DNA from: Candidatus Dormiibacterota bacterium
GTDB taxonomy: Bacteria; Chloroflexota; Dormibacteria; Aeolococcales; Aeolococcaceae
NCBI GenBank assembly: GCA_003132525.1
Contig: PKXZ01000049.1
Span: 92,727 to 144,005, forward strand
Length of the DNA stretch: 51,279 nucleotides
Direction of reading: 5' to 3'
Positions 1 through 51,279 of this stretch are shown here, piece after piece (position 1 is the first letter of the stretch; each line of letters starts with the position of its first letter). A program made the translations under genes and the position numbers. The notes under the pieces are model-generated. The model worked only from the letters and a program-made list of their open reading frames with translations. It ran no database searches and was not told the origin of the DNA.

Positions 1-453
1 AGAACCGTCCACGACGAGTGTCTTCTGGTGGGTGAGGTCGTACAGCGAGGTCGCCCAGCGCACGAGGACGCCGTGCCCCTTCAGATAGGAGAAGGCGGCG
101 TCGTTCTCCGAACCCGTGTACGCGCTGTTGAGCACGACCCTCACGTCCACGCCGCGCGCGGCGTCGCCGGCCAGGAGCTGCTCGGCTCGGGTGTCCTCGA
201 GGTCATACATGACGAGGTCGACCGTGTGCCGAGCGGATGCGAGCAGCGCATAGATCGGCCCCATGCTGGCGCCTGGCTCGATCAGCGTCGAGGGCGCCAC
301 GACGGGCTGAGCTGGGGCGGCGGTAGCCGGGGAAGGGGCGAGGGTAGGGTTGGCCGTACTGGCACTGGTCGCCGGCGCGGCAGGCGGCGCTGCGCAACCC
401 GCAAGCGCCAGCAGGCTCGTCACGGCAATTCGGGCGAGCCACCGAGCACTCAT
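1..453 (-). CDS. Phospholipase D-like domain lipoprotein (partial, runs off left edge)
   Basis: Reverse-strand translation MSARWLARIAVTSLLALAGCAAPPAAPATSAS...MGPIYALLASARHTVDLVMYDLEDTRAEQLLAGDAARGVDVRVVLNSAYTG...VRWATSLYDLTHQKTLVVDGS; lipobox LALAGC and a PLD-type HxK motif (HQK). Not in the ORF track because it is open at the edge. Confidence 0.75.
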   Translation of the reverse strand, partial: MSARWLARIAVTSLLALAGCAAPPAAPATSASTANPTLAPSPATAAPAQPVVAPSTLIEPGASMGPIYALLASARHTVDLVMYDLEDTRAEQLLAGDAARGVDVRVVLNSAYTGSENDAAFSYLKGHGVLVRWATSLYDLTHQKTLVVDGS

Positions 454-693
454 GTTTGAAGCATGGCGGGCGCCCCCAGACGCGCTCCGGACCTCGTCGC
501 CGACCCACCAAGCGGCCTGAAAACCTCGTTCTGATCGTACGGAGCGTATGAATCGAACAAATCACTTGCACCTTGCGCACCCAGCGCGCCACAATCCTCG
601 CCTCGGTTCAGTCGATGTCGAGGGGGTGTCCCGTATGCCATGTCCGTTTGTGGAAAGAGGGTTTGGCGCAAATTCGCGCCGTGGAGGAGATTC

Positions 694-2784
694 ATGAAGT
701 CAGTTCGATCTTGGGCCGCCCTGGCATCGGTGGGGCTCGCGGCGTCAGCTGCGGCCGCGACCACCGGGACGCCGGCATCGGCAGCATCCTCGTCCAGCCG
801 CGCGTCGCTAAGCGGCTCGCTGGCCACAGGGGTCGAACGATCCAAGCCCGAAGGCAGGGTTGCGGCGTCTGCCGCGGTCGCCTTCGATCTCAATCTCTCG
901 CTGCGTGACGCGGCGGGGGCACAGGCCCTGGTGACGGCCGTGTCGACCCCCGGATCGGCGCAGTACCGTAACTACCTCACGATCGCCCAGTGGATGGCCC
1001 GCTTCGCGCCGACCCAGGCTGCGGTTGCATCCGCGGAAACCTGGCTGCGCCAGCAGGGCTTCAGGATCGGCGCGGTCCCGTCGGACCGGCTGTTCATCCC
1101 CGCGAGCGGCAGCGCCGCCCAGGTTGAGCGCGCATTCGGCACCACTCTCGGCACCTACAAGGTGAACGGGAAGGACGTGCGCCTCGCCAACACCGCGCTC
1201 TCAGTCCCCGGCACGCTTGCCGGCGTCGTGTCCGGTGTGGTCGGCGTCAACCAGTCGGTCGCAACCAACGATCTCAGCTCGGGATCGACGATGGCCGCGA
1301 CCACGACGAACAGCCCCACCCAGGAGCCGCCGCCACCAGCTGTCTTCAGGAACCCACAGCCGTGCTCGGGTTACTTCGGCCAGAAGGTCGACACCACCGA
1401 CAAGGCGTCGCTCTACGCGCCATACACAAGCCCGCAGCCATATGACATCTGCGGCTACAAGCCCGCGCAGCTCGAGGGCGCGTACAACCTTTCGACCGGC
1501 ATCAAGAACGGAACGGCGGACGGCCACGGCGTCAAGATCGCGATCGTCGACGCGTACGACTCGCCGACGCTGCTCTCTGATGCTCAGGAGTATTTCAAGA
1601 CCAACGACCCGTCCATCCCGCTCACCAAGAGCCAGTTCACGAACATCAAGCCATCGACGGTCGATGACGAGGCGGAGTGCGGAGCAAGTGGCTGGTACCC
1701 GGAGCAGGCGCTGGACGTCGAGTCCTCGCACACCATGGCGCCGGGCGCGCACATCATCTTCGTGGGCGCGGTCGATTGCAACGACACCAGCCTACTGGCG
1801 GCGGTGAACACCGCGATCACCAGCGGCGCATCGGTTGTCAGCGACTCGTGGGGCGACACGCTCGGTGACCTGCTCACCGACGCCGCCACCAAGACCGCCT
1901 TCGACAACACATTCATCCTCGCCGACACAACCGGGGTCAGCGTGCTCTTCTCGAGCGGCGATGACGGCGACAACTTCGCCGACTTCGGCATGACCGTTCC
2001 GGATTACCCACCCACCAGCCCGTATGTCACCGCGGTGGGCGGCACGTCGCTGGAGATCGGCCAGGCACACAATCGCCTCGCTGAGTACGGCTGGTCCACT
2101 GCCAAGCAGACCCTCTGCGAAGGCACCACCACCAACTGCGGTTCCGCGACCGTGCCTGCGGGAGCGATCGCGTTCCAGGCCGGCGGCGGCGTTGGTACCA
2201 GCTACACCTACCTTCAGCCCTCGTACCAGGCAGGCGTTGTGCCCGCTGCGCTCGCGCTCCGCAACGAGAACCTGTTCGGCCCGCAGCCGCTGCGTGTCGT
2301 CCCGGACATCTCGATGGACGCTGACGCGTCGACCGGAATGCTGATTGGGCTCACCCAGACCTTCTCGAACGGTAGCACCGGCTACTCGCAGTTCAAGGAA
2401 GGCGGAACGAGCCTTGCGTCGCCGCTGCTCGCCGGTGTCATCGCAGACGCCGACCAGGCCGCCGGCGGTTCGATCGGGTTCCTCAACCCAACCCTCTACA
2501 GCCTGGACACGAGCCATGCGAGCGCGTTCAACGACATCGTGCCGGCCGCCAATCCTGACGCCACCGCGGTGATCAGGGTCGACTACGCCAACACGGCGAA
2601 CGCGACTGACGGCTACGTCGTGAGCCTTCGCGCGATCGACTACCAGGGCGAAGAGACCTACTGCGACGGCACGGGCAACTGTGCGTCGCGTCTCGTCGAA
2701 GTGGACACAGCACCAGGTTTCGACGGCATGACCGGCATCGGGTCGGTCGGGCAGCGGTTCATCCACTTTATGGCCACCGCCTGA
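694..2784 (+). CDS. S53 family peptidase (sedolisin/pro-kumamolisin-like), secreted
   Basis: Signal peptide MKSVRSWAALASVGLAASAAAA; propeptide-like N-terminus; ExxxD (EQALD), SSGDDG and GGTSLASP motifs typical of S53 enzymes. ATG 694 has a GGAGGA upstream and is preferred over 640. Confidence 0.9.
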   Translation: MKSVRSWAALASVGLAASAAAATTGTPASAASSSSRASLSGSLATGVERSKPEGRVAASAAVAFDLNLSLRDAAGAQALVTAVSTPGSAQYRNYLTIAQWMARFAPTQAAVASAETWLRQQGFRIGAVPSDRLFIPASGSAAQVERAFGTTLGTYKVNGKDVRLANTALSVPGTLAGVVSGVVGVNQSVATNDLSSGSTMAATTTNSPTQEPPPPAVFRNPQPCSGYFGQKVDTTDKASLYAPYTSPQPYDICGYKPAQLEGAYNLSTGIKNGTADGHGVKIAIVDAYDSPTLLSDAQEYFKTNDPSIPLTKSQFTNIKPSTVDDEAECGASGWYPEQALDVESSHTMAPGAHIIFVGAVDCNDTSLLAAVNTAITSGASVVSDSWGDTLGDLLTDAATKTAFDNTFILADTTGVSVLFSSGDDGDNFADFGMTVPDYPPTSPYVTAVGGTSLEIGQAHNRLAEYGWSTAKQTLCEGTTTNCGSATVPAGAIAFQAGGGVGTSYTYLQPSYQAGVVPAALALRNENLFGPQPLRVVPDISMDADASTGMLIGLTQTFSNGSTGYSQFKEGGTSLASPLLAGVIADADQAAGGSIGFLNPTLYSLDTSHASAFNDIVPAANPDATAVIRVDYANTANATDGYVVSLRAIDYQGEETYCDGTGNCASRLVEVDTAPGFDGMTGIGSVGQRFIHFMATA

Positions 2785-2806
2785 CGCCGTTCTGACCGAC
2801 TGAAGC

Positions 2807-2834
2807 AAAGGGCGCCGGGAAACCGGCGCCCTTT
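2807..2834 (+). terminator. Rho-independent terminator-like hairpin after the S53 peptidase gene
   Basis: AAAGGGCGCCGG-GAAA-CCGGCGCCCTTT, a perfect 12-bp stem with GAAA loop followed by CTTGCT. Confidence 0.8.
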
Positions 2835-2854
2835 CTTGCTCTCTTCAGGGTGCA

Positions 2855-3631
2855 GTGCGCCATCATCTCCGCGTGGACCCGACGCGCCGGCCGATCACGA
2901 TCATCACCGGGGCGGGGAGGGGCATCGGCGCCGCCACGGCGCTCCACCTCGCCGAGATCGGTCACGACATCGTCGTGAACTACCAGCGGGATCACGCGGC
3001 TGCTCAGCAGGTCGTCGACGCGGCCCAGGCGTTGGGCGCACGCGCGATCGGGGTTCAGGCGGATGTCACGATCGAGGACGACGTCGCCCGGTTGTTTGCC
3101 GCCGCGCACGACGGCCTGGGGTCAGTTGACTGCCTCGTCAACAATGCCGGCGCAACCCTGCACATCGCGGACCTCGCCGACACGCCGGTCGCGACCATCC
3201 GTGCGGTGGTCGACGTCAACCTGATCAGCACGATTCTCTGCTCGCGTCGCGCTGCGCAGCTGATGTCGACAAGGCGCGGCGGTGCCGGAGGTGCGATCGT
3301 GAGTGTCTCTTCAGCCGCCGCGACACTCGGCAGCCCGCACGAGTATGTCCATTACGCGGCAGCGAAAGCCGGTGTCGAGGCGCTGACCATCGGGCTCGCG
3401 AAGGAGCTTGCCGGGGACGGGATTCGAGTCAACGCGGTGGCCCCGGGAATCGCCCGAACCGAGATCCATACGGCCGCCGGCGATCCGGATCGTGTCGAGC
3501 GGTCAGCGTCACGGATCCCGCTGGGACGTCCCGCGGACCCGCGCGAGATCGCCGTCGCGATTGCATGGTTGCTCGGCTCCGAAGCGACCTACGTCACCGG
3601 CGCGATCCTGCGGGTCGCAGGCGGCATGTAG
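2855..3631 (+). CDS. SDR family oxidoreductase (3-oxoacyl-ACP reductase-like)
   Basis: TGAGRGIG cofactor motif, NNAG, YAAAK active-site motif. GTG start at 2855 or 2873. Confidence 0.88.
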   Translation: MRHHLRVDPTRRPITIITGAGRGIGAATALHLAEIGHDIVVNYQRDHAAAQQVVDAAQALGARAIGVQADVTIEDDVARLFAAAHDGLGSVDCLVNNAGATLHIADLADTPVATIRAVVDVNLISTILCSRRAAQLMSTRRGGAGGAIVSVSSAAATLGSPHEYVHYAAAKAGVEALTIGLAKELAGDGIRVNAVAPGIARTEIHTAAGDPDRVERSASRIPLGRPADPREIAVAIAWLLGSEATYVTGAILRVAGGM

Positions 3632-3651
3632 CGACCCGCTAGGCTTCCGGC

Positions 3652-5010
3652 GTGAACCTCACGCCTCGCCAGCTCGCGGACGCGGCTGAGGTCGCTCGCC
3701 GCTGGATTCGCTTTCAGGCGATGCTCTGGGACATCCCCGGCATCTCGTTCGGGATGAGTTACCGCGGTCGCATCATGATGCTCGACGCCAAGGGCGTCGC
3801 CGACATCGCGACGGGTCGCGTTGCGACCCCGGATGCGACGAGCTACCGGTGCGCATCGATCACGAAGACGATGACCGCGACACTGGTGATGCAGCAGGTG
3901 GAATCGGGACGGATGCGACTCGATGCACCGATTACCACGTATGTGACCTGGACCCGCCGCCTGCCCGGAGCCCATGACATCAGCATCCGGCATCTCCTGA
4001 TTCACGGCGGTGGGGTGATCCGCGACGGCTCGAACGCATGGGGCGACGATGACTTCCCGGATCGAGATGCGGTGCGCCGGGAACTCCGCCAGCAGCTCAC
4101 ATTCGCCGAACCGGCGACGACATTTCGCTACTCGAATCTCGCCTACGTGCTCCTCGGTGAAGCGCTCGAATCCGTGACCGGCAGGCCCTTTGACGCGCTG
4201 CTGCAACGCGATGTGCTCGGCAGGCTCGGCCTGAGCGGCAGTGCGCCGTCGCTGACGCCGCGCGTCCGAAGGACTTTGGCGACCGGGTACTACCACCGCC
4301 GTCCCGGGGAGGAACCACATCCGGCACGACATGCTGAGGCGCGCGCGTTCACGCCCGCGGGGGGGCTGGTTTCGACCGTCCCCGACCTGCTCACGTATCA
4401 GCACGCGCATTTCCCGGGTGCGGGCGAGCTCATCTCAGATCTATCGCGGCGCGAGATGCAGCGGACTCAGTGGCAGCGACCCGAGGAGCCGAATCACGGG
4501 TTGGGCTGGATGGTCTGGCACGTCGACGGCATCGCAATTCGCGGCCACAGTGGTGGCTTCCCCGGATTCACGACCAAGATCGGCTTCTCGCCGGAGTGGG
4601 GTCTGGCCGCGGCGGCGCTGAACAACACGAACAGCGCGGTGCCGGCGCTCGGGGTCGACGCGATCTTCCACAGCACCGCGTGGGTCGTCCGCAGGTGGGC
4701 TGATGCTGCCGAGACCGCGCACGGACACACGCGCGCCAGCGTCGACCGCTTTGCGGGCCACTACCGCGGCGAGGTCGGCGAGCTGACGGTTGCTCGCATC
4801 AACCGATCGCTGTACCTGTTCGACCCCGAGATGCCAATGCCACTCGCGGCCGCCGCCCGGCTGCTGCCGAACGGTGCGCGCCGATTCACGATCGTGGAAG
4901 GCGACGACTACGGGCATTTCGGTGAGGAGGTGAGCTTTAGCGTGGACAGCGCGGGCCGTTCCATCGCGATGCGCTACGGGCCACACACGCTGTATCGGGC
5001 AGACGTCTAG
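3652..5010 (+). CDS. Serine hydrolase, class C beta-lactamase/penicillin-binding-like
   Basis: SITKTM (SxxK), YSN, and GHSGG motifs in a beta-lactamase-like protein; GTG start. Confidence 0.85.
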   Translation: MNLTPRQLADAAEVARRWIRFQAMLWDIPGISFGMSYRGRIMMLDAKGVADIATGRVATPDATSYRCASITKTMTATLVMQQVESGRMRLDAPITTYVTWTRRLPGAHDISIRHLLIHGGGVIRDGSNAWGDDDFPDRDAVRRELRQQLTFAEPATTFRYSNLAYVLLGEALESVTGRPFDALLQRDVLGRLGLSGSAPSLTPRVRRTLATGYYHRRPGEEPHPARHAEARAFTPAGGLVSTVPDLLTYQHAHFPGAGELISDLSRREMQRTQWQRPEEPNHGLGWMVWHVDGIAIRGHSGGFPGFTTKIGFSPEWGLAAAALNNTNSAVPALGVDAIFHSTAWVVRRWADAAETAHGHTRASVDRFAGHYRGEVGELTVARINRSLYLFDPEMPMPLAAAARLLPNGARRFTIVEGDDYGHFGEEVSFSVDSAGRSIAMRYGPHTLYRADV

Positions 5011-5056
5011 CGGTTGATGCCGCTCCGGCGCATTGTTGGGTTGACCCTCGTGCAGG

Positions 5057-7414
5057 TCAGGCAGTTGTGCGATCAGCCGCCGCGACGATCGCGCGCAGGC
5101 GCTCGAGCCTGCTCTCGCGATCGTGGACGAAACGGCTGATGCCCTCGAGAATGTGCCGCGTCGTGAGGTGTGCCTCGTCCATGACCTCATCGACCGAGCC
5201 GCCCGTGCGCCAGCGGTTGTCCCAGTCGGCGCCCATGGAGTACTCGGCTGCGAGTGGACCATCGACCCAGTCACGCATCAGCTTGACGGTCCGGTTGGTG
5301 ATCGCCATCGCGTCGACACGATCGGCCGCGCTGATGACGGTGTCGCGATATGCTACGGGTTGCCTGTGAAACAGCTGCGGGCTGATGGCCGCGACGATCT
5401 TGACGTTGAGGCCAAGACTGTCAAGATCAGGGAGCGCCTTGACGAGGTTGGCGGTTGTCGTCGTGCCCTGGATGAACACGGTGCCCATGGCGGGCAGATC
5501 GTCGCGGAACGGACGGAGCACGTATGCGCCACGCGCCGCTTCGAAATGACTCGGCATACCGAGCGCCTCACGGTCGGGCAGCTCGATGGCAGGCCTGGTC
5601 AGGTGCAACGCGATGATGGGGATGTCGCTCGCCAGCGCCGCGCCGAGCACGACGAGCACCTCGTTGTACTCCCACGGGTGCAGATCGATGACCTTGCCTT
5701 CCGGAAAGAGTTGCGTGACCCCGGGCTCGTAGATGCCGAAGTGCGTGCGTGAATCCTCGGCCGTTTCCGGACCGGAGTGGCCGGCCACCCAGAGCACCTT
5801 GCCGACCTTGAGCTCACAGTCCTGGGCGAGCTGGCTGAACAGCCGCATCTCGCCGTACTTGAGGTAGCTGAACGATCCATAGGTCGAACACGCGCCCCAG
5901 AAACCGTTGAACGTCGAGAACGGATCGGACGACATGTTCACCGTGGCGAGGCCGGCGATCATCCCGGCGTTGGTGAACTCGGTGATCTCGGTGGGAAGGA
6001 GCGCTCCTTCGGGATTGGCGTTGCGCTCGTACCATCCATAGCCGGGCATGTCACCGAAGTCCTTGCCGAATCCCGCGAGGTTCGTCGAATCGGCGAGGTC
6101 CGCGGATGCCGCGATGAAGAGCGGGCGTCCGTAGTCCTGCCGCCCCATCGCGTTGACCCACGAGCTCCACGCCCCCAACGCGGCGCGGTTCGCCTGCTTC
6201 TCGCCGGGTTGCTTGTAGAGGGCCGCCGGATAGCTGCGGTAATCGGTCAGGCGAGCGTCGCTGAAGATGTCGCCGCCGTGACCACCCACGCGCAGGCCTT
6301 CAATCGCATCCGGGACCTGCTGCGCCAGCTCGATCAGACGGTCGGATATGGCGTCGACGACGTCCGGGTGATCCGCCAGCACGCCGGCGGCGCGGCGCAG
6401 GTTCTCCGCGGCCTGCTCGTGGACTGCCCCGGGATCGCTGGGGGCCGGCTCGCCAGTGCCGACATAGGTCATGCCGTATTTCGCCATGAACGCGGTGCGC
6501 AACTCCCAGAACGGCGCGCTGTTCATGGCATGCGCAGAGCCGTGACTCTTGTAGTCGTACTTGAGATAACCGCGTCCCTTGCGGGTGCGGAACCAGGCCA
6601 TCGAAGGCACGCGTTCGGGATTCTCGCCATGCGCAGCCTCGAGGACGGCCCTGGTCACCGGCGACCACTCCGAGCCCTCCATGGTTCCTGTGACGCGCCA
6701 GCCGTACGCCCCGAACCATGTCTCGGGGGTCCCGGGAACAACTGAGGACGCGGCGAACTCGTCGATGCCGTAATCGTTCCAGTCGACCAGGAACACGAGG
6801 TTCGAGAGCCCAAGGCCCCACGCGGCGTTCCGGGTCTCGTGGCTGGCACCTGCGGTCAGGCCACCCTCGCCCTCGACGACGAAGACGCGAACCGCATCCG
6901 CGCCGGCCAGCTTGAGCGCAAGCGCCTCACCCGCGGCGGGCGGCATCCCGTGGCCCGATGGCCCGGTGTTGAACTTGAGAAAGAGCGTCTTGCCCGCCAT
7001 CTCGGGATGCCCGGGCAGGCCGCCGCGATGACGCAGCGTCGTCAGGTGCTCGGGAAACAGGGCCCAGCGGCCATCGTCGGGCAGCACGAACGCCGGGTTG
7101 ACGTCTCGCCCCGCGCGCAGGCGGAGCGTCTCGTTGAGCGCCGCGAGGGTGGCATAGACCACCGGCACCGTATGGCCGGCCGAGAGCACGAAGCGATCGC
7201 CGAAGGGCAGCCATGGCCGGCGAAGATCCCAGCGCATCGCACCCGACAGGAGAGTCGAGAGCAGCAGGTGGACCTTGGAGCGCGAGCCCCCGGGATGTCC
7301 ACTCTGGCGGTAGTTGAGCGCGAGGTCGATGAATTCATCGACGACGTCCTTGAGCAGCTCCCACGCCGGGAATGACGCCTCCGCATCGGCGTAGAGGCGT
7401 TCGGTGGTCTCCAC
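5057..7414 (-). CDS. Transketolase-like ThDP-dependent protein (divergent)
   Basis: SGHPGGSRSKVHLLLSTLL N-terminus, FNTGPSGHGMPPAAGEALALKLAG, and EGEGGLTAGASHETRNAAWGLGLSNLVFLVDWND in the ThDP-motif position. Start at 7414 (GTG) preferred over 7456, which would overlap the divergent gene. Confidence 0.75.
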   Translation of the reverse strand: METTERLYADAEASFPAWELLKDVVDEFIDLALNYRQSGHPGGSRSKVHLLLSTLLSGAMRWDLRRPWLPFGDRFVLSAGHTVPVVYATLAALNETLRLRAGRDVNPAFVLPDDGRWALFPEHLTTLRHRGGLPGHPEMAGKTLFLKFNTGPSGHGMPPAAGEALALKLAGADAVRVFVVEGEGGLTAGASHETRNAAWGLGLSNLVFLVDWNDYGIDEFAASSVVPGTPETWFGAYGWRVTGTMEGSEWSPVTRAVLEAAHGENPERVPSMAWFRTRKGRGYLKYDYKSHGSAHAMNSAPFWELRTAFMAKYGMTYVGTGEPAPSDPGAVHEQAAENLRRAAGVLADHPDVVDAISDRLIELAQQVPDAIEGLRVGGHGGDIFSDARLTDYRSYPAALYKQPGEKQANRAALGAWSSWVNAMGRQDYGRPLFIAASADLADSTNLAGFGKDFGDMPGYGWYERNANPEGALLPTEITEFTNAGMIAGLATVNMSSDPFSTFNGFWGACSTYGSFSYLKYGEMRLFSQLAQDCELKVGKVLWVAGHSGPETAEDSRTHFGIYEPGVTQLFPEGKVIDLHPWEYNEVLVVLGAALASDIPIIALHLTRPAIELPDREALGMPSHFEAARGAYVLRPFRDDLPAMGTVFIQGTTTTANLVKALPDLDSLGLNVKIVAAISPQLFHRQPVAYRDTVISAADRVDAMAITNRTVKLMRDWVDGPLAAEYSMGADWDNRWRTGGSVDEVMDEAHLTTRHILEGISRFVHDRESRLERLRAIVAAADRTTA

Positions 7415-7446
7415 GCTTGTGCACAATAGCGGCCCAGGAGAACCGC

Positions 7447-8664
7447 ATGACGACAACTGTGCCCGTCGAAATCCACCAGGCGATCCACGACGCGACCAGC
7501 GCGGGCGCGGACGAGTTGATCTCCACGTCGCGTGCGATCCACGCGCTCGCCGAGATCGGTTTCGAGGAATACGAGTCGTCCCGCATTCTCAGCGGCGTCA
7601 TCGAGCAACACGGTTTCCACGTCGAGCGCGGGATCTCCGGGATGCCGACGGCGTTCGTCGCGAGACAGGGCAATACCGGGCCGCATGTCGCGTTTGTCTG
7701 CGAGTACGACGCGCTGCGCGGCCTCGGTCATGCGTGCGGTCACAACCTCATCGCAACATCGTCGGCGGGCGCGGGGATCGCCCTCGCCCGCGCGCTCAAG
7801 GCCGGCGGTGTCGACGCGCGGGTCAGCATCGTGGGCGCGCCGGCGGAGGAGGGTGGCGGCGGCAAGATTCCCTTGTGCCACGACGGACTCTTCGACGACT
7901 GCGACGCCGTGCTGATCTTTCATCCGTCAGACCGCACCGCGTCAGTGCAGTACGCGCTTGCTTGCACTCACTGGGAGTGGACATTCCGGGGCAAGGCCGC
8001 GCACGCGGCAGGCCATCCCGACCACGGCATCAACGCGCTCGACGCCTTCGTCCACGCGTACAACGGCGTGTCGCTCTGGCGCCAGCAACTGCGCGATGAC
8101 GCACGCGTGCACGGTTTCATCATCGAAGGCGGGACCGCGCCGAACATCATTCCGGAGCTGACCCGCGGCGAGTACCTGACGCGTGCGCGCGACGGTGAGT
8201 ACCTGCGCACCATGAACCTTCGCTTCCGCGCAATCTTCGAAGCAGCCGCTCGGGCAACGGGCTGCGAGCTACAGCTCGACGAGCGGGAGACCTATCTCGA
8301 CCTGCGATCCAATGCGGTCCTCGCCGAGCGCGCGAGCCTGCACCTGGCCGGGGTCGGTCTCAAAGAGGATCGAGTCGTCCCCTGGGAGCGCACGGGATCG
8401 ACCGACGTCGGTGACGTCTCCTACGCGGCTCCGACGTTGCATCCCGAGTTCGCCATCGCCGACCCGGGAATCGGGCCACACACCCATGGATTCCGCGATG
8501 CCGCTCTGTCGGCACGAGGCGAGCAGGCGATGTTGCAGGCCGCCGAGGTGCTGGCCAGGATCGGCGCCGATGTGATCCTCGATCCCGATGTGCGTCGTCG
8601 CGTCCGCGACGCGTTTCTCACCCAGCCGCAGCACCGCACCGACTGGACGGGGTCGGGGGAGTAG
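7447..8664 (+). CDS. M20 family amidohydrolase/metallopeptidase (AbgB-like)
   Basis: CEYDALRGLGHACGHNLIATSSAGAGIALARAL and GAPAEEGGGGK metal-binding motifs. Longer ORF starts at 7372; ATG 7447 preferred. Confidence 0.87.
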   Translation: MTTTVPVEIHQAIHDATSAGADELISTSRAIHALAEIGFEEYESSRILSGVIEQHGFHVERGISGMPTAFVARQGNTGPHVAFVCEYDALRGLGHACGHNLIATSSAGAGIALARALKAGGVDARVSIVGAPAEEGGGGKIPLCHDGLFDDCDAVLIFHPSDRTASVQYALACTHWEWTFRGKAAHAAGHPDHGINALDAFVHAYNGVSLWRQQLRDDARVHGFIIEGGTAPNIIPELTRGEYLTRARDGEYLRTMNLRFRAIFEAAARATGCELQLDERETYLDLRSNAVLAERASLHLAGVGLKEDRVVPWERTGSTDVGDVSYAAPTLHPEFAIADPGIGPHTHGFRDAALSARGEQAMLQAAEVLARIGADVILDPDVRRRVRDAFLTQPQHRTDWTGSGE

Positions 8665-8729
8665 CCGCCGGCCAGGACCCTCCAGGCTCGAGAGCGAGCC
8701 CGGAGAGCCTGACCGACGACCGCCGCGGT

Positions 8730-10130
8730 TCAGTGAACCGCGTGCACCAGCTCTGGGACGAAGAGCGCCGCGTTCACGGTCCCAACCCCACTCGCGAGGT
8801 CGTAGCCGTTCACCGCGGCCCATCCATTGACAGTGTGCGTCGCACCACCCTGGGTCACGGTCACCGTGTTGTTCCCGTTGGTCACGTCGACGATTCCGGG
8901 AGCACCCGCTGCTTCCATCGAGTACAGGGCGGGGTTGATCAGGCCGAGGCCATGACCAGCCATCTGGTCAGCGATGGCGATGATGCCCGAGAACTCGGGC
9001 GACGCCTCGCTGGTCCCGCCGATCAGGTAGAACCCGGCAGTCCCCTGTGCGGCCTGGGCGCTCAGGTAGACGAGCGCCGCGCCGTTGACGGCTGCGCTCA
9101 TGGAGATATCAGGGAAGCCGCGCGATGCGCCGACGACCGACTTCACGCTGTTCTGATACGAGGGACGTGCGAAGACTGTCGAGGTGCCACCACCGCCTGC
9201 GGCCGGCGAGCCGAACAGGGCAGTGTCGTTCCAGACAGCCGGGGGCTGGGTTGCCTTGCCCTTCGCGTTCAGGAACAGCTCCAGGCCGCCGACGCCGGTG
9301 ACCAGCGGATCATCCGATGGCCACTCTCCAACCCGACGCAGGAAGTACGTGTTTGCGAAGCCCTGGGACGTCAACGTCTTCGGGCCGGATGGACCCTCGT
9401 CACCTGCCGCTGCCAGTACGGTGACGCCGTGTGCGGCCGCGTTCTTGTACGCGCTGCGGAGGCCGAGAATTTGCTGGGCATTCGCAAAGGTCGGCTCGGG
9501 TGCCGCGAAGCTCTGCGTGATGACCGTTCCAAGATGGTGGTTGATCACGTAGTTCTCGGCTGCGATGATCTGCGGGAAGCCGGTGACACCGAGTGTCTCG
9601 GCAACCGGCGTCTCGACCAGCAGGATGTTGGCGTCGGGCGCGATCGCGTGCGAGTACTCGACGTCAAGCGTCGTCTCCTGCGCCCATCCGACCATCATCG
9701 GACGCTTGGTCGCGTTGAACGGAGGGATCGGACCCTCTGGCTGCAGGACGATGAAGTGCGGCGGCGCCGGCAGGTTGAACGACTTGTCGAACGTGGCCAG
9801 CTCCTGCCCGATGCCCTGGTAACCGTAGGAGTCGACGATGACGATTGTCTCGCCCTTGCCGGTGAATCCCTTCTTGTACAACGGTCCGAGGTTGTAGGCC
9901 TTCTGGAACTGGAAGGGCGCGTAGCAGGCGAGGCCGGTCTGCTCGATGCAGTCCGCGGTGGTTGGCGGAGTCAGGAACGCGTGGTTGCTGAGCAGCTGCG
10001 CGAGCGGCACCGGTGCCCCCATCGCGGTTGTCGCAACGGCCGCGCCGGATCCGCCGACGGTCAGCAGTGTTGCCGCAAGCAGGCCCGATCCCGAAAGCAA
10101 GCCCGTCATGCGCTTTGGCATGGAAATCAT
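8730..10130 (-). CDS. S53 family peptidase (sedolisin-like) without an obvious propeptide
   Basis: Signal peptide, ETTLDVEYSHAIAPDA (ExxxD), AAAGDEG, GGTSEASP motifs. AGGGGG RBS upstream of ATG 10130. Confidence 0.87.
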   Translation of the reverse strand: MISMPKRMTGLLSGSGLLAATLLTVGGSGAAVATTAMGAPVPLAQLLSNHAFLTPPTTADCIEQTGLACYAPFQFQKAYNLGPLYKKGFTGKGETIVIVDSYGYQGIGQELATFDKSFNLPAPPHFIVLQPEGPIPPFNATKRPMMVGWAQETTLDVEYSHAIAPDANILLVETPVAETLGVTGFPQIIAAENYVINHHLGTVITQSFAAPEPTFANAQQILGLRSAYKNAAAHGVTVLAAAGDEGPSGPKTLTSQGFANTYFLRRVGEWPSDDPLVTGVGGLELFLNAKGKATQPPAVWNDTALFGSPAAGGGGTSTVFARPSYQNSVKSVVGASRGFPDISMSAAVNGAALVYLSAQAAQGTAGFYLIGGTSEASPEFSGIIAIADQMAGHGLGLINPALYSMEAAGAPGIVDVTNGNNTVTVTQGGATHTVNGWAAVNGYDLASGVGTVNAALFVPELVHAVH

Positions 10131-10413
10131 CAGTTCGAAGTTCCCCCTAAGTGTTTGCTCGGCGCGGTGCGCCGAGTCCGGTCCTGACGAAAGGCGCGTC
10201 CGCTGCGACGCGCTCACGGCCGTCGATCAGACGCCCTGATCCCGACGGCGTCGCAACATGAATCCCAAGGGCTCTCCTCCATGAACATGCCGCCAGTGAT
10301 TGACGCGCGGAGAGACTCCCGAGCCTGCCCGTCGGCCACCTCCTCTCGGGGACGACTCACCGTATACACGCGGAGGTTACATCGCGACCCAAATGGCCCG
10401 CTCGGCGCAATCC

Positions 10414-11433
10414 TCAGGCGGGGTTTTCGGGCTTCCGAGCCCGGCTCGGCGCCACCCGGGACGGCTCTCCGGGCATCTTCGGGTACTGGGGCGGCCATGG
10501 CGCATCGACCTGTCCCGCCGCGGTATCCCGCTCGTGAAGCGCGAGCACGGGTTCGAGGGATTGCGGTGCGGTGGACATCGGCAGCCAGGGGTCACCGTCG
10601 CTGGCGACCCGGGGTGGCACCGTCGCGATGGTCAGGACGTCGGGCGTGATCGCCTCCAGCTCGTCCCAGGAGAACGGGGTCGACACCTGCGCCCCCGGAC
10701 GGGCCCGGACCGACCAGGCGCCGAAGATGGTCTTGTGGGGAGCGTTCTGATTGAAGTCGACAAAGACGCGGCGTCCGCGCTCCTCCTTCCACCAGGCGGC
10801 GGTGATCAGATCGGGTCGCCTGCGCTCCAGCTCACGTGCCACGGCGACCGCCGCCGAGCGAACCTCGTAGGAGGTCCACTCGGACAGGAGCCGAACGTAG
10901 ACGTGGATACCCCGGTTGCCCGTTGTCTTGGGGAGGCAGAGCACGCCAAGCTCATCGAACAGTGCGCGAACTTCACGCGCCGCCTCGCGCACCATCGGGA
11001 ACACGACGCCGGGGCTGGGGTCGAGGTCGATGCGGAGCTCGTCCGCGTGCTCCGGATCATTGGCCTTGGACGGCCAGACGTGGAAGCCGAGGCACCCGAG
11101 ATTCACCGCCCAGAGGACATGCGCGAGGTCGGCGGCCACCAGCGCCCGCGCCGTGGTGCCGTTGGGGGTGCTCACGATGGTCGTCTCGAGCCAGTCGGGA
11201 CGGGCGTCCGGGACGCGCTTCTGGAAGAACGACGGCCCGCTCGCCCCATTGGGGAATCGCTGGAGCAGCACCGGCCGCCCACCCATGGCGCGGAGCAACG
11301 GATCCTCGACCGACTGGTAGTAGCGAACCAGGTCGAGCTTGGTATCGCCTCGTTCGTTGAAATAGACCTTGCCCGGGTTGGTGATCGGGACCTCGCGGCC
11401 GGCCGCTTCGAACATTACGACGTCATCAGCCAT
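10414..11433 (-). CDS. LigD-type polymerase/primase domain protein, stand-alone
   Basis: ITNPGKVYF, LRIDLDPSPG, TTGNRGIHVYV, APHKTIFGAWSVRARPGAQVSTPFSWDEL: LigD PolDom signatures. MADDVVMFEAAG start preferred. Confidence 0.88.
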   Translation of the reverse strand: MADDVVMFEAAGREVPITNPGKVYFNERGDTKLDLVRYYQSVEDPLLRAMGGRPVLLQRFPNGASGPSFFQKRVPDARPDWLETTIVSTPNGTTARALVAADLAHVLWAVNLGCLGFHVWPSKANDPEHADELRIDLDPSPGVVFPMVREAAREVRALFDELGVLCLPKTTGNRGIHVYVRLLSEWTSYEVRSAAVAVARELERRRPDLITAAWWKEERGRRVFVDFNQNAPHKTIFGAWSVRARPGAQVSTPFSWDELEAITPDVLTIATVPPRVASDGDPWLPMSTAPQSLEPVLALHERDTAAGQVDAPWPPQYPKMPGEPSRVAPSRARKPENPA

Positions 11434-11501
11434 CGCCGGCGAGCATAGACGCGCCGGCGCTTCTGCGCCCACGAGCGCGCTTCGACGACAATCCGGCGGC
11501 G

Positions 11502-12983
11502 ATGGAGGAAGACCACGTGCCCCAGGCATCCCGCAAGTCCGAGCAGAAGTCCCATTCCGAGCCCGAGCAAGAGCCCGAGGGAGACTTCGCGGCGCTCATC
11601 GACTTCCACCCCTATCGAGACCGGTTCGAGGCGTACCACCGGATCCCCGCCGAGCCACGCTCGCGCGAGAGCATCCTTGCCGAGCTCGGTGCCATGGCGG
11701 AGGAGGAGGACCGGATGGGCAATGCTGGTCGCGTCTCCGGCTCCATCTATCACGGCGGGCACGACCATTACCAGTTCCTCACCGAGGCATACGGACTCTT
11801 CGCGCACGCCAATGTCCTGCAACGAGACATGTATCCGAGTGCCACCAAGCTCGAGGGCGAGATCGTCGCGATGACGGCGTCGTTGCTGAACGGCGCGGCC
11901 GTCGCCGAGCATCATCCCGGGGAGGAGGTGTGCGGGGTGGTGACCTTCGGCGGTACCGAGAGCCTTATCAATCCAATGCTCGTGTACCGCGAGCGGGGGA
12001 GGGTGGAGAAGGGCATCGCCGCCCCGGAGGTGATCATCCCGGTCACTGCGCACGTCGCCCTGCAGAAGGCCGCGCACATGCTCGACATCGAGATCATCCA
12101 GGCGCCGGTGCGTGACGACTGGCGCGCCGACGTCGACTGGATGCGCGAGCACGTGACGCCGAACACGATCGCGATTGTCGGTTCGGCCGGGAACTACCCG
12201 CACGGGCTCATCGATCCGATCGAGGAGATATCGGCGCTCGCGCTCGAGCATGATCTCGGGTTCCACGTGGACGGATGCATGGGAGGCTTCATCCTTCCCT
12301 GGGCGGAGCGGCTGGGATATCCGATACCTGTGTTCGACTTCCGGCTCCCCGGAGTCACGTCGATCTCCGCCGACACCCACAAGTTCGGCTACGCGCTCAA
12401 GGGCACGTCGGTGCTCCTGTATCGGAACAGCACGCTGCGCCGCTACCAGTACTTCAGCTACCCGGACTGGCCGGGCGGCATCTACATGTCGCCGGGGCTC
12501 TCGGGCAGCCGTTCGGGGGGAGTCGTGGCGGCCGCGTGGGCCGCGATGCTCAGCCTGGGCGAGCAGGGATATATGGAGATCGCCGAACGGATCTTCGAGA
12601 CCGCGGCCACGATCCTCACCGGCATCGCGACCATCCCGGAGCTCGAGGTCTTCGGCGACCCGACATTCATCATCGCCTTCCGCGGGCGCGGCATCGACAT
12701 CTACCACGTCAACGATTTCCTGATCAGCAAGGGATGGCGCCTCAACGCGCTGCAGCTCCCGCCCGGGCTGCACTTCTGTGTCACGCGACCGAATACCGCC
12801 GATGGCGTTGCCGACGCTTTCCTCGCCGACCTGCGCGACGCCGTTGCGTACGCGAAGACCCCAGGGCTCGGTCCGGCGCGGAGCGGCGCGCTCTACGGGC
12901 TTGGCGGCTCCCCCGAGGGCAACGAGGCGCTGGACCTGCTGTTCGCCGCCGCTCTGGACGCGATGTACGACGTGGTCCCCTGA
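11502..12983 (+). CDS. PLP-dependent decarboxylase/lyase family, sphingosine-1-phosphate lyase-like
   Basis: GVTSISADTHKFGYALKGTSVLLYRN...YQYFSYPDWPGGIYMSPGLSGSRSGG...GWRLNALQLPPGLHFC, closely resembling remembered eukaryotic S1P lyase sequence around the PLP lysine. Confidence 0.83.
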   Translation: MEEDHVPQASRKSEQKSHSEPEQEPEGDFAALIDFHPYRDRFEAYHRIPAEPRSRESILAELGAMAEEEDRMGNAGRVSGSIYHGGHDHYQFLTEAYGLFAHANVLQRDMYPSATKLEGEIVAMTASLLNGAAVAEHHPGEEVCGVVTFGGTESLINPMLVYRERGRVEKGIAAPEVIIPVTAHVALQKAAHMLDIEIIQAPVRDDWRADVDWMREHVTPNTIAIVGSAGNYPHGLIDPIEEISALALEHDLGFHVDGCMGGFILPWAERLGYPIPVFDFRLPGVTSISADTHKFGYALKGTSVLLYRNSTLRRYQYFSYPDWPGGIYMSPGLSGSRSGGVVAAAWAAMLSLGEQGYMEIAERIFETAATILTGIATIPELEVFGDPTFIIAFRGRGIDIYHVNDFLISKGWRLNALQLPPGLHFCVTRPNTADGVADAFLADLRDAVAYAKTPGLGPARSGALYGLGGSPEGNEALDLLFAAALDAMYDVVP

Positions 12984-12988
12984 CCCGG

Positions 12989-14548
12989 ATGGCCGAGCCG
13001 TGGATCCTCGCGGTGGATCTTGGAACCGGGGGGCCGAAAACCGGTGCGGTCACGCTGTCGGGCGAGCTGCTGGCGGTCGCGCATCGCAGCGTGGCGACGG
13101 CGTTCAGCGATGACGGGGGCGCGGTACAGGACCCACATGCGTGGTGGGACGGCATCCGCGAGGGCGTCGCGGAAGTCCTGAGCCACGGGGTCGATCCGGC
13201 CGCCGCGGTGGGGGTGGGGATCACCGGTCAGTGGGGATCGACGGTGGCGGTGGGCAAGGACGGTGACCCGGTTGCTCCGTGCATGCTCTGGTCGGACACG
13301 CGTGGACGCGCGCTTGCGGCGCAACGCCTTGGCGGGGCTCTCAAAATCGTCGGCTACTCGCCGGCCAATCTCGTGAGCTGGCTGCGTCTCACCGGTGGCG
13401 CTCCATCGCCGGGCGGAGCCGATCCGCTCGGACATCATCTGTATCTCGCCGCTCGCGAGCCCGATGTCTACGCGCGGGTCGAGACGCTCCTCGAGCCGCT
13501 GGATTACCTCGGCATGCGATTCACCGGCAGGCGGGCTGCGACTCAGGCTTCGATGATCCTGTCGTGGCTCACCGACAATCGTCCGCGCGGCAAGGGCGAC
13601 TATCAGCCGGGGCTGGTGCGCCGGTCGGGTCGCGAGCCCGCAAAGCTCCCGGAGATGGTGCCCACCGGCAGCGTCCTCGGAGGTCTGCAGACCGCGGTCG
13701 CCGCGGAGCTCGGGGTTCCGGAGGGAATCCCAGTCGTCGCGGGGATCCCGGACCTGCACACCGCGTATATCGGCTCTGGAGCGGTGGCGCCCTACGCCGG
13801 GCACGTGACCATCAGCACGAGCGCATGGATCGGGTGCGAGGTGCCGTTCAAGCGCACCGACGTGTTGCACCAGGTCGCGTCGGTTCCCGCGCTCCGCAAG
13901 GGCTCGTATCTCGTGGCCAACAACCACGAGACCGCGGGGTTGTGCTTGCAGTGGCTGCGGGACTCGGCCGGCGTGTGCGGTGGCACCGCTGCGTCCGGGA
14001 ATGACGGATATGAGCAGCTGACCGCGCTGGCGTCGACGGTACCGCCCGGTGCCGGCGGGGTGCTGTTCACGCCATGGCTCAACGGCGAGCGGAGCCCTGT
14101 GGACGATCGAACACTGCGCGCCGCGTTTCTCAACATCTCGATGACCACTGAGCGCGCTCACCTGGTGCGCGCCGTGCTCGAGGGGGTGGCGTTCAACGCT
14201 CGCTGGCTGCTCGACTCCGTGGAGCGGTTCATCAAACGGCCCATGACCACGCTTCGCATCCTCGGTGGCGGAGCGGTCTCGGATCTCTGGTGTCAGATCC
14301 ATGCCGACATCCTCGAGCGGCGCATCGAACGCGTGGCCGCGCCGATGTACGCAAACCTCCGCGGCGCGGCACTCTTCGCGTCGATGTCGCTGGGAAACAT
14401 CGACCTGGCGGGCGCAGCAGCGCGGGTTCTGCTCGACGCCACCTTCGATCCCGACCCGCAAGCGCGCAACGTCTACGCGCCCATGTACGCGGAATATCGC
14501 CGCCTGTACCATCGCCTCCACGGCGTGTACGAGAGGTTGAACGCTTGA
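12989..14548 (+). CDS. FGGY family carbohydrate kinase (xylulokinase-like)
   Basis: ILAVDLGTGGPKTGAVTLSGELLAVAHRSV N-terminal phosphate motif; GITGQWGS; LEGVAFNARWLLDSVE; RILGGGAVSDLWCQIHADI. ORF extends to 12275 but MAEPWILAVDLGTG at 12989 is the natural start. Confidence 0.88.
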   Translation: MAEPWILAVDLGTGGPKTGAVTLSGELLAVAHRSVATAFSDDGGAVQDPHAWWDGIREGVAEVLSHGVDPAAAVGVGITGQWGSTVAVGKDGDPVAPCMLWSDTRGRALAAQRLGGALKIVGYSPANLVSWLRLTGGAPSPGGADPLGHHLYLAAREPDVYARVETLLEPLDYLGMRFTGRRAATQASMILSWLTDNRPRGKGDYQPGLVRRSGREPAKLPEMVPTGSVLGGLQTAVAAELGVPEGIPVVAGIPDLHTAYIGSGAVAPYAGHVTISTSAWIGCEVPFKRTDVLHQVASVPALRKGSYLVANNHETAGLCLQWLRDSAGVCGGTAASGNDGYEQLTALASTVPPGAGGVLFTPWLNGERSPVDDRTLRAAFLNISMTTERAHLVRAVLEGVAFNARWLLDSVERFIKRPMTTLRILGGGAVSDLWCQIHADILERRIERVAAPMYANLRGAALFASMSLGNIDLAGAAARVLLDATFDPDPQARNVYAPMYAEYRRLYHRLHGVYERLNA

Positions 14549-15744
14549 GCACCGACACCACCCGTGCTCGCGGGATCCGTTGGGCGATCCTCCTTGTCTA
14601 CGCATTGCTGGCGGCCTGCACGCAGTTGCTCTGGCTCAGCTTTGCGGCGATCGACACCGACTCGGCGCGTGTCCTGCACACCGATGTCGGCACCGTCGGC
14701 GACCTCGCGGCCATCTTTCCCTTCGTCTACGTGGTACTCGCCCTCCCCGTGGGCAGGTGGCTCGACACAAGGTTCACCCACGCCCTGGCGATCGGCGCGG
14801 TGCTCACCGGCGCGGGCGCCCTGCTGCGCATCGCCGCACCCACGTCGTTTGGCGTCCAGCTCGCCGGACAGTTCGTGATCGCTGCCGGCCAGCCATTCGT
14901 GCTCAACAGCATCACCAAGGTCGCCGCCCGCTACTTCCCGCAGCCGGAGCGCGCGACCGCCATCTCGATCGGAAGCGTTGCGCTGTTCCTCGGCATCCTC
15001 GCCTCGGTGCTCATCGCCGGTCCACTGTTCTCCGCGGGCGGCCTCGGGCTGGTGCTCACCGTCGAGGCGATCCCTTCAGTGGTTGCCGCGGTGCTCATGC
15101 TCGTTCTGCTCCGCGTGCCCGCCCTGTATCAGGATGACGCGTCCACTGCCGTGAGCCTTCGCTGGCTGCTCCGGGATCGATTCATGTGGCTGCTCGCCGG
15201 GCTCATCTTCATCGGCATGGGGGTGTACAACGCCGTGGCGACCTGGCTGCAGCCGGTGCTCGCGAACTTCGGCCAGGGCGGTGCGGCGGGCAATCTCATC
15301 GCCGTGCTCACCGCCGGAGGAATCGTCGGGGCGGCAATCCTGCCACCGGTAGTCGCGGCGCGCGATTGGCGCCGCCCGATGCTCATCATCGCGCTCGCGG
15401 TCTCCGCGATCGCGTTTGCGGCGACGGATCTTCGCCATGAGATCGCGTGGCTCGTGGTGTGGCTGTTCGCGGCCGGGTTCGTGCTCATGGCCTGCCTTCC
15501 GGTCGTGCTCGACTGGTCGGCGGTGCACGCGGGACGCGCGCGAGAGGGCGCGGCCGCCGGATTCCTGTTGATGGCGGGGAACCTCGGTGGCGTCGTCCTG
15601 GTGCTCGTGATTCAGGCGGTGATGGGCAACGCGTACCTCCCGCTTGCGGCACTTGCGGTCATCGGGATCCTCGGGCTGCCGCTTGCGCTCGGTCTGCCTG
15701 CCCGCGGCGCGGTGCGCGCAGTCGCTCAACCCGTGCGGGACTGA
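14545..15744 (+). CDS. MFS transporter
   Basis: About 12 hydrophobic segments; TTG start at 14545 overlapping the upstream TGA (TTGA). Confidence 0.8.
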   Translation: MSTDTTRARGIRWAILLVYALLAACTQLLWLSFAAIDTDSARVLHTDVGTVGDLAAIFPFVYVVLALPVGRWLDTRFTHALAIGAVLTGAGALLRIAAPTSFGVQLAGQFVIAAGQPFVLNSITKVAARYFPQPERATAISIGSVALFLGILASVLIAGPLFSAGGLGLVLTVEAIPSVVAAVLMLVLLRVPALYQDDASTAVSLRWLLRDRFMWLLAGLIFIGMGVYNAVATWLQPVLANFGQGGAAGNLIAVLTAGGIVGAAILPPVVAARDWRRPMLIIALAVSAIAFAATDLRHEIAWLVVWLFAAGFVLMACLPVVLDWSAVHAGRAREGAAAGFLLMAGNLGGVVLVLVIQAVMGNAYLPLAALAVIGILGLPLALGLPARGAVRAVAQPVRD

Positions 15745-15745
15745 C

Positions 15746-16723
15746 TCAGGCGGCCCCTGCCGCGCCGTCGCGACGTTTCACGGCGAGTGCCGAGATCGCC
15801 TCGAGCAGGCAGCGATGCGCGTTCTGCGCGGTGATCTCGGCCCAGTCGTAGGGCGGTGACACCTCAACGACGTCCATGGCGACGATGTCGGTGCGGAGCA
15901 CGATCTGCCGAATCGCGTGGAGCAGATCGACCGGTTGCATACCACCTGGCTCGGGCGTCCCAGTGCCTGGCGCGAACCCGGGGTCGAGCACGTCGATGTC
16001 GACCGAGAGATAGATGTACTGCGGTCCGTCGAGCGCTTGGGCGATCGCGTCCTCGATGACGGCCGCGACGCCCCGATCACGGAGTTCGCCCATCAGGTGC
16101 CAGCGCATCCCCTGGTCGCGCATCCACTCGAACACGTCCTTGGGCGGCCAGTACCCGCGCAACCCGACCTGCACGAAGTTGCGGCCCGAAACCGCGCCTG
16201 ATTCGATGAGGCGGCGCATCGGTGATCCGTGGGAGTACAGATTTCCCCAACTGCTGTTGCCGGTGTCCGCATGGGCATCGAAGTGCACGATCCCGACGCT
16301 CCCAGGCGAATACGCTGCGGCAACCGCGGTGGCCGACGGCCAGGTGATGGAGTGGTCGCCGCCGATGACCATCGGGATGATCCTTCGCTGCGCGACGTCG
16401 CCGACCCGCTCGCGGATCGCCGCATGGGAAGCCTCCGCCAAGCCGGGCAGGCAGAGGGCATCGCCGTAGTCCACGACGCGCAACACCTCGAGCGGCGCAA
16501 CCTCGAGCTCGAGGTGCCACTCGGCGGCCTGGTACGACGCGGTGCGCACACTCCGCGGTGCGAAACGGGCGCCGGGGCGGTAGGTGACGCCCTCGTCCCA
16601 GGGTGCCCCGACGATTGCGACATCGGGCTTGACATCGTCGAGCTGAGCGGCGCTCGTCAGGAGCGGCACCTTGCAGAACGTGGTCGGGCCGAGGTATGCA
16701 GGCCCGTCGGCAGCGTTGTCCAC
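15746..16723 (-). CDS. speB: Agmatinase/ureohydrolase family protein
   Basis: GGDHSITWPSATA, HFDAHADTG, SVDIDVLDPGFAPGTGTPEPGG: ureohydrolase Mn-binding motifs. Exact substrate unproven. Confidence 0.82.
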   Translation of the reverse strand: MDNAADGPAYLGPTTFCKVPLLTSAAQLDDVKPDVAIVGAPWDEGVTYRPGARFAPRSVRTASYQAAEWHLELEVAPLEVLRVVDYGDALCLPGLAEASHAAIRERVGDVAQRRIIPMVIGGDHSITWPSATAVAAAYSPGSVGIVHFDAHADTGNSSWGNLYSHGSPMRRLIESGAVSGRNFVQVGLRGYWPPKDVFEWMRDQGMRWHLMGELRDRGVAAVIEDAIAQALDGPQYIYLSVDIDVLDPGFAPGTGTPEPGGMQPVDLLHAIRQIVLRTDIVAMDVVEVSPPYDWAEITAQNAHRCLLEAISALAVKRRDGAAGAA

Positions 16724-16760
16724 CGCGCGAAGACTACCAATCAGCGCCAGAGTGGCGAGA

Positions 16761-17495
16761 ATGAGCTGCCAGATGCAGCTGACTGATTTCGACGCGGTGA
16801 GCTTCGACTGTTACGGGACCTTGATCGACTGGGAGGCCGGCATCGGTGCGGTCCTCGGCCCATGGGCGAGCGCGCACGGCGTGACCGCAACCAGCGAGGA
16901 GCTGCTCGAGCGGTATGCGCAGATCGAGGCTCGATGGGAGGCGGAGCAACCTGCGGCGTTGTACCCAGACATCCTCGATGCCGCGATGCGCAGCCTCGGC
17001 GCGAGCTTGGGCGTCGACGTCAGCGCAGCCGAGTCCGAGCGGCTCGCAACCTCGGTGGGAGACTGGCCGGCGTTCCCAGATTCGCCGGCTGCGCTGCGTG
17101 CGCTCTCGCAACAGTACAAGCTCGTCATCCTCTCCAATGTCGACCGCGCGTCGTTCGCGATGAGCAATGCGAGGCTGGGCGTCCACTTCGACGCGATCAT
17201 CACCGCGCAGGACGTCGGCTCGTACAAACCAACGCTCAAGAACTTCGAGGTACTGGTGGAGGCCGTTCGCGCAATGGGCGTCGAAGACGGCCGTCTGCTG
17301 CACGTTGCCCAGAGCCTTTTCCACGACCATGTTCCGGCCCGGAGCCTAGGGCTTCCGACGGTGTGGATCGACCGTCGAAGAGCCCGTCACGGCTGGGGTG
17401 CGACGCCACCGCCGCCCGAGACGCCGACGCCTGACTGGACGTTCCCCTCGATGGCCGGATTCGCTGCTGCATGCCATTCGGAACAAAACGAGTAA
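16761..17495 (+). CDS. HAD family hydrolase (haloacid dehalogenase type II-like)
   Basis: SFDCYGTLIDWEAG motif I, LVILSNVDRASF motif II, SYKPTLKNFE motif III. Confidence 0.87.
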   Translation: MSCQMQLTDFDAVSFDCYGTLIDWEAGIGAVLGPWASAHGVTATSEELLERYAQIEARWEAEQPAALYPDILDAAMRSLGASLGVDVSAAESERLATSVGDWPAFPDSPAALRALSQQYKLVILSNVDRASFAMSNARLGVHFDAIITAQDVGSYKPTLKNFEVLVEAVRAMGVEDGRLLHVAQSLFHDHVPARSLGLPTVWIDRRRARHGWGATPPPPETPTPDWTFPSMAGFAAACHSEQNE

Positions 17496-17522
17496 GGGAT
17501 GCCGGCCTGAAGCCGGCATCCC
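17496..17522. terminator. Bidirectional terminator-like hairpin between convergent genes
   Basis: GGGATGCCGGC-CTGAA-GCCGGCATCCC, perfect 11-bp stem between the HAD and SBP gene ends. Confidence 0.65.
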
Positions 17523-17565
17523 CTGTCGATGTCGCCGTGTTGCTGGAGTTGTCGCAGTATCGAGG

Positions 17566-19419
17566 TCAGGACCAGCGCCAGTTCTCCGGGTAGATCTGGA
17601 GGAGCGGATCCTGCGGGCCGGTGCCCTTCAGGTCCTTGTTGATCTCCGAGAGCTGCGCATCCGCAACCGGCAGCCAGATCACTGGGAGCTGTGCGGCCAG
17701 GTAGTTCTCGTAGGTATAGAGCGTCGAGACGCTGTTGCTGTCCTCAGTCGCAACGATGTCCTGCTCCGCCTGCGCGTCGCAGTAACCGCCGGAGTCCGAG
17801 CCCGCGTACTGGACGCTGGCGCCGGAACCGGTGCACGACCACAGCTCGTCGCCGGTCGGGTAGTAGTCAGGGGCGTAGATCCAACCACCACCCCAGAACT
17901 CCATGTCCCACGTGCAGGCCTGCCCGGTCTTGCACGGGATCGCGTTCCCGATCACCGTGTCGAAGGGCGCGGACGTCAGATCGATGGCGATGCCGGCCTG
18001 CGCGAAATCGGTCTTCAGCTGTGCCATCTCCTGGTCGAGCGAAGGCTGACCGCTCTCGTACTGGAGGCTGAAGGAGGCCTTGGCGCCCTGAGGAATTCCC
18101 GCGCCGCACTGGCCGGTGCCGGTGCCCGGGCTGGTGCACGTGCTCACACCGCCTGAATTGACTGTCCACCCGTTGGCCTGCAGCAGCGACCTTGCCTTGC
18201 TCGGGCTGTAGGGGTAGGGATTGCTCCTCTCGAACGAGTCGACGAACGTCGAGGACGGCTTGGTGGGCACCGGGCCGTATGTCGGGTAGGCGTACCCGAA
18301 GAACGCCTTGCTGATGAAGGTGTTCTGGTCGATCAGGTCCTGCATCGCCTGTCGGAAGTAGAGCTGCTTGAAGATCGGGCCGCTGGTCGGGTTGGTGAAG
18401 TTCTCCGGGAAGAACAGGACCTGCCATCCGATCCAGGGCTCGAAGTTGTAGGCGCTGTTCAGCGAGCTTTTCTGCAGTGCGTCGTTGGCGGGGAGATAGC
18501 CGTAGTCGACGGTGGTGTTGGTGACCGAGGTCGCCGCCTTGAGCTGGTTGAACTCGGCTCCCGCCTGCGTGAAGGGAACCTCGTTGAACTGGGTCAGAGT
18601 CGGCTTGATCGGTCCGCCGTAGCCGGGATTCGGGACCATCGAGACGTCGCCCGCGGTGTCCATCGACTTCAGCTTCCACGGTCCGTCGACGACCTGCCAG
18701 AGCGGGTTGGTGTCGTAGGTCGAGATCGACTTCGACTGCGCATCGAGGAACTTGAACACTGCCTGCGCGCCGGCCGGGGTCTCGTCGTAGTTACCGACTG
18801 GACCGGTGGCCGACTCCTTGTCCCAGACCTGCTGGGGCAGTGGGGTGATCTGGCTCAGCTCGTTGTAGGTGAAGAAGTACGAGCCGTACGCCTGGCTGAG
18901 GTTGAAGGTGATCTGCAGCGGGTTGCTCGGGTTGATGGTCGTGCTCAGGACGTTGTCCGGGTACTCGCCAGGCGAGTAGCCGGCCCAGTTCTCCTTGTTG
19001 GCGGTGACCAGGTTCTGCCAGAACTGGATGTCACGGGCGGTGATCTGGGTTCCGTCCGACCACTTCCATCCCTTGAGGGTGATGGTCACCGACTTGCCGT
19101 CCGCGGAGTAGACAGGGGCGTCGGCGAGGCTGAGGCTCGGGTTGAGCTGCACCTGACCGTTGTCGCCGAACCAGTAGAGCGGCCGGTACATCAGGTACTG
19201 GAACTGGCTGAGGTTCGCGACACTGAAATAGGCGAGTGACGCGAGCGGGAAGATGTAGTTCGGCTGCGACCCCGGACCCTCGGCGAACGTCGCCGTGGTC
19301 TTGGTGACTGCCGGACCCGTGCTGGAGGGGCTGTTGCTCCCACAGGCGGCGAGTACCAGTACTCCGAGTCCCGCTGCGGCGACGACGCTCCTCCGTCCCA
19401 ACATGCGTTTCGACGCCAT
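17566..19419 (-). CDS. ABC transporter substrate-binding lipoprotein, SBP_bac_5 (peptide/nickel-type) family
   Basis: LVLAACGSNSP lipobox; WKWSDGTQITARDIQFWQNLV, QLNPSLSLADAPVYSADGKSVTITLK family features; AGGAGAT RBS upstream of ATG 19419. Confidence 0.88.
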   Translation of the reverse strand: MASKRMLGRRSVVAAAGLGVLVLAACGSNSPSSTGPAVTKTTATFAEGPGSQPNYIFPLASLAYFSVANLSQFQYLMYRPLYWFGDNGQVQLNPSLSLADAPVYSADGKSVTITLKGWKWSDGTQITARDIQFWQNLVTANKENWAGYSPGEYPDNVLSTTINPSNPLQITFNLSQAYGSYFFTYNELSQITPLPQQVWDKESATGPVGNYDETPAGAQAVFKFLDAQSKSISTYDTNPLWQVVDGPWKLKSMDTAGDVSMVPNPGYGGPIKPTLTQFNEVPFTQAGAEFNQLKAATSVTNTTVDYGYLPANDALQKSSLNSAYNFEPWIGWQVLFFPENFTNPTSGPIFKQLYFRQAMQDLIDQNTFISKAFFGYAYPTYGPVPTKPSSTFVDSFERSNPYPYSPSKARSLLQANGWTVNSGGVSTCTSPGTGTGQCGAGIPQGAKASFSLQYESGQPSLDQEMAQLKTDFAQAGIAIDLTSAPFDTVIGNAIPCKTGQACTWDMEFWGGGWIYAPDYYPTGDELWSCTGSGASVQYAGSDSGGYCDAQAEQDIVATEDSNSVSTLYTYENYLAAQLPVIWLPVADAQLSEINKDLKGTGPQDPLLQIYPENWRWS

Positions 19420-19500
19420 GTGTATCTCCTCAGAACAACCTCCACGAATCCTGACGCGCACGATACGTAACGGCTACGCGCGATCAAAGAGTTCTGGACG

Positions 19501-19785
19501 AAATTCACTCCAACGGGTGATGAAGTAGTTCGGCGCAACCTGCAGAATGGCTCGGCGGCTTTCAGCGAAAGTGGTACGGGGAAAGGGATTTCGTATTCGC
19601 GTCGTGGGTGCGTTCGCGCCCACCACGGAGCTCAGGCAATCGCTCCAATGTGGTGCACGCGCGAAAAATCATTCTGATGGGTGATGAGTAGTGGCCTGCA
19701 AACGCACAAAATGGCACGATGCGATTCGCGCAAAGTGGCTTGGTGGAATGGCCGTTCTCGAATGCGCGGAAGTGGTACTCGCGTT
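19501..19785. promoter_or_regulatory. Candidate MocR/PdxR-type operator array: three AATGG-N18-AAGTGG direct-repeat units
   Basis: AATGG at 19546, 19710, 19747, each with AAGTGG exactly 23 bp later (19569, 19733, 19770), in the divergent intergenic region between the SBP and MocR genes. Confidence 0.6.
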
Positions 19786-19909
19786 TTGCGCGCCGCAACG
19801 TCAGGCTGATGGTGCCTGGCCGTCGGAGTGACGTGAGTCTCTGCCCCACGACGCCTCTGGCGTCGCCTCGTTGTTCACCGGCGGCCAGGCACTTCCGACG
19901 CTCGTTTCC

Positions 19910-21382
19910 ATGAAGACCGCGCCGAGCGCCGGACTCACTCCATACATCCCATTCGATCGTGCGTCGGGCGTGCCGTTCTACACGCAGATCTACGACGGCT
20001 ATCGCATGGCAATTCTGAGCGGACGGCTTGGGCCCGGTCAGCGGCTTCCATCCACCCGCACACTTGCCGCCGAGCTGCAGATCTCGCGCCTTCCAGTGCT
20101 CAACGCGTTCGAGCAGTTGCTCCACGAGGGATATCTCGAGGGCAAGGTCGGTTCTGGGACGTATGTCCGCGACTGTATCCCCGATGAGGTCGCGAGGCCG
20201 ATGCGACTCCGCCGTGCAATGCCGCCCACCCCCAAGCGGCCCTTCGTGGTCACGCCGAGCCCGCGTCGCAGCCGGCGCGACGATGGCTCGGGAGTCTTCA
20301 AGAGCCTCCCAGCCCTTGATCGCTTCCCCAATGAGACTTTCGCGCGGCTCACCCGGCGGCACGCGGGCCGGCTCAGCGAGGACCTGCTTGCCTACGCCGA
20401 CCCGGGAGGGTACGCGCCGCTCCGCGACGCGATCGCGGCGTATCTGCGCACAGCTCGTGCAGTTGACTGCGACCCCGACCAGGTGATCGTCGTGTCGGGA
20501 TCACAGATGGGCCTCCGGCTCGCCGCGATGACCCTGGCCACGCCGGAGTCGATCGCCTGCATGGAGGATCCCGGCTACCGCGGAGCGCGATCGGCGCTCG
20601 CGGGTTCAGCGGCGAGCATCGCTCCGATCGCCGTCGACAGCGACGGAATCGACGTCGCCGCGATCGCCCAGCTCGGGGAGCGCGCGCGGCTCGTCTACGT
20701 GACTCCCTCGCATCAATACCCGCTCGGCGTCTCGCTCGGGGTCTCGCGCCGTCTCGAGCTGCTCGGCTGGGCCGAACGCAACGAGTCATGGATCCTCGAG
20801 GACGACTACGACAGCGAGTTCCGCTATTCGAGCCGGACTCTCGGTGCCCTGCAGGGAATGGATACGGGTGACCGTGTCATCTATCTCGGCACCTTCAGCA
20901 AGGTGCTTTTCCCGGCGCTGCGCCTCGGATATCTGGTGGTCCCGCACGAGTTGATCCCGAGGTTCATCCGAATGCGCGAGGCGCTCGATCTCTTCTCGCC
21001 GCTGCTCTATCAACTCGTGCTCACCGACTTCCTCAGGGAAGGGCATTTCGCACGGCACCTGCGCCGCATGCGTGCGATCTACCTGGCCCGCCGCAACGCT
21101 CTGATCGCCGCCATCCGTGAACATGCCGGCGATGTGCTGACCATCGAGAACACCGACGCCGGACTGCACCTGGTGACTTTCATTCCCGAGCACGTCGATG
21201 ACCTGGAGGTGGCGAGGCGCGCGGCGGATCACGGCCTGTTCCCGGCGCCGCTCTCCGCCTGCTATGCGACGGCCCCGCGACGGGCCGGGCTCATCCTGGG
21301 ATTCGGCGGCGCCAACGAGCAAGTCCTCACCGAAGGAGTGCGAACGCTGGCCGGGCTCGTCAGGGACTGCCGCCAGCCCTAG
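19910..21382 (+). CDS. MocR/PdxR-like GntR family regulator with aminotransferase-like domain
   Basis: wHTH: GVPFYTQIYDGYRMAILSGRLGPGQRLPSTRTLAAELQISRLPVLNAFEQLLHEGYLEGKVGSGTYV; aminotransferase-like domain with EDDYDSEFRY and YLGTFSKVLFPALRLGYLV (PLP lysine). Confidence 0.92.
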   Translation: MKTAPSAGLTPYIPFDRASGVPFYTQIYDGYRMAILSGRLGPGQRLPSTRTLAAELQISRLPVLNAFEQLLHEGYLEGKVGSGTYVRDCIPDEVARPMRLRRAMPPTPKRPFVVTPSPRRSRRDDGSGVFKSLPALDRFPNETFARLTRRHAGRLSEDLLAYADPGGYAPLRDAIAAYLRTARAVDCDPDQVIVVSGSQMGLRLAAMTLATPESIACMEDPGYRGARSALAGSAASIAPIAVDSDGIDVAAIAQLGERARLVYVTPSHQYPLGVSLGVSRRLELLGWAERNESWILEDDYDSEFRYSSRTLGALQGMDTGDRVIYLGTFSKVLFPALRLGYLVVPHELIPRFIRMREALDLFSPLLYQLVLTDFLREGHFARHLRRMRAIYLARRNALIAAIREHAGDVLTIENTDAGLHLVTFIPEHVDDLEVARRAADHGLFPAPLSACYATAPRRAGLILGFGGANEQVLTEGVRTLAGLVRDCRQP

Positions 21383-21512
21383 TCGCGAAAGTGGCGCTGA
21401 ACCTGGGTCGGACGCGGTCGCCGCCGCTCGTCTACGGCCGTCACGCCGGGTATGGTTGCGAGGTGCGGCCTCGCACATCGTGTCCATCGCCTGACGAGGA
21501 GGTCGACGCAGC

Positions 21513-23147
21513 ATGCTGTCGTACGCATCCGGGCCCAGCACCTTGCCGCTGCTGGGCGAGACCATCGGCGAGAACCTCAGGCGGACCGTCGAGCGGCACG
21601 GTGAGTCGGAGGCGCTCGTCGTCCCGCATCAGGGATATCGGGCAACGTACCGGCAACTCTGGAAGCAGACCTCGCTCGTGGCTCGGGGGCTGATCGCGCG
21701 CGGAGTCCGGCGCGGTGACCGGGTTGGCATCTGGGCGCCGAATCGCTTCGAGTGGGTGGTCGTCCAGTATGCGACCGCCCGGATCGGCGCGATTCTCGTC
21801 AACATCAACCCGGCATACCGAACGTCGGAGCTCGAATACGCGCTTGGTCAGTCGGGAGTCTCGTTTCTGATTCTTGCGCGCAGCTTCCGCCAGGCCGATT
21901 ACGTGCGCATGCTCCGCGAGGTGAAGGGCGCCTGCCCCGAGCTTCGCGAGGCGCTTGTGCTGGAGGACGGTTGGGGCTCGCTGCTGCGTGATGGCAACGG
22001 CGTTTCTGACGAAGCCCTCGCGGCGATCGAGTCGGTCCTTCAGTTCGACGACCCGATCAACATTCAGTACACATCGGGAACCACCGGCTTTCCGAAAGGC
22101 GCGACGCTGTCCCACCACAACATCCTCAACAACGGGTTCTTCATCGGCGAGGCCGTCAAATACACTCCCGAGGATCGGGTCTGCATCCCGGTGCCGTTCT
22201 ATCACTGCTTCGGCATGGTGCTTGGCAATCTCGCCTGTACGTCGCACGGCGCGTGCATCGTTGTGCCCGGCGAGGCATTCGACGCGGACACGGTGCTCCG
22301 CATCACCGAGCAGGAGCGCTGCACGTCGCTCTACGGCGTGCCGACCATGTTCATCGCCGAGCTCGAGCACGCCGGATTCGACAAGCACGACCTGAATCTT
22401 CTGCGCACCGGGATCATGGCGGGTTCACCGTGCCCCGTCGAGGTGATGAAGAAGGTGCAGTCGCTTATGCACATGCGTGAGGTGACCATCTGCTACGGCA
22501 TGACCGAGACTTCGCCGGTCTCCACGCAGAGTGCACTCGACGACCCGCTGGAAAAGCGCGTCGGAACCGTGGGCAGGGTGCATCCGCATGTCGAGGTGAA
22601 GGTCGTGGATCCGGAAACCGGCGCGATCGTGGGTCGTCGGGAATCCGGGGAGCTGTGCACGCGCGGATACGGCGTGATGCTCGGGTACTGGAACAATGAA
22701 GCCGCGACTGCCGACGCGATCGACAGTGCGCGCTGGATGCACACCGGCGATCTCGCCACGATGGATGACCTAGGCTATGTGAACATCGTTGGCCGTATCA
22801 AGGACATGATCATCCGTGGTGGCGAGAACATCTATCCACGCGAGATCGAGGAGTTCCTGTATGGGCATCCGGACGTCAGCGATGTGCAGGTCATCGGTGT
22901 CCCGTCCGAGCGCTATGGCGAAGAGGTGATGGCATGGGTCAAGCCGAGGGAAGGGAGCGCGCCCACCCCTGAATTGCTCGAGACCTTCTGCCGCGGACGC
23001 ATCGCGACCAACAAGATTCCGCGCTACTGGAAGCTCGTCGACTCGTTCCCCATGACCGTGACCGGCAAGGTGCAGAAATATCTGATGCGCCAGGCATCGG
23101 TCGAGGAGCTGGGACTGCAGGCCGCGGCGTCGGTGACCACCGCCTGA
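21513..23147 (+). CDS. AMP-binding fatty acyl-CoA synthetase (ACSF2/FadD-like)
   Basis: [76 protein letters not shown]. Confidence 0.92.
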
Positions 23148-23974
23148 GCATCGGACTGGCGCTGGCCGCCGCTGCACTCTGGGGAAGTGGCGACTTCCTT
23201 GGCGGATTCGCCAATCGGGCGACGTCCCTGCTCTCGGTGCTCGTCATCTCCCAGGGCGTCGGTCTTGTCGGGATGCTCGTGGTCGCCACGATCATCGGTG
23301 GAACAGCCAGTGGCGCGGACCTTGGCTACGGCGCCCTTGCCGGGCTCGCCGGCGCTGCCGGAGTCGCGATGCTCTACCGCGGTCTCGCCTCGGGAGCGAT
23401 GTCGCTGGTCGCGCCCATCACCGGTGTCGTGGCCGTGGTGGTGCCGATCGTTGTGGGCGTCGGCGGTGGCGAGCGCCCCGCGACGCTGCAGTACGCGGGC
23501 ATCGCCGCGGCGGTTATCGCGGTCGCGCTGCTCAGCGGCGGCGGACATCGCACAGCGCGCCTCCAGCGCGGGACTCTGCTGCTCGCGCTCGGCGCGGGGC
23601 TCGGGTTCGGCCTCTTCTACGTAGCCATCGCGAAGACGTCGCCGGACGCAAATCTCTGGCCACTGGTGACTGCGCGCGGCGCGTCGGTGGCAGTCCTCCT
23701 CTTGGTCTCCGCCGCGGCGCGCCGGGTCCCATCCTTCGGCGCCGCCAACCCGGTCGTCATCGTCGCCGCGGGAGTGTTCGATGTGAGCGCCAACGCGCTG
23801 TACCTGCTGGCCGTCCACGGCGGCCTGCTCAGCATCATCGCGGTGCTGGTCTCGCTGTACCCGGTCTCGACCGTCCTCTGTTCGATGGTCGTGCTCGGTG
23901 AACGCCTTCGTGCGGCTCAGGTCGCCGGAGTCGTCGCCGCTCTGGTCGCGGTCGTCCTCATCACCGCCGGGTGA
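23144..23974 (+). CDS. EamA/DMT-family transporter
   Basis: Hydrophobic repeats; conserved N-terminal [25 protein letters not shown] lies upstream of the first ATG/GTG/TTG (GTG 23237), suggesting a CTG start at 23144. Confidence 0.68.
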
Positions 23975-23981
23975 GAGGCGA

Positions 23982-25517
23982 TCAGTCGAGCGCCTGCGAG
24001 AAGTCCGACTCGAGCTGCATGCGGCGGACGACGTGTGCCTGCATCGTGGAGCTGAAGAGCTTGTACGTGCCCTTGCCGGCGGCTTTGGCCGCGTACATCG
24101 CGACGTCGGCGTCGCGGAGGAGACTGTCCGCGTTGCTCAACGCGTCTCCGCTGAGGGCCACGCCGATGCTGGCTCCAGGATCGATCATCGTGCCCTGGAT
24201 TGCGACCGGTGCGACCAGTGACACCAGGATTCGCTCGCATGTGTTGACAACCCGCACCTCGCTCCCGATGTCCTCGAGCAGAATCGCGAACTCGTCGCCG
24301 CCGAACCGTGCGGCACTATCCGATGGGCGAAGTGATTCACGAAGCCGGCGTGCGATGACCACCAGAAGCTCATCGCCGGCGGCATGGCCGAGGCTGTCGT
24401 TGATGGCCTTGAAATTGTCGAGATCGGCAAACAGCACCGCGGTGATCCGCGTCGTGCGGCTGCTGCGCGCCAGGGCCTGCGTCACCCGGTCGATGAACAG
24501 TGCGCGGTTGGGGAGTCCGGTCAGCGCATCGTGAAACGCGAGGTGCGCCATCGAGTCCGCGATTCGAGCGTTGGTGAGTGCGACGCTCGCGTGGACCGCG
24601 AAGGTGACCAGCATCTGCTGCTCGGTCAGGCTGTAGGTACGGCCGCGGCGGTGCGTCGCGACGGTGAGAGCACCGATCACGTGGCCGTTCTCCTCGACCG
24701 GCGCCGACATGGCAGCCTCGAGACCCTCGCCACCGAGCACCTGGAGCCTGTCGGGACTCGTCTGATAGTTCTCGACGACGATCAGCCTGCCTTCGGTGAA
24801 CGCGCGACCGACAGCCCCTTCGTCGGTGCGGATCCGCGCCATGAATGGCTCGACCTCCGCGGAGTACCCGCGACCGGCGACGCGAATGAGATGCGTCGGA
24901 TCGACGGGATCCCGGAGGCGGAGATTCACCGTCTCATCGCCGATGAGCTCGGACGCGGCATCGACGATGGTGTCGAGGATATCCCGAAGCGGTGCCCGCT
25001 GCGACAGCGCGCGCTGGATCCCGGAGAGCTGGTCGAGCAGGGCGTCGCGGTCGCGCAGCAGCTTTCGCAGCCGGCCGGTTTCCATACCGTCGGTCTCGGC
25101 GCTCGCCCATCCGCCCTCGCGGGTCAATAACTCCAGCCCGGCCTCGGTGTACACGACTGCGGCCGCGATCACGGCAGCGATCGCCTGGTCCTGCTCGGTA
25201 AAGGGGGAGCCCGGAGCTCGCTGGAGACGCAACGCGCACTCGCGTCGCGAGCGCATGCCGCCCGCAGGGATCACGATGCAGGGGCCGAGCAATGGCGTCG
25301 AGGCGGCATCGGTTGTCTGTGGGCGACGCTCCGAGCCGGCCTCCGCACAGGCACGCTGACGCACATGCACCGACATCACCGTCTCGCCGTGGCGAAGCAA
25401 GGTCGCGACCTCGAGGTCGAGAGCGTCGATAGCGAGCTGGAGGACGCCGGTGATCGCCGAAGCGTTCTGATACGTTCCGAGCAAGTGACGCAGGTCACGA
25501 AGGCTACCCGGGGCCAT
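23982..25517 (-). CDS. GAF-GGDEF diguanylate cyclase
   Basis: GAF region with QTSPDRLQVLGGEGLEAAMSAPVEENGHVIGALTVATHR; DALTGLPNRALF; ARFGGDEFAILLED. Confidence 0.9.
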   Translation of the reverse strand: MAPGSLRDLRHLLGTYQNASAITGVLQLAIDALDLEVATLLRHGETVMSVHVRQRACAEAGSERRPQTTDAASTPLLGPCIVIPAGGMRSRRECALRLQRAPGSPFTEQDQAIAAVIAAAVVYTEAGLELLTREGGWASAETDGMETGRLRKLLRDRDALLDQLSGIQRALSQRAPLRDILDTIVDAASELIGDETVNLRLRDPVDPTHLIRVAGRGYSAEVEPFMARIRTDEGAVGRAFTEGRLIVVENYQTSPDRLQVLGGEGLEAAMSAPVEENGHVIGALTVATHRRGRTYSLTEQQMLVTFAVHASVALTNARIADSMAHLAFHDALTGLPNRALFIDRVTQALARSSRTTRITAVLFADLDNFKAINDSLGHAAGDELLVVIARRLRESLRPSDSAARFGGDEFAILLEDIGSEVRVVNTCERILVSLVAPVAIQGTMIDPGASIGVALSGDALSNADSLLRDADVAMYAAKAAGKGTYKLFSSTMQAHVVRRMQLESDFSQALD

Positions 25518-25893
25518 CGTTCACGGAGAGAAGAACGCTGACCATCCGCCCGAGCGTAGCCCCACCCGCAGCGGTAGGACACCGCGTCACCGGGCTGCGA
25601 CCCACAGTCATCGGTGTCGATGCCACAGGATCTCAGCCGAACTGAACCCACGTTCCCGAGCTCAAAGTCATGTGCGCGCTCCGAACATGACGGTTGTCAC
25701 AGTCGCGAACAATGCCCACGTATGTGCGCTGTCGAACAGATCTCCTCCGCTGCGGCAGCGCAGCCTTGGCGGCGGAAGTGGAATGAAGACTCGTGGCAGT
25801 GGTCGCGGTGAGGGCGAGCGTGTTGTATGCCCCCATCGCGTCACTGTCCCCTGGGCGCACGCAGGAAGCCTGCCGCCGCTGAAGAGCGCCTGG

Positions 25894-27858
25894 CTAGCTG
25901 ACGGACGGCACGCCAGGACGGGGCCGCAGCTGGCTCAGTGCCGCACGCTCGGCGAGCGCCGCGGCGACATCTTCGAGATCAGTGGCTATGGTTGGCTTGC
26001 CCAGTCCGAAGCCCTGACCGAGCCTGATGCCACCCGCCTTCATGAGGTCGGCGACGAACTCGTTCTCGACACCCTCGGCGATAACCGCGGCACCGCTGAC
26101 CCGCGCAAATGCGAGGGTCGCATCCATGGCGGCGTGTGACCCGACTTTAGTGGAGGTCATCGTCAGGCTCCGTCCCAGCTTGAGAAATTCGCTCCCCGAG
26201 GCGGCAAGGAGCTCGATGGTGGCGTGTCCCTCACCGACGTCATCGAGAGCAAAGCGAATCCCTTCAGCACGATATGCGTCGAGGACCTGGGCGAGTATGT
26301 CGTAGTCACGGATCCGTTCGTGTTCGGTGATCTCGAGCACGACACTCGACGGCGACCGTCCCGTACTCCTCAGGAGGAGCAGCAGCTGGTCGACACCGTG
26401 CACCGGATCGAGGAGTGCGGCCGCACTGATGTTCAGGAAGATGGTGGTGCCGTTCGGCAGCAGCCGGGCATCCTCCACCGCTCTGCGCCGGCACACCCAG
26501 TCGAGGTCGCGAATCTGGCCCCCAATCCGCGCGGCCTCGAAAACCGCCTCGACGGAGTCCATCGCCGCGAAACCCTCGGGACGCGCGAGTGCTTCGTAGC
26601 CGATCACGGCGCCGTTGTCGAGGCTCACGATCGGCTGAAACATCGTGGTGAGTGACCCGCCGTCGAGGAGGCGTGTGACCACGTCGGAATACGACCGCTC
26701 GGCGATGTCGGCCATCTCGCCGCCCTCGTAGGATGACCCGGTAACCCGGTCGCCACCCGCGCGCTTGGCCTGATACAGCGACTCGTCGGCGCGCTGCCAC
26801 ACGGACAGAGGATCCGCGCCCGCAGGGGCGGCGCTCCACCCGACGGTGATGCGGACGGGCCCGGTCGCGAGCACGAGAGAGTGCATGGCAACGCGCATGC
26901 GCTCCGCGACCAATTGGGCACCGAAGACACCGACCTCAGGCAGCAGGGCCGCGAACTCGTCGCCGCCCACACGTGCCATCACGTCCCAGCCGCGGACCAG
27001 CAGTCCGAGTGTGTGACCGACGACTCGCAGGAGAGCGTCTCCCCCGGTATGGCCCTCGGTGTCATTGATGTACTTGAGGCCGTCGACGTCCAGCGACAGC
27101 ACTGCAAAGGGCAGGCGCGGAATGGTGCGCAATGCTCGGTCGAACTCGCGGCGATTCTTGAGACCGGTCAGTGTATCCGTTGATGCAAGTGCCGCAAGTT
27201 CCATGGCGGACTCGTGAACCGCCGTCTCGGCGCGAGTGCGCTCGATGAAGCGGCCGAGATGCCGGCCGATGACCGGCATCGATGCCAGTGCAGCGCGTGA
27301 CGGCCGCAGCGGAGATTCCCGGAAGATGACCAGCACGCCGACGAGCGAGTCCTTGCCACGGATCGGAAAGGTCAGCGCGCTGTGGATGTCTGCCGATGCC
27401 GCGATTGCGGCACGGCTGCCCCTGCCTGCCGCAGCCACCGAGGATACTGCCGAAGCGCGACCGGTCCTCACCACACGGCTGACCAGTGCCGGCCCGGCAC
27501 CGAGACCGAGTGCCACTCCTTCCGCCTCGAACTCCACGAGGTCAGGAGTGCCGTCTGACGACGAGTAGCGCAGTTCGACGTCACGCGCTTCGCCTCGGCG
27601 CAACCAGATCTCGCCGACACGCCCCTCGAGCGCCATGGTGAGAATCGTGAGCGTCTTGCGCAGCGTCACGTCGAGGTCGTCGGACTCGTTGAAGAGCGCC
27701 AGCAAGGCGATCAAGAGCCCCTCTGGGCCGCTCGAGCTTTCGTGGATGGCGCGCCGCTCAGCGCGACCGATGACCTCGTGCTCGTGGCTTCGCGCGACTC
27801 GAATTGCGGTTGGACGGGGCGGACGCGTGTCCCGGGCGAGGGGAAGCGATACCGACAC
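25894..27858 (-). CDS. GAF-GGDEF-EAL c-di-GMP turnover protein
   Basis: DTLTGLKNRREFDR, ARVGGDEFAALLPE, GYEALARPEGF, FLNIS, LEITEHE, ALDDVGEG, AEGVENE, QGFGLG. Confidence 0.9.
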   Translation of the reverse strand: MSVSLPLARDTRPPRPTAIRVARSHEHEVIGRAERRAIHESSSGPEGLLIALLALFNESDDLDVTLRKTLTILTMALEGRVGEIWLRRGEARDVELRYSSSDGTPDLVEFEAEGVALGLGAGPALVSRVVRTGRASAVSSVAAAGRGSRAAIAASADIHSALTFPIRGKDSLVGVLVIFRESPLRPSRAALASMPVIGRHLGRFIERTRAETAVHESAMELAALASTDTLTGLKNRREFDRALRTIPRLPFAVLSLDVDGLKYINDTEGHTGGDALLRVVGHTLGLLVRGWDVMARVGGDEFAALLPEVGVFGAQLVAERMRVAMHSLVLATGPVRITVGWSAAPAGADPLSVWQRADESLYQAKRAGGDRVTGSSYEGGEMADIAERSYSDVVTRLLDGGSLTTMFQPIVSLDNGAVIGYEALARPEGFAAMDSVEAVFEAARIGGQIRDLDWVCRRRAVEDARLLPNGTTIFLNISAAALLDPVHGVDQLLLLLRSTGRSPSSVVLEITEHERIRDYDILAQVLDAYRAEGIRFALDDVGEGHATIELLAASGSEFLKLGRSLTMTSTKVGSHAAMDATLAFARVSGAAVIAEGVENEFVADLMKAGGIRLGQGFGLGKPTIATDLEDVAAALAERAALSQLRPRPGVPSVS

Positions 27859-28126
27859 TTGGAGTCACCTTGAGACGGATGGGGGAAGCCGCACGATCAC
27901 GTTGCTGGAGGCTCAGAGAGCGGTCGGTACGCGAGCGCACTTACCGGTCAGACCGCGACACTGTCGCGTTGTTCGGTTGCACAGCGGTCATCCCGCGCGC
28001 AAATGAGGTGACGGCGCCGTGATATTCGCGACGCGCCGGCGTGAGCCAGGTCTCATCGCTCGGCCTTCTGGCCAGCAGCGCTCGCGGAGCTAGCGCAGCC
28101 CAAGTTCCTATCGCCCGCCCGGTACC

Positions 28127-28477
28127 ATGGGGTGCGAGATGGATCAGGAGTGTCGGGCGGGGGCGATTCACTGCGATGACGCGCTGACCTCGGTGTTCGC
28201 TGTGCTTGGCAAGCGCTGGACGGGGGTCGTGATCGGCGTGCTCCTCGAGCGCCCCGCTCGGTTCGCGGAGATCGCGCGCGCGATTCCGGGGATCACGGAG
28301 AGCATGCTCTCGGCCCGCCTCACCGAACTCCGGGATGCCGGCCTGCTGACGCGCGAGGTGATCGACGGTCCGCCGATTGCGTCGCTCTACCGGCTGACAC
28401 CGGGCGGCGAGGCGCTGCGACCTGCGCTGCTCGCACTCGGCGAGTGGGCACACACCCACATGGGCGCGCCGGCCTGA
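28127..28477 (+). CDS. HxlR family winged-helix regulator
   Basis: VFAVLGKRWTGVVIGVLLERPARFAEIARAIPGITESMLSARLTELRDAGLLTREV...YRLTPGGEAL. Start may be ATG 28139. Confidence 0.88.
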   Translation: MGCEMDQECRAGAIHCDDALTSVFAVLGKRWTGVVIGVLLERPARFAEIARAIPGITESMLSARLTELRDAGLLTREVIDGPPIASLYRLTPGGEALRPALLALGEWAHTHMGAPA

Positions 28478-28517
28478 GCGATCCTGACCATTCGCCGCCG
28501 CTCAGCGGAGCGGCCGG

Positions 28518-31097
28518 TCAGCCCCCGGAGACGACGCCAGGAGCACTCGGACGCGGTGGGCGCCGCCGGGGAAGCGCAATGATCTTGCCCACCCCGGCCG
28601 CCGCGGTCGCGCGCACCGAGCGGTCCCGCCCCTCGTGCTTCGCCGAGTACATCGCGCGATCCGCCGAACCCAGCAGGAGGTCCAGCGTGGCGCCGTGCTC
28701 CGGATACGTGGCGATGCCGATCGACGCGGTGAGGCTCTCCAGGCTGCATCCCTCTGGCACGACCACATCGCGCACGGCTCCGCGGGCCGTCTCGGCGGCG
28801 ATCGTGGCGCCCTCCGCGGAGCACTCGTGGAGCAGCACGACGAATTCCTCGCCACCGAGTCGAACCACCGCGTCGGATCCGCGCACGGCGGTGCGCAACT
28901 GCGCCGCCACCCGCTGGAGCACGACGTCTCCGATGGCGTGCCCGGCGCTGTCGTTGACTGCCTTGAAATGGTCGAGGTCGACGAGGAGCAGCGACAGCGG
29001 CTTGCTGTCGCGCGCTGCACGGGCGATGTCGCGCTCGCCGGCGTCGCGCAGCCAGCGGCTGTTGTAGAGGCCGGTTAGCGGGTCGGTCATCGCTGCGTTG
29101 ACCAATTCACCGTAGAGCTGCGCGTTGCGCCATGCGGACGCGGCGACGTGCGCGAACAGCGACGCAGCCTCGAGCTCGCTTGCGCTGAACTGGTCGACGC
29201 CGAGGCGCCAGCAGTTGATGATGCCGAGCTTGTGCTCGGTCGCGACCAGTGGCACGAGGAGCAGTGACTCCTGCACGTAGGAGGTCCCCGGAATTTGCCG
29301 CGCAAGGGGGTGCCTCGACGTGTCGGGAATGTTCTGTGGCGTGCCCTTCGCGAAGGCCCAGCCGGTGATGCCGGCGTCGAGCGCCATGCTGTCAGCCATG
29401 ATCTCGTCGCGGTCGGGCCCGGTGGCAAGCACCGGAACCAGGCGGAAGGTTTCGTAGTCGGCGACGAAGATCGCCATCTCGCTGACCGGAACGACACGGC
29501 TCATCTGCTCGGCCATGACGCCGAGGATCCGCATCGGGTCGTGCTCGCTCTGCAGTGCCAGCGCGGCGTCGCTCAGCGCGCGGGCGAGTCCGCGTCTCGG
29601 CCGGGCCTTCGAGACCAGGCCTTCCGAAGCGATCTCTCCGGCAGCCGTGGGTTCCGACACCGCGGACGCAACTCGCGTGGGGGAGACCACTCGCTGCGCG
29701 AACCAGGTCGCGTCGACCACCTCCATCGAGGTGTCGCCCTTGAGCGGATGAGGAAGCACGGGCCGGCCGAGCAGCCAGCCCTGTCCGAACTGAACGCCGA
29801 GCGACTGCAGCGTCTCCTGCTCGCGCTGCGTCTCGATTCCCTCTGCGATGACGCGCGCGCCAATGTGCCCGCTGAATGATAGGAGCGCCACCACTAGGGC
29901 CCGCCGGGCGCGGTCGGCGTCGATCGCGGTGATCAAAGAGCGGTCGACCTTGATGAACTCCGGGCGCAACTCGGCAATCACTCGCATGCTCGCGTGGCCG
30001 GCCCCCGCGTCGTCGACGGCAATCCGGAAGCCGCGCGCGCGCAACTCCGCCGCAATGCGTTGCAGCAACGCGAGGTCGGGCACCGGTTCGCGTTCGCTGA
30101 ATTCAAGAACCACGGCTGCCGGGTCGACCCGGGCGTCATGGACGGCTTTGTCGAGTGCGGCAACACCGCTCTGGTCGACGAGCGTGCCGATCAGGACATT
30201 GACGAAGAGATCGGCTTCTCCGATGTTGGACGCCGCCTGCAGTGCCGCCCGTACGCACGCCCGGTCGACCGACGACTGCATGTTCAGCGCGGCGGCCGCG
30301 CCGAACAGCTGGTCAGGCGTATGGATTCGCGCCCGCGGTGGGAACCGGGCGAGCGCCTCATAGCCGATGACGGTGTCATTCACGAGGCGGACGATCGGTT
30401 GCAGCGCGGCGACGATCCCGCCGCTGGTGAGCAGGGATGCAATCGTGCCTCGCATCCGGCGGTCAGGTGCGGGCGATGCCGCTGCATCGAAATGCTGGAC
30501 GGCCGGCTGGGCCTCCGCCGACCAGGCACCCCCGAGCATCGCGCCCACCACCTCGAGGACTGGGCCGAGCTCCGGACTGGCCCCTGGTCCCCATACCGAG
30601 AGCACGGCGACGACGCGATCCCGGCAGGTCACCGGCACCGCCAGGACGTCGCGCTCGTCGGCCGCGTTCGGCAGCGCCTTGGCGAGCGCGGAGTCGGTGG
30701 TCAGCCGGCGGAGGGTCTCGGAGGCGTCGGCGGCGCCGTAGTACGGGCGCCGGAGGCGGACGGGTTTGCGCAGGGATTCGACGCCGTCGAGGGGGATGCG
30801 CATTCCCACCATGGTCCCGGCCAGTCGTGTGGAGAGCCTGGCCGTCAGCGCCGGCGGGACGTTCACGGCGAGCACCACCGCCATGTCCGATTCGACGGCG
30901 CTCACAATGCCGGCGACGTCGAGGGCAGCGAGGGCGTCGACAACCTCGGCGGACGCCTCTGCCGGGCTCCGTGCTCCCGGAAGTGAGTGTCCGAGCCGGG
31001 TCAGGACCTCGAGGCGCACATCAGAAGATCGTGTAGCCACGGAGAGAGTTTGCTGTCTCGCAGCGCGCCCGCTGACAACGGAATGGTCGCTTTCCAT
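28518..31097 (-). CDS. EAL-GAF-GGDEF multidomain c-di-GMP protein
   Basis: GYEALARFPP (EAL), VDDAGAGHASM, AEGIET, then GAF-like region, DPLTGLYNSRWL and RLGGEEFVVLLHE (GGEEF). MESDHSVV start at 31097 preferred over 31241. Confidence 0.88.
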   Translation of the reverse strand: MESDHSVVSGRAARQQTLSVATRSSDVRLEVLTRLGHSLPGARSPAEASAEVVDALAALDVAGIVSAVESDMAVVLAVNVPPALTARLSTRLAGTMVGMRIPLDGVESLRKPVRLRRPYYGAADASETLRRLTTDSALAKALPNAADERDVLAVPVTCRDRVVAVLSVWGPGASPELGPVLEVVGAMLGGAWSAEAQPAVQHFDAAASPAPDRRMRGTIASLLTSGGIVAALQPIVRLVNDTVIGYEALARFPPRARIHTPDQLFGAAAALNMQSSVDRACVRAALQAASNIGEADLFVNVLIGTLVDQSGVAALDKAVHDARVDPAAVVLEFSEREPVPDLALLQRIAAELRARGFRIAVDDAGAGHASMRVIAELRPEFIKVDRSLITAIDADRARRALVVALLSFSGHIGARVIAEGIETQREQETLQSLGVQFGQGWLLGRPVLPHPLKGDTSMEVVDATWFAQRVVSPTRVASAVSEPTAAGEIASEGLVSKARPRRGLARALSDAALALQSEHDPMRILGVMAEQMSRVVPVSEMAIFVADYETFRLVPVLATGPDRDEIMADSMALDAGITGWAFAKGTPQNIPDTSRHPLARQIPGTSYVQESLLLVPLVATEHKLGIINCWRLGVDQFSASELEAASLFAHVAASAWRNAQLYGELVNAAMTDPLTGLYNSRWLRDAGERDIARAARDSKPLSLLLVDLDHFKAVNDSAGHAIGDVVLQRVAAQLRTAVRGSDAVVRLGGEEFVVLLHECSAEGATIAAETARGAVRDVVVPEGCSLESLTASIGIATYPEHGATLDLLLGSADRAMYSAKHEGRDRSVRATAAAGVGKIIALPRRRPPRPSAPGVVSGG

Positions 31098-31216
31098 CGG
31101 CAAATCGCCACATTTCGACCGCCGGCGCGGTCCCTCTGAACTCGATCCGCCGGCCGGGACCCGGTCACGAACCCGCCCTCGACCCGCCCGGAGCGCGGCG
31201 TACGCTTGCGGCTTCG

Positions 31217-31585
31217 ATGGATCAGGCAGACACACAGGCACAGACGCGCGATCTGCTGATGCAGAAGCGCTCAGAGATCCTCACCAAGGTCGATCAGCTG
31301 GGTGCGCACGATCCCGCCGAGGTCGCCAACCTCGGCTTTGGCAAGCGAATCGGCGATGCCACCGCCTACGCCGTGGAGCGGATGACCGACGCATACCAGG
31401 CACGCACCATCTACTCGACGGTCGCGGAGATCGACCAGGCGCTGGAGCGACTCGAGGCCGGCACGTATGGGCGATGCGTGAGCTGTGGCCGGCCGATTCC
31501 GGAGGAGCGCCTGGCGGCGGTGCCCTGGGCAGCGTTGTGCGTTCCCTGCAGCGCCAGGCCGGGAAAGTCGAAGCTCGTCCGATGA
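31217..31585 (+). CDS. TraR/DksA family zinc-finger protein
   Basis: LERLEAGTYGRCVSCGRPIPEERLAAVPWAALCVPC with a CxxC...CxxC finger. Confidence 0.88.
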   Translation: MDQADTQAQTRDLLMQKRSEILTKVDQLGAHDPAEVANLGFGKRIGDATAYAVERMTDAYQARTIYSTVAEIDQALERLEAGTYGRCVSCGRPIPEERLAAVPWAALCVPCSARPGKSKLVR

Positions 31586-31690
31586 TCTGACAATCCCGGC
31601 CGCGATGGGTGATGATCGACAGCCGTGCGGATCGGGTCCGCCGCCCATACCTGGCTGTGTCGCCATCTGGAGGGACGTGACGTGGATGTG

Positions 31691-33166
31691 ATGAGCGTGC
31701 AGGACGCTGCGTTCCTCCACGTTGAGAACGGCAACAATCCGATGCACATCGGGTCGGTGGCGGTGCTCGAAGGGCCTGCCCCCGCGTATGGCGACCTGGT
31801 CCGGCTCATCGCCGGCAAGCTGCCGTTGGTGCCGCGATACCGCCAGAAGGTGCGCTTCGCCCCGGGCGGCATCGGGCGGCCGGTGTGGGTGGACGACCCC
31901 CACTTCCAGATCCTCTATCACATCCGCCACACCGCCCTTCCACCGCCCGGCGGCAGGGATGAGCTGCGCAACCTGGCCGGTCGCGTCTTTGCCCAGATGC
32001 TGGACCGGAGCAAGCCGCTCTGGGAACTGTGGATGGTCGAGGGCTTGAAGAATGGGCGGTGGGCGGTGATCTCCAAAGTGCATCACTGCATGGTCGACGG
32101 CGTCTCCGCGACCGATCTGCTGACCGTGATGTTCGACTCCACCGATGCGACGGCGGCGCAAACCCTGGCGGCCGAATGGTCACCGCAAGCGGAGCCCGGC
32201 ACGTTCACCGTCGCCGCCCACACGGTGATCCGCTCCGTCGCCGATCCGCTCGGTCGCCTTCGTGATCTTTCGGGCGGGCTTCGTATCACCGCCGGTCCTC
32301 GAACGCGGCTCGCGGAGGGTGCCGCGCTGCTGCGCTCGTTGGCAGAGTGGAGCAGGCGTTCAGCGACGTCGCTGAACGGACCGATCGGGCCGCATCGTCG
32401 CTGGAGTTGGGCGGAAGCCAGCCTCGATGACGTGAAGGTCGTCCGCGAGGGTCTGGGCGGCACGGTCAACGACGTCGTGCTCGCGGCGATTACCGGGGGA
32501 TTCCGGGCGCTGCTCCTGCACCGGGGCGAGGACGTGTCCAATCGTGTGGTTCGCACCCTGGTACCGGTGTCCGTGCGCGCGGACTCGGAACGCGGCGTCT
32601 ACAACAACCGGGTTTCCGGGATCTTTCCCGGGCTGCCGGTATCGATTGCGGACCCGAGGGAGCGTCTCGCGGCCATCGCCGGCCAGCTGTCCATGCTCAA
32701 GGCGTCGAAGCAAGCGGTCGCGGGTGACGCGCTCGTGAAGATGGCCGGTTTCGCACCACCGATGCTGCTCTCGCTCGGTGCGCGGCTCGCAGCCCGGACC
32801 CCGCAGCGCGCACTCCAGACCGTGACGACCAATGTTCCCGGTCCCCAGTACCCGCTCTACGTGGTCGGCCGCCGGATGGTCTACTCATACCCCTACGTGC
32901 CGATCATGGGAAGCGTCCGCATCAGCATCGCGATCTTCTCGTACTGCGGGCGGCTCTTCTTCGGGATCACCGGTGATTACGACACGGTGACCGACATCGA
33001 CGTGCTTCGCGACGGCATCGAGCAAGGCATGCGCGAACTGGTCGCTGCTGCCGGTGGATCGGTGGCCGACGCGCCGCGCGCCCGCAAGAAGCGGGCGCCA
33101 CGACCTACCCGCCCGCACTCGGCGTCGCCGGACGGTCAGGCGGCGGTGCGCTCCGGAAAGAGATGA
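31691..33166 (+). CDS. Wax ester synthase/diacylglycerol acyltransferase (WS/DGAT) family
   Basis: HHCMVDGVS (HHxxxDG), GGTVNDVVLAAITGGFRALL, NVPGPQYPLYVVGRRM. ATG 31691 preferred. Confidence 0.9.
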   Translation: MSVQDAAFLHVENGNNPMHIGSVAVLEGPAPAYGDLVRLIAGKLPLVPRYRQKVRFAPGGIGRPVWVDDPHFQILYHIRHTALPPPGGRDELRNLAGRVFAQMLDRSKPLWELWMVEGLKNGRWAVISKVHHCMVDGVSATDLLTVMFDSTDATAAQTLAAEWSPQAEPGTFTVAAHTVIRSVADPLGRLRDLSGGLRITAGPRTRLAEGAALLRSLAEWSRRSATSLNGPIGPHRRWSWAEASLDDVKVVREGLGGTVNDVVLAAITGGFRALLLHRGEDVSNRVVRTLVPVSVRADSERGVYNNRVSGIFPGLPVSIADPRERLAAIAGQLSMLKASKQAVAGDALVKMAGFAPPMLLSLGARLAARTPQRALQTVTTNVPGPQYPLYVVGRRMVYSYPYVPIMGSVRISIAIFSYCGRLFFGITGDYDTVTDIDVLRDGIEQGMRELVAAAGGSVADAPRARKKRAPRPTRPHSASPDGQAAVRSGKR

Positions 33167-33903
33167 CGGGCGAGCGACGGCGCTCGGAACGGCCGCCACG
33201 ATCCCTCGGGCTGGGCGAGACGGTCGGCGATCACCCAGAGCACCGCCGCGTTGTTTCCCATGCCCATGTGACTGCTGTACACCGCGACGTTTTCGCGGTT
33301 CGGCCCAGCTGTGTTGATGCACGCCTGCCACGGCACCACGCCGTCGAGCCGCGAGTAGATGGCGGTGGTCGGCACCGGTATCGGGCGTGACAGGCGTTCG
33401 CGCGGAGGCAACGAACCGGGGCTGACGTGGAGCACGCCGAGGCGTCGGTATGCCGCACTGGCGCGACTGTCTGCAGGGTCGCCGAGCCGGAACGGGCTGC
33501 CGAGCGTGATCACCTGGCGAGTCAGCGCGGGGCGGGCGCGGGCAAGTTCGCGCGCGAAGATCCCTCCAAGGCTCCAGCCCACCAGGCTCACCGAGCGCAC
33601 GGACGAGCGCTGTATCGCCTCGAGCCGGGCGGTCATGCCGTTGAGGATCGCGGCTGTCGGGCCAAGGTTGCGGCCGAGCCGCCAACCGTGCACCTCGTAG
33701 CCGAGTGAGCGGAGATACAGCCGCATGGTCGCGGTGGAGGCATCCTCGGCCAGCAGGCCCGGGAGTACGAGGACCGGGTGGCCGTCGCCTCGCGGCGCTC
33801 TGAGCAGGACCGGCGAAGTGGCGAGCGTCGCGCCAAAGTCGGCGATCGCGCGCCCGGGCTCGCTGATGAACAGGGCGAGTGATGGACGCATGGCCGCAGT
33901 CAC
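33136..33903 (-). CDS. Alpha/beta hydrolase (lipase/esterase-like)
   Basis: VLVLPGLLAED; SLVGWSLGGIFARELAR (GWSLGG nucleophile elbow). Confidence 0.8.
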   Translation of the reverse strand: MTAAMRPSLALFISEPGRAIADFGATLATSPVLLRAPRGDGHPVLVLPGLLAEDASTATMRLYLRSLGYEVHGWRLGRNLGPTAAILNGMTARLEAIQRSSVRSVSLVGWSLGGIFARELARARPALTRQVITLGSPFRLGDPADSRASAAYRRLGVLHVSPGSLPPRERLSRPIPVPTTAIYSRLDGVVPWQACINTAGPNRENVAVYSSHMGMGNNAAVLWVIADRLAQPEGSWRPFRAPSLARHLFPERTAA

Positions 33904-33943
33904 GAGGGCTTCATACCATCTGGGGCACGTGCGTGGACGGAGC

Positions 33944-34948
33944 TCAGCTCACCGGCAGTGGATGCGCCTCGAAGAACTGCCATATGGTGCTGTCGGCGTC
34001 GATCGCGTTGGATTGCGCGCCGAGCACGCTGGTGTCTGCCGTCGGAAGTGTCGGACCACCAGGCCATTCGTGGCCCTCGCCGGTGATCGTGTACAGCTCA
34101 ACCGCCGCAGCATCCTGGCAGCCGGCGTACTTGGTCAACGTCACTTTCGGTGCGGGAGTGGTCTGGTCCGGCATGGCGGCGCACCCGTCGTGCGCTGCCC
34201 AGCGCTGCGCTGCAACAGGCACGCTGTACGTCCAGTAGGCCTGCCCGTTGCCGCTGTATGGGTCGATCGGGTCGGCCGTTCCGTGAAACGAGATGACCGG
34301 GACGCTACGCGTGCCGGCGCACGGCGCGGGGAGGCGCAGCCCACTCACGGGGGCAATTGCTGCAATGGTGCCGGGCAGATCGCAACCGAGCTGGCTCGTC
34401 ATCCGCGCGCCACCAGAGAAGCCGGTGGAGAAGACCCTGTTCGGATCGATGCACATGCCCGCCTCGAGCCGCTGGATGACATCGGCAAGAAAGGCGACAT
34501 CGTTTGGGGCGTTCGCCGGCGCCGCAGCGCCACCGAGCAGGGGCTCACCGGGAACGTTCCAGTCGTATCCCGATCCCGACGTGATCCCGCCCTGCGGGTA
34601 GGCGACGATGAAGCCATCACTGTCGGACGCGGAATCCATGCCGCTGAACGCTTCCTGGGCGGCTGCCGTCGATCCCGAGCCGTGCAGGTTGAGAACCAGG
34701 GGCTCCGGCGTGCGGTCGGTATAGCCATTCGGGACGTGTACGACAACCGGCCGGCTCACGCCGTCGAACACGATCGAGACCGCGAGGTCGCCTGTGGAGA
34801 CACCGCCGGAACAGGCGCGTGCGGGCAGGTTGGTGGCCTGCGCAGCCGCTCCGGCGGACGATCCACTGCACCCGCTGAGCAGCGACCCGGTGACAAGCGC
34901 GAGAGCGCAGACCGCACCCGTTCGTGGCCCCAGGCGTCCACCGCGCAT
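33944..34948 (-). CDS. PHB depolymerase/feruloyl esterase-like secreted lipoprotein
   Basis: LLSGCSGSS lipobox; PLVLNLHGSGSTAAAQE; VFSTGFSGGARMTSQLGC; ISFHGTADPIDPYSG. Confidence 0.82.
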   Translation of the reverse strand: MRGGRLGPRTGAVCALALVTGSLLSGCSGSSAGAAAQATNLPARACSGGVSTGDLAVSIVFDGVSRPVVVHVPNGYTDRTPEPLVLNLHGSGSTAAAQEAFSGMDSASDSDGFIVAYPQGGITSGSGYDWNVPGEPLLGGAAAPANAPNDVAFLADVIQRLEAGMCIDPNRVFSTGFSGGARMTSQLGCDLPGTIAAIAPVSGLRLPAPCAGTRSVPVISFHGTADPIDPYSGNGQAYWTYSVPVAAQRWAAHDGCAAMPDQTTPAPKVTLTKYAGCQDAAAVELYTITGEGHEWPGGPTLPTADTSVLGAQSNAIDADSTIWQFFEAHPLPVS

Positions 34949-34975
34949 GTCAGCGCCATTGTCCGCGATGGCCGG

Positions 34976-35899
34976 CTAGAGCGGCGCGATCCCCCACGTG
35001 CTGGTGTGCGCGTCTCCGGGCTCGAGGACCACGAGGCCCGCGCCAGAGTTGAACGCATCGGGCGCGCATGTCATCGGCTCGATGGCGAGGCCGCGACGGC
35101 GGCGCGTGACGTCTCCGAGCGTGTCGCCGCTGTAGATCATCGCGTAGCGGTGGGACCCGTCCATCCACACCTCAGCGCCGTGCCCTCCATCGGCCGCCAT
35201 CAGCGCGATTCTGATGACGCCGTCGACGTCCGCGGCAAGCTGCGTGAATGCCGTGTCCAGGATCTGTGGGCCAATGGCCCGCGGTTGCCGGAAATCGAAA
35301 TCGGTGCCGTCGACAGGAAGCTCCAACCCGGTGGGGATGCCACGAGCGTCGGCCTGCAGCATCGCGCCCGCGGGAAGGCGGAGCACCGCCCCGTCGATGG
35401 GATCGCCATCAGCGAGGCGAACGTAGGGATGGGCGCCGGCACCGTACGGGCACGACCGTTCACCGGTGTTCACCGCGGTGACGCTGGCCGTCAACCCGCT
35501 GTCGCTCACGGTGTACGTCGCCGTCAGGCCGAGCCGAAAGCGATACCCGTCCTGTGGCGCGAGGTCCAGCGCCAGTGTCACTGCCGCGGATGATGAGTCG
35601 ACCAGCCCCCACGGCTTGTCGCGGACAAGCCCGTGAATGGCGCTTCCGGTCCTGGGCTCGCTGACGGGCAGCCGAAACTTCTCGCCGGCAAAGCGATATG
35701 TGGCGCCGGCAATGCGATTCGGCCAGGGGAGGAGTAGTTGACCCCGGCCGCCGTCGGGTAGCTGCTCGACCCTGTACCCGTCGGCGATGGGGACGGAATT
35801 GCTGCCGTACTCGCGAAGTCCGGCACCCAGCTCGACGATGACAGCCCGCTGGGTCCCATGCACAAGCTCGTACTGCCGCCCTGTCGGCGCGGCGGTCAC
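34976..35899 (-). CDS. Aldose 1-epimerase family protein
   Basis: GLREYG...LLLPWPNRIAGATYRFAG...AIHGLVRD, GAHPYV, EPMTCAPDAFNSGAGLVVLEPG. GTG at 35899 overlaps the upstream TGA (GTGA); the longer ORF to 35986 is less likely. Confidence 0.85.
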   Translation of the reverse strand: MTAAPTGRQYELVHGTQRAVIVELGAGLREYGSNSVPIADGYRVEQLPDGGRGQLLLPWPNRIAGATYRFAGEKFRLPVSEPRTGSAIHGLVRDKPWGLVDSSSAAVTLALDLAPQDGYRFRLGLTATYTVSDSGLTASVTAVNTGERSCPYGAGAHPYVRLADGDPIDGAVLRLPAGAMLQADARGIPTGLELPVDGTDFDFRQPRAIGPQILDTAFTQLAADVDGVIRIALMAADGGHGAEVWMDGSHRYAMIYSGDTLGDVTRRRRGLAIEPMTCAPDAFNSGAGLVVLEPGDAHTSTWGIAPL

Positions 35900-36657
35900 A
35901 GGCGCTCTGGAGCCACCTCTGGGGGCCGCCGCTGCGGCGACGCGTCGACGACGCGCTCCAGTTCCGTCCTGATCACCGAGTAGCACTCACAGGAGACCGC
36001 CTCGAGCCCGGAGCGGTCGACGATGGTGACGTGGCCGCGGACGTAGCGGATCAGCCCGGCTCGCTGGAGGATGCCGGCGGACACCGAGACTGTCGAGCGC
36101 CGGGCTCCGAGCATCTGTCCGAGGAACTCCTGGGTGATCATGAATTGGTCCGTGCCGACGCGATCGTGGCTCATCAGCAGCCAGCGGCTGAGGCGCTCCT
36201 CACTGGAATGGAGACGGTTGCACGCCGCGGCCTGGGAGATCTGACCGAAGAGCGCCTGCGTGTATTTGTCGACCAGGGCTTGAAATGCCGTGCTGCGCTC
36301 GGAGACTGCAACAAACGCGGCCGCGTCGATACGCAGGCTGTGGCCGGCGACCTGGGATATGGCGCGGACCGCGAGACCGCTGAGCGGCACCAGCGGAACG
36401 CCGACGATCCCCTCGTTGCCGATGGTGGCCACCTCGACGATCGCGCCGTCGTGGAGCGGCGTGACCAGCGAGATGACGCCATCGGTGGGGAAATACAGAG
36501 CTTCGATGGGCGCTCCGGGTTCAAACAGCACCGTTTTCACGGGCAGGGTGACCTTTCTCACAAGACCGAACAGCTCGTCACGGTCAGCCGAAGGAAGGGC
36601 GGTGAGAATCCTGTTCTCACCCGCAGCGGCGATGTGTTGTGACGCGTCCTGGCTCAT
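35896..36657 (-). CDS. Crp/Fnr family transcriptional regulator
   Basis: cNMP-binding-like VLFEPGAPIEALYFPTDGVISLVTPL; HTH region RLSRWLLMSHDRVGTDQFMITQEFLGQMLGARRSTVSVSAGILQRAGLI. Confidence 0.9.
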   Translation of the reverse strand: MSQDASQHIAAAGENRILTALPSADRDELFGLVRKVTLPVKTVLFEPGAPIEALYFPTDGVISLVTPLHDGAIVEVATIGNEGIVGVPLVPLSGLAVRAISQVAGHSLRIDAAAFVAVSERSTAFQALVDKYTQALFGQISQAAACNRLHSSEERLSRWLLMSHDRVGTDQFMITQEFLGQMLGARRSTVSVSAGILQRAGLIRYVRGHVTIVDRSGLEAVSCECYSVIRTELERVVDASPQRRPPEVAPERL

Positions 36658-36790
36658 GCCCGGTCTTGAGGTGACATTACCTATGTGCGCTGTGGGACAG
36701 ACGTGTTGGAGAGAGTGTCCCAGATTATGCCTCACCAGAAGGGACGACAACGGGCGTGCAGGTTCGCTGCGTTAAAGGAGAGGCTGGCGC

Positions 36791-39571
36791 GTGACTGCAG
36801 AACGCAGTGTTCCGGAACCGGGTGGGTTGGACCCGGGCGATCGTTTCTGGCTCGAGGCCATGGCGGACGCCGTCCTCATCCTTTCCCCCGTGTACGGACG
36901 CCAGCAGAATGTCACCGACTTCCGCGTGGACTACGCAAACGCCGCAGCGGCAGAGCTCTCCGCTGACCTGGGTGCCGATCCGCTCCGGCCGGGTTCGCTC
37001 GTGAAGACAAGCTTTGGCGATCTCGAGCGCGAAGTGGCGAGCGCACTCGTCACCGCGTTCCGCGACGTGCTGGCAACTGACATTCCCTCCGCAATCGATG
37101 GGCTGAGATTTCGGATCCTGCGCGCCGATACGGTCACCGATCAGGTGCGCGATGTGCGAGTCAGCAGACACGGAGAACGCCTCCTCGTCACGCTTCGCGA
37201 CGTCACGGCTCGAGAGGCATCGGAGCAGGGCATCCGGCGGAGCGAAAAGAGCCTGCGCGCGCTCGTCGATGGCGTTTTCGATGAAGCGCTCATGACGGTC
37301 GATCCAGCCGGCACAGTGCTCAGCTGGAACACCGGCGCCAAGCGGATCTTCGGCTATACGGCCGGCCAGATGATCGGGCGGCATTACTCCGTGCTGTACC
37401 CACGAGGCTGGCCCGTCAGGATCGCCGGCGGCGACATCGACACGATTGCCGGAGAGACGGTGCACGAGACGTGGCAGATGCGCAAGGACGGCAGCCGCTT
37501 CTGGGCAAGCTTGTCCATTACTGCCACGTATGGCGATAACGATGAGCTGCGCGGCTTCTTCTCGGTGACCCGCGACCTCACCGAGCAGTCTGAGCAGCGG
37601 CGCCGCGACCTGCAGTTCTCACTCTTCCGCGCGCTCACCGAGTGCACCGACGTGGACGCTGCAGCCGAGCTCATCCTCGAGCTGACCACGCACCGGCTTG
37701 GCGCGACATTCAGCGAGATGTTCGTTGCGCGGCAGGAGCAGGGACGCGGCGATGCCACGTCGCGACATGCCTTTCCACACGCGACGCGAGATGCGCTCGA
37801 CATCGCCGCCGATGGCGCACCGGGCCCACTCGAAGCCCTGGTCGCGCGCGTGCGTACCACCGAGAATCTGGTGGTCGTCTCGGACCTCAACGAGCTGGGA
37901 ACGTCGGCGCAGGTTGCCACCGCGGTCTCTCTGGGCGTGCGCTCGGCGATCGCCTGCCCGATCACGACGGCGACCGGCATTGTTGGTGTGCTCGCGTATT
38001 TCTTCGACACCCTGCCGAGCGCCGAGACGCTCTCGGCAGAGGCGATCACCGAGATCGGCGCTGAGGCGGCACGCGTGGTGACGCGGATTCGCGTGCAGGG
38101 CGCCCTGCGCGAGGAGGCGCTCCGGATGGCTGAGCTGGCCAGCACGGATCGCCTCACCGGTTTGAAGAACCGCCGCGAGTTCGACCGCATCCTGGGAACC
38201 ATTCCGAGGCAACCGTTCGCGATTCTGGCCATCGATGTCGACCATCTGAAGCGTGTCAACGACGAGTTCGGCCATGAAGCGGGCGACACGGTGCTTCGCA
38301 CGGTGGCCACGACGCTTGCGCTGATGCTGCGCGGCTGGGACGTCATCGCACGCGTTGGTGGCGACGAGTTTGCGGCAATCCTCCTCGACGTCGATCCCGC
38401 CGAGGCTGCTTCCGCGGCCCAACGTCTGCGCGCCGCTATGCATCTTGTGCCCACCCCCGGCGGACGATCGAACATCAGCCTCGGCTGGGCGTCGGCGCCG
38501 TCGGGAACCGATCCGATGTCGGCGTGGCGTCGTGCCGATGAGTGCCTCTACGAGGCAAAGCGAAGTGGGCGCGACCGCGTTGTCGGGCGCCACGTTGACG
38601 GAGCCGAGCAGGTCACACCCTCCGGGTCGTCGGTCACCGAGCTGATCGGAGAGATCGTTGCCGGACGGCCAATCCACTCCGTATACCAGCCGATCATCGA
38701 CCTCAACGACGGCCACGTCGCCGGCTATGAGGCGCTGGCCCGCCCCGAGGGATTCGGCGCGTCGGACAGCGTTGAGACGCTGTTCGAGGTGGCCCATCGA
38801 TCCGGGCATATCCGTGACCTGGACTGGCTGTGCCGGCGCTCCGCACTGAGCCAGGCGGCCCCGCTTCCCGCGAGCATCCTGCTCTTCATGAATGTGAGCG
38901 TCGCTGCCCTACTCGATCCGCTCCATGACGTCGACCAACTCCTCCTGCTGCTCGAATGGACCGGACGGTCGCCGAACCGGCTGGTCCTCGAGATCGGCGA
39001 GCACGAGAGTGTCCGCGACTTCGATCGGCTGCGCCTCGTGCTTGCCTCCTACCGCCAGGCGGGGATTCGTTTTGCCATTGACGACCTCGGCGAAGGGTTC
39101 GCCACCATGGATCTGCTCGAAACGGCGGAACCGGAATTCGTCAAGCTGGCGCGCAGCCTGACCATGAATGCGTCGCGACGCAGTGCGCAGGCCGCTATCA
39201 AGACCGCGCTGAAGTTCGCGCGCACGCACCACTCGATCGTTATTGCCGAAGGTGTCGAGAACGAGCTGGTGAGCGACCGGATCCGCTCGCTGGACATCCC
39301 GCTCGGACAGGGTTTCGGGCTGGGGCGGCCCACGGTCGCCGCAGATCTCCTCGACTCGGCAGCTGCATGGAGGACGCGCGACACGCTGCGTCCCCTCCGC
39401 CCACGCCATGCGCCCTCGCGCGTCCGGGCGGCTCCGGCGGCCCAGGAGCGAGAGGATGCCAACGGTGTCGAGCGTCTTCAACTGCCAGGGAAGGCTCGCC
39501 GCGCGGATGACGCCAAGGAGCGCCTCCATGTCCAGCGCTCGGACAACGCCACGTCAGGGAGGGCCTCGTAG
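36791..39571 (+). CDS. PAS-GAF-GGDEF-EAL c-di-GMP turnover protein
   Basis: PAS (ALMTVDPAGTVLSWNTGAKRIFGYTAGQMIGRHYSVLYP), DRLTGLKNRREFDR, ARVGGDEFAAILLD, GYEALARPEGF, LEIGEHE, AIDDLGEG, AEGVENE. GTG start. Confidence 0.9.
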   Translation: MTAERSVPEPGGLDPGDRFWLEAMADAVLILSPVYGRQQNVTDFRVDYANAAAAELSADLGADPLRPGSLVKTSFGDLEREVASALVTAFRDVLATDIPSAIDGLRFRILRADTVTDQVRDVRVSRHGERLLVTLRDVTAREASEQGIRRSEKSLRALVDGVFDEALMTVDPAGTVLSWNTGAKRIFGYTAGQMIGRHYSVLYPRGWPVRIAGGDIDTIAGETVHETWQMRKDGSRFWASLSITATYGDNDELRGFFSVTRDLTEQSEQRRRDLQFSLFRALTECTDVDAAAELILELTTHRLGATFSEMFVARQEQGRGDATSRHAFPHATRDALDIAADGAPGPLEALVARVRTTENLVVVSDLNELGTSAQVATAVSLGVRSAIACPITTATGIVGVLAYFFDTLPSAETLSAEAITEIGAEAARVVTRIRVQGALREEALRMAELASTDRLTGLKNRREFDRILGTIPRQPFAILAIDVDHLKRVNDEFGHEAGDTVLRTVATTLALMLRGWDVIARVGGDEFAAILLDVDPAEAASAAQRLRAAMHLVPTPGGRSNISLGWASAPSGTDPMSAWRRADECLYEAKRSGRDRVVGRHVDGAEQVTPSGSSVTELIGEIVAGRPIHSVYQPIIDLNDGHVAGYEALARPEGFGASDSVETLFEVAHRSGHIRDLDWLCRRSALSQAAPLPASILLFMNVSVAALLDPLHDVDQLLLLLEWTGRSPNRLVLEIGEHESVRDFDRLRLVLASYRQAGIRFAIDDLGEGFATMDLLETAEPEFVKLARSLTMNASRRSAQAAIKTALKFARTHHSIVIAEGVENELVSDRIRSLDIPLGQGFGLGRPTVAADLLDSAAAWRTRDTLRPLRPRHAPSRVRAAPAAQEREDANGVERLQLPGKARRADDAKERLHVQRSDNATSGRAS

Positions 39572-39703
39572 ATGAGCGCACGTCTGTCGAAGCCGCGCCA
39601 GGAGCCGGTCGATCCTGATGAGATGTTCAGCGCACTCGTGACCCGCCTGATCATCACCAACCGGGCGGAGCGCGCCACCCGGCAGAGGATCAGCCCGCGC
39701 CTG

Positions 39704-40591
39704 TCAGCGCGACACGGTGTGCCGGGCGATGGCTCCGGCAAGCCGGAGGGCCGCGCTGTCGCCGAGGGTTAGGAACAGCGACGGTTCCGCGAGCTCAAGC
39801 TCGAGAAGCATCGGGCCCTCGTCACCACCCCGCACCACGTCGACGCGGGCGTAGAGCAGTTCTTCTCGAGCCCATCGCAGTGCATCGAGCGTAGCCTCGG
39901 CAATCGCTCGTTCGTCATCGTCCGGCGTTCGAAGGCTGATGTCCTCGACTGCCCAGAGTTGATCGGTGCTGCTACCCGGCACTCGGAGCAGCGGTCCCTT
40001 GCGGATCGCGTGGGAGAAAACCCCGTCGATGTAGATGAGCCCGGTCTCACCGTCGGCGTCCACGGAGCTGACATACGGTTGCACCATCACCTCGCGTCCG
40101 TCGGTCAGCAAACGCTCGACGTGGGCTCGCGCAGCATCGTGGTCCGATGGTCCATATCGCGCAGTGTTTTGTGCACCCGAGGAGACCGTCGGTTTCACCA
40201 CCAGCTGACCCTCGGGGAGCTGGAATCGTCCACCGTGCGAGTCACTCCCGACCCAGACGGTCGGAACTATCGGGATCCCCGCCGCCTCGAGGTCGCGCAG
40301 GTACGTCTTGTCGGTGTTCCACGCGAGCACCGGCACCGAGTTGAGCACTCGAGGCACGGCGGCGCTCCACTCGAGGAAGGCGTCGCGCTGGCGGCTGTAG
40401 TCCCACGTCGAGCGGACGACCACCAGCCGGACGTCGTCCCAGCGAACCGCCGGGTCATCCCACACGCGAGGTTCGGCAACCAGGCCCAGAGCCTCGAGCG
40501 CGGGGATCAGCGAGCGCTCGTCCGCGTCGAGCGCCGGGACCACAGAGCAGGTTGCGAGGGCGACGTCAGCCAGGGTCGAGAGGTCCTCCAT
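39704..40591 (-). CDS. ATP-grasp domain protein (RimK/DcsG-like)
   Basis: LNSVPVLAWNTDKTYLRDLEAAGIPIVPTVWV...LVVKPTVSSGAQNTARY...VMVQPYVSSVDADGETGLIYIDGVFSHAIRK...LLELELAEPSLFL. MEDLSTLADV start preferred over 40699. Confidence 0.82.
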   Translation of the reverse strand: MEDLSTLADVALATCSVVPALDADERSLIPALEALGLVAEPRVWDDPAVRWDDVRLVVVRSTWDYSRQRDAFLEWSAAVPRVLNSVPVLAWNTDKTYLRDLEAAGIPIVPTVWVGSDSHGGRFQLPEGQLVVKPTVSSGAQNTARYGPSDHDAARAHVERLLTDGREVMVQPYVSSVDADGETGLIYIDGVFSHAIRKGPLLRVPGSSTDQLWAVEDISLRTPDDDERAIAEATLDALRWAREELLYARVDVVRGGDEGPMLLELELAEPSLFLTLGDSAALRLAGAIARHTVSR

Positions 40592-40793
40592 GACGGGCGA
40601 TGGACGGGACCGGCGGCGAGCTTGGTCCGCGCCTGAATCATGACTGGGACCCTTACCCACGAGCCCTCTGTACGCCAGCGGACCGCCGCGAGTGCCCATC
40701 CTGTGGCTTTAATGACGCCATTGATGCAAGACGACCGGTGTTGATTCGCACCTGGCCGCCGGGGTCTCGTCGAAACGCAACAGTGATCCTCTC

Positions 40794-41759
40794 GTGATGG
40801 AGGAGCGGTTCGCGACCGTCCGGGGTCAGCCCCTTCGCTACCTCGTGTGCGGCAGCGGCAAACCGCTGGTCCTCTGTCACGGTTTCCTCAGCTCGGCCGA
40901 AGAGTTCGGCGGCCGGTTCAGTGAGCTCGGCGCCTATCGAACCCTGATCATTCCCGACCTGCCCGGCAACGGTGCCTCACCGCCCCTCCCCGGGAAGCAT
41001 TCGTCGGGGGCCATGGCCGACGTGGTGTTCGACCTGCTCGGCGAGCTGGAGATCGACCGATTCGACGTCGGCGGTCTGTGTCTTGGGGCAACCGTCGCCT
41101 GTGCCCTCGCCAAGCGGGCGGGGACCCGGGCAGAGCGGTTGGTGCTGCACACGCCGCTGCTGTCCTCCGATCTCATGCGACGGCGATACCGGGACCAGGT
41201 GCGTCTGCTCAGCCGCCGTCCCATGTGGGACGGGGTGGTGTGGTTGAGCCGCCAGCGCTGGGTGAGCGATCTCTACAAGCGCTTCGTCATCGTCGAGGGT
41301 GACGTCGACGACAGGACCGCGGACATCAACTACGAGAATCAGCGCCGGGCCGATCCGCGAGCCGCCCGTGAGTGGCTGAATGACTGCCTGCGCCGCAATG
41401 ACGTCGATGTGGTCGCAGCTCGGGCAGAGAGGACGCTGATCATCGTTGCGCGGCACGATCGGCTGGTGGACGTGGGAAAGCTCAAGGGACTGATCGCGAC
41501 ACTCCCGGGCCTCAACGTCTTCACCGACAGCGACCAGGGTCACGGCTGGAATGAGGCCGCGGTCCATCGCCAGCTCGAGGTGCTCAAGGCGTTCTTCGGC
41601 AACTGCCACGGGAACGGCCACGCCGCTTCCAACGGCGGTCAGATGGCCATGTCAGCATCGCTCGGAAACGGAAACGGGAACGGGAACGGCAACGGCAACG
41701 GCGCATACGGACGACCCGCGCTGCGCGACACGGTCACGATCCCGCTCTCGCACGCCTGA
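40794..41759 (+). CDS. Alpha/beta hydrolase with Cys in the nucleophile elbow and an Asn-Gly repeat tail
   Basis: LVLCHGFLSSAEEF, GGLCLGATVA elbow, ARHDRLVDVGKL acid, QGHGWNEA histidine; C-terminal GNGNGNGNGNGNG. Confidence 0.82.
   Translation: MMEERFATVRGQPLRYLVCGSGKPLVLCHGFLSSAEEFGGRFSELGAYRTLIIPDLPGNGASPPLPGKHSSGAMADVVFDLLGELEIDRFDVGGLCLGATVACALAKRAGTRAERLVLHTPLLSSDLMRRRYRDQVRLLSRRPMWDGVVWLSRQRWVSDLYKRFVIVEGDVDDRTADINYENQRRADPRAAREWLNDCLRRNDVDVVAARAERTLIIVARHDRLVDVGKLKGLIATLPGLNVFTDSDQGHGWNEAAVHRQLEVLKAFFGNCHGNGHAASNGGQMAMSASLGNGNGNGNGNGNGAYGRPALRDTVTIPLSHA
41664..41702 (+). repeat. In-frame hexanucleotide repeat coding (Asn-Gly)n
   Basis: GGAAAC GGAAAC GGGAAC GGGAAC GGCAAC GGCAAC GGC. 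Confidence 0.9.
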
Positions 41760-42264
41760 CCGGGCGGCGATCCGGGTCCGCGCCCTCGAGCTCGAGCAGG
41801 CTGCGCTTGCGCTCCAGCCCTCCGCCGTAGCCGGTCAGATCCCCGCCGGCGCCGATGAGGCGATGGCATGGGACGACGATCGAGATCGGATTCTGCCCAT
41901 TCGCCGCTCCGACGGCGCGAGCCGCGCGTGGCCGGCCGATCCGCGCGGCGAGCGAGGCATATGTCGACGTCTGCCCATACGGGATCTCCAGCAGCGCCGA
42001 CCACACGGCAACCTGAAAAGGCGTCCCGTCAAATCTGACCGGGAGCTCGAATCGGGTGCGAGCTCGCTGGAAGTACTCGGCGAGCTGTGTGGCCACGGCC
42101 GTCAGCACTGAGCTGAAGGCAGACGGTTGGTCGGTGATCCGTGGCGTGCGGGCGTGGCCATCGAAATGGAGACCGGTGAGCTCGTCACCCCTGGTGATCA
42201 CCAGGACCCGCCCGAGCGGGGTCGGCGCGTAGCCAAATAAAGGGGGAGGAGCCGCCTGAGGCAT
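41734..42264 (-). CDS. ogt: Methylated-DNA--[protein]-cysteine S-methyltransferase
   Basis: GTPFQVAVWSALLEIPYGQTSTYASLAARIGRPRAARAVGAANGQNPISIVVPCHRLIGAGGDLTGYGGGLERKRSLLELE; PCHR active site. Confidence 0.93.
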   Translation of the reverse strand: MPQAAPPPLFGYAPTPLGRVLVITRGDELTGLHFDGHARTPRITDQPSAFSSVLTAVATQLAEYFQRARTRFELPVRFDGTPFQVAVWSALLEIPYGQTSTYASLAARIGRPRAARAVGAANGQNPISIVVPCHRLIGAGGDLTGYGGGLERKRSLLELEGADPDRRPVRRARAGS

Positions 42265-42374
42265 CTGCGAAGCTTGCGCCTTGGGCACATCACGAACTGG
42301 CCGGATTCGGACAGATCGTTCGCATGTCCGGATATGGCCGGTGGCGCCCGGCCCATCGCGATACAAGTAGACGC

Positions 42375-43784
42375 ATGAGCGGTTTCTCGGCGGTGGTCAC
42401 GACCGGCATCTACTGCCGGCCTGGATGTTCGGCGCGTCCAAACGCGGCCAACGTCCGCCACTTCGACCTGGCCGCCGCCGCGGAGGCCGCCGGTTTCCGG
42501 GCGTGCCTGCGCTGCCGTCCGTACCGCGCTGACGCGCCGATCGGGACCGCCGGGTCGGAGGTCGTGTGCCGCGCCATCAGGCTCGTGATCGACGGCGGCA
42601 TTCGCAGCGACAGCGAGGCGGCAGTCGCCGCCCACCTCGGCCTGTCGGCACGCCACCTGCGCCGGCTCTTCCAGGAACAGGTCGGGGTCACGCCGCTGCA
42701 GCTCGCGCGCTCGAGCCGGGCTCATTTCGCGAGGCGCCTGCTCGACGACACCGACCTGTCCATCACGGAGATCGCCTTTGCTTCCGGCTTCGGGAGCCTG
42801 CGCCAGTTCAACCGGACGCTGAGCGAGATCTTCAGGGCGACCCCGCGAGAGCTTCGCGGCCGGCGTCGCATGGCCGACCGTCTGGTCGCCGACGGCGGGC
42901 TGCCGCTGCGCCTGAGCTTCGCGGGCCCGCTCGAGTGGGAGCCGATGCTCGGATACCTCGCGGCTCGCGCGATCACGGGGGTCGAGCGCGTCGCCGGAGG
43001 CGTGTATCGAAGAACTATCACGGTCGAGGGCGACCCCGGGGCGATCGAGGTCGGGCCGGGTGGCCCGGACCACCTCGTGCTCACCGCCCATCTGCCGCGC
43101 TGGGGCGGTCTGATCCACGTCGTCCACCAGGTTCGCCGCATCTTCAACCTGGACTTCGAGATCGATCGCGCCAACGATGTCCTGGGACGAGATCCGCTGC
43201 TCGGCGCCCGGGTGGCGTCGCTGCCCGGGTTGCGAGTGCCCGGGGCATGGGATCCCTTCGAGGTGGGCGTCCGGGCGATCATCGGTCAGCAGGTCACCGT
43301 CGCCGGAGCCGGCACGATCATCGCGCGGGTTGTCGCGCGCCATGGGATACAGGTGCCTGGACTGGGAGCGTTCGGGCTCACCCACACCTTCCCAACGGCC
43401 GAGGTGCTGGCCGATGCGGACCTCGACGGCAGCGGACTCACCGGTGCTCGGATCGCGGCGATCCACAACTTCTCCCGGGCGGTGGCGGAAGGAGATCTGC
43501 GGCTCGACCGGAGTCGGCCGCTCGACGAGCAGGTGGCGGCGCTGGTGGCGGTGCCCGGGCTTGGTCCGTGGATTGCCAACTACGTCGCCCTGCGCATGGG
43601 CGAGGCCGATGCGTTTCCGTCCACCGACCTCGGCCTGCGTCGCGGGCTGGAAGCGCTCGGCGGCCCTACCACGGCGGCCGGTGAGGTTGAGAAGATCGCC
43701 GAGCGATGGCGCCCGTGGCGGGCTCACGCCGCCATCCACCTCTGGTCGACCCCACGACGACAGCCCGGCGCGGCGGTCGCCTGA
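42375..43784 (+). CDS. alkA: Ada-type Zn domain + AraC HTH + AlkA DNA-3-methyladenine glycosylase
   Basis: TTGIYCRPGCSARPNAANVRHFDLAAAAEAAGFRACLRCRP; AraC HTH LSARHLRRLFQEQVGVTPLQLARSSRAHFARRLLDDTDLSITEIAFASGFGSLRQFNRTL; HhH-GPD VPGLGPWIANYVALRMGEADAFPSTDLGLRRG. Confidence 0.92.
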   Translation: MSGFSAVVTTGIYCRPGCSARPNAANVRHFDLAAAAEAAGFRACLRCRPYRADAPIGTAGSEVVCRAIRLVIDGGIRSDSEAAVAAHLGLSARHLRRLFQEQVGVTPLQLARSSRAHFARRLLDDTDLSITEIAFASGFGSLRQFNRTLSEIFRATPRELRGRRRMADRLVADGGLPLRLSFAGPLEWEPMLGYLAARAITGVERVAGGVYRRTITVEGDPGAIEVGPGGPDHLVLTAHLPRWGGLIHVVHQVRRIFNLDFEIDRANDVLGRDPLLGARVASLPGLRVPGAWDPFEVGVRAIIGQQVTVAGAGTIIARVVARHGIQVPGLGAFGLTHTFPTAEVLADADLDGSGLTGARIAAIHNFSRAVAEGDLRLDRSRPLDEQVAALVAVPGLGPWIANYVALRMGEADAFPSTDLGLRRGLEALGGPTTAAGEVEKIAERWRPWRAHAAIHLWSTPRRQPGAAVA

Positions 43785-43822
43785 GTTCAGGCTTCCCTCC
43801 GCGAGGAGGGGATTCGACTGCA

Positions 43823-44650
43823 ATGCGTTCGCAATCGGGGCGATTGCCCGATCATGTGGCCGTGGTTGCAAATCGTGATCTCGCGCATGCGCCGGAGCAT
43901 CTCCGCCACGGGAGCGCTGAGGAAGTGCTCGCCTGGACGTACATGCGCTTCCGGCGTGTGGCTCTGGTGGTCAGCTTCCAGGCCGAATCCATGGTGCTCA
44001 TCGACATGGCCTGCGGGATCGTGCCCGAACCGGAGGTCCTGACCCTCGACACCGGCCGTCTGCACGAGGAGACGCACGATTTCATCGAGCAGGTGAGGGG
44101 GCGCTACCCGATCCGGCTTCGCATCCTGGCTCCGGACGCGGGAGAGCTCGACGCGATGACCGGGGACCACGGGACCATGCAGTTCCGCCGCTCGGTGGCG
44201 CTCCGCAACGAGTGCTGCGCCGTGCGCAAGGTCAACCCGCTCGCGAGGGCGCTCCGGGGCTACGACGCCTGGATCACCGGCCTGCGCCGCGAACAGACCC
44301 CGACGCGGGCCGAGACGCCGGCGGTCGCCGCCGATCACGGCCACGGAGACATCACCAAGGTGGTGCCGCTGGCTGCCTGGTCACGCGCGCAGGTGTGGGA
44401 CTACCTCGCCGCTCGAGGCATCGACCATCACCCCCTGTACGACCGTGGCTACACGTCGATCGGGTGTGCGCCCTGCACTCGATCCACGCAGATCGGCGAG
44501 AACGAACGCGCGGGTCGCTGGTGGTGGGAAGGCGACTCCGACAAGGAGTGCCTGCTCCATCCGCCGCTCGAGACTGCCGGGCAGGCGAACCTGCGCGGCC
44601 GGCCGGTCAGTGTCCGGCTGGGAGCAGCGCGCTCAACTTCGCGGCCATGA
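43823..44650 (+). CDS. cysH: Phosphoadenylyl-/adenylyl-sulfate reductase (Fe-S type)
   Basis: VSFQAESMVLIDMAC, LDTGRLHEETHDF, CCAVRKVNPLARAL, GYTSIGCAPCTRSTQIGENERAGRWWWEGDSDKECLLH; CC...CxxC pattern of [4Fe-4S] APS reductases. Confidence 0.92.
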   Translation: MRSQSGRLPDHVAVVANRDLAHAPEHLRHGSAEEVLAWTYMRFRRVALVVSFQAESMVLIDMACGIVPEPEVLTLDTGRLHEETHDFIEQVRGRYPIRLRILAPDAGELDAMTGDHGTMQFRRSVALRNECCAVRKVNPLARALRGYDAWITGLRREQTPTRAETPAVAADHGHGDITKVVPLAAWSRAQVWDYLAARGIDHHPLYDRGYTSIGCAPCTRSTQIGENERAGRWWWEGDSDKECLLHPPLETAGQANLRGRPVSVRLGAARSTSRP

Positions 44651-45128
44651 GCACCGAGATCGCATCCTGGGCATCGTTGACCAGACGCGTCTCCTGAGCC
44701 TGGGTGATCACACCCTTGGTGACCCCGAGGGTCAGCCCGGCCCGTACCTCGGCGAGCGCGTCGGCCTCCACCTTGGCGGTGTGGGTCCCCGCGATCTGAC
44801 CGAGGGTCTCGCCACGAAGCAGATCGGCCCCAATCTGCTGCCAGGTCAGCTTGGTATCGGTGGTGAAGAAGTCGAAGACCTGCGACGCCCCGTTCTTGAA
44901 CTGTCCGGTCGCTGCGAAGGCGCCGGAGGAAAACAGGGAGGAAGCGGTCGTCGATGCCGCGGAGAGCGAAGCGGTCTGCGCCTTCGGCGCCGGAGTCGCG
45001 GTGTGGTCGACGGCCACCACGGTGCCGAGGCCGACCACGGCGGCGCCGAGGACGGCGATGACGACGTTCGTTGGGCGGAGCAGCGGGTGCATGGTCGGGT
45101 CCCCCGGGGTGTACGGTTGCTTGCTCAC
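44607..45128 (-). CDS. Hypothetical protein with N-terminal TM/signal segment
   Basis: MSKQPYTPGDPTMHPLLRPTNVVIAVLGAAVVGLGTVVAVDH... then helical LTWQQIGADLLRGETLGQIAGTH; 3' end overlaps cysH by 44 nt. Confidence 0.6.
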   Translation of the reverse strand: MSKQPYTPGDPTMHPLLRPTNVVIAVLGAAVVGLGTVVAVDHTATPAPKAQTASLSAASTTASSLFSSGAFAATGQFKNGASQVFDFFTTDTKLTWQQIGADLLRGETLGQIAGTHTAKVEADALAEVRAGLTLGVTKGVITQAQETRLVNDAQDAISVLMAAKLSALLPAGH

Positions 45129-45224
45129 AGCGTAGTCCGATTGGCTCCACGGCGAGTTGGCGAGCAGGTGACAATCCGCCGCAGGTGGTCGGGCGCCGGC
45201 GACGTCGGCGGGGCTCCTGATCTG

Positions 45225-45265
45225 TGGTAAAGTTCATCTTGACCTAGCGCCGCTAGGTCTCTTTT
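45225..45265 (+). promoter_or_regulatory. Putative extended -10 promoter followed by a 5'-leader hairpin for the rpmG operon
   Basis: TGgTAAAGT (45225-45233) followed by the dyad GACCTAGCGCCGCTAGGTC (45241-45259) and TCTTTT, ahead of rpmG. Confidence 0.45.
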
Positions 45266-45285
45266 GTGTTTGAGGCTATTGACAC

Positions 45286-45453
45286 GTGGCCACGGCGAAA
45301 GGCGGTTCCGCGATCATCACGTTGCAATGCAACGAGTGCAAGGAACGCAATTACACGACAGTCAAGAACAAGCGCAACGACCCGGATCGCCTGGAGTTGC
45401 GGAAGTTCTGCAGGCGTTGCCGCGTGCACAGGCAGCATCGCGAGACCAAGTGA
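45286..45453 (+). CDS. rpmG: 50S ribosomal protein L33
   Basis: GTG start: [55 protein letters not shown]; missing from the supplied ORF track. Confidence 0.95.
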
Positions 45454-45457
45454 CCGA

Positions 45458-45533
45458 AGGGGCGTAGCTCAGCTGGTAGAGCATCGGTCTCCAAAACCGA
45501 GGGTCGCGCGTTCGAGTCGTGCCGCCCCTGCCA
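45458..45533 (+). tRNA. tRNA-Trp (anticodon CCA)
   Basis: AGGGGCG/CGCCCCT acceptor stem, GCTC/GAGC D stem, TCGGT-CTCCAAA-ACCGA anticodon arm, GCGCG-TTCGAGT-CGTGC T arm, encoded GCCA. Confidence 0.97.
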
Positions 45534-45587
45534 TCGCCCGCCCAGCCCCGCTCGCCCCGGCGTCACCATCAGGAGAGAACACCGTCA

Positions 45588-45941
45588 ATGGCCAAGGCTC
45601 GAAGCGCTACGGGCGGCCCCCGGACGCCGCGTCCGGTCCTTCCCACACCGGCTTCAGGCCGGAGCGGCCCGCTCGGCTATTTGCGGGGCGTCTGGGAGGA
45701 GCTGAAAAAGGTCGTCTGGCCCGCTCGGGACGAGCTGGCGCGGATGACCGGCATCGTCATTGCCACCGTGATCATCTTTGCCGCCCTGGTGGGGAGCGCG
45801 GACTACCTGCTCAGCCTGGGTGTCAAGCAGGCGATCACCACCCAGGCGGCCTCGGCCACTCCGACCGCAGTGCCGTCCACCACCGTACCGACCGCCGTAC
45901 CAACTGTCGCACCCACCGTCGCACCGACGGTATCGCCGTAG
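45588..45941 (+). CDS. secE: Preprotein translocase subunit SecE, with Pro/Thr/Val-rich C-terminal tail
   Basis: YLRGVWEELKKVVWPARDELARMTGIVIATVIIFAALVGSADYLLSLGVKQAI followed by PTAVPSTTVPTAVPTVAPTVAPTVSP. Confidence 0.93.
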   Translation: MAKARSATGGPRTPRPVLPTPASGRSGPLGYLRGVWEELKKVVWPARDELARMTGIVIATVIIFAALVGSADYLLSLGVKQAITTQAASATPTAVPSTTVPTAVPTVAPTVAPTVSP

Positions 45942-45954
45942 CCGTCGTGGGAGA

Positions 45955-46521
45955 ATGAACATCGCTGTGAGCAACGCCGCCGTTTCCGCCAAGGACGCCC
46001 GCTGGTACGTGGTGCACGCGTATTCCGGCCATGAGGAAAAAGTTCGCGCGAACCTTCTGAAGCGCGTCGAATCGATGGACATGCACGATCAGATCTTCGA
46101 CGTCCTGGTCCCGACCGAGGAGGTCATGGAGATCAAGGATGGTCAGCGCCGTAAGGTGAGCAAGCGGATCTTCCCCGGCTACATCCTCGTCAACATGGTG
46201 ATGTCGGATGAGTCGTGGTACGTCGTTCGCAACACACCGGGCGTGACGTCCTTCGTCGGCTCGGGCAACAAGCCCGTTCCGTTGCAGGAGCACGAGATTC
46301 GCGGCATCCAGAAGCAGGTGAAGGCCGAGGCGCCCACCAAGGTCAACGTCGAATACGAGGTTGGCGAGAACGTTCGCGTCATCGATGGGCCGTTCACCGA
46401 CTTCCACGGCAAGGTGACCGAGATCAACGTCGAGAAAGGCAAGCTCAAGGTGCTCGTCAACATGTTTGGACGCGAGACACCTGTCGAGCTCGACCTGCTC
46501 CAGGTCGAGCGGCTCCGCTAG
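45955..46521 (+). CDS. nusG: Transcription termination/antitermination protein NusG
   Basis: RWYVVHAYSGHEEKVRANLLKRVESM...FPGYILVNMVMSDESWYVVRNTPGVTSFVG...VRVIDGPFTDFHGKVTEIN (KOW). Confidence 0.97.
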   Translation: MNIAVSNAAVSAKDARWYVVHAYSGHEEKVRANLLKRVESMDMHDQIFDVLVPTEEVMEIKDGQRRKVSKRIFPGYILVNMVMSDESWYVVRNTPGVTSFVGSGNKPVPLQEHEIRGIQKQVKAEAPTKVNVEYEVGENVRVIDGPFTDFHGKVTEINVEKGKLKVLVNMFGRETPVELDLLQVERLR

Positions 46522-46551
46522 GCAGCATCACAAGGAAACGCAAGGAAACCA

Positions 46552-46974
46552 ATGAGCAAGAAGAAGGTCAAGACGGTCATCAAGCTGCAGCTCCAGGCAG
46601 GCAAGGCCACCCCGGCCCCGCCGGTCGGGACCGCGCTGGGGCCGCACGGGCTGAACATCATGGAGTTCTGCAAGGCGTACAACGAGCGCACGGCGAATCT
46701 GTCCGGGGTCATTCCTGCGCAGATCACCGTATACGAGGACAGAACGTTCAGCTTCATCACCAAGACACCCCCGGCGTCGGAGCTCTTGAAGAAGGCCGCC
46801 GGTGTCGAGAAGGGATCGGGAACCCCGAACCGCGACAAGGTTGGAGCGCTGTCCAAGCAGCAGGTGCGCGAGATCGCCGAAGTCAAGCAGGCCGACCTCA
46901 ACGCCCACGACCTGGAGCACGCCACAAGGATCATCGAGGGCACGGCGCGATCAATGGGTCTGAACGTCAACTAA
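46552..46974 (+). CDS. rplK: 50S ribosomal protein L11
   Basis: [37 protein letters not shown]. Confidence 0.98.
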
Positions 46975-47029
46975 ACCACTGAGTGGGAGGACGCCTGATG
47001 CGTCCGCCAACACCACGGAGCAAGTGAAG

Positions 47030-47740
47030 ATGCCCAAACAGCACGGCAAGAAGTACCGCGAAGCCGCGAGCGCGATCGAAGCGGGGAAGTTCTATCCACC
47101 GTCCGAGGCGGTGAGCCTGGTCCGCCAGACTGCGGTCACCGCGTTCGATTCGTCGATCGAGGCTCACGTCCGCCTCGGTATCGATCCACGCCACGCAGAT
47201 CAGGTGGTGCGCAGCACCGTGACGCTTCCCCACGGCACCGGGAAGACCCGGCGGATCGCGGTGTTCGCGACCGGCGAGAAGCTCCGCGAGGCCATCGAGG
47301 CCGGGGCGGAGGTCGTCGGCGGCGAGGACCTGGTCAAGAAGGTGCAGGACGGACAGATCGACTTCGACGTCGCGCTGGCCACTCCCGAGGTCATGGGCAT
47401 GGTTGGCCGCCTCGGCAAGATCCTCGGCCCTCGCGGTCTGATGCCCAACCCCAAGGCGGGGACGGTGACCTTCGATATCGCCAAGGCGATCCAGGATGTT
47501 CAGGGCGGCAGGGTCGAGTTCCGCAATGACAGGACTGGCATCATTCACACCGCAATTGGTAAAGCTTCGTTCGACGACGACAAATTGCGCGACAATTTCG
47601 CCGCTTTGATGGATGCAATTGTTCGGGCCAAGCCCTCCGGCGCGAAGGGCACCTACGTAAAGACGGTCACGATCGCCGCGACCATGGGACCAGGGATACC
47701 GGTCGACCCGGTACAGGCAGCACGCTTGACGGTGGGCTGA
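47030..47740 (+). CDS. rplA: 50S ribosomal protein L1
   Basis: MPKQHGKKYREAAS...GKTRRIAVFATGEK...GRLGKILGPRGLMPNPKAGTVT. GTG 47024 also possible. Confidence 0.97.
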   Translation: MPKQHGKKYREAASAIEAGKFYPPSEAVSLVRQTAVTAFDSSIEAHVRLGIDPRHADQVVRSTVTLPHGTGKTRRIAVFATGEKLREAIEAGAEVVGGEDLVKKVQDGQIDFDVALATPEVMGMVGRLGKILGPRGLMPNPKAGTVTFDIAKAIQDVQGGRVEFRNDRTGIIHTAIGKASFDDDKLRDNFAALMDAIVRAKPSGAKGTYVKTVTIAATMGPGIPVDPVQAARLTVG

Positions 47741-47753
47741 GGTCCCGATCGAT

Positions 47754-48986
47754 TTGATCAGGCTCCTTATCGTCGACGACATCGCGAGCACGCGGGATAA
47801 CCTGCGCAAACTCCTCGGGTTCGAAGAGGACATCGAGGTCATCGGCACCGCGGGCGACGGCAAGCAGGGACTCGAGGAAGCGCACCGCCTGCTCCCCGAC
47901 ATCGTGCTGACCGACGTGAACATGCCGATCATGGACGGCATCCAGCTCACCGAGCGGCTCGCTCAGGAGCTGCCGGCCTCGCCGGTGATCATCATGTCGG
48001 TGCAGGGCGAGCGGGACTACCTCCGCCGCGCCATGCAGGCGGGAGCGCGCGAGTACCTGATCAAGCCGTTCAGCCACGACGAGCTCGTCGCGGCGATCCG
48101 GCGCGTGCATCAGCTCGAGGAGAAGAAGGGAACCTTCGCGCGCGCCGCTACCCCGGACGGCTCCGGCGCCCCGCGTGCCGCAGCGCTCGGCGAGGTGATC
48201 GTGCTCTTCTCCGGCAAGGGCGGGGTGGGGAAGACGATGCTCGCAACCAACCTCTCGGTGGCGCTTGCCGTCGAGACGGAGTCACGCGTGGCGCTCGTCG
48301 ATCTCGATCTCCAGTTCGGGGACATCGGGGTCATGCTCAACCTCGATCACAGCCGGAGCATCACCGATGTCGTCGAGTCGGAGACCCTCGAGCCCGAGAT
48401 GCTCAACGAGATCATGGCCCAGGGACCGAACGGCGTCCGGGTCCTGCTCGCTCCCATCAGCCCGGAGCTGGCCGACCTCATCACCGGCGACCACGTTCGC
48501 ATGGTGATGGCGGAGCTGCGCAAGACCTTCGACTACGTGGTCATCGACACGTCGTCGCACCTGGCCGACTTCAACCTCGAGGTCATCGAGTCCGCGCAGC
48601 ACATCCTCGTGGTCACCGCGCTCACCATCCCCGCGATCAAGGACGCGAAACTGGCCCTGAAGGTCCTCGAGTCCCTCACCGTCGACCCGGCCTCCGTCCT
48701 GCTGGTCGTCGATCGGAGCGACTCGCATTCCGACTTTAACAAGGACTCGATCGAGCAGAACCTGCGCCACAGCGTCGGCGCCCAGATCCCGTACGACCCG
48801 CGCGTTGTCGGCGACTCCATCAACCGGGGCATCCCGTTCGTCACCTCGAGCCCCGAGGCGGAGATCAGCCGCTCGATCCGCGAACTCGCCGGCGCCCTCG
48901 TCCCAGGCGGCGGCCAGCCGGTCGGTGCCGGCGCCGCCGCGGGCAAGGCCGACGACAAGCGCAAACGCCGCATCTTCGGACGCTGA
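47754..48986 (+). CDS. Receiver domain + MinD/CpaE-like ATPase (TadZ/CpaE family)
   Basis: REC: LLIVDDIASTRDNL, DIVLTDVNMPIMDG, LIKPFS; ATPase: VLFSGKGGVGKTMLATNLSVAL, LVDLDLQFGDIGVMLNL. TTG start. Confidence 0.9.
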   Translation: MIRLLIVDDIASTRDNLRKLLGFEEDIEVIGTAGDGKQGLEEAHRLLPDIVLTDVNMPIMDGIQLTERLAQELPASPVIIMSVQGERDYLRRAMQAGAREYLIKPFSHDELVAAIRRVHQLEEKKGTFARAATPDGSGAPRAAALGEVIVLFSGKGGVGKTMLATNLSVALAVETESRVALVDLDLQFGDIGVMLNLDHSRSITDVVESETLEPEMLNEIMAQGPNGVRVLLAPISPELADLITGDHVRMVMAELRKTFDYVVIDTSSHLADFNLEVIESAQHILVVTALTIPAIKDAKLALKVLESLTVDPASVLLVVDRSDSHSDFNKDSIEQNLRHSVGAQIPYDPRVVGDSINRGIPFVTSSPEAEISRSIRELAGALVPGGGQPVGAGAAAGKADDKRKRRIFGR

Positions 48987-49041
48987 GCGCCGCCGGGTTC
49001 GGACGCTGAGCGCCGCCGGCTTCGGACGCTAAGCGACGCAC
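48975..49041 (+). repeat. 23-bp tandem repeat (about 2.9 copies) spanning the CpaE-like stop codon
   Basis: TTCGGACGCTGAGCGCCGCCGGG (48975) / TTCGGACGCTGAGCGCCGCCGGC (48998) / TTCGGACGCTAAGCGACGCAC (49021). Confidence 0.9.
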
Positions 49042-49043
49042 AC

Positions 49044-49201
49044 GGACGGAGAAGACCCCGGCTCCGGCTTCAAACCGGACTATTCAGCCTCCGCCGGGGT
49101 CTCCTCCGTCCACGGTCGGTGGCGAATCCACCCTCAGCCCGAGTCTCCTCCGTCCGTCCGTAGGTGCGTATTAGTGCGGTATGAAGCCGGAGCCGGGGTC
49201 T
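49044..49201. repeat. Nested inverted repeats capable of alternative hairpins
   Basis: AGACCCCGGCTCCGGCTTCA (49053-49072) is the perfect reverse complement of 49182-49201; GGACGGAG + GACCCCGGC (49044-49062) also pair with GCCGGGGTC + CTCCGTCC (49093-49111). Confidence 0.85.
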
Positions 49202-49203
49202 CT

Positions 49204-50457
49204 TTAGTCCCTGCCGAATGCGAGCCGGCGCCGGCCGCGCTTCTTGCCGGGTTGCTCGGCAGCCGACTCCGCTCCCGCATCGCCGGTGAGGGCGGCGGCG
49301 AGGCGCTCGAAAGCGGCAGTGGCGGGGGAGGAGTGGCCGCCGATCACGACGGGGACACCTGAGCTGACCGATCCACCGATGGCCTGGGCGTCGTGGGGGA
49401 TCTCGGCCGCGACCGGGTGACGGAGGAAGTCTTCGATTCGGGCTTTGTCCATGCCTCCGGCGAGTGGCGCGTCGCGGTGGTTTGCGACCACGACGATTCG
49501 TTCCGGATCGACCTGGAGGACACCGATCACCGACATGATCAGGCGGGTGTTCTTCACCGAGGTGACGCTGAAGTCGGTGACGAGCACGATGTGGTCGGAG
49601 TTCTCGAGCGCCTCGAGGGTGATCTCGGAGAGCTGCGCCGTGGTGTCCGCAACGACTGTCTCGAAGGTCGAGCGCAGCTCGGCCACCAGTGAGCGCAGAT
49701 GGGCGGTGGTCACGTAGTCGGCAAGCTCGGGGCTCGGGGGTGCCGCGAGGACGGTCAGCCCCTGCGGGCCGAGGGAGAGCGCCTGCTGGATCACGTGACG
49801 ATCGGCCATGCCCGCGTCGCTGGCGGCGAACTCCGCGATCGATCCGTCCGGGGTCATCGCGAGCAACGCGGCAATGTCGCCGAACTGGAGCGAGAGATCC
49901 ACGAGCACAACGCTCCCCGGGTGTGGCCGGTTGAGCACCAGCGCGAGATTGGTGGCGATGATCGACTTGCCGACACCGCCCTTGCCCGAGACGATCGTGA
50001 TCATGCGGCCGTCGCGCCGACGGCCTCCGTCTGCGGCGGCGGGGCTTCCGGCTGCGGGTTGGTGAACCGCCTGGGCGGCGCGCTTGCGGGCCTGGAAGGC
50101 GTGGACCCGGTGAATCGCGGCAACCAGGTCGTCCCCGGCGAAGGGCTTCTGGAGCACCTCGCGGGCGCCGGCGAGCATCGCCCTCCGGAAGAGCTCGCTG
50201 CCGCTCTCCATCGACATCAGGATCACGCCGGCCTGGGGGGCATACTCCGCGAGCATCTCGGTCGTCTGGACACCATCGAGGCCGGTCAGCCCGGCATCGA
50301 GCACCGCGATGTCCGGCACCAGGTGGAGCGCTTCCTGGAGTGCCTGCTCGCCGTCAATTGCGGTGCCGCAAACCGTGATGTCCTCTTCGGCGGCGAGGCG
50401 CCGGACGAGGTTGGCGCGGATGCGCTCGCTGCCGTCGGCAACCAGGACGCGGATCAC
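49204..50457 (-). CDS. Receiver domain + MinD/CpaE-like ATPase (paralog)
   Basis: REC: VLVADGSERIRANL, DIAVLDAGLTGLDG, LQKPFAGDDL; ATPase: ITIVSGKGGVGKSIIATNLALVL, LVDLSLQFGDIAALL. Confidence 0.9.
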   Translation of the reverse strand: MIRVLVADGSERIRANLVRRLAAEEDITVCGTAIDGEQALQEALHLVPDIAVLDAGLTGLDGVQTTEMLAEYAPQAGVILMSMESGSELFRRAMLAGAREVLQKPFAGDDLVAAIHRVHAFQARKRAAQAVHQPAAGSPAAADGGRRRDGRMITIVSGKGGVGKSIIATNLALVLNRPHPGSVVLVDLSLQFGDIAALLAMTPDGSIAEFAASDAGMADRHVIQQALSLGPQGLTVLAAPPSPELADYVTTAHLRSLVAELRSTFETVVADTTAQLSEITLEALENSDHIVLVTDFSVTSVKNTRLIMSVIGVLQVDPERIVVVANHRDAPLAGGMDKARIEDFLRHPVAAEIPHDAQAIGGSVSSGVPVVIGGHSSPATAAFERLAAALTGDAGAESAAEQPGKKRGRRRLAFGRD

Positions 50458-50466
50458 GGCGCCACC

Positions 50467-51279
50467 TTACCTCCGCCCCAGGCTGAATCGGCGCCGGTAC
50501 ACCGGGGGCTCGGGCGCCGGTATCTCGACGGTGCCCACATCGACGCTCGCAGGCGCGGCGATGAGCTGGGCAAGCGAAGTCAGCCGGCGAGCCAGCTCCG
50601 AGCGGGGCTGGGCAAGGACGATCGGCATTCCGGAGTCGAGTGATGGATCGACACGGGGGTCGTAGGGGAGGTCGATGAGGACGCCCCGGCCAAGGATCTG
50701 CTCGATGTCCTCGCGGCGATAGTTGGTACGCGGACGCGTGTGGTTCAGGACGATATCGACACGATCCAGGTCGACACCCAGTGCCTCGAGCATGAGCAGC
50801 GTTGCCTTGGTGCCGCGCACGGCGCTGAGGTTGTAGCTGGTGACCAGGAGCAGTCGATCGGCGAGCTCGAACGCCTCCAGGACGCGCTCATCGACGCTGG
50901 ACGGCGTGTCCACCACGACGAACTCATGCGCCCGGGCAGTCGTCCGGATGATCGAGCGCAGGTGGGCGGCGCCGATCGCCTCGGCCAGCTCGGGGCTCGA
51001 CGGGGCACGGAGCACCCGCACCTCTCCAGAACCGGTGGCGAGGACGTCGTCGAGCAGGCTGGCGTCGATGTCCTCGCCGTGCGCTGCCAGATCGGCAATG
51101 GTGAGGGGGTGATGCTCAACATGGAGCATGCTCGCCGCATCACCGAACTGGAGATCGATGTCCAGCAGCGCTGCGCGGCCGTCGGCACCATGGGCGAGGA
51201 TCACCGCGAGGTTGGTGGCCACCATCGACGCGCCGGTGCCTCCTTTGCCGGAGAAGGCGACCACGATGGTCGCGCGACC
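50467..51279 (-). CDS. CpaE/TadZ-like MinD-family ATPase (partial, open at right edge)
   Basis: ATIVVAFSGKGGTGASMVATNLAVILAHG...LLDIDLQFGDAASML; the frame stays open to the window edge. Confidence 0.87.
   Translation of the reverse strand, partial: GRATIVVAFSGKGGTGASMVATNLAVILAHGADGRAALLDIDLQFGDAASMLHVEHHPLTIADLAAHGEDIDASLLDDVLATGSGEVRVLRAPSSPELAEAIGAAHLRSIIRTTARAHEFVVVDTPSSVDERVLEAFELADRLLLVTSYNLSAVRGTKATLLMLEALGVDLDRVDIVLNHTRPRTNYRREDIEQILGRGVLIDLPYDPRVDPSLDSGMPIVLAQPRSELARRLTSLAQLIAAPASVDVGTVEIPAPEPPVYRRRFSLGRR

Follow-up and report, generated by a model that had tools for sequence, protein, structure and literature searches.

The window, the whole stretch of 51,279 nucleotides analysed here, contains a gene for a MocR-type regulator (P0001, 490 aa; 19910–21382, plus strand) and a divergent gene for an extracellular solute-binding protein (SBP) of the SBP_bac_5 lipoprotein family (617 aa; 17566–19419, minus strand), the proposed target of regulation. 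The two gene starts (19419, minus; 19910, plus) are separated by a gap of 490 bp. Besides the SBP gene, the genes around mocR encode a HAD hydrolase, an agmatinase-type protein (15746–16723) and an acyl-CoA ligase. Neither an ABC permease nor an ATPase was found beside the SBP gene among the window ORFs tested, in agreement with its initial annotation as an orphan. No pdx family was recognised among these ORFs either, and an Rfam scan of the window matched a tRNA alone. A consensus promoter scan of the intergenic region returned zero sites above threshold; below it, a putative SBP promoter was read by eye on the minus strand (19460–19487), consisting of TTGATC (19487–19482), a 16-bp spacer and TATCGT (19465–19460).

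The regulator carries an N-terminal GntR winged helix-turn-helix domain (PF00392; 53.3 bits, cut-off 27) and a C-terminal fold-type I, class I/II aminotransferase-like domain (PF00155, Aminotran_1_2; 67.8 bits, cut-off 19.7). The lysine forming the Schiff base with PLP, K331 in FSKVLFPALRLGY, is kept in this protein and in the MocR of the related genome G006. The two domains and the lysine of the window protein bear out the first classification as MocR-type. The top-scoring NCBIfam family is rhizopine_MocR (462.7 bits, under the cut-off of 650), and the protein also scores above the PdxR cut-off (439.7 vs. 320). The same lysine is replaced by serine in a paralogue from the same genome (contig C12, L036:4241-5692; FSKVL to FSSVL) and by threonine in the G002 orthologue (L035:6026-7480; FSKVL to FSTVL), most other conserved residues being kept in both. 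A more distant MocR in G014 apparently has aspartate at this position, as read by eye. With the lysine lost from two of the three closest relatives, the C12 paralogue and the G002 protein, PLP sensing is no general feature of the group. For the window MocR, which has kept it, an involvement of PLP is plausible, and amines are a reasonable first guess for the effector because of the agmatinase-type gene nearby.

The part of the gap next to mocR contains an 81-bp inverted repeat (19812–19892, no strand assigned) that had gone unnoticed in the initial annotation and folds as a hairpin with a z-score of -4.8. Its sole convincing relative in 11 genomes is an element of about 80 bp in the C12 MocR-SBP locus (L036:4122-4201), whose terminal stem shows two compensatory changes. 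The block is absent in G006, to which the draft state of that assembly could contribute. The segment 19800–19905 was also considered as a dispersed repeat and rejected as such: BLAST finds only the segment itself, and searches with a core pattern and a covariance model add one C12 homologue. With this single homologue the hairpin is not a common mobile repeat; the candidates are an mRNA leader hairpin and a mobile-element relic.

Direct-repeat units in the divergent gap

Three units of 29 bp with the form AATGG-N18-AAGTGG lie between the SBP gene and the hairpin. The AATGG halves begin at 19546, 19710 and 19747 and the AAGTGG halves at 19569, 19733 and 19770, all inside the 490-bp gap and exactly where they had first been located. 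The 23-bp phasing originally given to them is exact as the distance between AATGG and AAGTGG; counted in register, between the TGG of one box and that of the other, it becomes a period of 24 bp. Each unit reads CCACTT...CCATT on the minus strand, with this period. The predicted operators are unit 1 (19546–19574, minus strand; CCACTTTCGCTGAAAGCCGCCGAGCCATT), unit 2 (19710–19738, minus strand; CCACTTTGCGCGAATCGCATCGTGCCATT), which is identical in G006, and unit 3 (19747–19775, minus strand; CCACTTCCGCGCATTCGAGAACGGCCATT), whose CCACTT half is the best conserved island in common with the C12 paralogue locus.

The exact pattern has three matches in the 3.2-Mb genome, every one of them in this gap, and a reversed control pattern has none. 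Because the pattern was picked post hoc, the shuffle test searched for any 5-N(8-40)-6 pattern present three times; the real region has one, as opposed to none in 1000 dinucleotide shuffles of the 490 bp. The three units are not explained by chance. A unit profile run over 13 genomes gave strong matches solely at the MocR locus of G000 and G006 and no convincing further regulon member, the own genome included, which is the pattern expected of a local regulator.

Support for the family of this regulator comes from 80 homologous MocR loci of many phyla (best segments 38–55% identical), in which the 250 bp upstream of mocR were examined. Of the 80 regions, 30 contain CCAYT...CCAYT as a direct repeat spaced 23 or 24 bp (shuffle expectation: mean 0.3, maximum 2, 200 rounds), and none contains it at a spacing of 22 or 25 bp; the loci are not independent, since many related pseudomonads are included. 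The repeat also occurs in Acidobacteria, Chloroflexi, myxobacteria and others. Operators of the MocR family lie close to the gene and consist of direct repeats at a distance of two or three helical turns; the window units, with their 24-bp period, are of this kind. The same period is found in the published moc-boxes, 11-bp AAAGYGGYTCT direct repeats with 13 bp between them located 5′ of mocB (PMC10107442). From the homologues and this shared period, it is concluded that the three units are very probably MocR operators, and the suggestion that they fit MocR-family binding has gained ground in both sequence and spacing. Two observations count against this assignment or the interpretation built on it. 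The repeat faces mocR itself in 29 of the 30 homologues, whereas the window units face away from it. Furthermore, an inverted third box is common in MocR operators, and none was seen by eye at the units.

The nearest relative with a mocR gene, G006 (94% MocR identity), has kept the array. Identity between the two sequences amounts to 32/33 positions in the boxes, 44/46 in the palindromes described below, 50/54 in the spacers and 172/225 in the remainder (with blocks placed at random, p is about 0.03 for the boxes and 0.04 for the palindromes). This conservation is supportive but not strong, as the two genomes are close and the significance for the boxes is modest, a point that weighs against the preferred explanation. 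The SBP gene of G006 has been cut down to short remnants beside the HAD gene (L034:6567-6730), by a recent deletion or an assembly collapse, and the retention of the upstream boxes despite this loss likewise counts against control of the SBP. In the same genome, unit 3 ends directly ahead of the mocR start codon. In G001, the neighbouring genes are kept, mocR is a C-terminal remnant and the SBP gene is absent from the locus. The more diverged loci in C12 and G002 show repeat spacings of 22 and 25 bp instead of 24, which also speaks against the preferred explanation.

Interleaved palindromes and recurrence of the MocR-SBP pair

Interleaved with the units are two palindromes of the pattern TCACCC-N4-GRRTGA-WTTT, which were likewise missing from the earlier description. 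Copy A (19501–19523, minus strand; TCATCACCCGTTGGAGTGAATTT) is a putative response-regulator operator, and copy B (19665–19687, minus strand; TCATCACCCATCAGAATGATTTT) lies 164 bp upstream of it. Their minus-strand sequences are TCACCCGTTGGAGTGAATTT and TCACCCATCAGAATGATTTT. A distance of 45 bp separates each palindrome from the point where its unit starts, and the block of palindrome and unit is duplicated at an offset of exactly 164 bp. With the promoter read by eye, the centre of copy A would fall at about -60 from the putative SBP start site, a position typical of many activators.

A 24-bp palindrome, AAAWTCACCC-N4-GGGTGAWTTT, recurs 5′ of solute-binding lipoprotein genes throughout the family (L144-L173). 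Allowing one mismatch, 13 of 25 relatives match the palindrome pattern and the reversed control has no match. With the exception of a few unassigned ones, the sites precede SBP_bac_5 or Peripla_BP_4 lipoprotein genes, mostly with no mocR nearby. In G011, the palindrome is flanked on one side by an SBP_bac_5 gene and on the other by a divergent pair encoding a HisKA_3 kinase and a NarL-type regulator, and in G013 and G009 it adjoins the same two-gene system. Every genome of family f1 with the palindrome also encodes a regulator that shares at least 73% identity with P0006; G010 and G012, also of f1, have neither. Relatives from the other family encode regulators just 52–60% identical to P0006 and lack the palindrome, and G004 has a P0006-type regulator with no palindrome at one-mismatch stringency. 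No palindrome was found within five mismatches near the response-regulator gene of the own genome, located on contig C34, or near that of G005 or G014. As the system is unlinked to the sites in these three genomes, the assignment rests on co-occurrence and on the linkage in G009, G011 and G013, which together suggest that the palindromes are probably operators of a NarL-type response regulator of the P0006 type.

The MocR-SBP pair itself recurs. In the paralogous C12 locus, MocR and SBP are 56% and 80% identical to the window pair, and SBP, palindrome, unit and hairpin follow in the same order and orientation, with mocR flipped. The sequence 5′ of the SBP gene is mostly unalignable with the window, but colinear islands remain: the palindrome with 82% identity across 22 nt, the unit with 89% across 19 nt (CGAATGCGCRRAAGTGG), and the core of the hairpin. 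In G002, a MocR of 62% identity adjoins an SBP_bac_5 gene of a different subfamily, and between the two genes lie palindromes as well as CCATTGG repeated at a distance of 25 bp. Both loci are preceded by a gene of the sigma-70 family (ECF) with a SnoaL-like extension (L036:5917-6939; L035:7788-8813), presumably of ECF41 type, which the window locus lacks. A divergent MocR/SBP_bac_5 pair followed by ABC permease genes is also found in G014 (L181:5129-8824), with a palindrome present. No CCAY direct repeat was found in the divergent gap of this pair, which counts against the preferred explanation. Separately, some genomes of the sister family (G035, G040 and G038) contain at least 30 matches to the window SBP, a large SBP_bac_5 expansion.

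These loci bear on whether the units could serve the autoregulation of mocR alone, with the SBP gene run by the palindrome-binding regulator alone. Such a division would account for the near-identical boxes of G006 despite the deleted SBP, for the position of the repeat at mocR's own promoter in most homologues, and for the palindromes 5′ of many SBP genes without mocR. It is nevertheless unlikely: the window boxes face the SBP gene, and in C12 and G002 the repeats lie downstream of mocR, between mocR and SBP, and thus cannot be the promoter of mocR. That the elements follow the SBP rather than mocR is the main reason for naming the SBP as target. Since the units point towards it, and since the order of palindrome and direct repeat precedes SBP genes beside two diverged MocR genes, the SBP gene is likely controlled through the units. 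Control of this gene by the regulator, as first proposed, is thereby supported at the level of sequence by the box orientation and by the C12 and G002 loci.

More improbable still is that units and palindromes form a single operator array of one regulator, with MocR bound to direct and inverted repeats. PdxR is reported to shift its preference between the two repeat types on PLP binding (PMC5320631), palindrome and unit recur together at the exact 164 bp offset, and they are found together in three MocR-SBP loci. Against this, the palindromes precede SBP genes that have no mocR neighbour, occur in genomes without a close MocR (G015), and track, among the f1 genomes, the regulator at least 73% identical to P0006. 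The palindrome as an inverted repeat of MocR itself was therefore rejected as the main reading, given its occurrence without MocR. Finally, it is very improbable that the units lack a regulatory role and reflect chance or the decay of a tandem duplication some 164 bp long. Two units lie inside the repeated segment and may share descent, but unit 3 lies outside it, the boxes have been preserved where the sequence between the common elements diverged, and homologous MocR loci from other phyla carry a matching motif.

Regulatory interpretation and relation to known systems

The explanation that is probably correct is that the three units are sites of the adjacent MocR, which likely controls the SBP gene, and that the palindromes belong to another regulator, most likely of NarL type. 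A head-to-tail MocR dimer would hold CCACTT and CCATT, the two direct boxes, which at a distance of 24 bp lie on the same helix face, and its PLP-bound effector domain would sense an amino compound and probably activate the divergent SBP gene. MocR probably also represses itself, as suggested by the end of G006 unit 3 right before the mocR start codon. A NarL-type response regulator on the palindromes would set the general expression of SBP genes across the family. If the palindromes belong to a different regulator, a general and a local signal would meet at this promoter. What the analysis demonstrates is the sequence of the elements, their uniqueness and conservation, the match to a family-wide motif and the recurrence of the gene pair; binding, dimer mode, direction of regulation, effector and identity of the palindrome-binding protein are inferred.

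A wider and tentative reading is that the intergenic region works as a composite promoter, where a duplicated SBP_bac_5 gene comes under the joint control of a NarL-type two-component system found across the family and a MocR recruited locally. Cassettes of MocR and SBP would then have spread and diverged in the genus, including some MocR proteins without the PLP lysine, which must sense something without a Schiff base.

The closest described counterpart is the rhizopine MocR of Sinorhizobium meliloti L5-30, which activates the divergent solute-binding-protein gene mocB (PMC10107442). The initial annotation had regarded such a pairing as undescribed, a view that does not stand, as mocR and mocB already form a divergent pair of regulator and solute-binding gene that carries such boxes. 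The two systems share the divergent arrangement, AAAGYGG-type direct repeats and the 24-bp period. They differ in that the window protein falls below the rhizopine MocR cut-off, with no rhizopine catabolic cluster recognised, and in that the window carries three units where the rhizopine system has a single one, with interleaved palindromes probably belonging to a second regulator. MocB is a sugar-type binding protein, whereas the window SBP belongs to SBP_bac_5. MocB is able to use the membrane subunits of another transporter (PMC10107442). The regulators of MocR regulons bind direct boxes with a TGG core, one or several helical turns apart, and some of these regulons include transporters; the reconstructed motifs comprise two to four boxes, compared to six boxes in three units here (PMC5320631). 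The PdxR box named in the initial annotation agrees with the motif AAAGTGGW(-/T)CTA of Corynebacterium glutamicum (cited in PMC4494728). PdxR has the AAAGTGG core in common with the window units, and P0001 scores above the PdxR cut-off. In contrast to PdxR, the window regulator has no pdx genes among the neighbours tested, and its likely target is a solute-binding protein.

Control of a solute-binding gene by an adjacent MocR through AAAGTGG-type direct repeats is thus already known from mocR-mocB. Different here are the number of units, which is three, the SBP family, the fact that the units point away from mocR, and the second element interleaved with them. The MocR/solute-binding arrangement of rhizopine use is thereby extended to another lineage and to a binding protein of the peptide type. 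Paralogues that retain the PLP lysine and paralogues that lack it form a natural test of the Schiff-base requirement of MocR regulators. The palindrome, in turn, marks a candidate family-wide regulon for the binding proteins of ABC transporters and provides a testable family-wide operator for solute-binding genes.
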